Source of the DNA: Sphingobacteriales bacterium 44-15
GTDB taxonomy: Bacteria; Bacteroidota; Bacteroidia; Chitinophagales; Chitinophagaceae
DNA length: 64,000 nt
Assembly (NCBI GenBank): GCA_001899685.1
Contig: MKWG01000002.1
Coordinates: 353,953 to 417,952 of the forward strand
Direction of reading: 5' to 3'
Under the pieces are notes generated by a model, which was given only the letters and a program-made list of their open reading frames with translations, made no database searches and was not told the DNA's origin. Below, piece by piece: positions 1 through 64,000 of this stretch (position 1 is its first letter; each line of letters begins with the position of its first letter). The position numbers and the translations under genes were made by a program.

Positions 1-1196
1 AGGGCTTCCAGTACGGATCCGCAATATTACAATATGATGCAACAGGTGATAAAGCAGCGCTGGAAATTGGCCGGGGAAATACGGTTAGCATGATGGCGCC
101 GCATATCAGTCATACAGGAGTGCACGACCACGGCTTTAATAATATAAGCACCTACGGGAGCCTGCTGCGCCTGATGCACGAGGGAAAGATTGCATATAAT
201 GAATGGGAAAAGCAGTTTTATATGCTCGCTTTAAAGATCACAGGCGCCGTGCAGGCAAGCCGCTGGACCACTATTAAAGATGGCGGCTTTATTCATTCCT
301 TCAACGGTCCGCATTCTTTGTTTGTAGATACTATCCGCTCTGTCCGGGCGCTGATCGTTTCCCATAGTCTCGGGCATTTTTTGCAGGCAGAAGGAGACCT
401 GAAGATCAGCTTGCTGGAACGCGCCCTGCAACACCTGTCGGCCACTGCGCAATATTCTGTTTTTTACAATGAAGGGCGTGATATATACGATATATGGGGG
501 CGTACAGCGCATGAATGTGTTTTTAATACAAAAGACGGCAACTATCGCTGCCCTAATTCACAGCAGGGATATACCGGCTTCAGCACCTGGACAAGGGGAC
601 TGGCCTGGGCGATGTGCGGCTTTGCGGAAGAGCTGGAGTGGCTTGACCGGCAGCCTGATGAGGCAATACCTGGTGGAAAGACGGCGGTAATGAACTGGAT
701 GATGAAAGCAGCAAAAGCTACCTGCGATTTTTATATTGAAAATACCCCTGCCGACGGCATCCCTTATTGGGATACCGGAGCGCCCCAGTTATATAAGCTG
801 GGTAACTACCTGGATAAACCTGCTGACCCTTACAACGATTTTGAGCCGGTAGACAGCTCTGCCGCCGCCATCGCATCCCAGGGGCTGCTGCGGCTGGGAA
901 AACTTTTACAACAGAAAGGAGATGCACAAAATGGCAATCGCTACTGGCAGGCCGGGCTAACGGTGCTGGATACCCTCTTTGATGAACCTTATCTAAGCAC
1001 AGACCCAAATCATGAGGGACTGATATTGCATTCTATCTATCATCGCCCCAACGGCTGGGATCATATACCTGCAGGAAGCCGGATACCCAACGGCGAATCT
1101 TCGATGTGGGGAGATTACCATGCACGGGAAACGGCTCTTTACCTGCAGCGTATCATCAATAATGAGACCTATTATACTTTCTTCAATATACAATAG
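1..1196 (+). CDS. GH88-family unsaturated glucuronyl hydrolase, 5' end outside window
   Basis: The reading frame is open from base 3, so the true start lies upstream; 397 residues are visible. The family removes the delta-4,5-unsaturated uronic acid left at the non-reducing end of oligosaccharides by polysaccharide lyases. Family features seen: HDHGF near visible residue 41, an LFVDTIRS segment near residue 109 whose Asp fits the conserved catalytic Asp of GH88, a TRGLAWAM helix, WDTGAP, and the DSSAAAIASQGLL segment typical of the alpha6/alpha6 barrel. It leads a same-strand run with the next gene 61 bp away, which points to sugar-acid catabolism. A GH105-type activity is the main alternative. 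The signal peptide, if any, is outside the window. Confidence 0.85.
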   Translation, partial: GFQYGSAILQYDATGDKAALEIGRGNTVSMMAPHISHTGVHDHGFNNISTYGSLLRLMHEGKIAYNEWEKQFYMLALKITGAVQASRWTTIKDGGFIHSFNGPHSLFVDTIRSVRALIVSHSLGHFLQAEGDLKISLLERALQHLSATAQYSVFYNEGRDIYDIWGRTAHECVFNTKDGNYRCPNSQQGYTGFSTWTRGLAWAMCGFAEELEWLDRQPDEAIPGGKTAVMNWMMKAAKATCDFYIENTPADGIPYWDTGAPQLYKLGNYLDKPADPYNDFEPVDSSAAAIASQGLLRLGKLLQQKGDAQNGNRYWQAGLTVLDTLFDEPYLSTDPNHEGLILHSIYHRPNGWDHIPAGSRIPNGESSMWGDYHARETALYLQRIINNETYYTFFNIQ

Positions 1197-1257
1197 TACA
1201 ATTGACTTTCTTGCGGCATCAAAATACAGGTATGCGGCATAAAATTAAAAAACAACG

Positions 1258-2091
1258 ATGAGCACAGGAGCACTTGAAGATCTTTCCCGGTTGTGTGTGC
1301 ACACGATCACTACCAAACCGTGGGATATAGTAACCGCGGCAAAAAATTATGCTGCAGCAGGCGTTAAAGGTATTACGGTGTGGCGGGATACGCTTGAGGG
1401 GCGGGATATTAAGCAGACGGGTAACATGCTGCGGGAGGAAGGATTAAATATTGTCTCACTTTGCAGGGGCGGTTTCTTCCCGGCTGCAGACAAGAGTAAA
1501 AGGAAGATCGCTATTGATGACAACAGGAAAGCAATAGAAGAAGCTGCCGCATTGGGAACGCCTCTGATCGTGCTGGTATGCGGTGCAGATCCCACGCAAA
1601 GCCTGGATGATTCAAGGCAACAGATACAGGATGGCATAGCTGCTGTGCTGGATGAAGCATCTGCTGCAGGAGTAAAGCTTGCTATAGAGCCTTTGCATCC
1701 CATGTATGCGGATACGCGCTCGGCTATCAATACGCTGGCGCAGGCAAATGATATGGCAGAAGCGCTGAACTCTCCCTGGGTGGGCGTAGCTGTAGATGTA
1801 TATCATTTGTGGTGGGACCCTTCGCTGGAACAGGAGATCAAACGTTGCGGGCAACATCATAACCTGCTCGCTTTTCATGTCTGCGACTGGAACGTTCCTA
1901 CCACGGATATGCTGCTCGACAGGGGATTGATGGGAGAAGGATGTATCCCCATCCGGAAGATCCGCTCCTGGGTGGAAGCCACAGGCTTCAACGGCTTTAA
2001 TGAAGTGGAAATATTCTCCACCCGGTTCTGGAAAGAAGACCAGTCAGCTTTCCTGCAAAAAATAATTAAAGCATACCGGGAGCATGTATAG
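1258..2091 (+). CDS. Sugar phosphate isomerase/epimerase (TIM barrel, AP-endonuclease-2 fold)
   Basis: A 277-residue cytoplasmic protein of the xylose isomerase-like TIM-barrel family. The usual metal-site elements are visible: Glu in AIEPLHPMY (about residue 143), Asp and His in VDVYHLWW, His in FHVCDWN and Glu in NEVEIFS near the end. This family interconverts keto sugars or their epimers. The substrate cannot be read from sequence; the neighbours (GH88 upstream, Gfo/Idh oxidoreductase 61 bp downstream) suggest an unsaturated uronate or derived keto-acid. The ATG at 1258 is the first in frame that fits the family length. No signal peptide. Confidence 0.8.
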   Translation: MSTGALEDLSRLCVHTITTKPWDIVTAAKNYAAAGVKGITVWRDTLEGRDIKQTGNMLREEGLNIVSLCRGGFFPAADKSKRKIAIDDNRKAIEEAAALGTPLIVLVCGADPTQSLDDSRQQIQDGIAAVLDEASAAGVKLAIEPLHPMYADTRSAINTLAQANDMAEALNSPWVGVAVDVYHLWWDPSLEQEIKRCGQHHNLLAFHVCDWNVPTTDMLLDRGLMGEGCIPIRKIRSWVEATGFNGFNEVEIFSTRFWKEDQSAFLQKIIKAYREHV

Positions 2092-2152
2092 TATGACATA
2101 AATACATTAACTGTTAGTACACCATAATAATCACACATAAAACAAAATACAG

Positions 2153-3307
2153 ATGCAGGAACATAAAGTAGGTATCATCATGAACGGTGTGACAGGAAGA
2201 ATGGGCACCAACCAGCATTTGCTACGGTCTATAGCCGCTATCATACAACAGGGCGGCGTAAAGATCAGCGCCGCTGAAACCATTATGCCTGATCCCATCC
2301 TCGTTGGCCGCGATAAAAACAAACTGGCAAAGCTCTGCGCATTATCAGGCGTAACAAAAATGACTACTGATCTTGATGAAGCACTGTCTGATCCTTATTA
2401 TACCATCTACTTTGATGCGCAAACGACTACCCGGCGCGCCGAAGCCATCCGTAAAGCGGTAGCTGCCGGTAAAAACATTTATTGTGAAAAACCCATTGCG
2501 ATAGATACCAAAGAAGCGATGGCGCTTTACCAACTTTGCAAAGAGTCCGGCGTAAAAAACGGCGTGGTGCAGGATAAACTCTGGCTGCCCGGCATCCTAA
2601 AGCTGAAGCGTTTGATACAACAGGGATTTTTCGGTAAGATACTTTCCGTTCGCGGTGAATTCGGCTACTGGGTTTTTGAAGGCGATTCCATTCCCGCGCA
2701 GCGCCCTTCGTGGAACTATCGCAAAGAAGATGGCGGGGGCATTATTGTAGACATGCTTTGTCACTGGCGCTATGTGCTGGACAATGTGTTTGGAAAAGTG
2801 AAGGCTGTATCCTGCCTCGGCGCTACACATATACCGGAAAGAATAGATGAGGAAGGGAACCTGTATGCCTGCACTGCGGATGACGCCGCTTATGCCACGT
2901 TTGAACTGGAGAATGATATTATTGCACACTTCAATTCTTCCTGGACGGTAAGAGTAAGGCGTGACGATCTTTTGACCTTACAGGTGGATGGCACCAAAGG
3001 CTCTGCTGTAGCGGGGCTGAGGGAATGTTATATACAGCACTATGGCAATACCCCCAAACCTGTATGGAATCCTGACATCACGCAGCCTATCAATTTCTTT
3101 GAAGGCTGGAGTAAAGTGCCCGAACAGGAAGCGTATGACAATGCTTTTAAAGTACAATGGGAGCTGTTTTTAAAGCATGTGGTAAAAGGCGATCCGTTCC
3201 CCTGGGATCTGTATGAAGGCGTGAAAGGGGTGCAACTGGCAGAGAAAGGACTGGAAAGCTGGGAAAAAAGATGCTGGCTGGATATACCTGATCTAAGAAA
3301 AGGGTAG
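2153..3307 (+). CDS. Gfo/Idh/MocA-family NAD(P)-dependent oxidoreductase
   Basis: A 384-residue protein with an N-terminal Rossmann fold (GVTGRMGTN near residue 12) and the family signature EKPIAIDTKEAM near residue 115, followed by the alpha/beta substrate domain. Such enzymes oxidise or reduce a sugar, inositol or sugar acid with NAD(P). It follows the isomerase by 61 bp on the same strand and is probably co-transcribed. Reading it as a dehydrogenase in a glucuronate or related pathway is inference from context. The ATG at 2153 is followed by MQEHKVGIIM, directly before the first beta strand, which supports this start. Confidence 0.85.
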   Translation: MQEHKVGIIMNGVTGRMGTNQHLLRSIAAIIQQGGVKISAAETIMPDPILVGRDKNKLAKLCALSGVTKMTTDLDEALSDPYYTIYFDAQTTTRRAEAIRKAVAAGKNIYCEKPIAIDTKEAMALYQLCKESGVKNGVVQDKLWLPGILKLKRLIQQGFFGKILSVRGEFGYWVFEGDSIPAQRPSWNYRKEDGGGIIVDMLCHWRYVLDNVFGKVKAVSCLGATHIPERIDEEGNLYACTADDAAYATFELENDIIAHFNSSWTVRVRRDDLLTLQVDGTKGSAVAGLRECYIQHYGNTPKPVWNPDITQPINFFEGWSKVPEQEAYDNAFKVQWELFLKHVVKGDPFPWDLYEGVKGVQLAEKGLESWEKRCWLDIPDLRKG

Positions 3308-3345
3308 AGCTGCTATGGCAAATGTAAAAAGGCGATGGATCGTGA

Positions 3346-3512
3346 GAAGTGAAAACGACAAAGGTCAAAAGTGAGAAGTGAGAAAGAAAGAAGCCCTGTC
3401 ATTTGTCGTTTCACGTTTATCGTCTGTCGTTTCACTTTCACAATAGCGAACAGAACGTTGAAGAGTGCGACGCAATTGGGCTTCATAGTAGTAATATTGT
3501 TTGGCTCATAAT
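3346..3512. repeat. Composite intergenic repeat: palindromic family 2 followed by family 1 copy
   Basis: In the 221-bp gap between the oxidoreductase and the SDR. The first part (about 3346-3440) carries the recurring GTGAGAAGTGA / TTTGTCGTTTCACGTTTATC unit, whose halves are partly complementary and can fold back. The second part (about 3441-3512) is the family 1 element with core GAAGAGTGCGACGCAA, then CTTCATAGTAG and GGCTCATAATAAAA, ending about 16 bp before the SDR start. Similar pairs occur at 19.2-19.5 kb and 42.2-42.5 kb. No coding potential is apparent. Confidence 0.65.
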
Positions 3513-3528
3513 AAAATAATACATACAG

Positions 3529-4299
3529 ATGAAAAGAGTAGCATTCATTACCGGTGGCACCCGGGGCATAGGGTTCGGCATTGCTATACAGCTGGCAAAG
3601 GCAGGATTTGACCTTGCGGTGAATGGCATGCGGCCGGAAGAAGCAGTACAAGCTGCCCTGGATGAGCTGAAGTCACTGGGTGCAGGAGTGATCTATTGCC
3701 GGGGGAGTATAGCGTCCGCAGCAGACCGGGAAAATATGATCCATAATATTAAAGCGCATTACGGAGCACTTCATGTCCTGGTGAACAATGCGGGTATGGC
3801 GCCGAGAGAACGGAGGGATATACTGGAAGCCACTGAAGAAAGCTATGATGAAGTGATGACGACAAATCTTAAAGGTTGTTATTTCCTTACGCAGCAGGCG
3901 GCCAACTGGATGATCGCTCAAAAGAAAAGCGATGAGAGCTTTAGCGGTTGCATTATCAATATTACTTCCATGTCTGCTACCGTGGCTTCTGTAAACCGAG
4001 GCGAGTATTGCCTGGCGAAGGCCGGGCTGAGCATGGCAACACAATTATTTGCGGTTCGCCTGGGTGAATTTAATATACCGGTGTATGAAGTGCGTCCCGG
4101 CATTATCCGCACGGATATGACGGCAGGGGTGAAAGAGAAATACGACAAATTGATCAATGAAGGTTTGTGCGTTCAGCAACGCTGGGGGGAGCCTGCTGAT
4201 GTAGGCCGGGCTGTGGCAGCGCTTGCCAAAGGCGATTTCCCGTATTCTACCGGGCAGGTAGTAATGGTAGACGGCGGGTTGACTATACCACGATTATAA
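3529..4299 (+). CDS. Short-chain dehydrogenase/reductase (FabG-like) in uronate cluster
   Basis: A 256-residue classical SDR. Seen: the cofactor motif TGGTRGIG (residues 8-15), NNAGMAP near residue 86, a catalytic Ser in the INITSMSA segment, and Tyr160 and Lys164 in the YxxxK motif; the C-terminal VMVDGGLTI segment is also typical. NAD(P)-dependent oxidoreduction is certain at family level. Automatic annotation would call it a 3-ketoacyl-ACP reductase, but its position between a GH88/isomerase/oxidoreductase block and an MFS transporter argues for a sugar-acid substrate. A repeat-filled gap separates it from the previous gene, so it may have its own promoter. Confidence 0.85.
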   Translation: MKRVAFITGGTRGIGFGIAIQLAKAGFDLAVNGMRPEEAVQAALDELKSLGAGVIYCRGSIASAADRENMIHNIKAHYGALHVLVNNAGMAPRERRDILEATEESYDEVMTTNLKGCYFLTQQAANWMIAQKKSDESFSGCIINITSMSATVASVNRGEYCLAKAGLSMATQLFAVRLGEFNIPVYEVRPGIIRTDMTAGVKEKYDKLINEGLCVQQRWGEPADVGRAVAALAKGDFPYSTGQVVMVDGGLTIPRL

Positions 4300-4345
4300 T
4301 ACAATGAAAAGACAGCTTACTAACATTTCAAATAATATATAGCTC

Positions 4346-5593
4346 ATGCAAACAGCTTCCTCTTCTTCCACATTACAGCATCTCACGCGGCTGCCTGTGC
4401 TGGTGGCAGCGCTCGGGTATATGGTAGACATGTACGATCTTTTCCTTTTCAGCATCATTCGCGTACCCAGCCTGGCTTCCCTGGGGCTTCCGCAGGAGAA
4501 AATTATGGAAGACGGGCTTATGCTGCTGAATCTGCAGATGGCGGGTATGCTTATCGGTGGTATCGTATGGGGGATAATGGGCGACAAAAAAGGAAGGTTG
4601 TCCGTATTATTCGGTTCCATTTTAATTTATTCGCTGGCTAATATCGGCAATGGGTTTGTGACCTCTGTGGGCGCTTACGCAATACTACGTTTTATTGCGG
4701 GTTTCGGACTGGCCGGTGAGTTGGGCGCCGGTATCACGCTGGTATCTGAGATCTTACCTGCCCGCATGAGAGGATATGGCGCTACGCTGGTGGCTACTAT
4801 GGGAGTAATGGGCGCGCTGCTGGCTTACCTGGTATCCTATTTTTTCGATTGGCGCATATCCTATTTTATCGGTGGCGGACTGGGTTTGCTGCTGATGGTG
4901 TTGCGCATCCGGGTTTTTGAATCGGGTATCTATGTCCAGTTAAAAGAGCAAAAAGTAAAACGCGGGAATATAGGGATGCTGTTCAAAAGCCGGGAACGTT
5001 TCCTTAAATATCTCAATGGTATCATCATTGGCATGCCTATATGGTTTGTAATAGGTATATTGATCACTTTTTCCCCGGAGTTTGGCGCTGCGCTGGGAGT
5101 AGATCAACCCATCAATGCGGGTAAGGCTGTAATGTTCGCCTTCTCCGGCCAGGTAGCGGGGAACCTCATCAGTGGAATGTTGAGTCAGCGGCTGCAAAGC
5201 AGGAAAAAGGCCATCCTGGTATTCCTCCTGTTATCTATGTCATTAATGCTCGTTTTTCTGCTGGCGCCCGTTAAGGATGTCTCCACGATATATGTAATAT
5301 GCGCTGCTCTTGGATTTTCCAGCGGCTACTGGACACTTTTTATTACCGTGGCCGCAGAGCTTTTCGGCTCCAATCTGCGCGCTACCGTGGCTACCACCAT
5401 TCCCAATTTTGTAAGAGCAACAGTGATCCCGCTTACGGCACTGTTTGCATTGCTGAAAGGAAGAACCGATATTATCCACAGCGCTTTGATCGTAGGCATA
5501 TTCGCTTATCTCTTAGCCCTGTTAGCGCTTTTCTACCTGGAAGAGACATTTAAAAAAGATATGAATTATACGGAAGAAGAAAAAGCGGGTTGA
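4346..5593 (+). CDS. MFS transporter of the sugar-acid cluster
   Basis: A 415-residue inner-membrane protein with about twelve hydrophobic segments. The family motif between TM2 and TM3 is visible as WGIMGDKKGRLSVL near residue 75, and an RGYGATLVATMGVMG stretch follows. It lies 46 bp after the SDR and overlaps the next gene by one base (TGATG), so co-expression is likely. A role importing the uronate or oligosaccharide handled by the cluster is inference. The N terminus is rich in Ser and Thr before TM1; the ATG at 4346 is the only reasonable start. Confidence 0.85.
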   Translation: MQTASSSSTLQHLTRLPVLVAALGYMVDMYDLFLFSIIRVPSLASLGLPQEKIMEDGLMLLNLQMAGMLIGGIVWGIMGDKKGRLSVLFGSILIYSLANIGNGFVTSVGAYAILRFIAGFGLAGELGAGITLVSEILPARMRGYGATLVATMGVMGALLAYLVSYFFDWRISYFIGGGLGLLLMVLRIRVFESGIYVQLKEQKVKRGNIGMLFKSRERFLKYLNGIIIGMPIWFVIGILITFSPEFGAALGVDQPINAGKAVMFAFSGQVAGNLISGMLSQRLQSRKKAILVFLLLSMSLMLVFLLAPVKDVSTIYVICAALGFSSGYWTLFITVAAELFGSNLRATVATTIPNFVRATVIPLTALFALLKGRTDIIHSALIVGIFAYLLALLALFYLEETFKKDMNYTEEEKAG

Positions 5594-6441
5594 TGGAAGA
5601 GTATTACCTGCGGCCGCTACGGACAGAAGATCTGAAAGCTGCGATGGAACTGTCGGCTGAAGCAGGCTGGAACCAGACAGTGCAGGACTGGACGTTCCTG
5701 CTCGAAGATCCGCAGCATATCAGTGTAGCAGCAGTTTCCGGTGACAGGGTAATAGGTACAACAGTCGCCCTCAATTACGCCGGACAGCTCGCATGGATAG
5801 GTATGGTGCTGGTGAATAAAGCATATCGCGGAAAAGGAGTGAGCAAACTGCTTTTGCAATATATTTTTGAAAACTGTAAAGCAGCTATGAAGTTAGACGC
5901 CACTGCTTTGGGAGAACCGGTGTACCGGAAGTTTGGATTTTTCCCGGAATACACTATCCTAAGAATGGTGAACACAAGCGCTGCAGATATTTCCCTCCAT
6001 CATGTTGATTTACCCCGGCAGGCTTTGTCAAGACATTTCTCTGCGATCATATCGCTTGATGAAATGACATTGGGCATTAAAAGGGAAAAGCTGATAGCAT
6101 ACTATATACAACAATATCCACTCAAAGCCTGGGTGCTGGAAGAAAACAGCCACCCGGAAGGATTTGTGCTGGGAAGAGACGGGTACCACTACCATCATAT
6201 TGGCCCCATAGTAGCCGCTACTACTGCACAAGCTATATTATTGCTGAAGCAGGCGCTTGCACAACTGCCCGGTCAACCGGTTGTTGTAGATGTGCCAGCC
6301 GATAAAAAAGAGATGATACAAATACTTAAGGAATTGAACTTTGTCGAACAACGCCGGTTTATGAGAATGTACAGGAATAAAAATCCATTTGCCGGCAAGG
6401 TCAACAGGTTATTTGCTATAGCAGGCCCGGAGTTTGGATAA
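5593..6441 (+). CDS. GNAT-family N-acetyltransferase
   Basis: A 282-residue protein. The ATG at 5593 overlaps the TGA of the transporter by one base, the usual coupling arrangement, and is preferred over the TTG three bases earlier. The acetyl-CoA binding motif A is visible as VNKAYRGKGVSKLLL near residue 77, followed by YRKFGFFPEY, in the N-terminal half. The C-terminal half (about 150-282) looks like a second GNAT-like or accessory domain. The acetyl acceptor is unknown; its place at the end of the sugar-acid operon does not reveal it. Confidence 0.8.
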   Translation: MEEYYLRPLRTEDLKAAMELSAEAGWNQTVQDWTFLLEDPQHISVAAVSGDRVIGTTVALNYAGQLAWIGMVLVNKAYRGKGVSKLLLQYIFENCKAAMKLDATALGEPVYRKFGFFPEYTILRMVNTSAADISLHHVDLPRQALSRHFSAIISLDEMTLGIKREKLIAYYIQQYPLKAWVLEENSHPEGFVLGRDGYHYHHIGPIVAATTAQAILLLKQALAQLPGQPVVVDVPADKKEMIQILKELNFVEQRRFMRMYRNKNPFAGKVNRLFAIAGPEFG

Positions 6442-6554
6442 AATGATCAAACTAACGGCGGATACTTGAAAATTTTCATGAAGGGTTTTGCAAAAGGCTC
6501 AAATAATCGTCTTATTTTTCCGTTTGAGAATTATCAGACCCTCTACTCTATCCC

Positions 6555-9500
6555 ATGGTGTTGACTTTTGTGAAACATACCTTAACTACTCCCCGGAGGC
6601 ACTACTGTAGTTTTCTGTTATTTCTCTCCATACTTTCATCATCAGTTACAGGACAGGTAAGTGTTTCGTTCAACCCGGATAAGGAGGGAGGATGTCCTCC
6701 GTTCAGCGTTCAGTTTAGCAGCTATGTTAACGGAGCTACTGCCAGTGCTGCATATCACTGGGATTTTGGAAATGGCAACAGCAGTGATCTTAAAAACCCC
6801 GCATCAGTATATACTGAAGAAAAAACATACAAGGTTACACTTACCGTTACCGATGGAGGTAAAAACTATAGCTTTTCCAGGGAGATCACCGGCTACAAAA
6901 AGCCGGTAGCTGATTTTTCAGTGCTGGAAAAAAAGGCCTGTATTCCTGCAGTAATACATTTTAAAAGTAACTCCACACCGGGAAGCGGATCGCTTGAACG
7001 GTTTTACTGGGATTACGGCGACGGGACTGCGCAGCAGGAATATTCAGAAAATGCGTCACATACCTATATGATGCTGATGAAGCCGTCAGCCACCCTTACC
7101 GTGATCAACAGCTACGGATGCTATAGCTCGGTGACCAAGAATGAAATAGCAGAGATCCTGCCACCTATCAGCTCTTCATTTACCGCCAGCCGTCAGGTGC
7201 TCTGTAAGCCAACAGATGCGGTTCAGTTCACCAACAACAGCTCTGGTCCCGGCACATTGAACTATACATGGGATTTTGGCGACGGGCATACTTCCACCGA
7301 AAAAGAACCATCTTATGCTTTCAATAAAAAAGGTATTTATACAGTCAGCCTTACGGTGAAGAATGATGCCGGCTGCAGTATCACCAGCACACAGGCAGAT
7401 TATCTCAATGTTGCGAGTTATAAAGCCGGCTTTAATGCGCCATCACTGATATGCAGGGATCAGACGGCAAGCTTTGCTGCTACCAGCACACCGGCACCCT
7501 CCAGTACGTTATGGTTTATAGACGACCAGGAAATCTACGGATGGTATTACGGCTCTTACGGATTGTCATATTCTTTTGGCGATACGCTGGAACATACCGT
7601 AAAGCTGGTAAACACTTTCGGCGCCTGTCCCGATGCAGATTCAGTAAAGATCAAGGTGAGACCTGTACCGCAACTTAACGGCTTTGTTGCCGACCTGCAA
7701 AACTTCTGTGGTGCACCGGCTACCGTAAAATTCAAAGACGTTACCCCGGATGCCGTAAAGTGGAACTGGAAATTCTATAAAGATTATTATAATGTATCTA
7801 CTTCCACCGTACAGGCGCCTTCTTATACTTACACTGATGATGGAAATTATACCGTATCGCTCGAGGTAAGTAATATATATGGATGCACTGTCGGGACGAT
7901 GCAAAATATTACCATCACCAGGCCTTTTGCTAATATTTACAACACAATGTATGATGCCGGTTCTTCTTATTGCGGCTATCTGAAGGTTAGTATGGCGGTC
8001 GGCAACAGCTCTGATGAGATAAAAGATTATAAATGGGTGTTTGGCGATGGCGCTACATCAACGGAGAAAGCACCGGTACATGAATTTACCAATCCCGGTA
8101 ATTACTCGGTATACCTGGAGTTTACTACACAAAAAGGATGTAAGGGAATATCCAACAGGGTTCCGTTTACAGTATATAAAAAGCCCAAGGCTGACTTTAT
8201 ATCACTGCAGGGCACCAGTATCTGTGGCAATACTCCCGTTACTTTCAGCTATTCCGGCGGGTCAGCAATAACGTATCTCTCCTGGTTTTATGACGGCGAC
8301 TATAACTATGTCTATGGCAATTCACAAACCGTGCAGTATAATGCTGCAGGTAGCTTTGATGTAAAATTAATTGCCTACAATGGAGACTGCAGTGACACCA
8401 TGAAAAAACCTGGCTATATTACTGTACTACCTCCGTTCCCTAAGATCGCAGGCTACCAGCGAACCTGTGCCGGCACACGGGGCGAAATAGAATTTACCCA
8501 GTCTTCAAAAGAAGCAGAAAGCTGGAAATGGGATTGGGGCGACAAGAAAACCCAGACATACTCGACAGATGAGCCAACCGTAAAACATGAATATACTGCC
8601 ACCGGCAATTATAAAGTAGTGCTGACCACCACAAATGGCGCCTGCAGTGTAAGAGATTCGGTGAATATTTCTGTCCTGCTGAAGCAGCACCCGGTGTTAT
8701 CCTTACAAAAGAGCAGCGTTTGCACTAATGAAGTGATACCATTCAAAATTACGGGGTTTGAGAAAGACCCAACCTACCAGCAGGGATATTACAACAGTTA
8801 TTATTTTCAAAAATGGGAGTATGAGGATGGGACAGACTTTAACGGTTATCCGTCGCTTGACTACGATACTTATTTTATAACTTCAGCAAGCGGTAAGCTT
8901 TATCCCTATCAGGTGAAAGAGGGGCAGCTCAGGGTAATTACTGTTTCATCGTATTTCGGTTGCTTCGACACTTCGAACTATGTGCCCGTTCATCTCAAAG
9001 GGGCAGCAGCAGCTTTTACCATTGAAAAGGACCGGCAATGCCTGGGAAATGCGGTGATACTGAAAGACGCGTCTACCGCCAACAATAATACCATCACAAG
9101 CTGGACATGGAATTTTGGCGACGGGCAAACACAAACGGTAAACAAGGGAGGAACAATCTCCCATACCTACAGCAACCCCGGATCGTATAATGTTACCCTG
9201 ACCATTACCGATGCAGGAGGATGCAGCAGCAGTACGCCTTCCTACAGTAAATATGTAGAAACATACGGACCGAAGGCCGCCTTTGGTTTGTCAGGCACCA
9301 ATGTACCTTTAAACAGTACTATCATTTTTTATAATTATACCAATTCTTACGGCAGCGATAATACACAATACAATTGGGATTTTGGCGATGGTACATCCGG
9401 CGATCAGTATTATGCGCAGCATACCTATCCCCAGGCAGGGGTATACACCGTAAAGCTTACTGCAACGGATCCGGTAACCGGCTGCTTATCAGAAGCGCCA

Positions 9501-11018
9501 CCGCAAACTATTGTAGTACGTTATTTCAATACAGCATTCCAGTTTTCCACCTCATTTGTTACAGGCACCGACTGCGCTCCTGTTGTAGCAAACTTTGCAA
9601 ATACATCTTACGGGTATACTAAAATAATATGGGATTTTGGCGATGGCGCTACTCTGCAGGATGTGAATTATCCGAGCCATGTATATAAAGATCCGGGGAC
9701 TTATATCGTAACACTTTTTGTATATGGCTATAACGGATTGACGGGCGAGTACAGGGATACTGTTACCATTACCCAGCCGAGCGCCATATTGAAAGCCAGT
9801 CCGGCTGAATTATGTATAGGTCAGCCCGCAAATCTCAAAGCCAGCGGAGACAGCATCAGCCGGTATATCTGGGATTTTGGCGACGGAAATATCATAACCT
9901 CTTCTGATAGCGCTATCACACATGTCTATGCGGGCGATGGTACTTTTGCACCGCAGTTGCTGGTCACCGGCAGCAAAGGATGTACCCGCGCTGCTACGGC
10001 AGGCGACATGCTTACCATACGGCCTGATCCTGTGGTTACCATCACACCTGCAGAGCCACGTATATGCTATGGAGAAGCGGTGCAGCTAAAAGCATCGGGA
10101 GGTGTCAGTTACTCCTGGACGGCGGCAAACGGTATTTCAGATCTCCACATTTCAAATCCCGTTGTAAAACCGGGCATTACAACAACATATAGTGTTCAGG
10201 TAAAAGATGACCTCGGATGTGCGGCAACAGGAAACCATACAGTTACCGTGGTGCAAAAAGAGCAGTTAGCGGAAATGAAGGATACAGAAATTTGCTATGG
10301 CGAACAGGTGCAGCTTTCCGCCGGCGGAACATCCAAATACCAGTGGATAAAGGAAACCAATTGGTTATCCGACACCAGAGCGAACAACCCTGTGGCAAAG
10401 CCCGAAAATACCATCCGGTATACCGTGGTGGGCGGTGATTTATATGGATGCTTTACAGATACCGCTGCCACATATATTACAGTGCATCCTTTACCCACAG
10501 TAGATGCAGGAAGCGACCTGGAAATGCAGGCCGGTTCATCTGTACAGATCAGTGCCAGCGGATCGCCTGATATTGTAAGCTGGCAATGGCTGCCAGCTAC
10601 CCGGCTTTCGTGCGATAATTGTGCTACGCCTCTTGCCGCGCCATTTGCGAGCACTGTATATACGGTGAAGGTAAAAACCATATATGGCTGCACGGTATCA
10701 GATGATATAGCCGTAAAAGTGCTGTGTGAAGAAAATACGGTATATATACCCAATGCTTTTACTCCAGATGGGGATGGCAGGAATGACCGGTTCGTCATAT
10801 ATGGTATAGGTATTGTTAAGCACCTGGTGATCTTTGACCGTTTCGGAAAAAAAGTATACGAGCGCAACAATTTCATCGGCAGGGATGTTGCTGCAGCATG
10901 GGACGGAACCTTTAACGGGCAACCGCTACCTACGGGTACCTTTGTGTATTATGCCGAAATGGAATGCCCTTCAGGAGGGCCTTTTATGCGAAAGGGAACG
11001 ATCACGCTGATAAGATAA
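6555..11018 (+). CDS. Giant PKD-repeat surface/secreted protein with gliding-type C-terminal domain (T9SS substrate)
   Basis: A 1487-residue protein. A Sec signal peptide covers roughly residues 1-34, ending around VTGQ. About a dozen PKD-like repeats follow, most with the WDFGDG core (WDFGNG, WDYGDG, WVFGDG, WDWGDK and WNFGDG variants), then Ig-like repeats of the KASGGVSYSWTA type. The last 95 residues match the gliding-motility-associated C-terminal domain family (CHU_C, TIGR04131): IPNAFTPDGDGRND, FDRFGKKVYE, WDGTFNGQPLPTGTFVYY and a final GTITLIR. Proteins with this tail are exported by the type IX system, and gldKLMN lies at the other end of the window. Adhesion is the likely role. The stop codon abuts that of the convergent Uma2 gene. 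Confidence 0.9.
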   Translation: MVLTFVKHTLTTPRRHYCSFLLFLSILSSSVTGQVSVSFNPDKEGGCPPFSVQFSSYVNGATASAAYHWDFGNGNSSDLKNPASVYTEEKTYKVTLTVTDGGKNYSFSREITGYKKPVADFSVLEKKACIPAVIHFKSNSTPGSGSLERFYWDYGDGTAQQEYSENASHTYMMLMKPSATLTVINSYGCYSSVTKNEIAEILPPISSSFTASRQVLCKPTDAVQFTNNSSGPGTLNYTWDFGDGHTSTEKEPSYAFNKKGIYTVSLTVKNDAGCSITSTQADYLNVASYKAGFNAPSLICRDQTASFAATSTPAPSSTLWFIDDQEIYGWYYGSYGLSYSFGDTLEHTVKLVNTFGACPDADSVKIKVRPVPQLNGFVADLQNFCGAPATVKFKDVTPDAVKWNWKFYKDYYNVSTSTVQAPSYTYTDDGNYTVSLEVSNIYGCTVGTMQNITITRPFANIYNTMYDAGSSYCGYLKVSMAVGNSSDEIKDYKWVFGDGATSTEKAPVHEFTNPGNYSVYLEFTTQKGCKGISNRVPFTVYKKPKADFISLQGTSICGNTPVTFSYSGGSAITYLSWFYDGDYNYVYGNSQTVQYNAAGSFDVKLIAYNGDCSDTMKKPGYITVLPPFPKIAGYQRTCAGTRGEIEFTQSSKEAESWKWDWGDKKTQTYSTDEPTVKHEYTATGNYKVVLTTTNGACSVRDSVNISVLLKQHPVLSLQKSSVCTNEVIPFKITGFEKDPTYQQGYYNSYYFQKWEYEDGTDFNGYPSLDYDTYFITSASGKLYPYQVKEGQLRVITVSSYFGCFDTSNYVPVHLKGAAAAFTIEKDRQCLGNAVILKDASTANNNTITSWTWNFGDGQTQTVNKGGTISHTYSNPGSYNVTLTITDAGGCSSSTPSYSKYVETYGPKAAFGLSGTNVPLNSTIIFYNYTNSYGSDNTQYNWDFGDGTSGDQYYAQHTYPQAGVYTVKLTATDPVTGCLSEAPPQTIVVRYFNTAFQFSTSFVTGTDCAPVVANFANTSYGYTKIIWDFGDGATLQDVNYPSHVYKDPGTYIVTLFVYGYNGLTGEYRDTVTITQPSAILKASPAELCIGQPANLKASGDSISRYIWDFGDGNIITSSDSAITHVYAGDGTFAPQLLVTGSKGCTRAATAGDMLTIRPDPVVTITPAEPRICYGEAVQLKASGGVSYSWTAANGISDLHISNPVVKPGITTTYSVQVKDDLGCAATGNHTVTVVQKEQLAEMKDTEICYGEQVQLSAGGTSKYQWIKETNWLSDTRANNPVAKPENTIRYTVVGGDLYGCFTDTAATYITVHPLPTVDAGSDLEMQAGSSVQISASGSPDIVSWQWLPATRLSCDNCATPLAAPFASTVYTVKVKTIYGCTVSDDIAVKVLCEENTVYIPNAFTPDGDGRNDRFVIYGIGIVKHLVIFDRFGKKVYERNNFIGRDVAAAWDGTFNGQPLPTGTFVYYAEMECPSGGPFMRKGTITLIR

Positions 11019-11498
11019 TTACAAAAACGAGATCGTTTTCCGTAAGATCTTTGATTTTATTTTCTCTTTTTTACTTTCCTGCAAAACGAATGTATTATTA
11101 CTCAAATAATAAGTTATTACATCCTTACTGTCGGGATGAATGATGAAGTATTCCTGAACACCGGATGCTTCGTATAAGTTTTTCTTCCCCTGCAGGTCGT
11201 GCTTTTTATTGCCCGATAATACTTCCACGATCAGGTCAGGTGCACCTTTTACCTTGCCATCCTTTATTATACCCGTATTGGCATTAGCTATAAAAATAAT
11301 ATCGGGTTGTACAACACTGCTATCTCCGAGAAATACGTCTACGGGAGCAAATACACATTCCCCCAAATTATTTTCCATTATATACACATTCATAATGGTA
11401 AACAATCTGCTTAATAATCGTTGGAGTTCAAAATTTGGCGCAGGTGACATATAAAGTACATTATTAATAACTTCGGATAGTGTGCCTTCCGGGAGCAT
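11019..11498 (-). CDS. Uma2-family (DUF820) putative nuclease, N terminus probably lost to a frameshift
   Basis: 159 residues from the ATG at 11498. The PD-(D/E)XK-like core of Uma2 is present: VQPDIIFIA, LIVEVLSGN and a Lys-containing segment before the EYFIIHPDSK strand. Cellular role is unknown; the family is common in multiple copies. Family members normally begin before a segment like KTAIEVFEMLPEGT. Here that segment is open in frame upstream of 11498 but has no start codon. An ATG at 11563-11565 lies one base out of frame, separated by a run of five G (11559-11563); with four G the protein would begin MGTAITNKRYQKPPK. It could be a real mutation, slippage or a sequence error. Confidence 0.75.
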   Translation of the reverse strand: MLPEGTLSEVINNVLYMSPAPNFELQRLLSRLFTIMNVYIMENNLGECVFAPVDVFLGDSSVVQPDIIFIANANTGIIKDGKVKGAPDLIVEVLSGNKKHDLQGKKNLYEASGVQEYFIIHPDSKDVITYYLSNNTFVLQESKKEKIKSKILRKTISFL

Positions 11499-11565
11499 TT
11501 CGAATACTTCTATAGCTGTTTTAGGCGGTTTCTGATATCTTTTATTTGTAATAGCTGTCCCCCAT

Positions 11566-11969
11566 ATAGGAAAAATACGAAATAATTCCGAAAATGCGCC
11601 CGGAGGGAATGGCTGTAACGTCGAGTATTAGCATAATAGCTGATTGTTGTTCCTTCTGCTTGTCATCCTGACGAAGGAAGCATCTGCAGCAGAACACAAT
11701 GAAGCGGTGAATAATATATACCACCTTTTGCCCGGCTTTGCGACCTTTGCCTGCCCGACTAGTCATTCAGGCGGGCGTAATTTCTTGGCGTGCTTTGTGG
11801 TAAAAAATAACCGCAAAGGTAATACAAAGCCTGCCTGTCGGCAGTCAGGTTTTTCGCCCGCCTGAATGATCTTCAGATCGGGCAGGCAAAGTCCACAAAG
11901 AAATTTAATGGGTATATCCTATTTTTTGCAGGCACACCTGTCGGGCTAATTTTAACTACGCTCTGTATT
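11566..11969. repeat. Gene-free gap holding an inverted pair of palindromic GCCTGCCCGA...GCGGGC units
   Basis: No gene is credible here. At 11749-11777 and 11855-11887 lie two copies, in opposite orientation, of a GC-rich palindromic unit (GCCTGCCCGA, then TTCAGGCGGGCG). The 77 bp between them contains TTTGTGGTAAAAAATAACCG and a further GCCTGCCTGTCGGCAG hairpin. Each unit can fold alone and the pair can form a larger stem. The arrangement resembles a miniature inverted-repeat element. The remainder looks like unconstrained intergenic DNA. Confidence 0.55.
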
Positions 11970-13166
11970 TCACCTCACTTTCCTTAGCTTCTCGGCTGCC
12001 CGTTCAAGTGTCTCCTTTTTTTTGCAGAAGCAAAAACGAACTACTTTATTATCGGTGCCATCGCGGTAAAAGGCAGAAACAGGAATGGATGCCACTCCAT
12101 GATCCTTTGTCATGCGAACGGCAAAATCCATCTCGGATTCGTTGCTGAAATGCCCGTAGCTGCCCAGGATAAAATAGCTGCCAAAAGAATCGTGCATCCT
12201 GAAGGGCGTTTCTTTCATCAGGGATAAAAAAAAGTCTCTCTTCTGTTGTACAAAATTCCCGAGAGAAGTATAGTATTCTGTTTTCTCCAAAAATTTAGCG
12301 AGCGCTATCTGCTTAGGGCTGTCGCAGGAAAAGCAATTGAACTGGTGCACTTTCCTGAATTCCCGCATGGGTGCTGCCGGCGCCACACAGTAGCCGATCT
12401 TCCATCCGGTGCAGTGATAAATTTTGCCGAAAGAAAAGCATACAAAGCTCCGCTCCAGCAGCTCCGGATAGCGAAGCATGCTCTGATGCTTCCGGTCATC
12501 AAAAATGACATGCTCGTATACTTCATCACTTAAAATAAAAATATTCGTTCCCAGCACCAGCTTTTTTAATTCGGCTATATCTCTTTCAGACAATATCGCC
12601 CCCGTAGGGTTATTGGGAGAATTAAGCATGATCATCCTGGTGCGTGGAGTTATGGCTTTACGCACTGCATTCCAGTTAATGCTGTAATCCGGGAAATGCA
12701 GGGGTAGCAGTACCGGTACGGCGCCATTGATCTCAATATTCGGGATATAGCTGTCGTAGCAGGGTTGAAACACAATCACTTCATCGCCCGGCCGCAGCAC
12801 GGAAGTAAGTGCTGTATAAATGGCATAGGTGCCGCCCGGTGTAATAGTGATTTCCGTATCCGGGTTTACTCCGGCAGCATACAGGCTGAAAATCTTTTCC
12901 GACAGTATTTCCCTTAACGGCATATACCCGTTCATGTGCACGTATTGATTGAAGCCTTTCAGCATTGCTTCATTCACTCTCGCTATCAGCTCATCGTGCA
13001 TGGGAAAATCAGGAAAGCCCTGCCCGAGGTTTACGGCATTGTGTTCGACAGCCAATGCGCTCATCACCGTGAAAATGGTAGTGCCTGTATTGGGAAGCTT
13101 TGAAAGTATTGCGGGGCTCAATTCAATTGGTTTTGGGCGTAAAATTATCTGTTTCTGTTGTAGCAA
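11970..13166 (-). CDS. Methionine aminotransferase-like class I/II PLP enzyme (YbdL type)
   Basis: A 398-residue fold-type I aminotransferase. Seen: the N-terminal NLGQGFPDFP substrate loop, the NSPNNPTGA motif, and the PLP lysine in SFGKIYHCTGWK near residue 247, followed by the conserved phosphate-binding region. The subgroup to which E. coli YbdL belongs transaminates methionine and aromatic amino acids to 2-oxo acids. The first methionines precede a poorly conserved leader; a slightly later start is possible. It stands alone on the minus strand after a repeat-filled gap. Confidence 0.85.
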   Translation of the reverse strand: MLQQKQIILRPKPIELSPAILSKLPNTGTTIFTVMSALAVEHNAVNLGQGFPDFPMHDELIARVNEAMLKGFNQYVHMNGYMPLREILSEKIFSLYAAGVNPDTEITITPGGTYAIYTALTSVLRPGDEVIVFQPCYDSYIPNIEINGAVPVLLPLHFPDYSINWNAVRKAITPRTRMIMLNSPNNPTGAILSERDIAELKKLVLGTNIFILSDEVYEHVIFDDRKHQSMLRYPELLERSFVCFSFGKIYHCTGWKIGYCVAPAAPMREFRKVHQFNCFSCDSPKQIALAKFLEKTEYYTSLGNFVQQKRDFFLSLMKETPFRMHDSFGSYFILGSYGHFSNESEMDFAVRMTKDHGVASIPVSAFYRDGTDNKVVRFCFCKKKETLERAAEKLRKVR

Positions 13167-13213
13167 TAAATACCCGGTAGGGAATAAATAAGTTTTATTT
13201 TAGTGTAGGATAA

Positions 13214-13315
13214 AGAGATGTAGATGCATTGGCGCAGGCGAAAAGGTGCGAAGAGCTGATGCCGGAAACATTTTCCGGGCTGATAAGAAAGCTTGAACAG
13301 AAAGTAAAGGATTAA
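13214..13315 (+). pseudogene. Possible 33-codon C-terminal gene remnant
   Basis: Between stops at 13211 and 13313 the frame reads a charged, helix-like peptide (RDVDALAQAKRCEELMPET, then a segment ending LEQKVKD) with no upstream start codon. The amphipathic character and clean stop make a degraded gene end possible, but the stretch is short and I do not recognise the family. It may be chance. Confidence 0.2.
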
Positions 13316-13416
13316 TGTGCTCCGTGCTGTGCAGGATTTCCAGTCTTCTGACTTAGAACGAACCGACTTATTTGAAATCCATCAAACAAGTTTAAATTCG
13401 CCCGTTATAAATAAAC

Positions 13417-13986
13417 ATGATGGCTAAACAGCAACAACAATTAAGTCCGGAGAACTATATCCGCCAGCGATCACGCAGTCTGCCTATCAGTGACTGCTAC
13501 ATTAATAAAGGCAGGGAAGATTCGGGTATTGCACAGGTGATGGTAATACGCAAACACAGCAATGGCAATAGTACTTTTTGCCTGTATATAGTGGACTTGT
13601 ATTGCCTGGGAATAAAAGAGACCACATTCCGGTTTAACCAGACAGAAAAAGAGCTTGAAGAAGTTTTTGAAAGTTTTAAAGATACCTTTGATATAGAGCA
13701 GGTGGATTATACCCTGGCGCACAATATTATTTATGCTGCCCTGGCTTATGCAGATGAGTTAGGCTTTAAGCCACATAAAGATTTTACTCAAATCACCAGC
13801 TATTTTTTAGAAGAAGATACAGAAGATATAGCGCTGATAGAAATAGAATGTGGAAAGAATGGCAAACCTCTTTACGCCCCGGGTCCTTACGATTCGGCAG
13901 CCAAAGTCCGTCAGATAATTAACCAGTTGGAGAAAGTTACAGGAAAAGGCGGATACGATTATATAGTTTCCGATAACGCATTTTAA
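13417..13986 (+). CDS. Conserved-looking hypothetical protein, 189 aa
   Basis: I do not recognise a named family. The protein is soluble, without signal peptide or membrane segment. It starts with a Gln-rich stretch, then a SLPISDCYINKG motif, a beta-rich core (VMVIRKHSNGN, FCLYIVDLYCLGIKE), an acidic helical segment, ILDI-like FDIEQVDYTLAHNIIYAA and the ending GGYDYIVSDNAF. Codon use resembles its neighbours. It lies 17 bp upstream of the secreted phosphodiesterase-like gene on the same strand, so they may be co-transcribed. Two adjacent ATGs (13417 and 13420) are possible starts. Confidence 0.7.
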   Translation: MMAKQQQQLSPENYIRQRSRSLPISDCYINKGREDSGIAQVMVIRKHSNGNSTFCLYIVDLYCLGIKETTFRFNQTEKELEEVFESFKDTFDIEQVDYTLAHNIIYAALAYADELGFKPHKDFTQITSYFLEEDTEDIALIEIECGKNGKPLYAPGPYDSAAKVRQIINQLEKVTGKGGYDYIVSDNAF

Positions 13987-14003
13987 CTCCTTTATATAGC
14001 AAC

Positions 14004-15098
14004 ATGATGCCCTCAAAAACCCTTGTTTGCCTGGCAGGCTTTTTGCTTTGCCTGTGTACAGCTAAGGCGCAATCCCCGCGTATTAAAAATGTTATTGTAG
14101 TTACAACAGACGGTTTTCGCTGGCAGGAGCTGTTCAAAGGAATGGACACTGCTATTGCCAATAACCCGGCTTTTAACCAGGGAGAAAAGGAGCAGGTCTA
14201 TGCCGCCTACTGGGATGAAGATGAAACCATCCGGCGGAAAAAATTATTCCCGTTCATCTGGGGCGAGTTTGTGCGTAAAGGCCAGTTGTATGGCAACCGG
14301 AAGTACCAGAACTTTGTAAATGTAACCAACCCTTACTCCTTCTCTTACCCGGGATATAATGAGCTCTTTACCGGCTTCGCAGACAGCGCTATCAATACCA
14401 ATCATTATCCCGATAATCCTAATCTTAACGTATTCGAGTTCATTAACCATCAGCCTGGCTATCGGGGACGCGTAGCCGCATTTGGTTCCTGGGAGGCGTA
14501 CCGGCGTATCCTGCGCAAAAAACAAAGCGGCTTTCCTGTAATAGCCGCTTTTGATACTATTGACTGGAAAAATGCATCTTACCCGGAGCAGGTGATCAAC
14601 CGCATGAAGCAGCAATCTTACAAGCCCGAGGGTGAAGAAGGATGCATGGACGTATTTACCTATTTCCAGGCAATGGAGTACCTGCGCACACACCAGCCCC
14701 GGGTGCTCTATCTCGCCCTGCTGGAAACGGATGAATGGGCGCACCGGAAGATGTATAAAAACTACCTTGACGCCGCTCACCAATTAGACAACTGGTTGCA
14801 GGATCTCTGGCAATTTGTGCAGCAATCTCCTGTATATAAAAACAACACAGTTCTCCTTATTACCACCGATCATGGTCGCGGCGATATCAATAAGCTGCAA
14901 TGGACAGGTCATGGAGGCATAAAGGGAGCTGATGAAATATGGCTGGGCATTATAGGCCCGGGGATCAGCGCTAAAGGAGAAGTGAAAACGCCGATGCAGT
15001 TATACCAAAAGCAGGTTGCGCAAACTATTGCTTCATTGTTAAACCTCCAATTCGTGGCAAACCATCCCGTTGCAGATGCGATTTCGGAGATATGGTAG
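14004..15098 (+). CDS. Secreted alkaline phosphatase-superfamily phosphodiesterase/phosphatase
   Basis: 364 residues with a clear signal peptide (about 1-23, ending CTAKAQS), so probably periplasmic. The alkaline phosphatase superfamily metal ligands appear as VVTTDGFRW (Asp36) at the N terminus and ITTDHGRGD (about residue 286) plus GHGG further on. The layout fits nucleotide pyrophosphatase/phosphodiesterase or sulfatase-like members. The usual Thr/Ser nucleophile is not obvious to me, so substrate and even catalytic competence are open. It follows the 189-aa hypothetical by 17 bp. The second ATG (14007) is an equally good start. Confidence 0.75.
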   Translation: MMPSKTLVCLAGFLLCLCTAKAQSPRIKNVIVVTTDGFRWQELFKGMDTAIANNPAFNQGEKEQVYAAYWDEDETIRRKKLFPFIWGEFVRKGQLYGNRKYQNFVNVTNPYSFSYPGYNELFTGFADSAINTNHYPDNPNLNVFEFINHQPGYRGRVAAFGSWEAYRRILRKKQSGFPVIAAFDTIDWKNASYPEQVINRMKQQSYKPEGEEGCMDVFTYFQAMEYLRTHQPRVLYLALLETDEWAHRKMYKNYLDAAHQLDNWLQDLWQFVQQSPVYKNNTVLLITTDHGRGDINKLQWTGHGGIKGADEIWLGIIGPGISAKGEVKTPMQLYQKQVAQTIASLLNLQFVANHPVADAISEIW

Positions 15099-15157
15099 AG
15101 AGGGTTTCCTGCCGTTGGAAGGTTGGAATCCCTGATAAATAATTGTATTTTTATTAC

Positions 15158-15754
15158 ATGGAACTAAGGGAACCAGCCGTTGCTTACGGCAAACAAAAAT
15201 TTACCATTGAAGAATACCTTGCAATGGAAGAAGCAGCCACTGAAAAGCATGAATATTACAAAGGTGAGATCTTCGCTATGTCTGGCGCTAAATTGCCGCA
15301 TAATATCATATCCAGAAACCTGCTTATCGGATTAGGTATTAAACTGAACGGTAAAAAATGCCAGCCTTTCGGCAGCGACCAGCGTATACATATAGAAGTG
15401 AATACACTTTTTACTTACCCCGATATTTCTATTATTTGCGGTGCACCGGAAACGCTTAATAATGACGACCTGAATGTTTTGAACCCGGCAGTAATTATTG
15501 AAGTACTTTCTCCATCCACCAGAAACTATGACCGCGGCGAAAAGTTTAAGCTCTACCGCGATATACTCACGCTAAAAGAATACATACTGGTGGACTCCGA
15601 GAGCATACACATTGAAATATTCCGGCTGAATGCATCAAACCACTGGGAACTGGAAGAATACAATGCAGCGGAGAAAATGCTGTATATCAAAACGATCAAT
15701 GAAAATATTGCTTTAGCGGATATTTATGCCGGGGTACAATTGGGCAGCGTATAA
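15158..15754 (+). CDS. Uma2-family (DUF820) putative nuclease
   Basis: 198 residues starting [11 protein letters not shown] prefer this ATG to a TTG 15 bases upstream. The family pattern is intact: [11 protein letters not shown] near the N terminus, [14 protein letters not shown], the Asp in YPDISIICG, Glu in [10 protein letters not shown] and Lys in EKFKLYRDI, together resembling a PD-(D/E)XK active site. Function in cells is unknown. Unlike the copy at 11.0-11.5 kb, this gene has a complete N terminus, and the two belong to different subgroups. About 250 bp of non-coding DNA with the typA promoter follows. Confidence 0.85.
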
Positions 15755-15901
15755 AGTGAGCAGGGTTCCGAACCCTTCATCAAACAGGTATTCCGTTTTT
15801 ATGAACGGTCATTCTTTTTGAGTTTTAAACGGGAGCGCTAAAGATAATAACTACAGCCAAAGCTGCCTGCCACATTATCCAATAATTAAGTTTTACCACA
15901 A

Positions 15902-15933
15902 TTGCGCTGCTCCGGTATTTTGTAGTACCTTTG
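15902..15933 (+). promoter_or_regulatory. Candidate Bacteroidetes promoter for typA
   Basis: TACCTTTG at 15926-15933 matches the TAnnTTTG -7 element, and a TTG at 15902-15904 lies 21 bases upstream, the spacing expected of the -33 element. Transcription would begin near 15940, giving a 75-nt leader before the typA ATG at 16015. Confidence 0.55.
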
Positions 15934-16014
15934 CACGCTTAAAAATCAGGCTTCAGGTCTGTATCTACAGTGGAGATCACTGTTAAAAGCAAATTTGAAG
16001 TTAAAGAAACAACA

Positions 16015-17826
16015 ATGCAGATAAGAAACATAGCGATCATCGCGCACGTTGACCACGGTAAAACCACATTGGTTGACAAGATCTTACATCAAACCAATGT
16101 ATTCCGCGCCAACCAGGAAAGTGGTGAGCTCATCATGGACAGCAATGACCTGGAAAGGGAAAGGGGCATCACCATTTTCAGCAAAAACGCCTCCGTGGCA
16201 TACAAAGGAGTGAAGATCAATGTAATAGATACTCCGGGGCACGCTGACTTTGGAGGTGAAGTGGAAAGGGTATTGAAAATGGCAGACGGCGTATTGCTGC
16301 TGGTAGACGCTTTTGAAGGCCCCATGCCGCAAACCCGCTTTGTTTTGCAGAAAGCCCTGCAACTGAACCTGAAACCGATAGTTATTATCAATAAGGTTGA
16401 TAAGCCCAACTGCCGCCCGGATGAAGTACATGATGCGGTGTTTGAATTATTCTTCAACCTGGATGCTACGGAAGAGCAGCTCGATTTCCCTACATTTTAT
16501 GGTTCAGGCAAAAACGGCTGGTTCAATGATTCCCTTACCCCCAGCGAAGACATTACCCCCCTGCTGGACGGTATCTTAAAATATGTGCCCGAACCAAAAG
16601 TAAGTGAAGGCGCCCTGCAGTTGCAGATCACTTCACTTGATTATTCGTCCTTCCTCGGCCGTATTGCAGTAGGGAAAGTGACCCGCGGCAGTATTAAGGA
16701 AAACCAGCCTATAGCGCTGGTACAGGCTGACGGCACCATCAAAAGATCAAGGGTAAAAGAATTATACATATTTGAGGCATTAGGCAAGAAAAAAGTATCT
16801 GAAGTGCTTGCCGGCGATATCTGTGCTGTAGTAGGGCTGGAAGACTTCAATATTGGCGATACCATTGCCGATGCAGAGAACCCTGAAGCCTTACCGGTGA
16901 TCAGCGTGGATGAGCCTACTATGAACATGCTCTTCAGTATCAATAATTCTCCTTTCTTTGGTAAAGACGGGAAATTTGTTACCAGCCGCCACCTGCGCGA
17001 CAGGCTGATAAAAGAAACAGAAAAAAATCTGGCATTGCGTGTAACGGACAATGACAACGGAGACAGCTTCCTGGTATACGGCCGCGGTATCCTGCACCTG
17101 GGTGTGCTGATCGAAACCATGCGCCGCGAAGGATATGAGCTGACGGTTGGCCAACCGCAGGTAATTGTAAAAGAAATTGACGGTAAAAAATGTGAGCCCT
17201 ACGAAACGCTGGTGGTGGATGTGCCTGAAGAATTTGCGAGTAAGGTTATTGACCTGGTATCCCGCCGTAAAGGTGAAATGCTGGTAATGGAGACTAAGGG
17301 AACCATGCAACACCTGGAATTTGATATCCCCTCCCGCGGATTGATAGGTCTGCGCACACAAATGCTTACTGCTACTACCGGAGAGGCAGTGATGGCTCAC
17401 CGTTTCAGCGAATATAAGCCCTGGAAAGGCCCTATCCCCGGAAGGAACAACGGTGTATTGCTTGCCAAGCAGGGCGGCACCACTACAGGTTACTCTATAG
17501 ACAAACTGCAGGATCGCGGTACTTTCTTTGTTGACCCGGGTGAAGACATATATGCAGGTCAGATCATTGCCGAGCACATTAAGCCCGGCGACCTTGTAGT
17601 GAATGCCATTGAAGGAAAAAAACTTACCAATATGCGCGCCAGCGGCAGCGATGCGGCTACCAATATCGCACCTAAAACTTTGATGACGCTGGAAGAATGC
17701 ATGGAATATATCCAGTTTGATGAATGTATTGAGGTGACCCCCAACTTTATCCGCATGCGTAAGGTAATACTGGATGAAGAGGAAAGGAAGAAGCAATCTA
17801 AAAGAATGAGCGCTCAGGAAGCGTAA
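16015..17826 (+). CDS. typA: Translational GTPase TypA/BipA
   Basis: 603 residues, close to the family's usual length of about 600. It binds ribosomes and supports 50S assembly and growth under stress or cold. The P-loop AHVDHGKTTL begins near residue 9; switch I RGITIF, the DTPGHADFGGE switch II and NKVDKPNCRP (G4) follow, then EF-Tu domain II and the EF-G-like III/V domains and the TypA-specific C-terminal domain. The open frame extends back to a GTG at 15970, but the family N terminus is MQIRNIAIIAHVDHG, so 16015 is the start. A good promoter motif lies upstream. Confidence 0.95.
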   Translation: MQIRNIAIIAHVDHGKTTLVDKILHQTNVFRANQESGELIMDSNDLERERGITIFSKNASVAYKGVKINVIDTPGHADFGGEVERVLKMADGVLLLVDAFEGPMPQTRFVLQKALQLNLKPIVIINKVDKPNCRPDEVHDAVFELFFNLDATEEQLDFPTFYGSGKNGWFNDSLTPSEDITPLLDGILKYVPEPKVSEGALQLQITSLDYSSFLGRIAVGKVTRGSIKENQPIALVQADGTIKRSRVKELYIFEALGKKKVSEVLAGDICAVVGLEDFNIGDTIADAENPEALPVISVDEPTMNMLFSINNSPFFGKDGKFVTSRHLRDRLIKETEKNLALRVTDNDNGDSFLVYGRGILHLGVLIETMRREGYELTVGQPQVIVKEIDGKKCEPYETLVVDVPEEFASKVIDLVSRRKGEMLVMETKGTMQHLEFDIPSRGLIGLRTQMLTATTGEAVMAHRFSEYKPWKGPIPGRNNGVLLAKQGGTTTGYSIDKLQDRGTFFVDPGEDIYAGQIIAEHIKPGDLVVNAIEGKKLTNMRASGSDAATNIAPKTLMTLEECMEYIQFDECIEVTPNFIRMRKVILDEEERKKQSKRMSAQEA

Positions 17827-18020
17827 AGTCTCTCCCGGCCTCTCCAAAGGTAAAACGTGAAACGATAGACTGGAAACCGTAAACTATTTTCGTGCCCTCG
17901 TGTCTTTGTGGTTCAATGCACTCTCTGTGCCCACCCTGCCTCCGTGGTTCAAACCGCCAGATGAACTAACTTGCACTGACATTATCACCGGGAGACCGCG
18001 ATAATATAGTAACATTGGCA

Positions 18021-19205
18021 ATGCATCAACGGGAACTCTTTTTAAAACATGTTGCTCAAACTTCTCCCGCTCCCATTGGGCTGGAAATAGTAAAAGCGAA
18101 AGGCAGCTATTTGTATGACGGTAGCGGCAAGTCTTTTCTTGACCTGATCGCAGGCATCAGCGTTTGCAATATCGGGCATTGTCATCCTGCAGTGGTTGAC
18201 GCTGTAAAACAGCAGGCAGAACAATACCTGCACCTGCTGGTATACGGTGAGCTTATAGAAACACCACAGGTGGCTTATGCACATTACCTTACACAGCATC
18301 TGCCGGCTTCACTGAACGCCGTATATTTTACCAATTCCGGTGCTGAAGCCGTTGAAGGCGCAATGAAGCTGGCCAAAAGGAGCACCAACCGCACACAGAT
18401 CATTGCCTTTAATAAATCTTATCACGGGTCTACACAGGGAGCGCTCAGCATCATAGGAGATGAGTATTGGCGTAATGCCTACCGCCCGTTATTACCCGGC
18501 ATTCTTCATCTTGAATATAACTCTCCGGATGACCTGGAGTATATTGACGGGCAGACCGCCTGTGTGATAGCAGAAACCGTGCAGGCCGAGCGTGGCGTTG
18601 TTGCACCTGATAAAGCCTGGATGCAGGCGCTTCGCAAGAAATGCAGCGAGACAGGAGCGCTGCTGGTACTTGACGAGATCCAGACCGGTTTTGGAAGGAC
18701 CGGCACCCGCTGGGGCTTTGAGCAGTTTGGCGTAGTGCCCGATATTGTATTGCTGGGCAAAGCGCTGGGCGGAGGCATGCCGCTGGGCGCTTTCGTAGCA
18801 GACAGGGCGCTGATGCGGAACCTTACCGATAATCCGGTGCTCGGGCATATCACTACCTTTGGAGGGCACCCCGTGAGCTGTGCCGCAGGATTGGCTGCGA
18901 TGAAAGTATTGCATGACGAAAATATAATACCGTGTGTAAGGGAAAAGGCGAAGTTGTTCTTATCGCTGCTACAGCATCCGGCAATTTTGAATGTACGTTC
19001 GGCAGGGTTGCTTATTGCCGTGGAGTTTGAAAGCTTTGAACGCAATAAAAGCATTATTGACCGCTGCATTGAACAGGGCGTGCTGACGGATTGGTTTTTG
19101 TTCGCTCCCGAATGCATGCGCATTGCACCGCCCCTGACTATTACCGACGAGGAGATCAGGCTTGGCTGCAGGGTCATTCTTGAAGCCGTTGAAAGCAGCA
19201 GGTAA
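18021..19205 (+). CDS. Class III aminotransferase (aspartate aminotransferase family; ArgD/GabT-like)
   Basis: 394 residues. The fold-type I class III signatures are seen: FLDLIAGISVCNIGHCHP at the N terminus, TNSGAEAVEGAMKLA, the LDEIQTGFGRTG aspartate motif and the PLP lysine (about 246) in LLGKALGGGMPLGA, then TTFGGHPVSCAA. Members transaminate acetylornithine, ornithine, 4-aminobutyrate or similar omega-amino acids. The specific substrate cannot be decided here and there are no arginine genes nearby. ATG 18021 is chosen over the TTG at 18015. It is flanked on both sides by repeat-rich gaps. Confidence 0.85.
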   Translation: MHQRELFLKHVAQTSPAPIGLEIVKAKGSYLYDGSGKSFLDLIAGISVCNIGHCHPAVVDAVKQQAEQYLHLLVYGELIETPQVAYAHYLTQHLPASLNAVYFTNSGAEAVEGAMKLAKRSTNRTQIIAFNKSYHGSTQGALSIIGDEYWRNAYRPLLPGILHLEYNSPDDLEYIDGQTACVIAETVQAERGVVAPDKAWMQALRKKCSETGALLVLDEIQTGFGRTGTRWGFEQFGVVPDIVLLGKALGGGMPLGAFVADRALMRNLTDNPVLGHITTFGGHPVSCAAGLAAMKVLHDENIIPCVREKAKLFLSLLQHPAILNVRSAGLLIAVEFESFERNKSIIDRCIEQGVLTDWFLFAPECMRIAPPLTITDEEIRLGCRVILEAVESSR

Positions 19206-19229
19206 TGATAAGTCGGGCAGATTATGTCT

Positions 19230-19350
19230 GTGTTTATCGTGAAAAGAGAAAGCCCGCCCGGCTGAATGCCATTCGGACGGGGATAAAAGTGAGAGGCGCT
19301 CACGTCTGTCGTTTCACGTTTCTCGTTCTCTTATTTCTCGTTTGACACAG
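19230..19350. repeat. Palindromic intergenic repeat (family 2) with CCCGCCCGG hairpin
   Basis: Contains GTGAAAAGAGAAAGCCCGCC, a hairpin from CCCGCCCGG (19253-19261) and CGGACGGGG (19274-19282), then GTGAGAGGCGCTCACGTCTG and TCGTTTCACGTTTCTCGTTC. The hairpin unit recurs at 19975-20002 beyond the next gene, so the NTF2-like gene is bracketed by related repeats. Confidence 0.6.
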
Positions 19351-19378
19351 CAGTAGTATTGCATGCCGCACAATGCTG

Positions 19379-19455
19379 CATAGCGATAAGAACGTACAAG
19401 AGTGTGACACAACAAAAGCTTAATAGCAGCACTTAAGCCTGCTCCATAATAAAAA
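19379..19455 (+). repeat. Family 1 dispersed repeat, copy 2
   Basis: Reads ATAGCGATAAGAACGTACAA, GAGTGTGACACAACAAAAGC, then TTAATAGCAGC and CTGCTCCATAATAAAAA. It shares its core and spacing with copies at 3.4, 34.7 and 42.2 kb. It ends about 30 bp before the NTF2-like gene, oriented with it. Confidence 0.65.
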
Positions 19456-19484
19456 TTGTATTAAAAAAATATACTTTCGTTGAT

Positions 19485-19961
19485 ATGCCGGACAACAAAG
19501 CCATCATTGAAAAATTTTACACCTCCTTTCAGCAGTTAGACGCCGGAGGTATGAACAGTTGCTACAGCGAGGATATTGTTTTCAGCGACCCTGTTTTTAT
19601 GATACTGAAAGGGGATGAAGTAAGAGCGATGTGGGCAATGCTTTGTACAACCGCGAAAAGCTTTTCTCTCTCCTTCTCCGATATTGAGCTCCTGGATGAA
19701 GAATATGTTACCTGCAAATGGCAGGCGGTATATGTTTTTTCCAAAACAGGGCATAAAGTTACTAACAACGTAAAGGCATATATGCGCATTATTGACGGCA
19801 AGATCACCGAGCACAGCGATGCTTTCCGCCTGAGCACCTGGATAGGACAGGCGCTGGGCTGGAAGGGAGTGCTATTCGGCTGGACAGGACTTGTGAAAAA
19901 AAAGGTGCAGCGTACTGCAAGGGAAAGCCTGCTGAAATATATGGAAGTGAATGGTGAATAG
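19485..19961 (+). CDS. NTF2-like / SnoaL-like fold protein
   Basis: 158 residues with the cone-shaped NTF2-like pattern: an N-terminal helix KAIIEKFYTSFQQLDAGG, ending in the MNSCYSEDIVFSDPVF strand, then a VTCKWQAVYVFSKTGHKVTN beta hairpin and an AYMRIIDGKITEHSDAFRL strand. Such proteins are small-molecule binding or isomerase-like; here the role is unknown. The start ATG at 19485 fits the family. It is isolated between two repeat blocks, so it is probably monocistronic. Confidence 0.8.
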   Translation: MPDNKAIIEKFYTSFQQLDAGGMNSCYSEDIVFSDPVFMILKGDEVRAMWAMLCTTAKSFSLSFSDIELLDEEYVTCKWQAVYVFSKTGHKVTNNVKAYMRIIDGKITEHSDAFRLSTWIGQALGWKGVLFGWTGLVKKKVQRTARESLLKYMEVNGE

Positions 19962-19972
19962 GCAATAGTGAA

Positions 19973-20085
19973 TGCCCGCCCGGCAAACGCCAGTCGGACG
20001 GGGTGAGAGGGGAGACGATAAACGTCAAACGTGAGAGGGGAGAACGACAAACGTGAAACGACAAAATGTGAGAGGCGAACCTGAA
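19973..20085. repeat. Palindromic intergenic repeat (family 2), second block
   Basis: CCCGCCCGG at 19975-19983 pairs with CGGACGGGG, repeating the hairpin of 19253-19282 with a few loop changes. It is followed by tandem GTGAGAGGGGAGACGATAAA and GAACGACAAACGTGAAACGA units. The block fills the whole gap between the convergent NTF2-like and holB genes, so it may also act as a transcript end. Confidence 0.6.
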
Positions 20086-20100
20086 ACCTGAGCCCTTCCC

Positions 20101-21315
20101 CTACCTCAATTCCACCACCTCGTTTTTGGCAATAATATGATGCAGTTTAATAGTAAGCGCATGAAAGAGCATTTTGGCATTGGCATTCCGTTCAATATAA
20201 TAAGCTGCTCTGTCCAGTTCTTCTATGATGGACTGGTGTTGCTGAAGCGCTGCTATTTTATTCAGCCTTAGTGCAAAATCTCTTTCTGTTTCAGGAAGCT
20301 GCTCCGCATACTGCGGCATGACCTGCAAACGGATACTCTGCTGGAGCAGGTGATTAAAATACCTTAAAAACTGCTTTTGTTTTTCCCTGCCCTGGCGGCT
20401 GATCTCTTCTATCCACTTTACCTGGGCAACGGGTCCTGTTTTGAGGATGGCATTCAGCCACTCCCGCAACATGCCCTGCCAGTCGTCGCCCGTGTGCTGC
20501 AGGAGTTGCAAAGCTTCATGATAGTTCCCTTCTGCAACAAGCGCCAGTTGTCTTGCAGCGGCGGCATCTGTTCCGCATCGTTCTGTTAATGCTTTTTCAA
20601 TATCATTTACAGAAAGCATAGGCACCTTAACCAGTTGCGTTCTGGAGAGTATGGTAGGTAAGATAAGGCTCTCATTTTCGGCCACCAGGAGAAACAAAGT
20701 GCCTGGCGGCGGCTCCTCGATCAGCTTGAGCAGCTTGTTGCCCTCATTACCCAGGTATTCGGGAAGCCACATCAATAATATCTTATAGCTGCTTTCAAAA
20801 CTTTTGAGGTTAAGCTTTCTGATAATATCTGCACATTCATACGCTGTAATATTTCCCTGCTTGTTTTCGGCGCCAATAAACTGCAGCCAGTCGAATGCAT
20901 TGCCATAGGGATATTGCTTCACAAAATCCCGCCACTCTGCAATATAGTCGGTGCTGAGAGGTTTATCGCCCGGCTTGCGGGGCACTACAGGATAAGAGAA
21001 ATGAATATCAGGATGCACCATACCCGCCACTTTGGAATAAGATGGAGACCGCTGCATCCATTCATCGGCCTGCTGCCATGTGTGATGAGCAACTGCTGCG
21101 GGCTCTTCTCCGAAAAGAGAGGCACCGGCCTGCTGGCTCGCATTTTGCCCTGCGGAAAACAGGGAAACATAATTGGCAAAAGCCAGCGCAAGGGGAAGCG
21201 ATCCGGAACCTTCCTTTCCCAGGAATAATAACGCATGACTGAGACGGCTCTGGGCTACCAGTTGTACGAGGTGATCTTTTACTTCATCCTGAGCAATAAC
21301 ATCTTTGAAAAGCAT
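20101..21315 (-). CDS. holB: DNA polymerase III delta' subunit, without its zinc-module cysteines
   Basis: 404 residues from the ATG at 21315, preferred over one six codons upstream because family members start MLFKDV. Delta' is part of the clamp loader. Seen: SHALLFLGKEGSGS in place of the P-loop, HPDIHFSYPVV, the LLKLIEEPPPGT segment and the ILSRTQLVKV sensor-like motif. The zinc module that most relatives carry just before HPDIHF (Cys-rich, CxxCxxC) is replaced by about 45 residues without cysteine (SAGQNASQQAGAS, HHTWQQADEWMQ). Clamp-loader function should survive because delta' does not hydrolyse ATP. It is alone on the minus strand, 41 bp downstream of the ROK gene. Confidence 0.88.
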   Translation of the reverse strand: MLFKDVIAQDEVKDHLVQLVAQSRLSHALLFLGKEGSGSLPLALAFANYVSLFSAGQNASQQAGASLFGEEPAAVAHHTWQQADEWMQRSPSYSKVAGMVHPDIHFSYPVVPRKPGDKPLSTDYIAEWRDFVKQYPYGNAFDWLQFIGAENKQGNITAYECADIIRKLNLKSFESSYKILLMWLPEYLGNEGNKLLKLIEEPPPGTLFLLVAENESLILPTILSRTQLVKVPMLSVNDIEKALTERCGTDAAAARQLALVAEGNYHEALQLLQHTGDDWQGMLREWLNAILKTGPVAQVKWIEEISRQGREKQKQFLRYFNHLLQQSIRLQVMPQYAEQLPETERDFALRLNKIAALQQHQSIIEELDRAAYYIERNANAKMLFHALTIKLHHIIAKNEVVELR

Positions 21316-21356
21316 GGGCGCTAAAATAAGCATTTCGGGGAAATGAGCTATTGCGC

Positions 21357-22595
21357 TTATCGCATCTTTTGAACAGGAGAGCGTACTGATTTTTGTTTTT
21401 TCTGGGGCTTTTGGAGCGGTTCTCCATACCTTTCCATCACAAGGGCTGTGCTTCCTAAGATCTCTGCTTCATAACCCAGGGCGGAAAGCCCGATCTCTGT
21501 ATTGACTGCGAGGCGGGGAATGCAATGCTCATTCAGCGCCTGCTGTATCGGGGCCTGCCATATTTTTCCCGCGAACGCTCCTCTGCCGCTCAATACTACC
21601 AGCCCCGGGTTTAATAAATGTATCAATATTGCAATCCCCCGGCCTATATTATACCCTGCTTCAGAAAGCAGTTCTATGGCAAACCTGTCTCCTTTACCCG
21701 CGTACAGAATAATAGCTTCAGCGTCTTTTTCAAGGCTTTCATCAGTACCTTTTACAAGCTCTTTCAGCGCTGTTATCCTGCCGGAACGGATGCCTTCTTT
21801 GGCCTTTTCAACTATAACAGTTAAAGAGGTTTCTGTTTCAAGACATCCGCTTTTTCCGCAACTGCACAGCTTGCCATTATTGAAAAGAGGGATATGGCTG
21901 AATTCACCTGCAAAACCGTTCTCTCCCCTGAAAAGCTCTCCGCCCATTATCATACCAAGCCCAACACCCCACCCGATATTGATCACCATCGCAGTTTTGC
22001 GGTTGCGTGCAGCGCCGAAGCGCAGCTCTGCCAGCGCAACAATACTGGAGTCGTTATCAATAAAGGCAGGAATGCCTGTTTGAGAGGTTATGCTGTCGGT
22101 GATAGTACCTTTCGTTTGTAAAAAAGTATAATTCACTCCCTGCTGGGCATCTACAAAACCGGGCATACCTATACCTATGCCAAGGATCTTATTTTTACTG
22201 ATCCCCGATTTTTGAATGACCTCTTCTATTTTAGCGATCAGTATATCTAAAGCCCTGGGGTTATTTGCCAGGGGCAGCTCGAATTTTTCAACCGGGCTTA
22301 TATACCTGTTTTGCATATCTACTATGGCAATTCTTGTAAAAAACTGGTCCATAGCTACTGCGACAGTATATAAAATATCCGGTTGCAGGGAATACATCAG
22401 CGGCCGTCGGCCGCCGCTTGAAGGAGCATACCCTGTTTCCACTACTGTGCCGTCTGCAATAAGCTCATTCAGCATTTTTGTAGTAAGAGAAAGGCTTTTC
22501 TCAATCTTTGCGCTAAGCTCCGCGCAGGATAACAAATTGGAAAAGTATAGTTGCCGTATGATTTTTTTCTTATAGGATAAACTTTTACCCGCCAT
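21357..22595 (-). CDS. ROK-family transcriptional regulator (NagC/XylR type)
   Basis: 412 residues: an N-terminal winged helix (about 5-70, with LLSCAELSAKIEKSLSLTTK) followed by the ROK sugar-kinase-like domain. The zinc motif CSCGKSGCLE near residue 245 and IGIGMPGFVD are typical. These proteins repress sugar-use genes and respond to the sugar or its phosphate. The target is not evident; no sugar gene is adjacent. The small palindrome TCACAAGTGTGA (22599-22610), immediately before its start codon, could be an autoregulatory site. holB follows 41 bp downstream, so read-through is possible. Confidence 0.85.
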   Translation of the reverse strand: MAGKSLSYKKKIIRQLYFSNLLSCAELSAKIEKSLSLTTKMLNELIADGTVVETGYAPSSGGRRPLMYSLQPDILYTVAVAMDQFFTRIAIVDMQNRYISPVEKFELPLANNPRALDILIAKIEEVIQKSGISKNKILGIGIGMPGFVDAQQGVNYTFLQTKGTITDSITSQTGIPAFIDNDSSIVALAELRFGAARNRKTAMVINIGWGVGLGMIMGGELFRGENGFAGEFSHIPLFNNGKLCSCGKSGCLETETSLTVIVEKAKEGIRSGRITALKELVKGTDESLEKDAEAIILYAGKGDRFAIELLSEAGYNIGRGIAILIHLLNPGLVVLSGRGAFAGKIWQAPIQQALNEHCIPRLAVNTEIGLSALGYEAEILGSTALVMERYGEPLQKPQKKQKSVRSPVQKMR

Positions 22596-22916
22596 TTATC
22601 ACAAGTGTGAATGATTCAATAGTTTATTATAATTAATGTTAAGATAAGACAAGTTTCTTAATAAACAGGAATAAGTGGATCAAAATGGGAAAGGGTTAGG
22701 GTAATAAATTACAAAAATTAACCTTTGCCATTAAAAATCTGTGCCGCAGATAATTCCACGGGAACTATATATCCAGAATCGATTTTTGAACGTTCTTTTT
22801 AATTGTGCCGGAACGATATAAACAGGCAAAGAAATTTTAGATTACAGATCAGAGCCGTTAGATTTGTTGAGCAAACGGTTGCTTTACAAAGCTATTGAAA
22901 CCAAAACCTTTTGTTT
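22596..22916. other. Divergent intergenic region between ROK gene and upp
   Basis: No gene fits in these 321 bp. It must hold the promoters of both neighbours. Seen: TCACAAGTGTGA at 22599-22610, a 12-bp inverted repeat four bases upstream of the ROK ATG; and GTTTATTA (22622-22629) matched by TAATAAAC (22659-22666), 8-bp arms about 30 bp apart. I see no exact TAnnTTTG element. Confidence 0.35.
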
Positions 22917-23567
22917 ATGGTTATTAATCTGAGCACAGCACACTCGCTTTTGAGCAATTGGGTGGCAGAATTAAGGCATACTGATATTCAGTCGGACAGA
23001 ATGCGGTTCCGGAAGAACCTGGAGCGTATTGGTGAGGTTATCGCTTATGAGATCAGCAAGGAATTGGAATGGGAGGAAAGGGATGTACCTACGCCGCTTG
23101 GAGTTTCGGTGTGTAAAATATTAAAAGAGCAGCCTGTGCTGGCTACAGTGCTGCGGGCGGGAGTGCCTTTGCATCAGGGATTGCTCAATTATTTTGATAA
23201 GGCGGATAATGCATTTATCTCTGCTTACAGGAAGCATCACCGCGACGGATCTTTTGAGATCAGTATCGAATATGTTTCCTGTCCTGATATAGACAGCAGG
23301 ATATTGATCATATCCGATCCCATGCTGGCCACAGGAGCGTCATTAGTGAAAGCGATACAATTCCTGAAAGCGGAGGGACAGCCTAAGGCCATTCATGTAG
23401 TGACTGCTATCGCCTGTACTGTTGGTATAGAATACCTTCGACGGGAAGAGCCTGAAGTAAAACTGTGGTGCGGCGCTATTGACGATGAGCTTACGGCCAA
23501 AGGCTATATTGTTCCCGGGTTAGGGGATGCGGGAGACCTTGCTTTCGGCCCAAAATTGCAATCTTAA
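22917..23567 (+). CDS. upp: Uracil phosphoribosyltransferase
   Basis: 216 residues, close to the usual 208-215. It converts uracil and PRPP to UMP in pyrimidine salvage. The PRPP-binding loop is DPMLATGAS (about residues 133-141) and the uracil-binding C terminus is VPGLGDAGDLAFGPK. ATG 22917 is preferred over the TTG six bases upstream. The gene ends 39 bp before the PorP/SprF start, so they may share a transcript, though their functions are unrelated. Confidence 0.93.
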   Translation: MVINLSTAHSLLSNWVAELRHTDIQSDRMRFRKNLERIGEVIAYEISKELEWEERDVPTPLGVSVCKILKEQPVLATVLRAGVPLHQGLLNYFDKADNAFISAYRKHHRDGSFEISIEYVSCPDIDSRILIISDPMLATGASLVKAIQFLKAEGQPKAIHVVTAIACTVGIEYLRREEPEVKLWCGAIDDELTAKGYIVPGLGDAGDLAFGPKLQS

Positions 23568-23606
23568 TACAAATTTTGTAACTTGAAGTACATTAATGCT
23601 GTTCGC

Positions 23607-24623
23607 ATGAAAAAGGTTCCTGCTCTGCTTGTGGTGGTAATAACGCATTTATATGTGCACGCTCAGGATCCGCATTTTTCACAATTCTTTTCTTCACCGC
23701 TGACATTAAATCCTGCTTATACCGGCAAGTTTGACGGTACATTTCGCGTAGCAGGCAACTATCGTAACCAATGGCCTACCATCAATAATGCGTTTACCAC
23801 TGCTACTGCTTCTGTTGATTTTGACATTTTACAAAACCGGATCCCGGAATTTGATACCTGGGGAATAGGTATAATGGGAATGAATGATCAAAGCGGAGAT
23901 AAAATTTTAACCAATAACTTTTTGGCCGTCTCCACTGCCTATCACAAGGCCCTTGACGAGAACGGCTACCACGTGCTTACAGTAGGTTTTCAGGGCACGT
24001 ATGCCAACAAACGCCTTGATATCTCGAAAGCTAATTTTGAAGATATGCTGAGAGCAGACGGGTTTACCGGCACCACGCAGGAAGATTTTGCAAGTAACAC
24101 GCGAAATATTGCTATTAATTATTTTGATGTGAATGCCGGTCTGCTGTATTCAGGCAGTACTAATGGATATAATAATTTTTATCTTGGTGTTTCCACCTAT
24201 CATATCAACCGCCCCAAAGAGTCTTTCAGGGGTGGTAATTATATTCTAAGTCCCAGGGCAACCATTCATGGAGGCGGGTATATGCCTGTAGGACGGATCA
24301 CTACGCTGCATGCCAGCTTCATCCACCAGCGGCAGGCGGGCGCAACGGAAACGGTAGCAGGAGCGGCACTTGCCTTCCGGCTGAATGAAGATGAAGATAA
24401 TGAAACTAATCTGTATGCAGGTATGTGGTACAGGTTTGGAGATGCTTTTATTCCTTATGTGGGGATCGAATTTGCAGGGCTTAGAATAGGCTACAGCTAC
24501 GATGTCAATAATTCCTCTCTCAACACGGCTTCCAACAGCAGGGGCGGTAATGAAATATCATTGATCTTTATAAAGAAACCTTCTGATCCTAACCGGAGGA
24601 AGCTGGGGTGCCCGAAGTTTTAA
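23607..24623 (+). CDS. PorP/SprF-family type IX secretion outer-membrane protein
   Basis: 338 residues. A signal peptide (about 1-20, ending YVHAQ) is followed by the family hallmark DPHFSQFFSSPLTLNPAYTG. The rest alternates as beta strands and has the IGIMGMNDQSG, YHKALDENGYHVLTVGFQGT and FAGLRIGYSYDVN strands. Members sit in the outer membrane and, as SprF-like partners, support secretion or surface attachment of particular T9SS substrates. No SprB-like partner lies beside it; the PKD protein at 6.5 kb is the only candidate here. ATG 23607 gives a proper signal peptide, whereas the TTG at 23583 does not. Confidence 0.88.
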   Translation: MKKVPALLVVVITHLYVHAQDPHFSQFFSSPLTLNPAYTGKFDGTFRVAGNYRNQWPTINNAFTTATASVDFDILQNRIPEFDTWGIGIMGMNDQSGDKILTNNFLAVSTAYHKALDENGYHVLTVGFQGTYANKRLDISKANFEDMLRADGFTGTTQEDFASNTRNIAINYFDVNAGLLYSGSTNGYNNFYLGVSTYHINRPKESFRGGNYILSPRATIHGGGYMPVGRITTLHASFIHQRQAGATETVAGAALAFRLNEDEDNETNLYAGMWYRFGDAFIPYVGIEFAGLRIGYSYDVNNSSLNTASNSRGGNEISLIFIKKPSDPNRRKLGCPKF

Positions 24624-24640
24624 TACTTTAAGTTTGACGG

Positions 24641-25918
24641 ATGAACAAGGCCATAACTAATGTCAATCCGCCCGGTCGCATTCTTTTGGCAAGCCTGGTG
24701 GGCACAACCATTGAGTTTTTCGATTTTTATATCTATGCAACTGCTGCCGTTCTGGTCTTCCCGGGATTATTTTTTCCGGAAACAGATCCCACGTCTGCCA
24801 CGCTGCAATCCCTGGCCACTTTCGCCCTGGCTTTTTTTGCCAGGCCGCTTGGCGCCGTGCTGTTCGGGCATTTCGGCGACCGGAAGGGACGGAAAGCCTC
24901 GCTGGTGGCGGCGCTGATGACGATGGGTCCTTCCACTGTAGCCATCGGACTTTTACCAACCTACGAGTCTATCGGCGTTGCAGCTCCTATCTTGCTGGCT
25001 CTTTTCCGTTTCGGGCAGGGGCTTGGGCTTGGCGGTGAATGGGGCGGTGCTGTGCTGCTCGCTACCGAAAATGCGCCCCCGGGCAAAAAAGCCTGGTATG
25101 GCATGTTTCCCCAGTTGGGCGCGCCAATCGGGTTCCTTATTTCCAGCGCTACTTTTTTTATTCTTGGCAAAACCCTGACCGACCGGCAGTTTTTCCATTA
25201 CGGCTGGCGTATCCCGTTTATAGCCAGTGCCGTGCTCGTTTGGGTTGGACTGTATGTGCGGCTGAAGATCACCGAGACTCCCGACTTCTTGAAGGTCATC
25301 GAAAAGAATGAGCGGGTGAAAGTGCCCGTGGCTGACGTATTTGTGAGGCATACCCGGGCTGTTGTACTGGGCACTGCAGCAGCCATCACCACCTTTCTTT
25401 TGTTTTACCTGATGACGGTATTCACCCTGAGCTGGGGGGTGTCGGCACTGCATTATCCCAAGACCGGTTTCCTCGTGGGGCAAATGATATCCATGCTGTT
25501 CTTTGGCCTGGGTATTCCCCTTTCAGCCATACTGGCCGACCGTTATGGCAGGCGCCCGATACTGATGCTGGCTACCGCCGCCATTTTTGTATTCGGGTTA
25601 TTTTTTTCGACCCTGTTTGTTGGCGGTAACCTGGTTATGATCAATGTATTCCTGTCTATCGGCATGTTCCTGATGGGACTGACCTATGGCCCGATGGGCA
25701 CGGCGCTGGCAGAGATCTTTCCGCCTGCCGTGCGCTATACGGGATCATCGCTGGCCTTTACGCTGGCCGGCATACTGGGCGCCTCACTTACACCTTATCT
25801 TGCCACAACACTGGCAAACAACTATGGACTTCCTGCCGTTGGTTATTACCTGTCTATCGCTGCGGCTGTTACTTTTGCGGCACTGATGGCGGCGCGATCA
25901 TCCATGAGGGAGAAATGA
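24641..25918 (+). CDS. MFS transporter, metabolite:H+ symporter (MHS) type
   Basis: 425 residues with about twelve TM segments and both copies of the MFS signature: GHFGDRKGRKASL (about 75) and ADRYGRRPIL (about 298). The N terminus TTIEFFDFYIYATAAVLVFP is typical of the shikimate/proline-betaine/alpha-ketoglutarate (ShiA/ProP/KgtP) subfamily. The substrate is unknown. By eye the gene is clearly richer in G and C than its neighbours, and it produces many spurious overlapping ORFs; this could reflect recent acquisition. It starts 17 bp after the PorP gene. Confidence 0.85.
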   Translation: MNKAITNVNPPGRILLASLVGTTIEFFDFYIYATAAVLVFPGLFFPETDPTSATLQSLATFALAFFARPLGAVLFGHFGDRKGRKASLVAALMTMGPSTVAIGLLPTYESIGVAAPILLALFRFGQGLGLGGEWGGAVLLATENAPPGKKAWYGMFPQLGAPIGFLISSATFFILGKTLTDRQFFHYGWRIPFIASAVLVWVGLYVRLKITETPDFLKVIEKNERVKVPVADVFVRHTRAVVLGTAAAITTFLLFYLMTVFTLSWGVSALHYPKTGFLVGQMISMLFFGLGIPLSAILADRYGRRPILMLATAAIFVFGLFFSTLFVGGNLVMINVFLSIGMFLMGLTYGPMGTALAEIFPPAVRYTGSSLAFTLAGILGASLTPYLATTLANNYGLPAVGYYLSIAAAVTFAALMAARSSMREK

Positions 25919-25984
25919 TGGATTATTATTGCAGCCTTCTCCTTTAACAAGATGAACAAAACTGATTTGCATTATTTTCCAAAC

Positions 25985-26020
25985 AAAAAGCGGCAACCTT
26001 TAGATTACCGCTTAACTTTT
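25985..26020. terminator. Bidirectional terminator between MFS gene and tRNA-Arg
   Basis: AAGCGG (25988-25993) pairs with CCGCTT (26008-26013); a T run follows on the plus strand (26017-26023) and an A run precedes (25985-25989), giving a U tail on the minus strand too. It can end both the MFS and the tRNA transcripts. Confidence 0.5.
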
Positions 26021-26051
26021 TTTGCGAGATGCTCCTATGCTGGAAAAATAC

Positions 26052-26126
26052 TGGTAGTCCCGACAAGAATCGAACTTGTATCTAAAGTTTAGGAAACTTC
26101 TATTCTATCCATTGAACTACGGGACC
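26052..26126 (-). tRNA. tRNA-Arg, anticodon CCT, CCA encoded
   Basis: Read on the minus strand, all arms are present: acceptor GGTCCCG with CGGGACT (the first pair is a G-U wobble), D arm GTTC/GAAT, anticodon stem GAAGT/ACTTT around loop TTCCTAA (anticodon CCT), T arm ACAAG/CTTGT around TTCGATT, discriminator A and a genome-encoded CCA at 26052-26054. It reads AGG codons. Confidence 0.95.
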
Positions 26127-26245
26127 GTTTATCTGCTCTTCTTAAATTCTTCAGATCGAATTTTATAGCAGGGCGCAAAAATAATAGTTTATCTCCATCT
26201 TTAAAAGGCTAATTTCATTACTTTCACCGCTATATAACCTGAAAG

Positions 26246-26701
26246 ATGAAAATACGTCTTGCCGTAGCGCTTATAATGACATTTGCCTGCGCAAAAAGCT
26301 TTGCCCAGCAGAAAATGAGCCCTCATATCAACCATGTGGCAGTATATGTGGTGGACCTGCAAAAAAGCGGGGATTTTTATATGAATGTGCTTGGGCTCGA
26401 CAGTATCCCCGAGCCCTTTCACGATGGCAGGCATATCTGGCTCAGGATCGGCCCGGGCGCCAGTATGCATATTATTCAGGGGGCGGAGGCTAAAAAAGAA
26501 TATTACAAAAACAATCATTTTTGCTTTAGTGTCAATTCGGTGGACGATTTTACCGCCCTGCTCAGGAAGAAATCCATTCCTTACGAAGATGTTGCAGGCA
26601 GGCAGATGAGCGTCACTACAAGGGTAGACGGGGTGAAGCAGATCTGGCTCCGGGATCCCGACGGCTACTGGATAGAGATCAATGACGATAAAGACAAATA
26701 A
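26246..26701 (+). CDS. Exported VOC-family (glyoxalase/bleomycin resistance fold) protein
   Basis: 151 residues. Unusually for the family, it opens with a good signal peptide (about 1-21, ending KSFAQ), which predicts export to the periplasm. A single VOC domain follows: INHVAVYVVDLQKSGDFY, SMHIIQG, NNHFCFSV, WLRDPDGYWIEIND. His in INHVAV, His in NNHFCF and Glu in WIEIN are candidate metal ligands. Most VOC enzymes are cytosolic; lactoylglutathione lyase is therefore only a default label and the substrate is unknown. It stands alone after the tRNA gene. Confidence 0.8.
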   Translation: MKIRLAVALIMTFACAKSFAQQKMSPHINHVAVYVVDLQKSGDFYMNVLGLDSIPEPFHDGRHIWLRIGPGASMHIIQGAEAKKEYYKNNHFCFSVNSVDDFTALLRKKSIPYEDVAGRQMSVTTRVDGVKQIWLRDPDGYWIEINDDKDK

Positions 26702-26797
26702 GGTAAGTTTTGTAAATCAATCTGTTGCGTATCAGGAACCATCTTTATACCTGTCAGGCACCGTTTATATTTCTGCTGCATTCCCGTTTGGCTTCCC

Positions 26798-26805
26798 TAT
26801 CTTTG
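26798..26805 (+). promoter_or_regulatory. Candidate -7 promoter element for the TPR protein
   Basis: TATCTTTG matches TAnnTTTG, 18 bases before the ATG at 26824. The expected -33 TTTG is not clear. The first transcribed base would lie near 26812, giving a very short leader. Confidence 0.5.
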
Positions 26806-26823
26806 CAGCCCTAAAAAGTGCGT

Positions 26824-27474
26824 ATGAAGTTTTACAATGTATTGATCAAATACCGTCTGCCCCTGGGGTTTCTGGCGCTGGCGCTTGCTATAATCGTTAA
26901 TATATATTCAGGATTTTGGCCTGCATTCACTTTATATTTTCTTGCTTTGATCGCTGTAGTGAGTCATTTCCTGTTTGGTCCTATGCGGCTGATACAGGGA
27001 TATATGGAAGACGGGGATATTGAAGGCGCCCAGAAGGTGCTGGATTCCATCCGGTTCCCCAACCTGCTTATCAAGCCGGTGCGTAGCGTATATTATTTCC
27101 TCAAGTCGAACCTCGCCTTGTTCAAGCAGGATTTTGATACTGCGGAAGTTTTAATGAAAAAAAGCCTCAGCCTGGGCATGCCGATGAAGGAAACCGAAGG
27201 TGCTGCGTATTTTCAGTTAGGCAGTATTGCCATGCAGAAAAGCAATATGAAGCAGGCGGAAGAATACATCCGCAAGGCAATAAGGGCCGGGTTGCCCGAT
27301 AAAGAAAATACAGCAGCGGCTTACCTGCAGATGTGCCAGATATTTATCAATAAAAGGGAGTTCAGGGCGGCAAAGGATTATTTCCGGCGTGCAAAAGAAC
27401 AGAAGCCCACGACATCCCAAGTGGTAGACCAGATAAAGCAAATTGAAAAATATATCAGCAGGATCCCCGGCTGA
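26824..27474 (+). CDS. Membrane-anchored TPR protein
   Basis: 216 residues. Two hydrophobic segments near the N terminus (about 12-30 and 34-52) are followed by a soluble domain with tetratricopeptide-like helices: DFDTAEVLMKKSLSLGMPM, AAYFQLGSIAMQKSNMKQAE, and AAYLQMCQIFINKREFRAAK. It probably sits in the inner membrane and mediates protein contacts; no partner is indicated. ATG 26824 is chosen over the GTG six bases earlier. A very strong terminator follows. Confidence 0.75.
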   Translation: MKFYNVLIKYRLPLGFLALALAIIVNIYSGFWPAFTLYFLALIAVVSHFLFGPMRLIQGYMEDGDIEGAQKVLDSIRFPNLLIKPVRSVYYFLKSNLALFKQDFDTAEVLMKKSLSLGMPMKETEGAAYFQLGSIAMQKSNMKQAEEYIRKAIRAGLPDKENTAAAYLQMCQIFINKREFRAAKDYFRRAKEQKPTTSQVVDQIKQIEKYISRIPG

Positions 27475-27496
27475 TAACTATAAAATCCTTATAAAG

Positions 27497-27531
27497 AAAA
27501 GGCCGCAATATTATAATATTGCGGCTTTTTT
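27497..27531 (+). terminator. Strong intrinsic terminator after the TPR gene
   Basis: GCCGCAATATTA (27502-27513) and TAATATTGCGGC (27514-27525) form a perfect 24-base palindrome, preceded by AAAA and followed by TTTTTT. Confidence 0.85.
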
Positions 27532-27536
27532 CACAA

Positions 27537-27617
27537 AAGTAGCGCACTCTTAAGTCTATAGTAGGTGGCGTGCTCATCAAATGGTTCCAACGGCTGGTGA
27601 TAGCCTGAACGCTACTT
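27537..27617. other. Structured intergenic segment; possible RNA or degenerate family 1 repeat
   Basis: Arms AAGTAGCG (27537-27544) and CGCTACTT (27610-27617) enclose 65 bases that hold a second stem (GCTCATCA with TGGTG-AT-AGC). In the opposite orientation it contains AAGAGTGCG, and the GCACTCTT...TGCTCA order and approximate spacing resemble family 1 copy 4 at 34.7 kb. It is either an old repeat copy or a small structured RNA; it lies just past the TPR terminator, so transcription is unproven. Confidence 0.3.
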
Positions 27618-27645
27618 ATATCATAAATATATTAAAGTTTTTCAG

Positions 27646-27678
27646 TTTGACAATACTACAAAGTGGTTATTATGTTTG
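27646..27678 (+). promoter_or_regulatory. Candidate Bacteroidetes promoter upstream of the helicase-nuclease
   Basis: TTTG at 27646-27649, a 21-base spacer, then TATGTTTG at 27671-27678: an exact match to TTTG-N(19-21)-TAnnTTTG. It lies 170 bp before the helicase gene, so the leader would be long, or it could drive a small RNA. The rest of the 27,475-27,847 gap shows no gene. Confidence 0.5.
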
Positions 27679-27847
27679 ATGTTTTAACTTTGTGTTTAGT
27701 GATAATAAACATTTAGAACAACAATACATCTACGTTACGGTGGATCATATATCTGTACGATTAATTTATCCTTCCGGCGTTCAGGCTAAATCAAAAACGG
27801 TAAAAAGCATATAATCAATAGCTTTGATATAAATGATATGTTGACAA

Positions 27848-30800
27848 ATGAACGATAAAGAAAAAATATTCCTGGAATATTATAATGCTTTGAATGAGCC
27901 GCAAAGGACTGCTGTTGATACCATAGAAGGTACTGTTTTGGTAGATGCAGGTCCCGGCACAGGTAAAACGCAGGTATTAGCATTGCGGATAGCCAATATC
28001 CTGAGGCAAACTGATACTAATCCCAATAATATACTTTGCTTAACCTATACCGACAACGGCGCTGTTGAAATGCGTAACCGTCTGCTGCGCATTACAGGGA
28101 GCGCTGCGTATGGTATCCGCATTCATACTTTTCATTCATTTTGTAACGAAGTCATCCAGGATAATCTTACATACTTCGGCAAGCTCAATCTTTCGCCTAT
28201 AGGTGATCTGGAAGAAATTGATCTTTTTTATAAGCTGATAGACGCCATTCCTGCTGATAATAAACTGAAGCGTTTCCGCGGCGATATATACTATGAGAAG
28301 GACAGGTTGAAATCTTTATTCGGCCTGATGAAGAAGGAAGCATGGACCCCTGAATATCTGAATGAAAGAATTGATGATTATATAAACGGGCTACCGGTAA
28401 AAGATGGTTTTTTTTACAAGAGAAAATATAAAGGCTTTGAAGCCGGGACTCCCAGGGAAGCGGCTATTTATGATGAAACAGAAAAAATGGAGATCCTGCG
28501 TGCCGCAGTGAACCTCTATCCGCAATACAATGCAATGATGGCGGCAGCCGGCAGGTATAATTTTGACGATATGATATTGTGGGTGCTGAAAGCATTGGGG
28601 GAGAACAATAACCTTTTGCTTGACTACCAGGAGCGTTTCCTGTATTTCCTTGTAGATGAGTTCCAGGATACGAGCCGCTCCCAGACCCTGTTGCTTCAGC
28701 ATCTTACAGGCTATTGGGATGTTCCCAACCTCTTTGTGGTAGGCGATCCTGACCAGGGCATTTTTTCGTTCCAGGATGCAAATATTGAAAACATTAAGAC
28801 ATTTGAGAAGAAGTATAAAAACAGCTTAACCAAAATTGAGCTTATTCATAATTACCGGTCTACTACAGCCGTGCTAAATGCCGCTCATAAGCTTATTATA
28901 TATAATACCGGCCGGGTAAAGAAAAACGATCTCCCGCTGATGTCCGCTAACCCCGTATTTAAAGATATTGATATAGCGCCTGTTATAGTTGAATATGCCA
29001 ACACCGGCCAGGAAGCCATTGATGTTACCATACAGATAGAGCAACTATTGCAGCAGGGTACCAGTGGAAAAGAAATAGCGGTGATCTATCGCAATCACGC
29101 GCAGATTGAAACCATTGCCTCTATGCTTGAAGGCAGAAATATACCTGTGAACGCGAAGAAGAAGATTGATATACTGCAACTGCCCTTCATTCAAAACCTG
29201 CTGCTGATATTACAATGGATCGAAAGAGAAAAGTACATCCCCTACAGTGGTGACGATATCCTGTTTTTATTGCTGCATAGTGACTTTTTTAAGCTCCGAC
29301 CGCTTGATATTGCCAGGCTGACAATTGCTGTTAACGCAAAAAACAGGGCGGCAAAAGAAGATATGTTTTCCCTGCGCCGCATAATGGCGGAAACGGCCGC
29401 CCCGGAAGCTGACCTGTTTAATCAGCCCGACGGTCAATCTGTAAAAGAGATCAGCAATACATTAGAGTCTTTGCTCAAAGCTTCGGTTAACAATACTGTA
29501 CAGCAATTGCTGGAACTGGTTATCCAGCGGGCAGGCGTGCTTTCTTATGTTATGCAAAGCGCTGACAAGCCCTGGCTGATGCAGGTGCTGAATGCATTGT
29601 TTGATCATCTGAAAGAAGAAAGCCGCCGCAACCCTGATATAACGCTGAAAGAATGGCTGGATAATATAGAAATGATGAAGGCAGGCCGGTTGCCGGTACC
29701 ATTATATAAAATCACTGCAAATGATGAGGGGGTGAATATGGTAACCGCCCATGGCGCCAAAGGCTCGGAATATGCTCATGTGTTTTTGATCGGCTGCACG
29801 CAAAAAATCTGGGATGATAAGAATAAGGGTAATAACCGCTCTTATAAGCTACCGAATAACCTGGTGAGCAATAATCAAACGCCGCCTGACATTGAAGAAA
29901 ACAGGAGGCTATTTTATGTGGCGCTTACCCGGGCCAAAACACATTTGCACATATCGTATGCAGTAAAAGATGAAAAGGATAAAGAACAAACACCAAGCAC
30001 TTTTGTAACAGAACTGTTAGATGGGGGAACACTGCAACTTCTTCACAAAGCTTCGCCGGATGCACTGCTCGCAGATTATTTGCAGCAGCGCTTTAAAGAA
30101 AAGGCAAAACCGGAAATTGAGCTGGTAGAATCGGAGTATATAGACGAGATCCTGAAGCGGTATACCATGAGCGTCACTCATCTCAACAATTATCTGAGCT
30201 GCCCTTTAAAGTTTTATTATCAAAACCTCATCAGGGTACCCGCAGCCAAAAATGAAAGCATGGCTTTCGGTAGCGCAATACACTGGTCTATTGAGCGGCT
30301 CTTTATAAAAATGAAAGAGAATGGAAATGTTTTCCTGCCCAAAGAAGATCTGCTGGCCGATTTTAACTGGTATATGAAAAACAACAGGGAGGCATTTACT
30401 CCCGAGGCGTTCAGGCTAAAGAAGGCCTACGGTGAAAAGATACTGCCTGCATACTATGATTATTACATCGGCAAGTGGAATAAAATTATTGTAGCTGAAA
30501 AAGCTATCAGAAATGTAACGGTGCAAAATGTACCTGTAAATGGTAAGCTGGACAAGCTGGAATTTAATGGCAAGCTGGTGAATGTGGTGGATTATAAAAC
30601 AGGCAAATACGAGAATGCTAAAAAGAAACTGGTTCGTCCCAATGAAAATGAGCCAAATGGCGGGGATTACTGGCGGCAGGCGGTTTTTTATAAAATTTTG
30701 CTTGATAATGATAAAACCCACGACTGGAAAGTGATCAGCACAGAATTTGATTTTATTGAGCCGGTTGGGGAAGAATATAAAACCGAACTGGTAGAAGTGA

Positions 30801-30967
30801 CGGACGCGGATATTACTACTGTGACACAGCAGATCGTTTCCACCTGGCAAAAAATACAAAACAGGGAATTTAAAACCGGGTGCGGCAAACCGGATTGCGA
30901 CTGGTGTAATTTTGTGAAGGGCAATCATCTTGCAGTAGCGTTGCATCCTGCGGAGGAAGAGCTTTGA
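27848..30967 (+). CDS. UvrD/PcrA-like superfamily 1 helicase fused to a Cys-rich PD-(D/E)XK nuclease
   Basis: 1039 residues. SF1A helicase motifs: GPGTGKT (35-41), VDEFQDTSR (about 267), GDPDQGIFSFQ (about 298), the ATAHGAKGSEY-like VTAHGAKGSEYAHV and RRLFYVALTRAKTH (about 687). The C-terminal third is a RecB/AddB-like nuclease: CPLKFYY (about 784), the VVDYKTGK active site (about 912) and a CGKPDCDWC cluster (about 1011). One upstream and three clustered cysteines fit the iron-sulfur nuclease type seen in AddB and Cas4. It should unwind and cut DNA during recombination or repair. Whether it pairs with another subunit is unknown; none is adjacent. Confidence 0.88.
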   Translation: MNDKEKIFLEYYNALNEPQRTAVDTIEGTVLVDAGPGTGKTQVLALRIANILRQTDTNPNNILCLTYTDNGAVEMRNRLLRITGSAAYGIRIHTFHSFCNEVIQDNLTYFGKLNLSPIGDLEEIDLFYKLIDAIPADNKLKRFRGDIYYEKDRLKSLFGLMKKEAWTPEYLNERIDDYINGLPVKDGFFYKRKYKGFEAGTPREAAIYDETEKMEILRAAVNLYPQYNAMMAAAGRYNFDDMILWVLKALGENNNLLLDYQERFLYFLVDEFQDTSRSQTLLLQHLTGYWDVPNLFVVGDPDQGIFSFQDANIENIKTFEKKYKNSLTKIELIHNYRSTTAVLNAAHKLIIYNTGRVKKNDLPLMSANPVFKDIDIAPVIVEYANTGQEAIDVTIQIEQLLQQGTSGKEIAVIYRNHAQIETIASMLEGRNIPVNAKKKIDILQLPFIQNLLLILQWIEREKYIPYSGDDILFLLLHSDFFKLRPLDIARLTIAVNAKNRAAKEDMFSLRRIMAETAAPEADLFNQPDGQSVKEISNTLESLLKASVNNTVQQLLELVIQRAGVLSYVMQSADKPWLMQVLNALFDHLKEESRRNPDITLKEWLDNIEMMKAGRLPVPLYKITANDEGVNMVTAHGAKGSEYAHVFLIGCTQKIWDDKNKGNNRSYKLPNNLVSNNQTPPDIEENRRLFYVALTRAKTHLHISYAVKDEKDKEQTPSTFVTELLDGGTLQLLHKASPDALLADYLQQRFKEKAKPEIELVESEYIDEILKRYTMSVTHLNNYLSCPLKFYYQNLIRVPAAKNESMAFGSAIHWSIERLFIKMKENGNVFLPKEDLLADFNWYMKNNREAFTPEAFRLKKAYGEKILPAYYDYYIGKWNKIIVAEKAIRNVTVQNVPVNGKLDKLEFNGKLVNVVDYKTGKYENAKKKLVRPNENEPNGGDYWRQAVFYKILLDNDKTHDWKVISTEFDFIEPVGEEYKTELVEVTDADITTVTQQIVSTWQKIQNREFKTGCGKPDCDWCNFVKGNHLAVALHPAEEEL

Positions 30968-31058
30968 CATTTACAAGATTATTGGCAATTGAAAGCGGGC
31001 TAATTAACAGAAAGCCTTTAAGTTTGCCTCTTCTTATTTGACGCGCATCAGGCATATT

Positions 31059-32498
31059 ATGAAAAGGATTTTGTTTTTCGTTGCAATAGTTTTTTGTGCA
31101 TATATATTTCTCGTGTTTATGCCGGGATGTGCACAGATTATCCCCCCTACCGGCGGACCCAGGGATTCCCTACCTCCTGTAATGCTCAATGCCACACCTA
31201 AAGATTCCACGCTTCATTTCAAGGGCAATAAAATTGTGCTCACCTTTGATGAATACATTCAACTGGAGCGCCCGGAAGAGCAGCTTGTGGTATCTCCCGT
31301 TCCAAAAGTTTCACCGTTAGTTGAAGCAAAGCTTAAAGAAGTGACCATCAGGATCAAAGACACCCTGGAGGAAAATACCACTTACAGCATCAATTTCGGG
31401 AAATCGCTCAAAGATCTTAATGAAGGCAATCCCTACAAAAATTTCACTTACCTGTTTTCTACCGGCGATTATCTTGACAGCAGTATCCTTTCCGGTAAAG
31501 TAATTGTTGCAGAAACAGGTAAGCCTGACAGCACCCTCATCGTAATGCTCCATCGCAACTTTGATGATTCGGCGGTGATGAAGGAGCGCCCGCGGTATTT
31601 TGCCCGGCTCGACAGCTCGGGGCAATTCAGGTTCAGCAATATTGCCCCCGGCAGGTACAATATTTTTGCGCTTAAAGATGTGAGCGGGCAGAAAATGTAT
31701 ATGCGCAACAGCGATGTGTTTGCTTTTTATGATAGTATTATTACTGTCGGGAAAGACAATATCCATCCTGTGCTATATGCTTTTGCGGAAGCGCCAGAGG
31801 AAAAAAAATCCGGGGCCGGTTCTGCCTCCTCCGGAAGAAAGGGTTCTGCTGCCAAAAAAGAAAAAAAGCTGAGTTATACCACAAATCTTGAATCCAGCCA
31901 GCAGGATCTGCTTTCAAACCTCGAGCTTAGGTTTAGCGATTCCCTGGTGTCATTCAACGAAACCCTTTTGCATTTTACGGATACCACTTTTAAACCGGTA
32001 GGCGGCTATAGTATTATAAGAGATACTACCGGCAAAATAGTAAGTCTGAAATATCCATGGAAAGAAGAGCAGGAATTCCGCCTGGTGCTTGAAAAAGAGA
32101 TCGCAAAAGATTCATCAGGCGTTGAGCTGGCAAAGTCAGATACCCTGAAATTCAAAACCAGGGCCAAGACAGATTATGGAACGCTAAAGCTTCGCATACG
32201 CAATCTGGATACTGCCCAGCATATCGTCCTGCTGTTTTTTTCGGGCGATAAGATCGCGGAAGCAATACCAGTAAATATTCCGCAGATCAACATACCCCTT
32301 TTTCATACAGGCGACTACGAGATCCGTATTTTATATGATAAAAACAGCAACCTGAAGTGGGATCCGGGAAGCTATACGCAAAAAAAGCAACCTGAAAAGA
32401 TTGTTGTTGACGGGAAGAAATATAATATCCGCGCAAACTGGGACAATGAAATAACGATCGAGCTGCCGAAAGGCCCGCCGCCGGATATTCTTCCCTGA
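31059..32498 (+). CDS. Lipoprotein with SbsA-like Ig domain (Bacteroidetes Ig-like domain protein)
   Basis: 479 residues. A lipoprotein signal with MPGC (Cys24) predicts lipidation. A TGGPRDSLPPV segment then leads into a bacterial Ig-like domain (GNKIVLTFDEYIQL, LVVSPVP), a carboxypeptidase-regulatory-like beta segment (FRFSNIAPGRYNIFAL), a low-complexity linker GAGSASSGRKGSAAKKE and a C-terminal beta region with ENTTYSINFG-like strands earlier and YDKNSNLKWDPGSY near the end. The family is widespread in Bacteroidetes and its role is not known. ATG 31059 gives the signal peptide; the TTG at 31038 does not. Confidence 0.8.
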   Translation: MKRILFFVAIVFCAYIFLVFMPGCAQIIPPTGGPRDSLPPVMLNATPKDSTLHFKGNKIVLTFDEYIQLERPEEQLVVSPVPKVSPLVEAKLKEVTIRIKDTLEENTTYSINFGKSLKDLNEGNPYKNFTYLFSTGDYLDSSILSGKVIVAETGKPDSTLIVMLHRNFDDSAVMKERPRYFARLDSSGQFRFSNIAPGRYNIFALKDVSGQKMYMRNSDVFAFYDSIITVGKDNIHPVLYAFAEAPEEKKSGAGSASSGRKGSAAKKEKKLSYTTNLESSQQDLLSNLELRFSDSLVSFNETLLHFTDTTFKPVGGYSIIRDTTGKIVSLKYPWKEEQEFRLVLEKEIAKDSSGVELAKSDTLKFKTRAKTDYGTLKLRIRNLDTAQHIVLLFFSGDKIAEAIPVNIPQINIPLFHTGDYEIRILYDKNSNLKWDPGSYTQKKQPEKIVVDGKKYNIRANWDNEITIELPKGPPPDILP

Positions 32499-32511
32499 AC
32501 CCCTTCCCGGA

Positions 32512-33783
32512 TCAAAAATAATACCTCACCTGCCCCATTACGGTTGTAGGAGTTAAAGACCAGAAACTATAGTTTGTTATAGAGCTTATAAAATGCCCGT
32601 CTATTTCTACTGAAAACTTTTTATTGACCCTCGCACCCAGTATAAAGAAAGGAGATGTCCATGTTTTGGGAAAGTAGAGGTAATGCTCTCTTTCTTTATT
32701 ACCATATACTGCATTCGTCTGCTTGTATGAGTTACCGCTATAGGATGCAATATTACATGCGACTCCTGCCCCGGCGTATATTCGTGATGATTCGTTGCGG
32801 ATAAAATTATAGAGCAACGCAATTGTTGGAGAAATATTTACTTGTGTAAAAGCGTAACCGGTTATGTATTTTTCATTGTCATTTACCGGGATATCCTGGG
32901 TACCGTTACCCTTATATGCAATCCTGCTACAACTGGCTTCCAGCCTTAAAGCAAATGCCTGTAAATTTCTTGGAGAGGCTATCTCAACACCCACAGCTAT
33001 AAAAGGAACAAATGCCCCTGAAAAGCGCATATTACCCAACATGGAATTAGTACCGCTCAGCCTCAAATCACTATAACCGCCACCGGCCCCGGCAAAAGGT
33101 GTAAACAGGGTCTTTTTATTTCCCTTTGCAACTACATACTTTACTGTCCCGGATATCTTATTCATTTCTATTACTATAGGCACAAGGCTTTTTTCAGTAT
33201 ATCCGGAATTGCTGATTTTCTTCATGATTTCTTCGGACGCGGGAAGATTAATCAGGTACGATCTCAATTGGTTGATATATATCTTTTGAATATTGATCGT
33301 GGAGTTATTCTTGCTGGCAACTTTATAAAACAGCTCAGTGATTACACCTTCCTGGTTTTGTATAAAAAAATGTGTTTTATCATCTACGAGTTCATACAGG
33401 TTGAGCATGCTGCCTTTTACAAGCACCCGTAAAAGTACCGTATCCGTTACCATGGAAATTACACCCTCGTCCCATAATTGGTCTGTTGTATTTATTGGCC
33501 TTATATCTTTTGTAACTATGGCCTTATAATAGCGGTCGAGCCCGGTCACTTCCACAGCTGCTATATCATATTTGGAATAAGTGATGATACTCCTTTTTGC
33601 CGAATCTTTTGAAAAGCCAATAGAGGATGGATTTTTTTCCCAGTTATAATAATTAATCCAGCCATATAGCGTGTCTCCGTTGTTCAATACAATATACCCT
33701 TCCTTTTGTATGCTTTGAGCATTAGTGGTAAGACAAGTGCAGCAAATAGAGCAAAGTGTTATCCCAAAGATTAAAACTTTCAT
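32512..33783 (-). CDS. Hypothetical outer-membrane beta-barrel protein
   Basis: 423 residues with a signal peptide (about 1-22, CTCLTTNAQS). The first half (about 25-220) is a soluble domain beginning KEGYIVLNNGDTLYGWINY, a type often found in Bacteroidetes outer-membrane proteins. The second half (about 225-423) alternates in strands (PFAGAGGGYSDLRL, NISPTIALLYNFIRNESSR, IYAGAGVACNIASY) and ends in Phe (QVRYYF), as expected for a beta-barrel. I do not recognise a specific function. It is divergent from recR, with about 75 bp between the start codons. Confidence 0.7.
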   Translation of the reverse strand: MKVLIFGITLCSICCTCLTTNAQSIQKEGYIVLNNGDTLYGWINYYNWEKNPSSIGFSKDSAKRSIITYSKYDIAAVEVTGLDRYYKAIVTKDIRPINTTDQLWDEGVISMVTDTVLLRVLVKGSMLNLYELVDDKTHFFIQNQEGVITELFYKVASKNNSTINIQKIYINQLRSYLINLPASEEIMKKISNSGYTEKSLVPIVIEMNKISGTVKYVVAKGNKKTLFTPFAGAGGGYSDLRLSGTNSMLGNMRFSGAFVPFIAVGVEIASPRNLQAFALRLEASCSRIAYKGNGTQDIPVNDNEKYITGYAFTQVNISPTIALLYNFIRNESSRIYAGAGVACNIASYSGNSYKQTNAVYGNKEREHYLYFPKTWTSPFFILGARVNKKFSVEIDGHFISSITNYSFWSLTPTTVMGQVRYYF

Positions 33784-33845
33784 AAACAGGTTTTATGAGG
33801 TTAAAGTTAGAAGAGAATTCCGTATACCAATCAGAAATCCTGCAA

Positions 33846-33853
33846 TATCTTTG
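33846..33853 (+). promoter_or_regulatory. Candidate -7 element immediately before recR
   Basis: TATCTTTG fits TAnnTTTG and ends only four bases before the recR ATG (33858). If used, transcription would begin at or just after the start codon, making the message leaderless. No clear -33 TTTG is seen. Confidence 0.4.
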
Positions 33854-33857
33854 CAAA

Positions 33858-34475
33858 ATGCAGATTTCGTCTTCGCTTCTGGAAAATGCGGTCAATGAGT
33901 TCGCCCGGCTTCCGGGTATTGGCAAAAAAACAGCGCTCCGGCTGGTGTTACACCTGATCAGGCAAAGCCCTGAAGATGTGCAGCGGCTTAGTGATGCCGT
34001 GAACAGGATGAAAAAAGAAATTTCCTTTTGCACGGTCTGTCATAATATTTCAGACGGGCCAATTTGTAATATATGCGCCAACGCTTCAAGACGTAAGGAA
34101 ACGATATGCGTGGTGGAAAATATCCGCGATGTTATTGCCATTGAAAGCACACAGCAGTACAGCGGCCTATACCATGTGCTTGGAGGTATCATTTCCCCGC
34201 TGGATGGAATTGGTCCCGATCAGTTGACAATAGAAACCCTGGTAAACCGGGTGAAAACCGGCGACGTTCGGGAAGTGATCTTCGCCCTCAGTCCCAATAT
34301 CCAGGGCGATACGACCATTTATTATATCCAGAAAAAGCTGCAACCGCACCAGCTTACTATTACCACCATAGCGAGGGGCATCTCTTTTGGAGGCGAGCTG
34401 GAATATGCAGATGAGCTCACCCTCGGACGCAGCCTGCAGAACCGCATGCCGGTGGAGAAGTATGTGTCGCATTAG
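33858..34475 (+). CDS. recR: Recombination mediator RecR
   Basis: 205 residues, the family's usual length. RecR works with RecF/RecO to load RecA on gapped DNA. Seen in order: helix-hairpin-helix with LPGIGKKTALRLVLHLI, the four-cysteine zinc module CTVCHNISDGPICNIC (about 54-70), and a Toprim domain with CVVENIRDVIAIE and YHVLGGIISP. The frame is open back to 33795, but MQISSSLLENAVNEFARLPG at 33858 matches the family start. The Cys positions and length are normal. Confidence 0.95.
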   Translation: MQISSSLLENAVNEFARLPGIGKKTALRLVLHLIRQSPEDVQRLSDAVNRMKKEISFCTVCHNISDGPICNICANASRRKETICVVENIRDVIAIESTQQYSGLYHVLGGIISPLDGIGPDQLTIETLVNRVKTGDVREVIFALSPNIQGDTTIYYIQKKLQPHQLTITTIARGISFGGELEYADELTLGRSLQNRMPVEKYVSH

Positions 34476-34476
34476 G

Positions 34477-34552
34477 GGCTATCAGCAATGGGCTTGGGGC
34501 TATGAGCTATGAGCCCGGCAGCCCATAACCCATAGCTCACGGCCCATAGCAT
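34477..34552. repeat. AGCTATGAGCCC-type intergenic repeat after recR
   Basis: Built from variants of GGGCTATGAGC and its complement (GGCTATGAGCTATGAGCCC, then CCATAGCTCACGGCCCATAG), so it can fold into alternative hairpins. A related shorter block (CCCAAAGCCCATAGCTAAAA) lies just before the second metH gene at about 36.30-36.34 kb. Confidence 0.55.
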
Positions 34553-34581
34553 CATCCCTTTTTTCTTTCAATTCTCTTTCC

Positions 34582-34589
34582 TACCTTTG
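34582..34589 (+). promoter_or_regulatory. Candidate -7 promoter element for the first metH gene
   Basis: TACCTTTG followed by C, in a TTTCTTTC-rich context, fits TAnnTTTG. A start near 34596 leaves a leader of about 220 nt before the ATG at 34817, containing the reversed family 1 repeat. No known riboswitch fold is recognised in it. Confidence 0.45.
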
Positions 34590-34689
34590 CTTGCAATTAC
34601 AGGCGGATTTGTTTATTGTTCGGCCTTTCAATAGAACTAATAAACGTACAAACTTCACAAAGTTCCCCGGCGTTTATAGTTCAGTATTT

Positions 34690-34765
34690 TTTGATTGGTA
34701 ACCAGCTTTGCAACACTGACCAGCGTCTCTTGCGTCGCACTCTTGTACTGCAGGAACATTGCTCA
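34690..34765 (-). repeat. Family 1 dispersed repeat, copy 4 (reverse orientation)
   Basis: Read on the minus strand: GCAGTACAAGAGTGCGACGC, AAGAGACGCTGGTCAGTGTT, then GCAAAGCTGGTTACCAATCA and AAAAA. The core is the same as in copies 1-3. It lies in the presumed leader of metH, opposite to transcription. Confidence 0.6.
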
Positions 34766-34816
34766 GCGGACTTTACAGCATAGCCGCCTGTGTTTTTGGA
34801 AGTAAACATTAGCACG

Positions 34817-35815
34817 ATGAGTACGATACGCGAACAATTGGGAAAACGCATCCTGGTAATAGACGGCGCTATGGGCACCATGATCCAGCGCTATAAGCTC
34901 GCAGAGGCTGATTATCGCGGTGAGCGCTTTAAAGACTGGCATACCGACGTAAAAGGTAATAATGACCTGTTGAGCATTACCCAACCACAGATCATTATTG
35001 ATATACACAAACAATACCTCGCCGCCGGCGCCGATATTATTGAAACCAATACCTTCAGCAGCACCAGCATCGCCATGGCAGATTATGACATGCAATCTTT
35101 GGCTTATGAGCTGAATGTTGCTGCAGCAGAATGTGCAAGGGAAGCCATAAAGCAGTCCGGCAAACCGGCATGGGTGGCCGGCGCTATCGGTCCACTGAAC
35201 AAAACATTATCACTTTCCCCTGATGTAAATAATCCCGGCTATCGTGCCGTTACTTTTGACCAAGTGGTCGCCGCTTATTACGAGCAGATAAGAGGGCTGG
35301 TGGATGGTGGCGTTGATATACTTTTAATAGAAACCATTTTTGATACCCTCAATGCCAAGGCAGCCATTTTCGCCATCAAAAAGTTTTACCGCGAAAACCC
35401 GGAAGCTCCGCAAAAAGAGATCATGATCAGTGGTACTATTACCGATGCATCGGGCAGAACATTGAGCGGGCAGACGCTGGAAGCTTTTTATACTTCTGTT
35501 GCGCACGCCAAACCGTTGAGTGTTGGACTAAACTGCGCTTTAGGCGCCAGTGAAATGCGGCCGCATATAGCGGAGCTGTCGCACATAGCTTCCTGTTATG
35601 TGTCGGCATACCCCAATGCAGGTTTACCTAATGCCATGGGTGAGTACGATGAAGAGCCGCATCAGACAGCTCATTTTCTGGAGGACTGGGCTAAAGAAGG
35701 TTTTGTGAATATAGTAGGCGGATGCTGCGGTACCACGCCCGATCATATAAAGCATATAGCGGATGCTGTAAAAGATATAAAGCCAAGGGAGTTGCCGGTG
35801 GTGGAATTAATTTGA
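34817..35815 (+). CDS. metH: Methionine synthase, homocysteine-binding module (split MetH N-terminal part)
   Basis: 332 residues matching the homocysteine S-methyltransferase domain of cobalamin-dependent Met[14 protein letters not shown] at the N terminus, and the zinc ligands Cys in [13 protein letters not shown] and CC in [11 protein letters not shown] near the C terminus. This part alone lacks folate, cobalamin and AdoMet domains, which are encoded by the gene starting at 36349. The frame opens earlier (34790), but [20 protein letters not shown] at 34817 fits the family. A 533-bp insert with repeats and an ORF6N remnant separates the two parts. Confidence 0.9.
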
Positions 35816-35834
35816 AAATGTCCCTCACCCCCAG

Positions 35835-35860
35835 CCCCTCTCCGCCGCAGCGGAGAGGGG
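35835..35860. repeat. GC-rich hairpin after the first metH gene
   Basis: CCCCTCTCCGC and GCGGAGAGGGG form an 11-bp perfect stem around the loop CGCA, 20 bp past the stop codon and preceded by TCCCTCACCCCCAG. There is no T run, so it is more likely a repeat or mRNA-stabilising element than a simple terminator. A second hairpin (CCCTTTC/GAAAGGG) lies at about 36.01 kb. Confidence 0.5.
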
Positions 35861-36042
35861 TGCCCAAATTCAAAGCCGGTTGATGAAATGCAGCGTGGGG
35901 AGGTTGTGATTGAAAAAGTATGGGCGAATACTTAAACGTATTGTTTGGCAATATTCAAAAGATAATGTGGTAGAACAAAAAGATTGGACATATTTTACAG
36001 TATCGCTCCCTTTCTCTTTGGAAAGGGGAAGGAGGGATAGGC

Positions 36043-36285
36043 TTTGATAATGATATCGTACAGAAGATCTATATAGTTCGAGGTATTAAAGTGATGTTGG
36101 ATAAAGATCTGGCGGAAATGTATGGGGTGGAAACTAAAAGGCTTAAAGAGGCTGTGAGAAGAAATATCTCCAGGTTCCCGGATGATTTTATGTTTGAACT
36201 CTCAGCGTTAGAGTTAAGCAACTTGAGGTCGCAAATTGCGACCTCAAGTTGGGGAGGACTTCATGTTGTGCATATTAAAAACTAA
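36043..36285 (+). pseudogene. ORF6N-domain protein remnant
   Basis: The frame reads FDNDIVQKIYIVRGIKV, then MLDKDLAEMYGVETKRLK, EAVRRNISRFPDDFMFEL and LRSQIATSSWGGL: the whole N-terminal ORF6N domain, a DNA-binding module common in phage and Bacteroidetes proteins. It has no ATG upstream (open back to a stop at 35971), and after TSSWGGL the expected conserved continuation is missing and a stop comes at 36283. It is therefore broken at both ends; a GTG at 36091 could start a 64-residue piece. It sits between the two parts of metH. A 33-nt palindrome lies at 36219-36251. Confidence 0.7.
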
Positions 36286-36348
36286 CGGCTCATCGCTAAA
36301 AGCTGACTGCTGAAAGCTGATCGCCCAAAGCCCATAGCTAAAAATATT

Positions 36349-39045
36349 ATGTCTGAACCTGTAATTATAAAACCATATCTCCGTCTGTCAGGGCTTGAAC
36401 CATTAGTGGTTCGTCCTGAGACCAACTTTATTAATATAGGCGAAAGAACCAATGTAACCGGTTCTAAGAAATTTGCACGACTCATCAAGGACAACAAATA
36501 TGAGGAGGCGCTTAGCGTTGCCCGGCAGCAGGTAGAGAACGGCGCCCAGGTGCTGGATATCAACATGGATGACGCCCTGCTGGACGGAGTGAAGGCGATG
36601 ACCACTTTTATCAACCTGGTACAAAGCGAGCCTGATATCGCGAAGATCCCCATCATGATCGACAGCTCCAAATTCGAGATCATTGAAGCAGGATTGAAAT
36701 GTGTGCAGGGCAAATGTATCGTGAACTCCATCTCTATGAAAGAAGGAGAAGAAAAGTTTATCCAGCAGGCAATTATTTGCCAGAGCTATGGCGCTGCGGT
36801 AATTGTGATGGCATTCGATGAAAAAGGACAGGCAGACACCAAAGAGCGCAAAATAAACATTTGCCATCGTGCCTATAAAATATTAACGGAGCAGGTGGGC
36901 TATGATCCGCAGGACATCATTTTTGACCCGAACATTTTTGCCATAGCTACCGGACTGGAAGAGCATAATAATTACGGGGTTGATTTTATAGAGGCAACAC
37001 GGGAGATCAAAAAGCTGATGCCATTATGCGGAGTAAGCGGCGGCGTGAGCAATCTTTCTTTTTCATTTCGCGGTAATGAGCCGGTGCGCGAAGCCATGCA
37101 TTCCGTGTTTTTATATTATGCTATCAAGGCGGGAATGAATATGGGCATTGTGAATGCCGGGCAACTGGTAGTATACGATGAGATAGAGCCGGCGCTTCGA
37201 GACCTTTGCGAAGACGTCATACTCAACCGTAATAATGATAATAATGAAGCCACTGAAAAACTGATTGCTTTCGCAGAAACTGTAAAGGCAAAGGGAAAGG
37301 TAGAGGTGAAAGACGAAGGGTGGAGAAAGGAAAGTGTAGAGGAAAGGCTGAAACATTCATTGGTTAATGGTATCACGGATTATATTGATGCCGATACAGA
37401 AGAAGCAAGGTTAAAATATCCTAAACCTCTTGATGTGATAGAAGGCCCGCTGATGGATGGTATGAGCGTGGTGGGAGATCTGTTTGGAGCGGGAAAAATG
37501 TTTTTACCACAGGTAGTAAAGTCTGCAAGGGTGATGAAAAAATCCGTAGCATGGCTTACGCCGTTTATTGAGGAAGAGAAAAAAAATAACCCTATTTCGC
37601 AGGAAGGGAATGCACCTAAAATTTTACTGGCAACTGTAAAAGGTGATGTGCATGACATCGGCAAGAATATAGTAGGCGTTGTGTTGGGGTGTAACGGGTA
37701 CGAGATCATTGATTTAGGAGTGATGGTGCCTACCGATAAAATATTGGATACTGCTGAAAAGGAGAACGCTGATATTATTGGAGTAAGCGGGTTGATCACG
37801 CCATCCTTAGATGAAATGGTGAACGTGGCCCATGAAATGAAGCGCAGAGGCATGAATAAACCCTTGCTGATAGGTGGCGCTACCACTTCGCGTATGCATA
37901 CTGCCGTTAAAATAGCGCCGCAGTATGATAATGGCGTTGTGCATGTGCTGGATGCAAGCCGCAGTGTTACCGTAGCAGGTTCATTACTTAGTGCAGATCA
38001 GAAAGCAGAATTTTTAAATAAGACCCGGGAGGAATATCAAAAGCTGAAACAGGATTTCGAAAATAAAAAACCTGTTAAGCAATATTTGTCTTTTCCGGAT
38101 GCGCAGGCGAATAAAGCAGCTATTGACTGGGAAAATTATGAGGCGCCGGCACCAAATTTTACCGGCACCAAAATTTTTAACGACTACAGCTTAGCAGAGC
38201 TTCGTGACTATATTGACTGGAAACCCTTTTTTATTTCGTGGGAATTGCATGGCAACTTCCCCGCTATACTTACCGATGAAAAAGTAGGGGTGGAAGCGAC
38301 CAAGCTGTATAATGATGCCAATAAATTGTTGGACAATATTATCAATGAAAAATGGCTGACGGCACAGGGCGCCATTGGTTTTTGGACTGCCTGTAGTGAT
38401 GGAAAGGATACAATAGTCGTAAATAATAATGGAGAAGCTATTTATCTTGAATCGCTAAGACAGCAGATAAAGAAGGCGCCCGGGCAACCGAATCTTTCCC
38501 TAACGGATTTTATTGCTCCCCAAACCACAGGTATACAAGATCACATCGGTGCATTTTCTGTGACCATCAAGGGTATTGAACCCCATCTCGAACGGTTCAT
38601 TAAAGATCATGACGATTATAATAAGATCATGCTGCAATCTTTGACGGATCGATTGGCTGAGGCCTTTGCCGAATGCTTGCACGAAAGAGTACGCAAAGAG
38701 TTTTGGGGATATGTAAAAGATGAGCATTTATCTAACGAAGAGCTTATCAAAGAAAAATACCAGGGTATACGCCCTGCACCCGGTTATCCGGCTTGTCCTG
38801 ATCATACGGAAAAATACAAGCTGTTTGCATTGCTTGGCGGTGAAGAAGTAACAGGTATCCACCTCACAGAATCACTCGCTATGTATCCTGCAGCATCTGT
38901 GTGTGGCTGGTATTTCAGTCATCTGCAAAGCCAGTATTTTGGTGTGGGCAAAATTCAGCCTGACCAGTTTGAAGATTATTTTCAACGAAAGGGAATGAAC
39001 TGGGAAGAACTGGAAAGATGGCTAAGACCAGTGATGGAGTTATAA
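36349..39045 (+). CDS. metH: Methionine synthase, folate/cobalamin/AdoMet modules (split MetH C-terminal part)
   Basis: 898 residues. In order: pterin-binding domain ([16 protein letters not shown] from about residue 26, [11 protein letters not shown]), the cobalamin cap, the B12-binding Rossmann domain with the axial-ligand motif DVHDIGKN (about 431), and the AdoMet reactivation domain with [15 protein letters not shown] (about 806). With the module at 34.8 kb it makes up a full cobalamin-dependent MetH that transfers methyl from methyltetrahydrofolate to homocysteine. All signature residues are intact, so the reactivation cycle should work. It is 303 bp after the end of the ORF6N frame's start region and 64 bp after its stop. 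Confidence 0.93.
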
Positions 39046-39067
39046 AAGGGTTATGGTTGTGTTATTC

Positions 39068-39200
39068 CGGAGACTTTAGTCTCCTGAGAACATAGTAAGT
39101 ACGAAGTCCGGAGACTTCGTACACGAAAGCCCGTTTTGGAGTAACTTAGCGTACCAGAGGTGAAAGCTTGTCTCACGTTTCACCTCTCACGTTTCACGAA
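39068..39200. repeat. Palindromes GGAGACTTTAGTCTCC and GTACGAAGTCCGGAGACTTC, plus family 2 unit
   Basis: Two hairpins follow metH: GGAGACT/AGTCTCC (39070-39085) and GTACGAAGTC/GACTTCGTAC around CGGA (39099-39122). A family 2 unit (GTCTCACGTTTCACCTCTCA then CGTTTCACG) ends just before the next ATG at 39202. Confidence 0.6.
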
Positions 39201-39256
39201 AATGAACAGACATAATTTGCTTGACTTAACACTGGTTGCTCATCCATTTTCTTTTT

Positions 39257-39574
39257 ATGAAACGGGGTATAGGGCAACCTGATGCAATTCCTCACAACAT
39301 ACTGTATGATCTTTCCGTTTTTACCGAAGGAATAATTTTTATGAAAGATGGGGCATCCGACAAGTATCTATTTAACTATAACTGTTATCTTAAGGAAATG
39401 CAGATATTGTCAGATTCCGGAGATACGTTGAAACTTACAGAACCTTTGCTAATAGAAAGGATAGAAATTGATTCATTTATATATTATTATCAAAATGGGT
39501 ATTTAAGGCAAATTGCGACACATAACCGCTATAAGTTAGCAGCAAAAAAGGAACCCGGGTTGTATCATGAGTAA
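39257..39574 (+). CDS. Small hypothetical protein, apparently separated from its signal peptide by a frameshift
   Basis: 105 residues from ATG 39257, no named family. The body (HNILYDLSVFTEGIIFMKDG, LFNYNCYLKEMQILSDSGDT, IDSFIYYYQNGYL) resembles the periplasmic or secreted small beta domains found in many Bacteroidetes outer-membrane proteins, which normally carry a signal peptide; this one does not. In the next frame, ATG 39202 gives MNRHNLLDLTLVAHPFSFYETG, a plausible leader, before a stop at 39280. Removing one G from the GGGG at about 39263 joins the two. Its end overlaps the Crp/Fnr gene by 8 bp. Confidence 0.55.
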   Translation: MKRGIGQPDAIPHNILYDLSVFTEGIIFMKDGASDKYLFNYNCYLKEMQILSDSGDTLKLTEPLLIERIEIDSFIYYYQNGYLRQIATHNRYKLAAKKEPGLYHE

Positions 39575-40112
39575 GCAAGACACTATCTTTCCCGGCGATG
39601 AGTGGGAAAAATTCAGCCATCTTTTTAAGCGGCAGGAAATTCCTGCAAGAAGGACATTGTTGCGCGAAGGACAAATTTCAAAGACGGGTTATTATATTGA
39701 AAAAGGCTGTATACGCAGTTGGTTTAACAATAATGGCAAAGACATTACCTTCCAGTTTTTCTTTGAAGGCGAGGCGGTTTCTTCAGTCGAAAGCTTCAGA
39801 ACCAATCAGCCCAGCCTGTTTACTATTGAAAGCATTGAACCCTCCATCGTTCACAGCATTTCAAAAAAGGATTTTCAATTTATTACAGATCATTCTCCGG
39901 TCATTAAAAATGAAATTGAAGAACAGGTATTTCATCGCCTGATCTTTTATCAGCGGCTATTTCTCTCCCGCATTAAAGACAACCCTCAGAAACGATACGA
40001 AGAGCTATTAAAGCAGCGCCCTGAAATCATACAGCGCATTCCCCAGCATTATATTGCATCTTACCTGGGTATTACCCCGGTTTCATTAAGCCGGATCAGG
40101 AACAGGCGCTGA
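39567..40112 (+). CDS. Crp/Fnr-family transcriptional regulator (cyclic nucleotide-binding domain)
   Basis: 181 residues. The N-terminal beta-roll is clear: FKRQEIPARRTLLREGQI, YYIEKGCIRSWFNNNGKDIT. A long dimer helix follows, and the C terminus ends in IPQHYIASYLGITPVSLSRI, the helix-turn-helix of this Bacteroidetes subgroup. The ligand is unknown; there is no FNR-type cysteine set. Its ATG lies within the preceding gene's last codons (8-bp overlap), and an NAD(P)H:quinone reductase-like gene follows after 79 bp, which may be its target. Confidence 0.85.
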   Translation: MSKQDTIFPGDEWEKFSHLFKRQEIPARRTLLREGQISKTGYYIEKGCIRSWFNNNGKDITFQFFFEGEAVSSVESFRTNQPSLFTIESIEPSIVHSISKKDFQFITDHSPVIKNEIEEQVFHRLIFYQRLFLSRIKDNPQKRYEELLKQRPEIIQRIPQHYIASYLGITPVSLSRIRNRR

Positions 40113-40191
40113 TCCATTTCTTTACAATTGTTATCGTTTCATGGCATGGCTGTGTCTCAATTTTGTGCTGTACAATTTAAACAGTTCAATA

Positions 40192-40809
40192 ATGAGAGTA
40201 GCCATCGTATTCAATCATCCTTATGAAGGGAGTTACTGCAATGCAGTTTTACAGGCAGTGACCATAGGCCTGCAAAAGGCAGGACACGAAGTAGATCTTA
40301 TGCATCTTGACCGTGATAATTTTGATCCCGTTATGCGTTCGAAAGACCTGTCAGCATTTGCCCGGGCAAAAAATGATGGCGAAGCTATATATAAGGATAT
40401 TGACCCGCAGGTATTAAATTACAAACAGCGCCTGGAGCAGGCGGAGCACCTGGTATTTATTTTCCCTGTATGGTGGGAGCTGATGCCTGCCATGACAAAG
40501 GGATTTATTGATAAAGTGGTTTTCCCGGGCATCACTTATGACTATGCCAAAAGCGGGTTAAAGATGATCAACAGGTTAACAAAATTGAAGGGGACAACTA
40601 TCATTACAACCCAGAACACCCCTGCATTGGTATACCGGCTGTTTTTCGGCAACGCGATCAAATATGCTATGTTGCGGGGTACGTTTTGGAAAATCGGGCT
40701 TCCCAAAAGAAAATGGATAAGCCTGTGTATGGTGAAATTTGTGTCGGATAAAAAGCGCAGAAAATGGTTGATCAATATTGAAAACAGGTTTTCCGGCTTG
40801 CAGGGGTAG
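40192..40809 (+). CDS. Flavodoxin-fold NAD(P)H:quinone oxidoreductase (MdaB/KefF-like)
   Basis: 205 residues. MRVAIVFNHPYEGSYCNAVL is the FMN/FAD phosphate-binding start of the NQO1/flavodoxin_2 family; LVFIFPVWWELMPAMTKGFI and GTTIITTQNTP are the other cofactor loops. It reduces quinones or nitro compounds with NAD(P)H in the cytosol. The longer frame from 40141 adds a poor leader, so ATG 40192 is chosen. It follows the Crp/Fnr gene on the same strand. Alternatives within the family (KefF-like regulator of K+ efflux) cannot be ruled out. Confidence 0.82.
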   Translation: MRVAIVFNHPYEGSYCNAVLQAVTIGLQKAGHEVDLMHLDRDNFDPVMRSKDLSAFARAKNDGEAIYKDIDPQVLNYKQRLEQAEHLVFIFPVWWELMPAMTKGFIDKVVFPGITYDYAKSGLKMINRLTKLKGTTIITTQNTPALVYRLFFGNAIKYAMLRGTFWKIGLPKRKWISLCMVKFVSDKKRRKWLINIENRFSGLQG

Positions 40810-40933
40810 TACTTTGATCACTGATATTGGCATTATAAGGCAAGAACAGGCAGGAGGAAAAGTTGATATTGAAAAGAGAAATGCAACGGTTAACTTCATA
40901 CCCCTGTCATGCTTTCTATAGTTATTCAAAATC

Positions 40934-41587
40934 ATGAATGCACTCAAAAAAAATGTTTTTGCTTTATTCTTTCTGCTTCCTTTTACACCGAAAGCCCAAA
41001 ACGCCATTGAACCTTATATTGGTTACAGTATTGACCTTGCCAATAGGCAGCCCCTGAGCCAGGTAAATATCGGGCTGCAGTATCCTGCTGTCAAACACAA
41101 AGTATACCAGATGCTGCTCAGGGTTCAGGGAGGTCTGCCGTTAAATAAACATTCGGGAAATGATGCGGCGTACACTTCCGATCTGTCGCTGCCTTTAAGC
41201 ATTGCAACAGGCTATGCCGCCAAATGGCATTCTGCTGCGTTTATAATCGGCAACAGATTCAGATTGATATCGTGGGCTGACAAAAATACCATATCACCCT
41301 TTGTTAATGCCGGTATTGTATATCAAAAAATAGCTGTAGGCTACAATAGTTACGATAAAGAGAAGTATACGGTGCTCGATCCTCACAGATCTCTAAAAAA
41401 ATTTGGACTGTGTATTGGAGCAGGGATACAGTATAAACGAGACCTTGGCAACGGAGCCATTTTTCTGCAGGCGGAATTCTTATCTTCTCCTGTTGTAGAT
41501 AGCCTTAATAATTACAATTACAAATTACCCGTGCCCTTATCAATAAACATTGGGTATGTGGTTGAATTTAAAAAGAGAAGCAAATGA
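40934..41587 (+). CDS. Hypothetical outer-membrane beta-barrel protein
   Basis: 217 residues with a signal peptide (about 1-21, ending PKAQN). The mature part is a set of amphipathic strands (IEPYIGYSIDLANRQPL, NIGLQYPAVKHKVYQMLLRV, FVNAGIVYQKIAVGYN, LCIGAGIQYKRDL) fitting a small beta-barrel. Function unknown. The end overlaps the lipoprotein gene by 4 bp (ATGA), so the two are translationally coupled and probably act together at the outer membrane. Confidence 0.72.
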   Translation: MNALKKNVFALFFLLPFTPKAQNAIEPYIGYSIDLANRQPLSQVNIGLQYPAVKHKVYQMLLRVQGGLPLNKHSGNDAAYTSDLSLPLSIATGYAAKWHSAAFIIGNRFRLISWADKNTISPFVNAGIVYQKIAVGYNSYDKEKYTVLDPHRSLKKFGLCIGAGIQYKRDLGNGAIFLQAEFLSSPVVDSLNNYNYKLPVPLSINIGYVVEFKKRSK

Positions 41588-42204
41588 AAATGACCCTACC
41601 CCTGCAATGGATTGTCGTTGCTTTTATCCTGATGGCATTAATTTCATGCGAAAGAAATGATACGGTATTTTACGAAGATGATGATGCGGAAAATTTATCG
41701 GTATTTTCAGATATGGGCAATAATGTAATGTCGTGCTATATCAATGGACATCCTTTCCGGACACGGGACAGGGTTCTTCATGCCGGATTTAGTTCTGCTC
41801 ATCTTAGACCGGAAATTGAATTGTTTAAAGATGATGCTGCAGCCGACAGTGACACACTCACTATTACCTGGACGACTGATACAAATGCGCCCAATCCTCA
41901 TTCTGTAAGTCTGGTGCTTGCTGTAAAAAAAGGATTTTCTTATAGTGATCTGAATGCTTTCAACAATATGCGTTTGGCAGTAGATGGCGTTAATGGTTAT
42001 TTTATGATTGATTACAATCGTTCTGAAAAGGGAACCGGCAGTATTTATTTTCTCCGGGCGATACTTATGCCGGGCAATGCAGCAGGAATCAACAACCAGC
42101 TTTCCGGAGTTTTTGAAGCAACCTTACCTTCTTTTAAAATTACCAGGGGCAGGTTTGATCATACGCTTCCGGTAGGAGGAGGAGAGGGTGTGGTTTTCTT
42201 TTAA
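41584..42204 (+). CDS. Hypothetical lipoprotein
   Basis: 206 residues. The signal peptide ends in a lipobox ALISC (Cys22), predicting lipid attachment; the mature start ERNDTVFYEDDDAENL is strongly acidic, a feature that can favour surface export of lipoproteins in this phylum. No family is recognised. The remaining sequence is mostly beta (NVMSCYINGHPFRTRD, SLVLAVKKGFSY). ATG 41584 overlaps the stop of the barrel gene in an ATGA junction, so the pair is an operon. Confidence 0.72.
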   Translation: MKMTLPLQWIVVAFILMALISCERNDTVFYEDDDAENLSVFSDMGNNVMSCYINGHPFRTRDRVLHAGFSSAHLRPEIELFKDDAAADSDTLTITWTTDTNAPNPHSVSLVLAVKKGFSYSDLNAFNNMRLAVDGVNGYFMIDYNRSEKGTGSIYFLRAILMPGNAAGINNQLSGVFEATLPSFKITRGRFDHTLPVGGGEGVVFF

Positions 42205-42239
42205 AGGAAAGATTTACTGACAGGCATGCGCAATGCCGG

Positions 42240-42455
42240 GTATTGATAAGAACGATGAACGTATTGCGACGCAAGCTCCATAGTAGCAATACAGCCCGGC
42301 TCATAAAAATTCATCTCTGTATCATATCAATTATAATTTTTCGTATTTCTTTGTGAGAGGTGAGACGATAAATGTAAAACCCTCACATTTATCGCCTGCC
42401 TGCCATGCCTACGGCAGGTAAACCGGTAGGCAAGTCTGCCGGTTCACGTTTGACA
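42240..42455. repeat. Family 1 repeat (copy 3) followed by family 2 palindromes in the gap before uxaA
   Basis: Family 1 copy: TATTGATAAGAACGATGAAC, GTATTGCGACGCAAGCTCCA, TAGTAGCAATACAGCCCGGC, TCATAAAAA (42241-42310). Then GTGAGAGGTGAGACGATAAA with CGATAAATGT (42366-42375) pairing exactly with ACATTTATCG (42385-42394), and a further hairpin AACCGGTAGGC / TGCCGGTT. The remaining 148 bp up to uxaA must contain its promoter; no exact TAnnTTTG is seen. Confidence 0.6.
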
Positions 42456-42603
42456 TAACACCATATTCCGGCGGAGATGATCGGGGCAGGGGTATACTCA
42501 TTGCATGTCCCCAAATTCAATTTTTATTATCCCCCTTCATTTTAATAATTTCGCTGTCTGTTTTAGAACATAACCCCGGAATATTCCACTAACTATTTGA
42601 ACG

Positions 42604-44247
42604 ATGAAAGCAAGAGTCCTGAAAATCCATCCCAAGGATAATGTATTGGTAGCCCTCACAAATCTGAAGAAAGGTGAAGTCATTGAGCATGACGGCAACA
42701 ACTATACGCTGATTGATGATGTTGACGCCAAGCATAAATTTTTCATTAACGATATGAAAGCCGGCGATTCGGTATATATGTATGGCGTGCTGGTAGGCAA
42801 GATCCAGTTTGATGTGCCTAAAGGCGGCAGGATGACCACCGACAACACCAAACATGCGGCGGAGCCCTATGCCTATCGCGCTGTGAAATATGAATGGCAT
42901 GCACCTGATGTATCAAAATTCGCAGGCAGGACCTTCAATGGTTACCACCGGAGCGATGGAAGAGTGGGAACAGCGAACTACTGGCTGTTTCTGCCGACCG
43001 TTTTTTGTGAGAACAGGAATCTTGATGTGATCCGTGAAGCCCTGCACAATGAGCTTGGCTATGCTGTATCCGACAAGTATAAGACTTATGCAAAAAGCCT
43101 GGTTGAAGCCTATAAAGAAGGGGAAGACCTGGGCAAAATAGATATAAGCGCTTTGCAACCCGATCCGAAACAGAGAAGAGTTTTCAAGAATATAGACGGC
43201 ATTAAATTCCTGAACCACCAGGGCGGCTGTGGCGGCACGCGCCAGGATGCTGCTACTCTGGGAAGGTTGCTGGCAGCATATGCGGATCATCCCAATGTGG
43301 GTGGCGTAACGGTGTTAAGCCTGGGTTGCCAGAACCTGCAGGTGCAGGATCTTCTTAAATACCTTAAAGAAAGAAACCCTTCTTTTGATAAGCCGCTCTA
43401 TATTTTCGAACAGCAGCAATCGCAGAGTGAAGAACAGCTGATCGCGGAAGCCATTCGTAAAACCTTCACAGGACTGGCAGAGCTTAATAAAGTGGAGCGT
43501 CGGCCCGCGCCGCTTACCGAGTTGTGTGTAGGCGTTAAATGCGGTGGCAGCGATGGTTTCAGCGGCATATCCGCTAACCCGGCTGTAGGGTATTGCGCCG
43601 ACTTATTGGTTGGCTTAGGCGCCAAGGTATTGCTGGCTGAATTTCCTGAGCTGTGCGGCGCAGAGCAGGAGCTCATTGACCGCTCGGTGGATGAGGCTAC
43701 CGCTAATAAATTCATTACCTTAATGCGCAGCTATGACGAGCTGGCGCATAAAGTAGGCTCAGGATTTCACATGAACCCTTCACCGGGCAATATCAAAGAC
43801 GGTCTGATCACAGATGCTATCAAATCCACCGGCGCTGCCAAAAAAGGAGGCACATCTCCTGTGGTAGATGTGCTGGATTATACAGAAAAAGTGAGAAAAC
43901 CCGGATTGAGCCTGGTTTGTACGCCGGGAAATGATGTGGAGGCTACTACCGGGAAAACAGCATCAGGCGCTACATTGATATTGTTCACTACAGGACTGGG
44001 AACGCCCACCGGCAACCCGGTTTGCCCTACTATTAAAGTAGCGACCAATTCGGCGCTTGCGAAAAGAATGAAAGATATTATTGATATTAATACCGGCGGC
44101 ATTATTGAAGGAGAAAAAACCATTGAGCAGATGGGTGAAGAGATACTGGAATATTGTATTAAAGCCGCCAGCGGAGAAGTGGTACCTAAGGCGGTGCAGC
44201 TCAATCAGGACGATTTCATTCCGTGGAAGAGAGGGGTGTCTTTGTAG
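42604..44247 (+). CDS. uxaA: Altronate dehydratase
   Basis: 547 residues. The N-terminal SAF domain (about 1-95, MKARVLKIHPKDNVLVAL) is fused to the UxaA dehydratase domain: HRSDGRVGTANYWLFLPTV, LNHQGGCGGTRQDA, LSLGCQNLQV, CGGSDGFSGISANPAVG. It dehydrates D-altronate to 2-keto-3-deoxy-D-gluconate in galacturonate/glucuronate breakdown. Cys residues in the CGG and GCQ motifs fit the Fe-dependent active site. It is the first gene of the uxaA - aldolase - uxaC - exuT cluster. Length and motifs are complete. Confidence 0.93.
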   Translation: MKARVLKIHPKDNVLVALTNLKKGEVIEHDGNNYTLIDDVDAKHKFFINDMKAGDSVYMYGVLVGKIQFDVPKGGRMTTDNTKHAAEPYAYRAVKYEWHAPDVSKFAGRTFNGYHRSDGRVGTANYWLFLPTVFCENRNLDVIREALHNELGYAVSDKYKTYAKSLVEAYKEGEDLGKIDISALQPDPKQRRVFKNIDGIKFLNHQGGCGGTRQDAATLGRLLAAYADHPNVGGVTVLSLGCQNLQVQDLLKYLKERNPSFDKPLYIFEQQQSQSEEQLIAEAIRKTFTGLAELNKVERRPAPLTELCVGVKCGGSDGFSGISANPAVGYCADLLVGLGAKVLLAEFPELCGAEQELIDRSVDEATANKFITLMRSYDELAHKVGSGFHMNPSPGNIKDGLITDAIKSTGAAKKGGTSPVVDVLDYTEKVRKPGLSLVCTPGNDVEATTGKTASGATLILFTTGLGTPTGNPVCPTIKVATNSALAKRMKDIIDINTGGIIEGEKTIEQMGEEILEYCIKAASGEVVPKAVQLNQDDFIPWKRGVSL

Positions 44248-44257
44248 AGTGGCAAGT

Positions 44258-44385
44258 ATTAAGTGATAAGTGATAAGAACGATTACAGGTTACGGATTTC
44301 AGACGCAAGAATAGTGAAAAGAGAAACGATAGACGTGAGGTTTTCACCTCTCACGTTTATCGTTTGTCGTTTCTCCTCCCACCAT
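44258..44385. repeat. Palindromic family 2 repeat between uxaA and the aldolase gene
   Basis: GAGAAACGATAGACGTGAG (44321-44339) folds against CTCACGTTTATCGTTT and CTC further on, with one G-U and a small insertion. This is the clearest hairpin of family 2 and it interrupts the operon, so it may shape mRNA stability or relative expression. Confidence 0.6.
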
Positions 44386-44413
44386 GAACATTCAACATTT
44401 ATAAATCATAAAT

Positions 44414-45076
44414 ATGACAGCACAGGAAATAGCAGCACAGGTGAAAGCAACAGGATTCATGCCCTTGTTCACGCATACAGACCTGTCTGTTTGCACTAAT
44501 GTATTAAAAGCTTCTTACGATGCGGGAGTACGTTTATTCGAATTCACCAACCGCAATGAAAACTCTTTTGACATATTCTGTGCATTGCGCAAGTACTGTA
44601 ATGATTCCCTGCCGGGAATGATATTAGGCATTGGCACGATCAAAAATGCACAGCAGGCTGAAAAATTTATTGCTGCGGGCGCCGATTTCCTTATTTCGCC
44701 AATGATCCTGGAAGAGATAAACGAGGTAGCCGTAAAAAACCAGAAATTGTGGATGCCGGGTTGCGCAACACCTTCAGAAATAGGACTTGCGGAAAATTGG
44801 GGAATAAATATTGTAAAGATCTTTCCCGCCAGGCAACTGGGGGGTCCCGCTTATATCAAAGCAGTAAGAGCGGTATTCCCAACCATACAGTTCATGGCAA
44901 CAGGCGGTGTAGAACCAACACAGGACGATATTGCAAGCTGGTTTAAAAGCGGCGTATCTGCAGTCGGTATCGGATCGCAGCTTTTCCCCCCTGCATGGCT
45001 GGCAAATGGACAATATGATCTTGTTACAGACCATATTAAAAAAATTATTCAATATATTCACCATTCCAAAGAATAA
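44414..45076 (+). CDS. eda: 2-dehydro-3-deoxy-phosphogluconate (KDPG/KHG) aldolase
   Basis: 220 residues. A class I Schiff-base aldolase: the catalytic Lys is in NIVKIFPARQLGG (about 134), with RLFEFTNRNENSFD, GIGTIKNAQQAEKFIAAGAD, CATPSEIGLAENWG and ATGGVEPTQDDIASW as further conserved segments. It cleaves KDPG to pyruvate and glyceraldehyde-3-phosphate. The required KDG kinase is not in the window. It lies in the hexuronate cluster after a repeat-filled gap, 58 bp ahead of uxaC. Confidence 0.9.
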   Translation: MTAQEIAAQVKATGFMPLFTHTDLSVCTNVLKASYDAGVRLFEFTNRNENSFDIFCALRKYCNDSLPGMILGIGTIKNAQQAEKFIAAGADFLISPMILEEINEVAVKNQKLWMPGCATPSEIGLAENWGINIVKIFPARQLGGPAYIKAVRAVFPTIQFMATGGVEPTQDDIASWFKSGVSAVGIGSQLFPPAWLANGQYDLVTDHIKKIIQYIHHSKE

Positions 45077-45134
45077 TCGGCCTGCTTCAGGTGATACGCT
45101 TTGAGCTTTTTTGTTTTCGACTCAACTTACGCCA

Positions 45135-46532
45135 ATGAAAAATTTTCTTGACCAGGACTTTTTGTTACAAACCAAAACCGCGCAGCAATTATATCACGAA
45201 TACGCTGCGGCGATGCCCATTATAGATTACCACAACCATCTCCCGCCGGCAGAAATTGCAGGCAATAAGCAATTCAGCTCCATGACGGAAATATGGCTCA
45301 AGGGAGACCATTATAAATGGAGGGCCATGCGTACCCGCGGTATAGCCGAAAATGATATTACAGGCAATGCAGATGATTATACAAAATTCAAAGTGTGGGC
45401 GGAAACAGTACCCTATACTATGCGTAACCCGTTATACCACTGGACACACCTTGAGCTGAAGACCCCTTTCGGCATTACCGAACTGTTGAATGCAGATACA
45501 GCCGAAGCCATATATAAAAAGTGTAACGAACAATTGTCTTCGCTGCGTGTACACAACATATTGAAGCAATTCAATGTACAGGCACTATGCACCACTGATG
45601 ACCCCGCAGACAACCTGGAGCACCACCTGGCAATAAAGCAGAGCGATGCCGGACTAAAAGTATTCCCTGCTTTCCGGCCGGATAAATCAATGGCAGTAGA
45701 AGACCCGGAAAGCTACAATCAATACCTTGACCGTCTTTCTGCCACTTCCAATACTGTAATAGACAGCTACCAGGCGTTGCTTGACGCCTTAAAAAATCGC
45801 CACGACTTTTTTCATGAGGCCGGTTGCCGCATCTCAGATCATGGGCTTGAGACTATATATGCAGAGGATTTTACCCTGGCCGAACTGGCAGAAAGTTTTA
45901 GAAAAGTCCGGAAGGGCGAACAGCTTGGTGAACAGTCAGTCCGCCAGTTTAAATCCGCAACGCTTCATTTTATTTGCGAATGGAATGCAGTGCGCGGCTG
46001 GGCACAGCAATTTCATATCGGCGCTCTTCGCAATAACAACAGCAGGCTGCTTGCGCAGCTCGGCGCTGATGCCGGGGTGGATTCAATAGGAGACTGGAGG
46101 GTGGCAGAGCCTATGTCAAAATTTTTTAACCGTCTTGATAAAAACAACCGCCTGGCCAAGACTATCATTTATAATAACAATCCCTCCCACAACGCAATAT
46201 ACGCCACTATGGTGGGGAATTTCCAGGGAGAAGATATACCGGGAAAGATCCAGTATGGGTCAGGCTGGTGGTTCCTTGACCAGAAAGATGGCATGGAACA
46301 ACAAATGAATACATTGAGCAATATGGGATTGCTCAGTCTTTTTATTGGAATGACTACTGATTCCCGCAGCTTTCTTTCTTTTCCCAGGCATGAATACTTC
46401 AGGCGTATCTTATGCAATCTTATCGGCAACGATGTAGAAAACGGCGAACTTCCCCATGATATAAAATGGCTTGGGAAGATAGTCCAGGACATTTGCTATA
46501 ACAATGCCAAAAGATACTTTAATCTCCAATAA
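45135..46532 (+). CDS. uxaC: Glucuronate (uronate) isomerase
   Basis: 465 residues, the typical length. It converts D-glucuronate to D-fructuronate and D-galacturonate to D-tagaturonate. The metal-binding region IIDYHNHLPPAEIA and the TTDDPADNLEHH, SDHGLETIYAEDF and GAVGVDSIGDW-like DAGVDSIGDW segments identify the amidohydrolase-fold family. The frame is open to a TTG at 45111; MKNFLDQDFLLQTKTA at 45135 is the family start. exuT follows after 20 bp, consistent with one transcript. Confidence 0.95.
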   Translation: MKNFLDQDFLLQTKTAQQLYHEYAAAMPIIDYHNHLPPAEIAGNKQFSSMTEIWLKGDHYKWRAMRTRGIAENDITGNADDYTKFKVWAETVPYTMRNPLYHWTHLELKTPFGITELLNADTAEAIYKKCNEQLSSLRVHNILKQFNVQALCTTDDPADNLEHHLAIKQSDAGLKVFPAFRPDKSMAVEDPESYNQYLDRLSATSNTVIDSYQALLDALKNRHDFFHEAGCRISDHGLETIYAEDFTLAELAESFRKVRKGEQLGEQSVRQFKSATLHFICEWNAVRGWAQQFHIGALRNNNSRLLAQLGADAGVDSIGDWRVAEPMSKFFNRLDKNNRLAKTIIYNNNPSHNAIYATMVGNFQGEDIPGKIQYGSGWWFLDQKDGMEQQMNTLSNMGLLSLFIGMTTDSRSFLSFPRHEYFRRILCNLIGNDVENGELPHDIKWLGKIVQDICYNNAKRYFNLQ

Positions 46533-46552
46533 TCACTATTAAACCAGGATCA

Positions 46553-47965
46553 ATGGCCCAAAACTTACCCCGCTTAGAACAATCTGTACAAAATGCTTCA
46601 AGCCCTAAAGGAATAGGAAGATACCGCTGGATGATCTGCTCTTTGCTTTTTTTTGCTACAACAGTAAACTATCTCGACCGGCAGGTATTGAGCCTCCTGA
46701 AGCCTTCTCTTGAGGAAATGTTCGGCTGGACCAACACAGACTATGCCGACATTGCTGCTGCATTTCAGTTCACTTATGCGATAGGACTTTTATTTGCAGG
46801 CCGTATAGTTGATAAGCTGGGGACTAAAAAAGGGTATGCCTGGGCTATCATAATCTGGTCTGTCGGCGCTGTCATTCATGCACAGGCCTTACCTATTGGC
46901 AATGGCTTAAGAACGGCGCTCGGATGGATAGGACTTTCAGCTATACCGGCTTCTGTGCTTGGTTTTATCTTCGCGAGATCATTCCTGGCAATAGGAGAAT
47001 CAGGGAATTTTCCTGCCGCTATTAAAGCCACCGCAGAATATTTTCCCAAAAAAGAAAGATCATTTGCCGCAGGTATTTTTAATTCGGGCACTACTATCGG
47101 AGCTATATTAGCACCATTGACCGTTCCCTGGATTGAACAACAGTGGGGATGGCAGGCCGCTTTTATAATAATTGGGGTAATAGGTTTTTTATGGTTGATC
47201 TTTTGGTTTACATATTATGACAAGCCCGAGCAACAAAAGCGGTTAAGCGCAGCAGAGCTGGCATACATTAATAGCGATGCAGATGAGACTGAAGTAAAAG
47301 AAGAAAAGGGTAAGGAGAAAAAAGTTTCCTGGATAAAGCTCCTGGGATACAATCAAACCTGGGCTTTTGCCGTAGGAAAATTCATGACCGACGGGGTATG
47401 GTGGTTTTTCCTGTTTTGGTTACCGGCTTATCTTAAAGATCAGTATCATCTTGAGCTTACCGAAATGGCGATTCCCCTTGCAGTACTATACAGTATGACA
47501 ATGGTGGGCAGTATTGCCGGAGGCTGGTTCCCGGCATACTTTATCAATAAAGGCTATGCAGCCTATGACGGGCGAATGAAAGCCATGCTGATCATCGCCT
47601 TTATACCTCTGGTGGTACTGGCAGCGCAGCCACTGGGCGGCATCAGCTACTGGGCGCCGGTATTATTAATAGGAGTAGGAGCGTCAGCACACCAGGCATG
47701 GAGCGCCAATATTTTTACTACTGTATCAGATATGTTCCCTAAAAAAGCGGTGGGATCCGTAGTAGGCATTGGCGGTATGGCCGGCGGGCTTGGCGGGGTA
47801 TTGATCACCAAGATCGGGGGATCTTTATTTGATCACTATAAAGCCCTCGGGCATATTGAAACAGGCTATACTATTATGTTCACCGTTTGTGCTATTGCAT
47901 ACCTGATCGCCTGGTCTATAATGAAAATGCTGGTGCCTAAATATAAGCTTATCAAAGATCTTTGA
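46553..47965 (+). CDS. exuT: Hexuronate transporter (MFS, anion:cation symporter family, ExuT-like)
   Basis: 470 residues with about twelve TM segments. NYLDRQVLSLLKPSLEEMFG at TM1, GRIVDKLGTKKGYA, FLAIGESGNFPAAIKATAEY and FNSGTTIGAILAPL are hallmarks of the ACS-family hexuronate carriers. It should import glucuronate and galacturonate with protons for the enzymes encoded upstream. A charged loop (EVKEEKGKEKKVSW, about residue 250) links the halves. It ends 54 bp before the convergent GMC gene. Confidence 0.9.
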   Translation: MAQNLPRLEQSVQNASSPKGIGRYRWMICSLLFFATTVNYLDRQVLSLLKPSLEEMFGWTNTDYADIAAAFQFTYAIGLLFAGRIVDKLGTKKGYAWAIIIWSVGAVIHAQALPIGNGLRTALGWIGLSAIPASVLGFIFARSFLAIGESGNFPAAIKATAEYFPKKERSFAAGIFNSGTTIGAILAPLTVPWIEQQWGWQAAFIIIGVIGFLWLIFWFTYYDKPEQQKRLSAAELAYINSDADETEVKEEKGKEKKVSWIKLLGYNQTWAFAVGKFMTDGVWWFFLFWLPAYLKDQYHLELTEMAIPLAVLYSMTMVGSIAGGWFPAYFINKGYAAYDGRMKAMLIIAFIPLVVLAAQPLGGISYWAPVLLIGVGASAHQAWSANIFTTVSDMFPKKAVGSVVGIGGMAGGLGGVLITKIGGSLFDHYKALGHIETGYTIMFTVCAIAYLIAWSIMKMLVPKYKLIKDL

Positions 47966-48019
47966 TAAAGGGATAAGGTTGTAAGGTGTAGTGTATAGGG
48001 CTGCCTTATACCTTCCACC

Positions 48020-49786
48020 TTACAGCTTCCCTTTCTTCATCTCATTTACCGCATGATCTGCTGCTCTGGCGGTGAGCGCCATATATAAAACAGAGGGACT
48101 TTGATTGCCTGTGCTTGTCATACAGGCCCCATCTGTTACAAATACATTATTACAGGCGTGCAGCTGATTCCATTTGTTCAAGAGTGAAGTTTGGGGATCG
48201 TGCCCCATCCTGCAACCGCCCATCTCATGAATATCCAGCCCGGGCGCCTGTCCCGTATCATTTTGCCGGATATTTTTTACACCGGCTTTCTCAAGCATAG
48301 CTGTACTTTCGGTTAAAAAATCTTTTATCATCTTCTCATCATTCTCATCATAGCCAACAGAGGTGATGAGCAGCGGAATACCCCACTGGTCTTTCTGGTC
48401 TGCACTTAGCCGTACATGATTGGCAGCCTTGGGAATGGTTTCTCCCTGCATATACATATACACATGCCAGCCTCCCGGCTCTGCCAGGTCATTCTTGAAG
48501 CCGGCGCCAATAGTTTCTGCAGTACTATCTTCGTCTGTGCGTGTACGGTATGCTCCCATAAAGGTGGTAAACCCGCCAACATAGTCTGTATCGCGGCGGT
48601 GAAGGTTGCGATAATTTGCCAGTATAGGCTCGGTAGGATTACGTCCATAATAATATTTGTCTTTGAACCCATCCAGCGTTCCGTTTACCGAAGCCCGGTA
48701 ATTGTGAAAGCAGATATATTTCCCCAGGAGCCCGTTATCATTTCCCAAACCTGCAGGAAACCTGTTGGATGTTGAATTCAATAAAACCAGGGTAGTATTT
48801 AAAGCGGAAGCATTTACAAAAATGATCCTGGCAAAATATTCCGTAACCTCATGGGTATGCGCATCAATAACACGCACGCCTGTTGCCTTCTTTTTCTGCT
48901 CATCGTAAATAATAGAATGTACCACCGAATCCGGCCGGATAGTAAGGTTTCCCGTTTTTTCAGCCCACGGCAGAGTACAGGAAACCGAGCTGAAATACCC
49001 GCCGTAAGGGCAGCCCCTCATGCATAAATTTCTTGCCTGGCATTTGCCCCGCCCCTGCTGCAGATGGATGTCGTTGGGCTGTGTTAAATGTGCCCAGCGG
49101 GCATGCACCAGAAAGCGGTCTTTATAATATGTACTGATCGTTTGCTGAATATGCTGCTCCACACAGTTAAAATCAAAAGGCGGAAGGAACTCCCCGTCAG
49201 GCATTGCTTCAATACCATCCCTGTTGCCGCAAACGCCTATAAATTTTTCAACATGACTGTACCAGTCAGCTACATCGCGGTACCGGATAGGCCAATCCAG
49301 CCCATATTCGTAACGCGCAGGCGCTGAAAATTCAAATTCGCTCCAGCGCTGGCAGGCTCTTCCCCATATCAGCGATTTTCCTCCCACCTGGTAACCACGT
49401 ATCCAGTCGAAAGGCTTTTCCTGTATATAAGGATGGTCTTTATCCTTTATAAAAAAATGAGCCGTATCCTCTCCAAAACCTGCCGCCTTACTAATGAGGG
49501 GATTTTCTTTAAGAAACGCTTCTGTCATGCTTCCCCGGTGCGGAAACTCCCAGGGATTCTTTGTAGCTGTGGGATAGTCTTTTATATGTTTTACATCCCT
49601 GCCGCGTTCCAGCACCAGTGTTTTAATACCATGCTCACATAGTTCCTTGGCTGCCCAGCCACCGCTGATGCCCGAACCAATTACTATGGCATCAAACGTA
49701 TTTTTTGCCTTCCCTTTGGTACTGACATTAATATTTGAAGGATCGCCTGGCATAGCAATATCTTTTGTTGCGGAAAATGAAGGCAC
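48020..49786 (-). CDS. GMC-family FAD-dependent oxidoreductase
   Basis: 588 residues. FAD binding is seen at FDAIVIGSGISGGWAAKEL (about 30-48), a central KSLIWGRACQRWSEFEF segment, and the C-terminal HEMGGCRMG and FVTDGACMTSTGNQSPSVLY motifs. This subgroup resembles the large subunit of gluconate 2-dehydrogenase and other sugar/polyol dehydrogenases; the small or cytochrome subunit is not beside it. It faces the hexuronate operon and could oxidise a related sugar, but this is inference. A second in-frame Met at about 49753 is a possible start; no convincing signal or Tat motif is seen. Confidence 0.85.
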   Translation of the reverse strand: MPSFSATKDIAMPGDPSNINVSTKGKAKNTFDAIVIGSGISGGWAAKELCEHGIKTLVLERGRDVKHIKDYPTATKNPWEFPHRGSMTEAFLKENPLISKAAGFGEDTAHFFIKDKDHPYIQEKPFDWIRGYQVGGKSLIWGRACQRWSEFEFSAPARYEYGLDWPIRYRDVADWYSHVEKFIGVCGNRDGIEAMPDGEFLPPFDFNCVEQHIQQTISTYYKDRFLVHARWAHLTQPNDIHLQQGRGKCQARNLCMRGCPYGGYFSSVSCTLPWAEKTGNLTIRPDSVVHSIIYDEQKKKATGVRVIDAHTHEVTEYFARIIFVNASALNTTLVLLNSTSNRFPAGLGNDNGLLGKYICFHNYRASVNGTLDGFKDKYYYGRNPTEPILANYRNLHRRDTDYVGGFTTFMGAYRTRTDEDSTAETIGAGFKNDLAEPGGWHVYMYMQGETIPKAANHVRLSADQKDQWGIPLLITSVGYDENDEKMIKDFLTESTAMLEKAGVKNIRQNDTGQAPGLDIHEMGGCRMGHDPQTSLLNKWNQLHACNNVFVTDGACMTSTGNQSPSVLYMALTARAADHAVNEMKKGKL

Positions 49787-49916
49787 AAGTATACTAAGAT
49801 AATTGTAGCAAACGATGGCATTAACAAATTGCTGCTATGTTAATCATGAGACGAGAGATGTCAGAAGTCAAACGTGAAGATCTCACGTCCCACCAACTCA
49901 ACACTACTATCATCAC

Positions 49917-49951
49917 AAAAAATCCCGATGGCATGACCACCGGGATTTTTC
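49917..49951. terminator. Bidirectional terminator before the DUF4783 gene end
   Basis: AAAAATCCCG (49918-49927) and CGGGATTTTT (49941-49950) form a 10-bp stem with a 13-base loop; U runs result on both strands. It would end the DUF4783 transcript on the minus strand. Upstream (about 49.85-49.90 kb) lies one more family 2-like unit. Confidence 0.7.
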
Positions 49952-49972
49952 AAACACTTCAAATTATACTGA

Positions 49973-50365
49973 TTATTCGTTTTCTTCAAACCGGATCTCC
50001 TGCAATACCTGCTTATCCGGGCGGCTTTTCATGAATATGGTAGTTCTGAATGTCCCGTATTTGGTTTGAAGGTTACCGATGCAAAATTCAGAACCGCTGT
50101 TAGACCCTTTATGTATAATGCTGAATGTTTTGACAGCATACACATTGAAAAAATCCTTCAGGATCATCTGCGCCTGGCTGGCGCTATAAGAGCTGCTTTT
50201 TTCATGGAGCGTGATCTCCACCCTGCTGTCAAAATAATTCGCCAGCTGACCGGCATTACCCTTTCTCATTGCCTGCACAACATCGTCAATAGAATAAAAA
50301 TGCAATGCAGGAGACCGGCCAAAGACCAGGCAGGTAGCCAATACTATCGTAAGCGCAGCTTTCAT
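49973..50365 (-). CDS. DUF4783 family small exported protein
   Basis: 130 residues. The start at 50365 gives a signal peptide (MKAALTIVLATCLVFGRSPA) and is preferred over 50419. The mature part IDDVVQAMRKGNAGQLANYF, DSRVEITLHEKSSSYSASQA, QMILKDFFNVYAVKTFSIIH matches DUF4783, an NTF2-like fold found in Bacteroidetes. Function is unknown. It is divergent from gpmI, with about 110 bp between the starts, and a terminator lies right after its stop. Confidence 0.8.
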   Translation of the reverse strand: MKAALTIVLATCLVFGRSPALHFYSIDDVVQAMRKGNAGQLANYFDSRVEITLHEKSSSYSASQAQMILKDFFNVYAVKTFSIIHKGSNSGSEFCIGNLQTKYGTFRTTIFMKSRPDKQVLQEIRFEENE

Positions 50366-50477
50366 GCTCAACTGAATACCCTTTATGAGCCAAAAATGTG
50401 CCAAACCTCCTGATAACACTGAGCTGTTAATAAAATCCCGGGTAATATTCCATAGCTAAATAGCCTATTTTTAGGCC

Positions 50478-52001
50478 ATGAAACAGAAAAAAGTAATACT
50501 TATCATCATGGATGGCTGGGGCCTTGGAAATGTAAGGTCAAGCGATGCCATACAAAATGCCAAAACTCCTTTTGTAAGCTCACTCTATAGTAAATACCCC
50601 AATACCACCCTCGTAACCTGCGGCGAAGACGTTGGATTGCCTGAAGGGCAAATGGGTAATAGTGAGGTGGGGCATCTCAACCTGGGCGCGGGGCGTATAG
50701 TATACCAGGAACTTCAACGCATCAACGTTGCCATCCGGAGCGGGGAATTTCAAAAAAATAAGATTTTGCTTGATGCCATTGCTTATGCAAGAGATAATAA
50801 TAAATCACTTCACCTGCTTGGACTGGTAAGTGATGGGGGCGTACATTCTCATATCAATCATCTTAAAGCCCTGGTAAGCGTATGTAAAGATCAGCAACTG
50901 AATAATGTTTTTGTGCATGCATTCACAGACGGACGTGATACAGATCCTAAAAGCGGGTTAGGCTTTCTAAAAGAGCTACAGAAGCACCTCGACGCTACTA
51001 CCGGGCAAATAGCCACCATTACCGGGCGGTATTATGCCATGGACCGCGATAAACGCTGGGAAAGAGTGAAGCTTGCTTATGATGCGCTCGTGCATGGGAT
51101 CGGGGAAAAAAGCAGTGATCTTATCGGCGCAGTAGAAAAGTCATACGCGGAAAATATTACTGATGAATTTATCAAGCCGATCATTAATGATACCATCACA
51201 GGAGACAAAGGGCAAATTAAAGATGGCGATGCAGTGATATGCTTCAATTTCAGGACAGACAGGTGCCGCGAAATAACAGAAGTGCTTACCCAGCAGGATA
51301 TGCCTAACTATGGGATGCATACGCTTCAGTTGCATTACACCACGATGACGGAATATGACAAAACATTTAAAAATGTCAACATCATTTTTGGCAATGATAA
51401 TCTTATACGCACGCTCGGAGAGGTGATTGAATCAGAAGGATTACAGCAAATACGGATTGCGGAAACGGAGAAATATCCTCACGTAACTTTCTTTTTCAGC
51501 GGGGGGCGGGAAAAGCCTTTCGAAGGCGAGACAAGGATCATGGCCGCTTCTCCCAAAGTGGCTACCTATGATCTGAAACCGGAGATGAGCGCCTTTGAGC
51601 TCACCGAAAAGCTGCTTCCGGAAATAAAAAGCCGGTCCGCCGCATTTATATGCCTCAATTTTGCCAATGCAGATATGGTGGGCCATACAGGAGTATGGGA
51701 CGCAGTGGTAAAAGCTGTAGAAACCGTTGACACCTGCGTGGAGAAGATAGTAACTACAGCCCTGGAAAATGACTATACCGTATTGCTGACAGCAGACCAC
51801 GGCAATGCCGATTATATCATCAATGAAGACGGCTCACCCAATACGGCTCATACCCTGAATCCTGTGCCTCTATTTATCATTGATAATCAATGGAAAGGAA
51901 AAGTAAGACCCGGGAAATTAGGAGACATAGCCCCCACTATCCTGAAAATAATGAATATTCCTGTACCTAAAGAAATGACCGGAAATGTGCTTGTAGATTA
52001 G
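50478..52001 (+). CDS. gpmI: 2,3-bisphosphoglycerate-independent phosphoglycerate mutase
   Basis: 507 residues, the usual length. It interconverts 3- and 2-phosphoglycerate with two Mn ions. Seen: Asp12 in IMDGWGLGN, the phospho-Ser62 in GNSEVGHLNLG, HIGKA-free VHSHINHLKAL and HAFTDGRDTDP segments in the phosphotransferase domain, NFRTDRCREI, and the metal ligands in NFANADMVGHTG and LTADHGNADYI. All catalytic motifs are intact. Its stop is followed by a 176-bp gap before the ECF sigma factor. Confidence 0.95.
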   Translation: MKQKKVILIIMDGWGLGNVRSSDAIQNAKTPFVSSLYSKYPNTTLVTCGEDVGLPEGQMGNSEVGHLNLGAGRIVYQELQRINVAIRSGEFQKNKILLDAIAYARDNNKSLHLLGLVSDGGVHSHINHLKALVSVCKDQQLNNVFVHAFTDGRDTDPKSGLGFLKELQKHLDATTGQIATITGRYYAMDRDKRWERVKLAYDALVHGIGEKSSDLIGAVEKSYAENITDEFIKPIINDTITGDKGQIKDGDAVICFNFRTDRCREITEVLTQQDMPNYGMHTLQLHYTTMTEYDKTFKNVNIIFGNDNLIRTLGEVIESEGLQQIRIAETEKYPHVTFFFSGGREKPFEGETRIMAASPKVATYDLKPEMSAFELTEKLLPEIKSRSAAFICLNFANADMVGHTGVWDAVVKAVETVDTCVEKIVTTALENDYTVLLTADHGNADYIINEDGSPNTAHTLNPVPLFIIDNQWKGKVRPGKLGDIAPTILKIMNIPVPKEMTGNVLVD

Positions 52002-52157
52002 ATTTTCCCCTGCAGGATAGTATAGCTTTTGGGTATATGCTTTACAATTTCTGCTCTCCATTCAGAGGCATACAAAGATTTGCTGCGGGATTAAGGGCAG
52101 AAAAATCAATTTTTTTGTGCCCGGGCAGCATTTTATATAAAGAAATTGTCTAAATTA

Positions 52158-52180
52158 CATGAAATCAACTTGATTTCATG
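52158..52180 (+). promoter_or_regulatory. Inverted repeat covering the sigma-factor start codon
   Basis: CATGAAATCA (52158-52167) and TGATTTCATG (52171-52180) are perfect 10-bp arms around a 3-base loop. The second arm contains the ATG at 52178-52180. In RNA this would hide the start codon; as DNA it would be a 23-bp operator-like site. Confidence 0.55.
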
Positions 52181-52753
52181 ACTGAAGAAGCAATGCTCAG
52201 GGGCTGCATCAGGAATGTTGCAGTTGCACAACAGGAACTATACTATACGTACAGCCCGCGCATGTTGTCGTTGTGTTATCGCTATGCGAAAAGCAGGGAG
52301 GATGCGGAGGATATGTTGCAGGAGGGCTTCATAAAGGTCTTTACACAGATAAAACAATTTCAGAACAGGGGTGCGCTTGAAGGATGGATCAGAAAAATCA
52401 TCGTTCATACCTGCATCAACAATCTGAAAAAGAATAAAAAATTTACCGAAAGCGTAGATCTTATACATGCATCGGGAGTGTATATTAGGGAAGAAACGAT
52501 CCCTTCCATTGTTCAGGCAAAACAGGTAGTGGAATGCATCAGGCTTCTGCCGATAGGATACAGAACCGTATTGAACCTGTACGCCATTGAGGGGTATTCG
52601 CACCGGGAAATTGCCGCAATGCTTGATATTGAAGAGAGCACAAGCCGCTCTCAGTATACAAGGGCAAAAGCTATGCTGGAAGATATTTTGCTAAAGAAAA
52701 ATATACTGCCGGAACATATCCGGAATATGGATCTTATGGCAGTTAACCCATAA
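52178..52753 (+). CDS. ECF-type RNA polymerase sigma factor
   Basis: 191 residues: region 2 (about 20-90: YYTYSPRMLSLCYRYAKSRE, DAEDMLQEGFIKVFTQI, and the GALEGWIRKIIVH helix) and region 4 (about 125-178: RLLPIGYRTVLNLYAIEGYS, HREIAAMLDIEESTSRSQYT). It has no region 3, as usual for group 4. The next gene, 65 bp on, encodes a membrane protein with a short cytoplasmic N-terminal part and may be its partner. The only ATG consistent with region 2 lies inside the inverted repeat at 52158-52180. Confidence 0.9.
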   Translation: MTEEAMLRGCIRNVAVAQQELYYTYSPRMLSLCYRYAKSREDAEDMLQEGFIKVFTQIKQFQNRGALEGWIRKIIVHTCINNLKKNKKFTESVDLIHASGVYIREETIPSIVQAKQVVECIRLLPIGYRTVLNLYAIEGYSHREIAAMLDIEESTSRSQYTRAKAMLEDILLKKNILPEHIRNMDLMAVNP

Positions 52754-52818
52754 CCAAAACAATGATTGTTTAACCAGGCTTTCGCTAACCATTATCTGAC
52801 AACGCCAAGGAACTGACT

Positions 52819-54174
52819 ATGGAGAGAAATATTCATACAGATGAATTTGAACGATTCCTCAGGGATAAAGCTGATCAGTATAAAGTTTACCCTTCAGACA
52901 AAATATGGAGTAACATCAACAGGTCAATACACCCAAGGAAAAAATGGCCTTACGCAGCATTAACCCTGTTTCTTTTATTAGGTACCGCTGTATTTATTGA
53001 CTACAATTCCTTCAACTACATAGTGCCCGGTAAGCAACCGCTGCTCGCTTACAGCCATAACAACCATACTATCCCGGCCGCTACACCATCATTTATTTCA
53101 GACCGGGATAAAAGCAAAAACAATTCTATATACCCTGCAGATGACTTATCACAGGCTACCGCTGCTATTACCGGATCAGATACAAAGCACTCATTGGGAC
53201 TGGCTAATATCAGCAAACTGCAACAGGAAACAAAGCCCGCTGACGGAAAAGCTCATTCTTCGAATGAAATAAGTACAACAACGGAACATATCACCGATAA
53301 CCAGGGCGATCTTTCTCCTTTGAATAGTTTAGTTGCGAGCTCAAATGCTTCTTCTTCTGATGCTAACAGCGGCGATGAAAAGGGTGATGATCTAACCAAT
53401 ACTAAAAAGAAGCTGTGGGGCGGCGAAGTATACAGACCCTCAAGATTTAAGTGGCAGTTGTCTTTTTCTCCAACCATCAGCTATAGAAGACTAACCAGTG
53501 GTATTGGCCAGATTACAGATGTTTTCAGGGGAGTTCCCTACAGCACCGTTCAGTCAAACACATCGGTAAATGACCTGGTTGCACACAAACCCGCCATCGG
53601 TGCTGAGGTTGGTGCAAGCCTTATTTATAAAGTTTCAAACAATTTTACTTTGAGAGGGGGGCTACAGCTAAACTACTCCAGGTATCAGTTAAACGCATAC
53701 AATTCAAAACCTGAAATTGCAACACTTGCACTTCATAACAAGAGGGGCGGAACGGATTCCGTGAATTTTGTTACCACCCTCGAAAATCATGAAGGGCATG
53801 GCTCTTCGTCCTCATGGCTGAATAATGAATATTTGCAGATATCATTGCCTGTTGGCTTTGAATGGAGTGTTTTAGGCAATGAAACGCTGAAATGGAATAT
53901 TGCCGCAAACGCACAACCTGTATATAATTTTGCCAATAATGTTTATCTCCTGTCCACTGATTTCAAATATTACGTTCAGGATCCTTCTCTTATACGTAAG
54001 TGGAATATCAACGCCGGTATAGAAACCTTTGTGTCTTATGATATGGGGTCATTTAAATGGCAGGTTGGTCCGCAATTGCGTTACCAGCTGATGTCAAGCT
54101 ACAAAAATGCTTATCCCATCAAAGAATACCTGGTTGACTTCGGCTTTAAAATTGGCGTAACCAAAACTTTTTAA
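52819..54174 (+). CDS. Sigma-linked membrane protein: cytoplasmic segment, one TM helix, outer-membrane barrel-like domain
   Basis: 451 residues. Residues 1-42 are charged (FERFLRDKADQYKVYPSDKI, WSNINRSIHPRKKW) and resemble the short anti-sigma-like head of many Bacteroidetes proteins next to ECF sigma genes. A TM helix follows (about 44-60), then a Ser/Asn/Asp-rich linker (about 80-200). Residues from about 205 alternate in strands (WQLSFSPTISYRRL, GAEVGASLIYKVSNNFTLRG, LNYSRYQLNAYN, WQVGPQLRYQLMSSY) and end in KTF, as in outer-membrane barrels. No N-terminal signal is present. A span across both membranes is implied. It may bind the sigma factor; this is inference. Confidence 0.7.
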   Translation: MERNIHTDEFERFLRDKADQYKVYPSDKIWSNINRSIHPRKKWPYAALTLFLLLGTAVFIDYNSFNYIVPGKQPLLAYSHNNHTIPAATPSFISDRDKSKNNSIYPADDLSQATAAITGSDTKHSLGLANISKLQQETKPADGKAHSSNEISTTTEHITDNQGDLSPLNSLVASSNASSSDANSGDEKGDDLTNTKKKLWGGEVYRPSRFKWQLSFSPTISYRRLTSGIGQITDVFRGVPYSTVQSNTSVNDLVAHKPAIGAEVGASLIYKVSNNFTLRGGLQLNYSRYQLNAYNSKPEIATLALHNKRGGTDSVNFVTTLENHEGHGSSSSWLNNEYLQISLPVGFEWSVLGNETLKWNIAANAQPVYNFANNVYLLSTDFKYYVQDPSLIRKWNINAGIETFVSYDMGSFKWQVGPQLRYQLMSSYKNAYPIKEYLVDFGFKIGVTKTF

Positions 54175-54264
54175 CCTTTTAAATTGTTGATGGATATCAT
54201 GGCTTATGCATAATATGCGTAGCTTCCTGCCGTTCTTGTTTCATTATTTTAATACCCAATACAA

Positions 54265-54852
54265 ATGAAGCTTTATTTCCTGCTATCCATAATATGGATG
54301 GGTGCCATACTATCCGGCTGCAAACCGGGAACTACTCCGGTGGCAGGATCAGGGCAGGACACATCCATTGTGCACAAGGAATATTACCCTATCACCGGGT
54401 ATATCAAAAGCCAGTTGCGTTGGCTGGACTCCGTTCCGCTTGCTGTAATAAAATATACAACCATAAATCTTCGTACCGATACTTCTATTATTGAAAAAAA
54501 AGATTTCAATGCAATAGCCGAACAGCTTTTTTTGCCTGATATAAGCGTATTGCCCCTGAAAGAGCAATATGATGAGGTTTCTTTTATAGATGCATCGCTT
54601 GGCACTATTTCACTCACTTACGCAGCAAGGAACGATACTGCATTGGTAAGAAAGGCAGATGTATTGCTCAACCAGACCAATACTGCGGTCAGCACCATTT
54701 ATATTGAAAAAGCATCACAGCTATCTGGCAGTACGGTTACCCAAAAAATATTATGGACTGCAAATAAAAGCTGCCTTGTCACGACTATCACTCAGAAAAC
54801 CGGTACACCTGAAAGGGTAACAGAAGAAAGATATGTGTGGGATGACCGGTAA
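54265..54852 (+). CDS. Hypothetical lipoprotein downstream of the sigma/barrel pair
   Basis: 195 residues with a lipobox ILSGC (Cys19). The mature part begins KPGTTPVAG and continues with a TINLRTDTSIIEKKDFNAIA segment and a C-terminal beta stretch (KILWTANKSCLVTTITQKTG). No family is recognised. It lies 90 bp after the barrel gene on the same strand and probably belongs to the sigma-linked set, forming an outer-membrane complex; that is inference. Confidence 0.7.
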   Translation: MKLYFLLSIIWMGAILSGCKPGTTPVAGSGQDTSIVHKEYYPITGYIKSQLRWLDSVPLAVIKYTTINLRTDTSIIEKKDFNAIAEQLFLPDISVLPLKEQYDEVSFIDASLGTISLTYAARNDTALVRKADVLLNQTNTAVSTIYIEKASQLSGSTVTQKILWTANKSCLVTTITQKTGTPERVTEERYVWDDR

Positions 54853-55146
54853 CAGAGAACTCCCGCGCAAAATAATAATTTGATACTTTGCAAAGTACCA
54901 TAGCCATGGTTTTTCTTGTTGTTTTACGATCATAGTAGCCTCGCAAAAATTTTCATCGTTTATAGATTATTCGCTGTATGTGGGATAGTCTTTCCCAATT
55001 CTATTCATGATAATAACCTTTAATACACCAGGTTTACATACCAAATCTGTTTCCATAAACTATCTTAACCGTGTTCTATGTGCCAGCACATCAAATTGTT
55101 AATTGGCCGGTCGTCAGCATACATCGCCTGTTTTGTTGAATTCAGT
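54853..55146. other. Gene-free gap before uvrC
   Basis: No coding or structured RNA is evident. TACTTTGCAAAGTA (54884-54897) is a perfect 14-base palindrome that could be a regulator site for either side. The uvrC promoter lies at the right edge. Confidence 0.3.
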
Positions 55147-55154
55147 TAATTTTG
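55147..55154 (+). promoter_or_regulatory. Candidate -7 promoter element for uvrC
   Basis: TAATTTTG followed by TGC fits TAnnTTTG, 13 bases before the uvrC ATG at 55168. No TTTG is seen at the expected -33 distance. The leader would be very short. Confidence 0.45.
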
Positions 55155-55167
55155 TGCTGAACGTATT

Positions 55168-56982
55168 ATGACTTCAGAAGACTTTCAGCAAATAGCCAAT
55201 ACCATACCTTCACAGCCTGGTATCTACAAGTATTATAATGAAAAGAGTGAGCTGCTGTATGTAGGCAAGGCTAAGAACCTCCGGAAAAGGGTCAGCTCAT
55301 ACTTCAATAAAGGATTTACTAATTACAAGACCCACGAGCTTGTACAGCGCATCCGCCATATTGAGTTCACTATCGTCAATTCTGAGCAGGATGCTTTCCT
55401 GCTGGAAAATAACCTGATCAAGCAATTTCAGCCAAAATATAATATCAATCTTAAAGATGATAAAAGCTATCCTTATATCGTCATTAAAAATGAAGATTTC
55501 CCAAGGATCTTTCTTACACGGCGAAAAATTGATGATGGCTCCGAATATTTGGGACCGTTCACTTCTGTAGGTAAAGTAAGGGAACTGCTTGATTTTATCC
55601 GGCAAAACATACCTCTCCGCACCTGCAAGCTTAACCTTACTCCCCAGAACATCCGGAAAAAGAAATTTAAAGTTTGCCTGGAATATCATCTTGGCAATTG
55701 CAAAGGCCCATGCGAAGGTTTGCAAACCGCAGAAGATTACCGGGAGGGACTTTTGCAGATCAAGAATCTTTTAAAAGGCAACCTGTCGCCTGTGCTCAGC
55801 AGCTTCAGGGAGACCATGAAAACGCTTGCAGAAAATATGGAGTTTGAAAAAGCGGAAATACTTAAGAAGAAGATTGAACACCTGCAGGAATACCGCGCCA
55901 AATCCTCCATTATCAACAGCAATCTTGGCGATATAGATGTCTTTTCCATTTTGCAGGAAGGAGATATTGCCTATGTGAATTACCTGATGGTTCAAAATGG
56001 CATGATCGTCCAGACGCATACCCTTACTTTTGAAAAAAAGCTGGAAGAACCCGCCGAAGAAATAATGGCGTTTGCCATAGCAACCATCCGGGAAACATTC
56101 AACAGCAGCGCCAAAGAGCTTGTGCTACCTTTTCCTGTTCATTTTCCGCAATCTGATATATCAGTAACTATCCCCAAAGCCGGGGACAAGAAAAAACTCC
56201 TGGAGCTTTCTGAAAAGAATGTCAACTATTTCAAAGAAGAGCTGAGAAAACGGAAAATGCTGCAACTGGACGGAAAATCTGCAGCAGAAAAAGAAAAAGT
56301 GCTGGATCAGTTGCAGAACGACCTCAACCTTGCAGAAAGACCGGTACATATAGAATGCTTTGACAATTCTAATTTCCAGGGCAGCTTCCCGGTATCGGCT
56401 ATGGTGTGCTTTAAAATGGGAGTTCCCAGCAAAAATGATTACCGGCATTTTAATGTGAAAACTGTTGAGGGGATAAATGATTTTGCGACAATGAAAGAAG
56501 CGGTATTTCGCAGGTATAAAAGATTATCAGCGGAAGAAAAGCCATTACCGCAGCTCGTAATTATTGACGGGGGTAAAGGTCAGCTCGGGGCTGCTATTGA
56601 AGCCATACATGAACTTGGTCTTGAGGGTAAGATGACGCTTGTCGGGCTTGCAAAGAACGAAGAAGAGATTTTCTTCAGCGGCGATAAGCAATCTGTAAAG
56701 CTTCCCTGGGATAGCGACAGCCTGAAACTGCTAAGACAGATCAGGGATGAAGTGCACCGTTTCGGTATCACTTTTCACCGCCAAAAAAGAAGCAAAGGGA
56801 CTTTCAAAAATGAACTGGAAGCGATTCCCGGCATTGGAAGAGCAACAGTAGATATATTATTAAAAGAGTTTAAATCCATAAAGAAGATCCGGTCATTGCC
56901 CGAAGAAGCTATCACGAAAATAGTGGGACAATCAAAAGCGAAGATCCTGCAGGCTTATTTCAGCGGACATCCCGCTAATTGA
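55168..56982 (+). CDS. uvrC: Excinuclease ABC subunit C
   Basis: 604 residues, the usual length. UvrC makes both cuts in nucleotide excision repair. Seen: the GIY-YIG domain (GIYKYYNEKSELLYVGKAKN, about 18-90), a four-cysteine region ending CLEYHLGNCKGPCEGL, the UVR coiled coil (about 200-240: ENMEFEKAEILKKKIEHL), the RNase H-like domain with ECFDNSNFQGS (about 394) and a C-terminal helix-hairpin-helix pair (AIPGIGRATVDILLKEFKSI). All catalytic features appear intact. It faces the gld genes, with terminators in between. Confidence 0.95.
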   Translation: MTSEDFQQIANTIPSQPGIYKYYNEKSELLYVGKAKNLRKRVSSYFNKGFTNYKTHELVQRIRHIEFTIVNSEQDAFLLENNLIKQFQPKYNINLKDDKSYPYIVIKNEDFPRIFLTRRKIDDGSEYLGPFTSVGKVRELLDFIRQNIPLRTCKLNLTPQNIRKKKFKVCLEYHLGNCKGPCEGLQTAEDYREGLLQIKNLLKGNLSPVLSSFRETMKTLAENMEFEKAEILKKKIEHLQEYRAKSSIINSNLGDIDVFSILQEGDIAYVNYLMVQNGMIVQTHTLTFEKKLEEPAEEIMAFAIATIRETFNSSAKELVLPFPVHFPQSDISVTIPKAGDKKKLLELSEKNVNYFKEELRKRKMLQLDGKSAAEKEKVLDQLQNDLNLAERPVHIECFDNSNFQGSFPVSAMVCFKMGVPSKNDYRHFNVKTVEGINDFATMKEAVFRRYKRLSAEEKPLPQLVIIDGGKGQLGAAIEAIHELGLEGKMTLVGLAKNEEEIFFSGDKQSVKLPWDSDSLKLLRQIRDEVHRFGITFHRQKRSKGTFKNELEAIPGIGRATVDILLKEFKSIKKIRSLPEEAITKIVGQSKAKILQAYFSGHPAN

Positions 56983-57000
56983 CAGTTGCACGCATTACAA

Positions 57001-57038
57001 AAAAAAGGGGCCAGGATAGATATCCAGCCCCGTTTTTA
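57001..57038. terminator. Terminator after uvrC
   Basis: GGGGC (57007-57011) pairs with GCCCC (57027-57031) and GGATA with TATCC inside; T5 follows (57033-57037) and A6 precedes, so it can work on both strands. Confidence 0.7.
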
Positions 57039-57145
57039 AAATCCAATATCCTATGAAAAACCGGGGTAAAGATAGTATAGGCACACCATATAGCAATACC
57101 TGAATGTGGGTATTTTTGACGGCTGACCATCCTGCATATTGCAGC

Positions 57146-57179
57146 AAAAAAAAGAGCAGCGATCGCTCACTGCTCTTTC
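57146..57179 (-). terminator. Terminator of the gld transcript
   Basis: AAAGAGCAG (57151-57159) and CTGCTCTTT (57170-57178) form a 9-bp stem; on the minus strand it is followed by a run of eight T. It lies 20 bp beyond the gldN stop. Confidence 0.8.
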
Positions 57180-57199
57180 TATATTAATAAAATATAAAC

Positions 57200-58249
57200 T
57201 TAATATGACCAGAGATCCTGCTCGTAGTTGAAGATCTTGTCTTTAATATTTTCCCCTTCCAGCAACATCAGTATGTTATTATTTGGATATTGCTGTTTAA
57301 GGTATAAATCGTATGGGTTTTCTAAAGTAGATTTCACCACATAACTACCGAAGAAGCGGCTTTCAAACAATTCTTCCCAGCTCATCCTTGCCCCAAAGTT
57401 TTTGCCATTATATACTTCATACTTGGCAAGCGCCGGGCGCATATCAGGATAATAAACCCAGAAGATAGGAGCCGAACCGATTGGAGTGCCGGTAACTTTA
57501 TCAAAATAGGTCTTTACCGGGGCAATACCAAGGATCCTTACATACATCCTGCTGGATTCCTTATCAAATACCCATTCTTCTTTTATCCTGAATTTAGTAA
57601 TAGCATCCATATTGAACTCTTCACATATTACAGACTCCTTCATAATACCTTTAGACAAAGTAGGATCTTTTTCCAGGTCGGGCACCATTACCGTATCGCA
57701 GGAGCCGGCAAGCTTGGCACCTATCTGCTCGAGCGTCATTGGTGTGGTAAACCTGTCGTCAACAGACGCATCAAAAGCTGTTACTTCACCACTTTTAATA
57801 GTGTTCAGTAAAATAGCGATGAAACGCTGGTTACCGTTATCCTCATCGGCCGTATACCGGAAAGGCAGATTGATCTTTTCCCTGATATCAATCTCTCTCC
57901 ACACTTTTTCCCTGTAGATGGCATCATCTTCGCGGATATTCTCGTAAGGCAATGGCGTACGATCCTTCACCAGGTTCATCTCTATCGCATTGTCGTTGCG
58001 AAGCGACTTTCGTATGGTATCCATTTTAATAGGATCCTTGGGCGCGGCTTTCACCACCAGGGTATCCTGCTTGGCTACATTAAGGTTTTCGTCTGCCACG
58101 TTAGCCTGCGTCTTTTTGGTAGTGGCTTTCTTTTTAGCTGTGGTAGTGGTCTTCCTTGTGCTCTTTTTTCTTGTCTGAGCATCCGACACACTCACTGCCA
58201 TTCCAAAAGCAGCTACCAGTAAAGCATATTTCGCGAATTTCCATTTCAT
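57200..58249 (-). CDS. gldN: Gliding motility / type IX secretion protein GldN
   Basis: 349 residues. A signal peptide (about 1-25, ending VSDAQ) is followed by a Lys/Thr-rich region (TRKKSTRKTTTTAKKKATTK) typical of several GldN/PorN proteins, then the family core (DAIYREKVWREIDIREKINL, PIFWVYYPDMRPALAKYEVY, SWEELFESRFFGSYVVKST). GldN/PorN is a periplasmic partner of the GldK ring. ATG 58249 is taken, since the TTG at 58255 would weaken the signal. It is the last gene of gldKLMN, 36 bp past gldM. Confidence 0.93.
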   Translation of the reverse strand: MKWKFAKYALLVAAFGMAVSVSDAQTRKKSTRKTTTTAKKKATTKKTQANVADENLNVAKQDTLVVKAAPKDPIKMDTIRKSLRNDNAIEMNLVKDRTPLPYENIREDDAIYREKVWREIDIREKINLPFRYTADEDNGNQRFIAILLNTIKSGEVTAFDASVDDRFTTPMTLEQIGAKLAGSCDTVMVPDLEKDPTLSKGIMKESVICEEFNMDAITKFRIKEEWVFDKESSRMYVRILGIAPVKTYFDKVTGTPIGSAPIFWVYYPDMRPALAKYEVYNGKNFGARMSWEELFESRFFGSYVVKSTLENPYDLYLKQQYPNNNILMLLEGENIKDKIFNYEQDLWSY

Positions 58250-58291
58250 GGTCAAAAGTGTTTGTATCTAAACAGAAAGGTATAAAAACTT

Positions 58292-59815
58292 TTATCTTAA
58301 GATATACGACAACGGTCTCAATGTAATGGTTCTTCCATCAGGTCCGCGCGCTTTGATATTATCTATATAAACGCCTTTTCCGGGCTTCAGATTGCTTACT
58401 ACGGTAGCGGCATTACCCGTCCAGCGTGCGCCATTGTTGGCAATCGGATTATAATCTGCAGCGCCCAGGTCAGCAATAGTATAACTCAATACTTCGTACA
58501 GTGCTTCGAATTCAGAATTCTGTAATACTGCCCTTACACCACCCATTGCTTTGAACTGTGCAGAAGATACCTGCCCCATCTCAAGGTTACCTACCATTGC
58601 TGTAGGCGGAGGCAGTTGTTTCACACGGAAAGATACTTTACCGGCAGGCTTACCGTCTACTATTACACTAACATCAGCGGTACCGGGTTCTTTTGGTTTA
58701 GCAATGTATTTGCTGCCACCGGCTTTGCTGACACTACCGTTATTGATAGAAGCGCTAACTTTTTCACTTCCTGCACCTGCAGTGATGGTCAATGGGTTCT
58801 CCACACCAATGTACAGTACATTCATTTTATCAGCCATTACCGCAACACCGGAAGGCTGTCCTACTGTATAATCAATAGTTTTAGTGATCGTTTTCTCTTC
58901 GCCGGTGTTAGGATCAGGATATTTCACATCCACTTTCACACTATGTGCTCCGGAACCGCCGGCAGGCATCTTAAGTTCCGCTACACCATTTTCACCAACA
59001 GGAACGGGGCTCCCATTCACAAACACCTTAGGCTTAACGCTTGCATTGAATGCTCCCAAACCAGCTTTTAATTCGAGGTTTTCCCCGGGCATCAGGTATG
59101 TGGAGTTTGTTCCAACCATCGGCTCAAACTTATCATAGATAACTTTTACATCGCCGATCTTTTTGAAGCAGAAAGAAGCCACTTTATTTTCGGTATTCTT
59201 CACATCGTTCTGGAACTTACTAAGGATGGTAAGCGCAGCAATAGTGGGCGTCATGTGAAAATAAGCGTCTGTCCAGCTCTGGTTGGTATTACCGGCTTCA
59301 GAAACCGGCTTTTCCAGGTTGATAGGAAGACTGTGGTCAAATTCTTTTGCAATTTCCGGATCTATAGCCAGCACATCTTTTTTGTACTGATCCAAAGCGG
59401 TGCGAAGCTTTTCACCTTCTCCGTTGGTAGCCATCAACCTTGTAGCGGCATCCAGGTTCTCCACCTTAAAAGTAGTATCGCCTTTTTCAGGATTATAGCC
59501 GCTTTCTCTTTTAAGCTTATCCTTCAGATCGTCAATATAAGAGGACATCTTAGAGGACAGCTCTTTTATCTGATCAGCCTTAGGTTTCCATATTGCCGCT
59601 TTTTCACGGGTTTTGGGATCTTCAAGGCTGCTCTGAAATGCTGTATATATTTCGCCTGAGGCCGCCGAAAGCGTGCCATTGGATTTATCCAGGCTGTTAT
59701 TTACTGTTTTGAAGGCATTGATAATTTCAGCAGACACATTCAGTGCAAGCAAGGCTGTAAGCACCAAATACATCATGTTGATCATCTTCTGCCGTGGCTC
59801 TTTAGGTAGTGCCAT
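58292..59815 (-). CDS. gldM: Gliding motility / type IX secretion motor protein GldM
   Basis: 507 residues. MALPKEPRQKMINMMYLVLT starts the short cytoplasmic tail and the single TM helix (about 12-32), which joins GldL helices to form the proton-driven motor. The long periplasmic part contains the four elongated domains, including GMNSTYLMPGE-like GTNSTYLMPGENLELKAGLG, and ends in TITLRPLSYILR. Length is normal. It lies 78 bp after gldL. Confidence 0.95.
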   Translation of the reverse strand: MALPKEPRQKMINMMYLVLTALLALNVSAEIINAFKTVNNSLDKSNGTLSAASGEIYTAFQSSLEDPKTREKAAIWKPKADQIKELSSKMSSYIDDLKDKLKRESGYNPEKGDTTFKVENLDAATRLMATNGEGEKLRTALDQYKKDVLAIDPEIAKEFDHSLPINLEKPVSEAGNTNQSWTDAYFHMTPTIAALTILSKFQNDVKNTENKVASFCFKKIGDVKVIYDKFEPMVGTNSTYLMPGENLELKAGLGAFNASVKPKVFVNGSPVPVGENGVAELKMPAGGSGAHSVKVDVKYPDPNTGEEKTITKTIDYTVGQPSGVAVMADKMNVLYIGVENPLTITAGAGSEKVSASINNGSVSKAGGSKYIAKPKEPGTADVSVIVDGKPAGKVSFRVKQLPPPTAMVGNLEMGQVSSAQFKAMGGVRAVLQNSEFEALYEVLSYTIADLGAADYNPIANNGARWTGNAATVVSNLKPGKGVYIDNIKARGPDGRTITLRPLSYILR

Positions 59816-59893
59816 GATTTTTCAGGATTTATTAATTACGAATTAAGGGTTAATAAAAATATGGATCAGCAAAAGTGATCCATTGTTTAAAAA

Positions 59894-60658
59894 TTACCTG
59901 CCCTGCATTGCAGCCAGCATATTACCATATACATTGTTAAGACTGCCCAGGTTCTTAGCCAGCAGGCTGATCTGTTCCTGGGTTTTCTTAGCGTCTTCCA
60001 CGCTGCCCTGCATAGTCTGTGAAGCCTGTACAAGATTGCTGTAAAAGCCGTTCATAGCCTTCAAATGGTTGTTGGTATCCTGCAATTCCAATTCGTAAAT
60101 AGTATTTAAAGATGATAAGTTCTTTGTAAGCGTCTGTACCTGGTTGTGAAACTCTTTGGTAGACCCTGCGGCTTCATTAAAAGCCTTAGCAGTAGTGGCA
60201 GCTCCCAGGTAAGCATCCTTAACCTGCTCAAGCGCCTGTGTAGCGGCTTTGGTTTTAGTAGTATAGTCGCCGGTAGCGGCAGTAATATCAGCAATATCAG
60301 ACATCTTCTCTACTGTCAGTCCAAATTTGCTGAAGTTTTCGCTCAGGCGCTGAAGATTGGCAGGGTTGATAGCAGCATCCTGCAGCATTTTATCCATAGA
60401 AGCCAGTGCGGGATTCCCTCCGGAAACACCGGTACTTCCTTTCAGAGATTCAGCGATTTCCTTCATTTCACCACCGGGAGGGGGTAAAAATGCATAAACC
60501 AAAAATATAACGGCTTCAGTTAAAAGACCAACTGTAAGCATCATATCGGCGATAGGCTTATGAAGGATTTTAGCCCATGCTCCAAAAATAACGACTGCTG
60601 CGCCCACGCACACAAATACGTTAACTAATTTTTCGGTTGTTTTGTTTGTGCCTGCCAT
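59894..60658 (-). CDS. gldL: Gliding motility / type IX secretion motor protein GldL
   Basis: 254 residues. Two TM helices at the N terminus (about 10-27 and 36-56: VNVFVCVGAAVVIFGAWAKI, MMLTVGLLTEAVIFLVYAFL) contain the conserved Glu expected for proton translocation (in TEAVIF), followed by PPPGGEM and a cytoplasmic coiled-coil tail (SSLNTIYELELQDTNNHLKA). Forms the motor with GldM. It is 183 bp after gldK, a larger gap than the others. Confidence 0.95.
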   Translation of the reverse strand: MAGTNKTTEKLVNVFVCVGAAVVIFGAWAKILHKPIADMMLTVGLLTEAVIFLVYAFLPPPGGEMKEIAESLKGSTGVSGGNPALASMDKMLQDAAINPANLQRLSENFSKFGLTVEKMSDIADITAATGDYTTKTKAATQALEQVKDAYLGAATTAKAFNEAAGSTKEFHNQVQTLTKNLSSLNTIYELELQDTNNHLKAMNGFYSNLVQASQTMQGSVEDAKKTQEQISLLAKNLGSLNNVYGNMLAAMQGR

Positions 60659-60841
60659 AAAAAGAGAATTTTTGTTTTTTAAAGGGTTTTTCTGTTTTTA
60701 GATTTCAAAAGGTAATGATCATACTATGCCAAGTGAATGACTTTACAAAGCATAATAAGTTTAGATTAGATATTTAATCAATAATATTTTCAGTTCAATG
60801 TGTGCTTAAAGCCAGCGGTTGGTTTGGTTGCAGGTAAAGCA

Positions 60842-62125
60842 TTATCTGCTGCTCTTGCCGGATGGCGGAAGATCAATAACACATCTGAAGCCGATGTATG
60901 ATTTTGCCGTATCCTGGTACTCATAAGTACGTGTGCTGGTTTGTAAGAAATATCCAACGTCTTTCCAGCTACCGCCACGGATCACCTTACGTTTCATACG
61001 CGGAGGATCACTGTCTTTGGCGTTCCAGCGAATATCAGGGTTCATATCATGCTGGAAGTTATATGCACCTTCATAATAGAAAGAGGAAGTCCATTCTGCA
61101 ACATTTCCCGCCATATTGTATAAGCCGAAATCATTAGGCCAGTATGCGTCTGCGCGCACAGGGTATAAACCTCCGTCTTCTGCATAGTTACCACGCCCGG
61201 GCTTAAAGTTAGCCAGCAAACATCCTTTTTTGTTTCTCAGATAATATCCACCCCAGGGGTACGGCGCCTGTGAACGACCGCCACGAGCTGCATATTCCCA
61301 TTCTGCTTCGGTAGGGAGCCTGAAATCAGATTCCTGTACTCTTCCCTGAGACTCAAGGAAAGCATTCAGGTATTTAGTTCTCCATTCGCAGAAAGCCACT
61401 GCCTGTTTCCAGTTCACACCCACAACAGGATAGTTGCCAAATGCAGGATGAGAAAAGTATCTTTTAGACATCGGCTCATTATAGGAGTAAGAGAAATCCC
61501 TGATCCAGACCAGAGTGTCAGGATAAATAGGCACTTCTACTTTATCAATAAAAGCTGAACGGGGTTTGGTGGCATTTTCTTTTCTTGCCGCATCCCTGTA
61601 CCTGAATGTTTCTGAATGATATACAAGTTTAGTGGCATCTAATTCCTTTCTGCCAAAAATCCTGTTATCAGGAGAAACGATCATGGCATCCAGTTGTTCA
61701 ACAGTTTTAGGATCACTCCATTTGATAGCCTGTATTTTTTTCCAGTCAAGGCTGTTACCATCTTTCGACTTATAACCCAGCTTTTCACCGGCTATGGAAT
61801 CCCTCACCCAGTTTACAAACTGGCGGTACTCATTGTTGGTTATTTCCGTTTCATCCATCCAGAAACCACTGATGGTAATTTGACGATTGCGTGCAGTGAA
61901 GGCATAATTAATATCTTCATCGCTGGGACCCATATGAAAGGTTCCCTGGGGTATATATACCATGCCGGGAGGCTTGGGGAGAATATATTTTCCTCCTGGC
62001 GCAACGCCATGTAACTGACCATCTTTGGGCAAGCCTTTAGAAGATTTCAACTTGCCGCAACTTGCAAACACTACGGCCATGAGCGCTATGACACCGATGT
62101 TGATGGAGAGGCTTTTCACTTTCAT
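60842..62125 (-). CDS. gldK: Gliding motility / type IX secretion lipoprotein GldK
   Basis: 427 residues. A lipoprotein signal with FASC (Cys23), then PGMVYIPQGTFHMGPSDEDI, a formylglycine-generating-enzyme-like (FGE-sulfatase) domain: DETEITNNEYRQFVNW, RLPTEAEWEYAARGG, YPWGGYYLRN, VRGGSWKD-like VIRGGSWKDVG and YIGFRCVID. GldK/PorK forms the periplasmic ring with GldN. Catalytic cysteines of true FGE are not expected to matter. First of the four gld genes; a -7 element lies upstream. Confidence 0.95.
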   Translation of the reverse strand: MKVKSLSINIGVIALMAVVFASCGKLKSSKGLPKDGQLHGVAPGGKYILPKPPGMVYIPQGTFHMGPSDEDINYAFTARNRQITISGFWMDETEITNNEYRQFVNWVRDSIAGEKLGYKSKDGNSLDWKKIQAIKWSDPKTVEQLDAMIVSPDNRIFGRKELDATKLVYHSETFRYRDAARKENATKPRSAFIDKVEVPIYPDTLVWIRDFSYSYNEPMSKRYFSHPAFGNYPVVGVNWKQAVAFCEWRTKYLNAFLESQGRVQESDFRLPTEAEWEYAARGGRSQAPYPWGGYYLRNKKGCLLANFKPGRGNYAEDGGLYPVRADAYWPNDFGLYNMAGNVAEWTSSFYYEGAYNFQHDMNPDIRWNAKDSDPPRMKRKVIRGGSWKDVGYFLQTSTRTYEYQDTAKSYIGFRCVIDLPPSGKSSR

Positions 62126-62150
62126 AAAAATAGCTTAAAGGGTATTTGGA

Positions 62151-62158
62151 CAAATATA
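62151..62158 (-). promoter_or_regulatory. Candidate -7 promoter element for gldK
   Basis: On the minus strand TATATTTG matches TAnnTTTG, 25 bases before the gldK ATG. The -33 TTTG is not clear. No comparable exact motif was found in the gldK-gldL gap, though it was not searched exhaustively. Confidence 0.45.
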
Positions 62159-62284
62159 GATGAAATATTAATTTAAATTTTCTGCCTTATAAATATTATA
62201 TATTTTTTAGCGTACCGGTAAAATCACCGGTTAACACAGGATATATAAACGGTTAGCCTCATAAGTTATTGTGCTTTTCTTTTT

Positions 62285-64000
62285 TTATCCTCCATGCTTC
62301 CTTTCAATAAGTTGTACACATTTATCCGCACTTTCTACAGGGTTAAGGCAACCATAGTCACGGCATACATAGATCAGGGTGCGCCCCTCTTTCAGCCTGT
62401 TTGACAATAAAGGAAAGCGTTCGCTGTTACCTGCCGAAGACTGAACGACCTTATTGGGTATATAATACTTTAAAACCGAAAAAGTTATCTTATCATAATT
62501 ATCGCCAACTATCGCTATTTCACTGATCCCATAAAAAAAGTCTGCCATAACGCATGCCCACATACCAAACGACCCGGGATATTTAATAGCCATGCTTTGC
62601 AATGCCTCCGCCATTTCCATACTTCTCTTTTTCCATGCAGGTATGTCAAAAACAGTTGACAGATAATACAAATTCCAAGCCATTATTGCATTCCCCGAAG
62701 GAGTAGCGCCGTCGTATACTTCTTTTGTACGAACAATAACATCTCCCTGGTTGGCATGGGTATAAAAAAAGTGGAGTCTCTCCCGGTCGGAGAAGTTGGC
62801 ATCAACAAATTCCGCCAGAGATTTCGCTTTGAACAGGTAGTCCTGGTTGCCGGTAATTTCCTGCAAATGAATAAGCGCCTGGATAAGATAAGCGTAATCG
62901 TCGAGGAATGCCGGGTATTTATGCTGCTTCGCTTTGTAGGTATGAGACATCTCCGGATACTCCCGGCGAAAAGCATCCAGGAGGAAATCCATATTCTTTA
63001 CAGCTATATCACGGTATTGTTCATCGCCCAATGCCGCATAAGCCATGGAGCAGGCAGTATTCATCAGCGCATTCCACCCCAGGATGATCTTATCATCCAA
63101 CAGCGGCGGGATACGGTTATCCCTTGCCGCCAAAAGCTTTGTACAACAGCTATAAATAAGATCTTCAAAATGCCGGGTATCAATGTTACGATCTGCTGCA
63201 AATGCCGCTGCAGGCTTTGAAATATGCAGGATATTATTCCCTTCCCAGTTCCCGTCCTCTGTCACATTGTAATAAGCACAGAACAGGGAACTGTCTTCAC
63301 CCAACAATTCCTCGATCTCCTTTTTGCTCCATACATAATATTTGCCTTCCACACCTTCGCTGTCGGCATCCATAGCAGAAAAAAATCCATTTTCCCCGCT
63401 CAGCATTTTATCCAGCAAAAAATCAACTGTTTGCCTTATGGTATCTGCATATATTCTTTTGCCGGTGATCTGGTACGCCTCAGATAATGTGGTTATTAAC
63501 AACGCATTATCGTAAAGCATTTTTTCAAAATGAGGTACCAGCCATTCCCCGTCGGTAGCATACCGGGCAAAACCGCCTCCCAGCTGATCATAAATGCCAC
63601 CCTCAATCATTCGGTCGAGGCTGAGCAAAGCCTGATCTAATGCTGCTTTTTCGCCGGTATAATAGTGGTAGCGGAAAAGGAACCTGACAGTAAAGGTCTG
63701 CGGAAACTTAGGCGCGCTTCCAAAGCCACCCCACTCTTTATCGGCAGTTTGCATTATATGCTGAAAAGCCTTAAGCATCCCGCCCGCCTCCGGCTTTAAA
63801 AAACCGGCAGTATCCGGTCTCGTTATGCCCGATTCCTGCGACTGCAGCAGCTGCTGTGTAAGATTTTCTGCCTGGCCGTTTATAGCAGTGCGCTTCCCCC
63901 GGAAGGCATCGGCAACAGCCTGTAATACCTGCATCCAGGAGGGCCTGTTATATACAGGTGAAGGAGGAAAGTAGGTGCCTCCGTAAAAAGGCTTTTTATC
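62285..64000 (-). CDS. DUF255 / SPATA20-type thioredoxin-domain protein, 5' end outside window
   Basis: The frame stays open to the window edge; 571 residues are visible. The edge peptide KPFYGGTYFPP follows the thioredoxin-like domain of the family, whose CxxC-type site lies outside. The rest is the alpha/alpha-barrel part: FGSAPKFPQTFTVRFLFRYH, YDQLGGGFARYATDGEWLVP, HFEKMLYDNALL, FFSAMDADSEGVEGKYYVW. The family is widespread but its reaction is unknown. The stop lies 160 bp downstream of the gldK start region on the same strand, so it may precede gldK in one transcript, though a gldK promoter is suspected. Confidence 0.9.
   Translation of the reverse strand, partial: DKKPFYGGTYFPPSPVYNRPSWMQVLQAVADAFRGKRTAINGQAENLTQQLLQSQESGITRPDTAGFLKPEAGGMLKAFQHIMQTADKEWGGFGSAPKFPQTFTVRFLFRYHYYTGEKAALDQALLSLDRMIEGGIYDQLGGGFARYATDGEWLVPHFEKMLYDNALLITTLSEAYQITGKRIYADTIRQTVDFLLDKMLSGENGFFSAMDADSEGVEGKYYVWSKKEIEELLGEDSSLFCAYYNVTEDGNWEGNNILHISKPAAAFAADRNIDTRHFEDLIYSCCTKLLAARDNRIPPLLDDKIILGWNALMNTACSMAYAALGDEQYRDIAVKNMDFLLDAFRREYPEMSHTYKAKQHKYPAFLDDYAYLIQALIHLQEITGNQDYLFKAKSLAEFVDANFSDRERLHFFYTHANQGDVIVRTKEVYDGATPSGNAIMAWNLYYLSTVFDIPAWKKRSMEMAEALQSMAIKYPGSFGMWACVMADFFYGISEIAIVGDNYDKITFSVLKYYIPNKVVQSSAGNSERFPLLSNRLKEGRTLIYVCRDYGCLNPVESADKCVQLIERKHGG

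Follow-up and report, generated by a model that had tools for sequence, protein, structure and literature searches.

In the FecI/FecR/FecA system, an outer-membrane barrel signals to an ECF sigma factor through an inner-membrane protein, and in the RseA/RseB system the state of the outer membrane controls an inner-membrane anti-sigma factor. RseB has a LolA-like fold; RseA, to our knowledge, has no barrel, in which it differs from a Dma-type protein. ECF-paired proteins of the architecture considered here have already been published in three reports (PMC13088901, PMC9308784, PMC13114119). In Bacteroides thetaiotaomicron, the pairs described are Dma1/Das1 and Dma2/Das2, in which Dma has an N-terminal sigma-binding domain, one transmembrane (TM) helix, a long disordered tether and a C-terminal barrel, and in which an ECF sigma gene adjoins; the Dma2 operon is described there as limited to B. 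thetaiotaomicron and its close relatives (PMC13088901). In EcfO-Reo of Bacteroides fragilis and Phocaeicola vulgatus, the ECF gene precedes that of a large anti-sigma factor, which combines an inner TM segment with an outer-membrane barrel (PMC9308784), and Reo is described as reaching from the cytoplasm to the surface (PMC13114119).

The locus reported here, found in a window of 64,000 nucleotides (the whole stretch of DNA analysed) from Sphingobacteriales bacterium 44-15, shares these features by gene order and prediction, Dma1, Dma2 and Reo being likened to its second protein by described architecture. Compared with the pairs of B. thetaiotaomicron, it occurs in another family of the phylum, Chitinophagaceae, and has a downstream lipoprotein of a gpmI-linked family and a GCAGC..GTCTAA promoter-like motif. 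Whereas the reports cited deal with the Dma/Reo layout in gut Bacteroides and Phocaeicola, it is common in this other family, where a Dma-type protein is present in 101/146 genomes. Unlike in FecI/FecR/FecA, the sensor and the anti-sigma factor would be fused in one chain. The initial annotation had proposed such a chain without a separate FecA/FecR pair, which agrees with the predicted topology and with the neighbouring genes: no separate FecR-like protein or TonB-dependent receptor lies next door, the neighbours being gpmI, the Dma-like protein, the lipoprotein and uvrC.

Gene order and distribution

Three co-directional ORFs were located on the plus strand at 52178-52753 (191 aa), 52819-54174 (451 aa) and 54265-54852 (195 aa). 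Their positions and profile matches bore out the order first annotated for 52178-54852, namely an ECF sigma factor, a second protein and a lipoprotein. The left neighbour is gpmI, encoding the 2,3-BPG-independent phosphoglycerate mutase (50478-52001, plus strand; TIGR01307, 1.6e-205), and the right neighbour is uvrC (55168-56982, plus strand; TIGR00194, 2.2e-152). The sigma gene was directly upstream of Dma in 102/103 relatives' loci, the single miss being a locus cut by a contig end. Since the gene order is conserved across relatives, a chance association is very unlikely, and the sigma/Dma pair is, as judged from the genomes compared, a conserved and common system of the host's family.

Architecture of the Dma-type protein

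Pfam, an alignment of 104 second proteins (own and 103 relatives), a structural model and the head-ECF linkage described below led us to predict that the 451-aa protein (52819-54174, plus strand) is a Dma-type trans-envelope anti-sigma factor. Residues 1-42 (52819-52944) form a conserved head, predicted to be cytoplasmic and sigma-binding from its conservation, its homology to the heads of a split form and its adjacency to ECF genes. The head motif is P25-S26-D-K-I-W30-x-x-I33, with W30 conserved in 99%, P25 in 95%, S26 in 88% and I33 in 86% of the 104 aligned proteins; of the WSNI motif noted at first, the tryptophan and the isoleucine stood, and S31 and N32 were unconserved. Residues 43-61 (52945-53001) are predicted to be an inner-membrane helix from hydropathy, charge asymmetry and a model helix: the strongest hydrophobic window begins at residues 45-49 in 79/104 proteins, and in 78/104 the N-terminal flank carries the more positive charge. 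Cleavage of the N-terminal helix as a signal peptide appears unlikely, since the most strongly conserved sites in the N-terminal half lie among the 42 residues before it. The following region, residues 62-205 (53002-53433), is a predicted disordered periplasmic linker, which is unconserved, abundant in polar residues and 118-262 residues long in the alignment.

Conservation returns over most of the C-terminal 240 residues (104 aligned), and residues 206-451 (53434-54171) are predicted to form an 8-stranded outer-membrane beta-barrel. PF13568 (OMP_b-brl_2) matched residues 237-422 exactly at its curated cut-off (5.4e-6, 27 bits), and matched in 25/45 aligned members. AlphaFold2, run on five sequences, gave a low-confidence full-chain model (mean pLDDT 39; strand blocks about 40-72) with helices at 7-20, 26-35 and 43-57, a linker without structure and eight strands between 210 and 449; DSSP gave nine segments, 334-342 and 345-353 being counted as one kinked strand. 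The best structural matches of the model were 8-stranded outer-membrane barrels, namely NspA (Z 11.6), PagL (11.4), OprF (11.1) and OmpA (10.8). The PDB sequence search with Dma returned weak matches only, to designed Cake proteins. The barrel model, low as its confidence is, contradicts a soluble C-terminal domain, and the topology first put forward (a charged head, one TM helix, a disordered linker and a barrel) is supported throughout by prediction.

The ECF sigma factor and its promoter-like motif

The Das-like sigma factor (52178-52753, plus strand) matched PF04542 (Sigma70_r2, 4.6e-17), PF08281 (Sigma70_r4_2, 8.6e-14) and TIGR02937 (1.6e-24). Among the 25 NCBIfam matches listed for it, only the superfamily model passed its own cut-off; against the Bacteroidetes subfamily TIGR02985, which we take to be the FecI-like sigmas, it scored 77 bits, below the cut-off of 126.4, and it is not assigned to that subfamily.

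Ahead of the sigma gene lies a conserved promoter-like motif, GCAGC-N17/18-GTCTAA, and autoregulation is therefore predicted. Here it takes the form of a predicted ECF promoter, GCAGC-N18-GTCTAA, at 52125-52153 on the plus strand. The strict form was found in 45/103 upstream regions (own included), compared with 0.015 in Markov controls, and the relaxed GCAGC-N15..18-TGTC in 83/103 (own included), compared with 0.12; the motif was absent, even in the relaxed form, from 20/103. In the 6.0 Mb genome, GCAGCN{16,19}TGTCTAA gave one match, the predicted promoter, and its reversed-pattern control also gave one; GCAGC-N{16,18}-TGTCTAA gave one match and its control none. A large regulon was not borne out by this promoter search, the own operon being the sole strict match in the genome, whereas the regulon of EcfO-Reo takes in nigD lipoprotein genes (PMC13114119). 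A private circuit, in which the sigma factor would serve its own operon only, is only a possibility suggested by the motif; at least one strict match was present in 105/146 host-family genomes, a count in which own-operon and other sites are not separated.

Just after the -10 element, an inverted repeat, CATGAAATCA-ACT-TGATTTCATG (52158-52180, plus strand), ends in the sigma start codon and might be a 5' hairpin or an operator. A clean inverted repeat is found in the leader here and in near relatives, whereas many other relatives have linear, GGCAACCAAA-like leaders. Hairpins were found in 52/91 leaders, 29/91 having a shuffle p <= 0.05, and the median p was 0.19.

Proposed mechanism

We consider it likely that the first two genes encode an autoregulated ECF sigma/trans-envelope anti-sigma pair of the Dma kind, like Das-Dma and EcfO-Reo. 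The chain would be inserted in both membranes: at the inner membrane, the sigma factor would be bound by the head (residues 1-42), the disordered linker would cross the periplasm, and the 8-stranded barrel would act as the sensor in the outer membrane. A disturbance of the outer membrane, which may be a misassembled barrel, damage to lipid or LPS, or a ligand, would cause the head to release the sigma factor by a conformational or a proteolytic step. The freed sigma factor would then transcribe its own operon from GCAGC-N18-GTCTAA, with sigma, Dma and, usually in the host family, the downstream lipoprotein being co-transcribed. With an ECF-predicting head, the promoter-like motif as a ready reporter and a split counterpart, signalling from a barrel to a cytoplasmic sigma factor would become directly testable.

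The downstream lipoprotein

The lipoprotein (54265-54852, plus strand) belongs to a gpmI/uvrC-linked family. Its signal sequence ends in a cysteine, C19, which all 51 aligned sequences share, this one among them. Pfam gave no credible match for it, and the PDB sequence search gave nothing useful. The terminator/promoter scan and RNA folding revealed no plus-strand terminator-like site in the gap between Dma and the lipoprotein gene.

The initial annotation suggested that the lipoprotein could complete the complex. Such a three-part complex, in which the lipoprotein would bind the barrel or the linker for an RseB/MucB-type control, is consistent with its location downstream of Dma in 87/103 loci, its presence in 48/49 host-family genomes with this Dma, and the weak likeness of its model to LolA-fold proteins (4mxt, Z 6.7, as the best match; RseB, Z 5.7). 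However, all structural matches were under Z 8 and the RseB likeness is below a meaningful level; an RseB/LolA identity is not claimed, and nothing is concluded from the want of a closer match. Moreover, the family exists without this Dma: it was found in 8/11 host-family genomes lacking it and in 65/188 genomes from other families of the order, and it can adjoin gpmI or uvrC at loci that lack sigma/Dma. Outside the host family, it directly follows gpmI in 33/39 loci and stands beside Dma in 0/39. Even in the host family, 14 loci with room downstream had no lipoprotein beside Dma, and one genome (G064; L224) encodes it away from Dma. An obligate third component was set aside as the default reading, a 31/33 co-occurrence being outweighed by the standalone search of the lipoprotein family. 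The three-part complex is therefore unlikely and the suggestion of a completed complex unsupported; the lipoprotein is less an obligate partner than a putative output, its gene being a candidate target within this operon. An insertion of the sigma/Dma pair between gpmI and the lipoprotein gene is suggested mainly by other families and one host-family locus (L218), gpmI being inside the examined flank in only 17/68 of the host family's own Dma loci.

A split form elsewhere in the phylum

In 22 loci elsewhere in the phylum, the sigma gene is followed by a head-TM-linker-tail protein, whose disordered linker leads to a short tail at its end, and then by a separate barrel-like secreted protein. 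The heads of the fused and split forms are homologous (hhalign 95.6%, E 1.2e-8 over 48 columns), and their barrels show weak homology (47.5%, E 1.9e-4). The host-family barrel profile found 0/22 of the split downstream proteins and the paralogues' profile 2/22; independent support for barrels came from Pfam, in 14/22 at most (PF13568 in 13/22, PF13505 in 1/22). A count of 21/21 for a barrel in the next gene was discarded as circular, one profile having been built from those very proteins. No report of the split form was found in the literature searched, the founding 2024 PNAS paper lying outside that search.

Processing is a known feature of FecR-type anti-sigma factors, and the existence of head-TM-linker-tail and barrel-like proteins as separate genes would fit a Dma chain that is exported and then cleaved in the periplasm, with head and barrel acting separately and the split form as the genetic equivalent. 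However, the host family retains the fused arrangement, with 102/102 head ORFs matching a barrel profile, and the alignment shows no conserved cleavage-like site in the linker; we regard such cutting as improbable. In the phylum set, 15/19 fused heads match a barrel profile and 4 do not. We lean slightly towards the view that trans-envelope ECF control in Bacteroidota uses two interchangeable layouts, fused and split, on one portable sigma-binding head (P-x3-5-W-x2-I). If this is true, the tail of a split-form protein should dock on the barrel encoded next to it, and the signal path could be tested by severing the fused chain or by linking the two split proteins.

Linkage between the head and ECF sigma genes

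A headed protein was scored as linked when an ECF gene lay upstream, on the same strand and within 300 bases. An ECF gene was directly upstream of the headed proteins in the host family (102/102) and in more distant loci (20/20), and of the head ORFs in the phylum set (27/27) and in this genome (2/2), which amounts to 147/147 distinct proteins after 4 duplicates were removed. The split-form heads were likewise linked (22/22, 2 of them already among the 147). The pairing with ECF genes thus recurs at all headed proteins examined, as the initial annotation would require, and a linkage of the head to ECF sigma factors is supported by this recurring adjacency; the short head may serve as a predictor of an ECF partner.

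Adjacency by itself cannot separate an inhibitor from an activator, and some FecR-like partners have positive roles, so the head might be a co-activator needed by the sigma factor. However, the effect of deleting the anti-sigma factor of a published relative requires the sigma gene (PMC13088901), and for another anti-sigma factor the authors interpreted its disruption as releasing the sigma factor (PMC9308784); a co-activator is very unlikely, and an inhibitory head remains our reading.

This genome has 14 PF13568 loci, 13 of them over the cut-off, and 12/14 are headless. The 12 headless loci had no same-strand sigma-profile match nearby, and in the phylum set the 4 headless loci had no ECF neighbour, so that a same-strand ECF gene was found at 0/16 headless loci. 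The control profile was built from this sigma factor's own relatives and might overlook a neighbouring ECF gene that is very distant in sequence. An ordinary outer-membrane barrel with a long signal peptide, standing beside a sigma gene by coincidence, would be in keeping with how common such barrels are, but is highly improbable given the conservation of the first 42 residues (W30 and P25 above all) and the finding that, in the loci examined, absence of the head and absence of a same-strand ECF neighbour coincide exactly. At one headless locus of this genome (L114), an ECF gene lies on the opposite strand.

A conserved sigma/anti-sigma pair

Between gpmI (50478-52001) on the left and uvrC (55168-56982) on the right lie three + strand genes: one for an ECF sigma factor at 52178-52753, one for a Dma-type protein of 451 residues at 52819-54174, and one for a lipoprotein of 195 residues at 54265-54852. 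Just past uvrC, the type IX secretion genes gldN and gldM are located at 57200-59815 on the - strand. The sigma and Dma genes at 52178-54174 are a real, conserved Dma-type sigma/anti-sigma pair, a new member of a kind already known. Dma was found in 101 of the 146 genomes of the host's family, its own included (E <= 1e-5). Of the relatives' loci, 99 came from family genomes with a match, the host's excepted, and four from separate genome contigs; the family genome G041, which has no listed place, was left out. The sigma gene was immediately 5' of Dma in 102 of these 103 loci, and the sole miss (L087) was truncated by a contig end. The initial annotation had placed an ECF sigma gene before a protein spanning both membranes, and these neighbourhood counts bear out both the order and its recurrence. 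The four named relatives are two Chitinophagaceae MAGs, one Terrimonas strain and one Bacteroidetes MAG, which suggests that the family is Chitinophagaceae or a near neighbour.

In PMC13088901, the Dma family lies beside ECF21 sigma factors, shares the domain order of the 451-residue protein, is confined to Bacteroidota and includes Dma3, which carries the sigma domain itself within its N terminus. Two other papers describe an anti-sigma factor of P. vulgatus for which a periplasm-spanning chain with an outer-membrane barrel is predicted (PMC9308784), and Reo, which extends across all five compartments (PMC13114119). The literature search found no paper on the Dma family in Chitinophaga.

Architecture of the 451-residue protein

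In an alignment of 104 proteins (own Dma and 103 relatives), the predicted sigma-binding head at residues 1-42 contained the strongly conserved positions P25 (95%), S26 (88%), W30 (99%), I33 (86%) and H38 (87%), and W43, just after the head, was 85% conserved. The peak hydrophobic window started at residues 45-49 in 79 of the 104 proteins, and its N-terminal side was the more positive one in 78. The linker was without conservation (mean length 162 residues, range 118-262), and conservation returned over most of residues 211-446. Since an extended chain covers approximately 0.36 nm per residue, the shortest linker could span approximately 42 nm, which exceeds the 20-30 nm width of the periplasm.

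The AlphaFold2 model, made from five sequences, was of low confidence (mean pLDDT 39). It tentatively contained three N-terminal helices, a linker without structure and eight strands, a count that takes 334-342 and 345-353 as one strand. The solved structures closest to the model were 8-stranded outer-membrane barrels, namely NspA (Z 11.6, 152 aligned, 3.4 A), PagL (Z 11.4), OprF (Z 11.1) and OmpA (Z 10.8; Foldseek E 7.9e-5). The full-chain prediction, at its low confidence, agrees with the barrel-like C terminus previously proposed. PF13568 matched own Dma just at the cut-off, and 25 of the 45 members scanned.

Association of the ECF gene with the head

A head-only profile was used, and an ECF gene was scored when it lay upstream, on the same strand and within 300 bases. 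Such a gene preceded 102/102 family heads, 20/20 heads in more distant loci picked by the Dma profile, 27/27 head ORFs of the phylum set (found in 26 of its 30 loci) and both heads of the host genome; L257, L258, L259 and L260 are duplicates, so that the distinct heads number 147. Of the 296 genomes in the phylum sample, 89 gave a match of any kind, some via the barrel alone. The host genome has 14 PF13568 loci, 13 of them above the cut-off. No same-strand sigma-profile match was detected near its 12 headless loci, with an opposite-strand match at headless L114, and the headless phylum-set loci L273, L276, L277 and L279 gave no match to the sigma profile. Since headed loci were all paired and headless controls lacked a same-strand ECF gene, the ECF gene tracks the head rather than the barrel. 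The second pair of the host genome lies at G000:C11:483388-484938 (L116, identical to L258). In one phylum genome (L284), two headed pairs stand in tandem, the second truncated by the end of the stretch.

Fused and split forms

At L280, L281 and L317-L336, the ECF sigma gene is followed by a head-TM-linker-tail protein and then by a separate barrel-like secreted protein. By eye, at least 24 heads among the phylum matches listed were on ORFs shorter than 300 residues, and 22 were taken. Because these loci were picked by ORF size, their heads lack a barrel by selection; the neighbouring genes were not selected for. The ECF gene was immediately upstream of 22/22 heads, and the TM threshold and the head-motif pattern were each passed by 21/22; the chain then ran through a low-complexity linker into a short tail. 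The following gene was on the same strand in all 22, at a spacing of -20 to 132 bases, and its product had a hydrophobic signal-peptide-like N terminus in 22/22 by a crude hydropathy threshold. PF13568 matched 13 of these 22 products and PF13505 one; those at L281, L323, L334 and L335 extend beyond the stretch.

The split and fused heads are homologous (hhalign 95.6%, E 1.2e-8), and similarity between the barrels is weak. No separate barrel followed the fused gene in loci with downstream room (0/99, 0/20 and 0/11). From these comparisons, we read the two forms as probably one machine in two layouts. Among the papers listed by broader literature searches, no title or abstract opening dealt with split forms, and this argues only weakly for their absence from print. 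The fused/split contrast, together with the promoter, is what merits further study.

The lipoprotein

A search for the lipoprotein on its own, by a profile built from 51 sequences, found it in 121 of the 248 genomes of the order. The Dma profile matched 75 of the 248, with E < 1e-20 in the family only; 24 non-family genomes matched weakly, mainly via the head. Both searches covered 60 family genomes; with the weak matches of G011 and G349 scored as absent, 49 of these genomes had this Dma, and 48 of the 49 also had the lipoprotein. The lipoprotein was also present in 8 of the 11 without this Dma, which weakens the earlier proposal that it completes the complex. It was downstream of Dma in 87 of the 103 relatives' loci, and the remaining 16 include two at contig ends (L040, L095).

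Outside the family, 65 genomes had a lipoprotein match, and 39 of them, mostly better-scoring ones, were examined. GpmI was immediately upstream in 33 of the 39 loci, uvrC alone adjoined in two and neither in four; Dma was beside the lipoprotein in 0/39. In nine family loci with the lipoprotein away from Dma, uvrC adjoined in five, one of them also with gpmI. Among 70 family Dma loci (L035-L104), same-strand uvrC was in the flank examined of 58 of the 65 with room, and gpmI in that of just 17/68. The simplest history would be that sigma-Dma inserted into a gpmI-lipoprotein-uvrC cluster, and the existing lipoprotein would therefore fall under a new promoter. The lipoprotein model (five sequences, mean pLDDT 77) was weakly LolA-like (Z 6.7). 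The lipoprotein family (54265-54852; loci L132-L138 and L197-L236) is conserved, has no Pfam name and lies mostly after gpmI or before uvrC in the order.

Promoter and leader

The element GCAGC-N17 or N18-GTCTAA upstream of the sigma gene is shared by relatives; GTCTAA often serves as the -10 element of ECF promoters. A set of 103 upstream regions, made up of the host's own, those of 100 relatives and those of L130 and L131, differs from the 103 relatives' loci. In this set, the strict form occurred in 45 (N17 in 34, N18 in 11), compared with 0.02 in shuffles and 0.015 in the Markov control. The relaxed form, GCAGC-N15..18-TGTC, occurred in 83 (Markov control 0.12), and 20 had neither form. 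In the host genome, GCAGCN{16,19}TGTCTAA had a single match, at the sigma-Dma operon, and its reversed-pattern control also had one; the N{16,18} version gave 1 match and 0 in the control. By eye, the second pair (L116/L258) and several of its relatives carry GCAAC and TGTCA instead of GCAGC and GTCTAA. These motifs suggest that sigma-Dma pairs may be autoregulated, each with a distinct promoter specificity. No paper on ECF promoters of the phylum was found in the literature search.

A perfect 10-base inverted repeat at 52158-52180 directly follows the -10 element and ends in the sigma start codon. In relatives, the sigma leader carries either hairpins that differ in sequence or a linear stretch resembling GGCAACCAAA.
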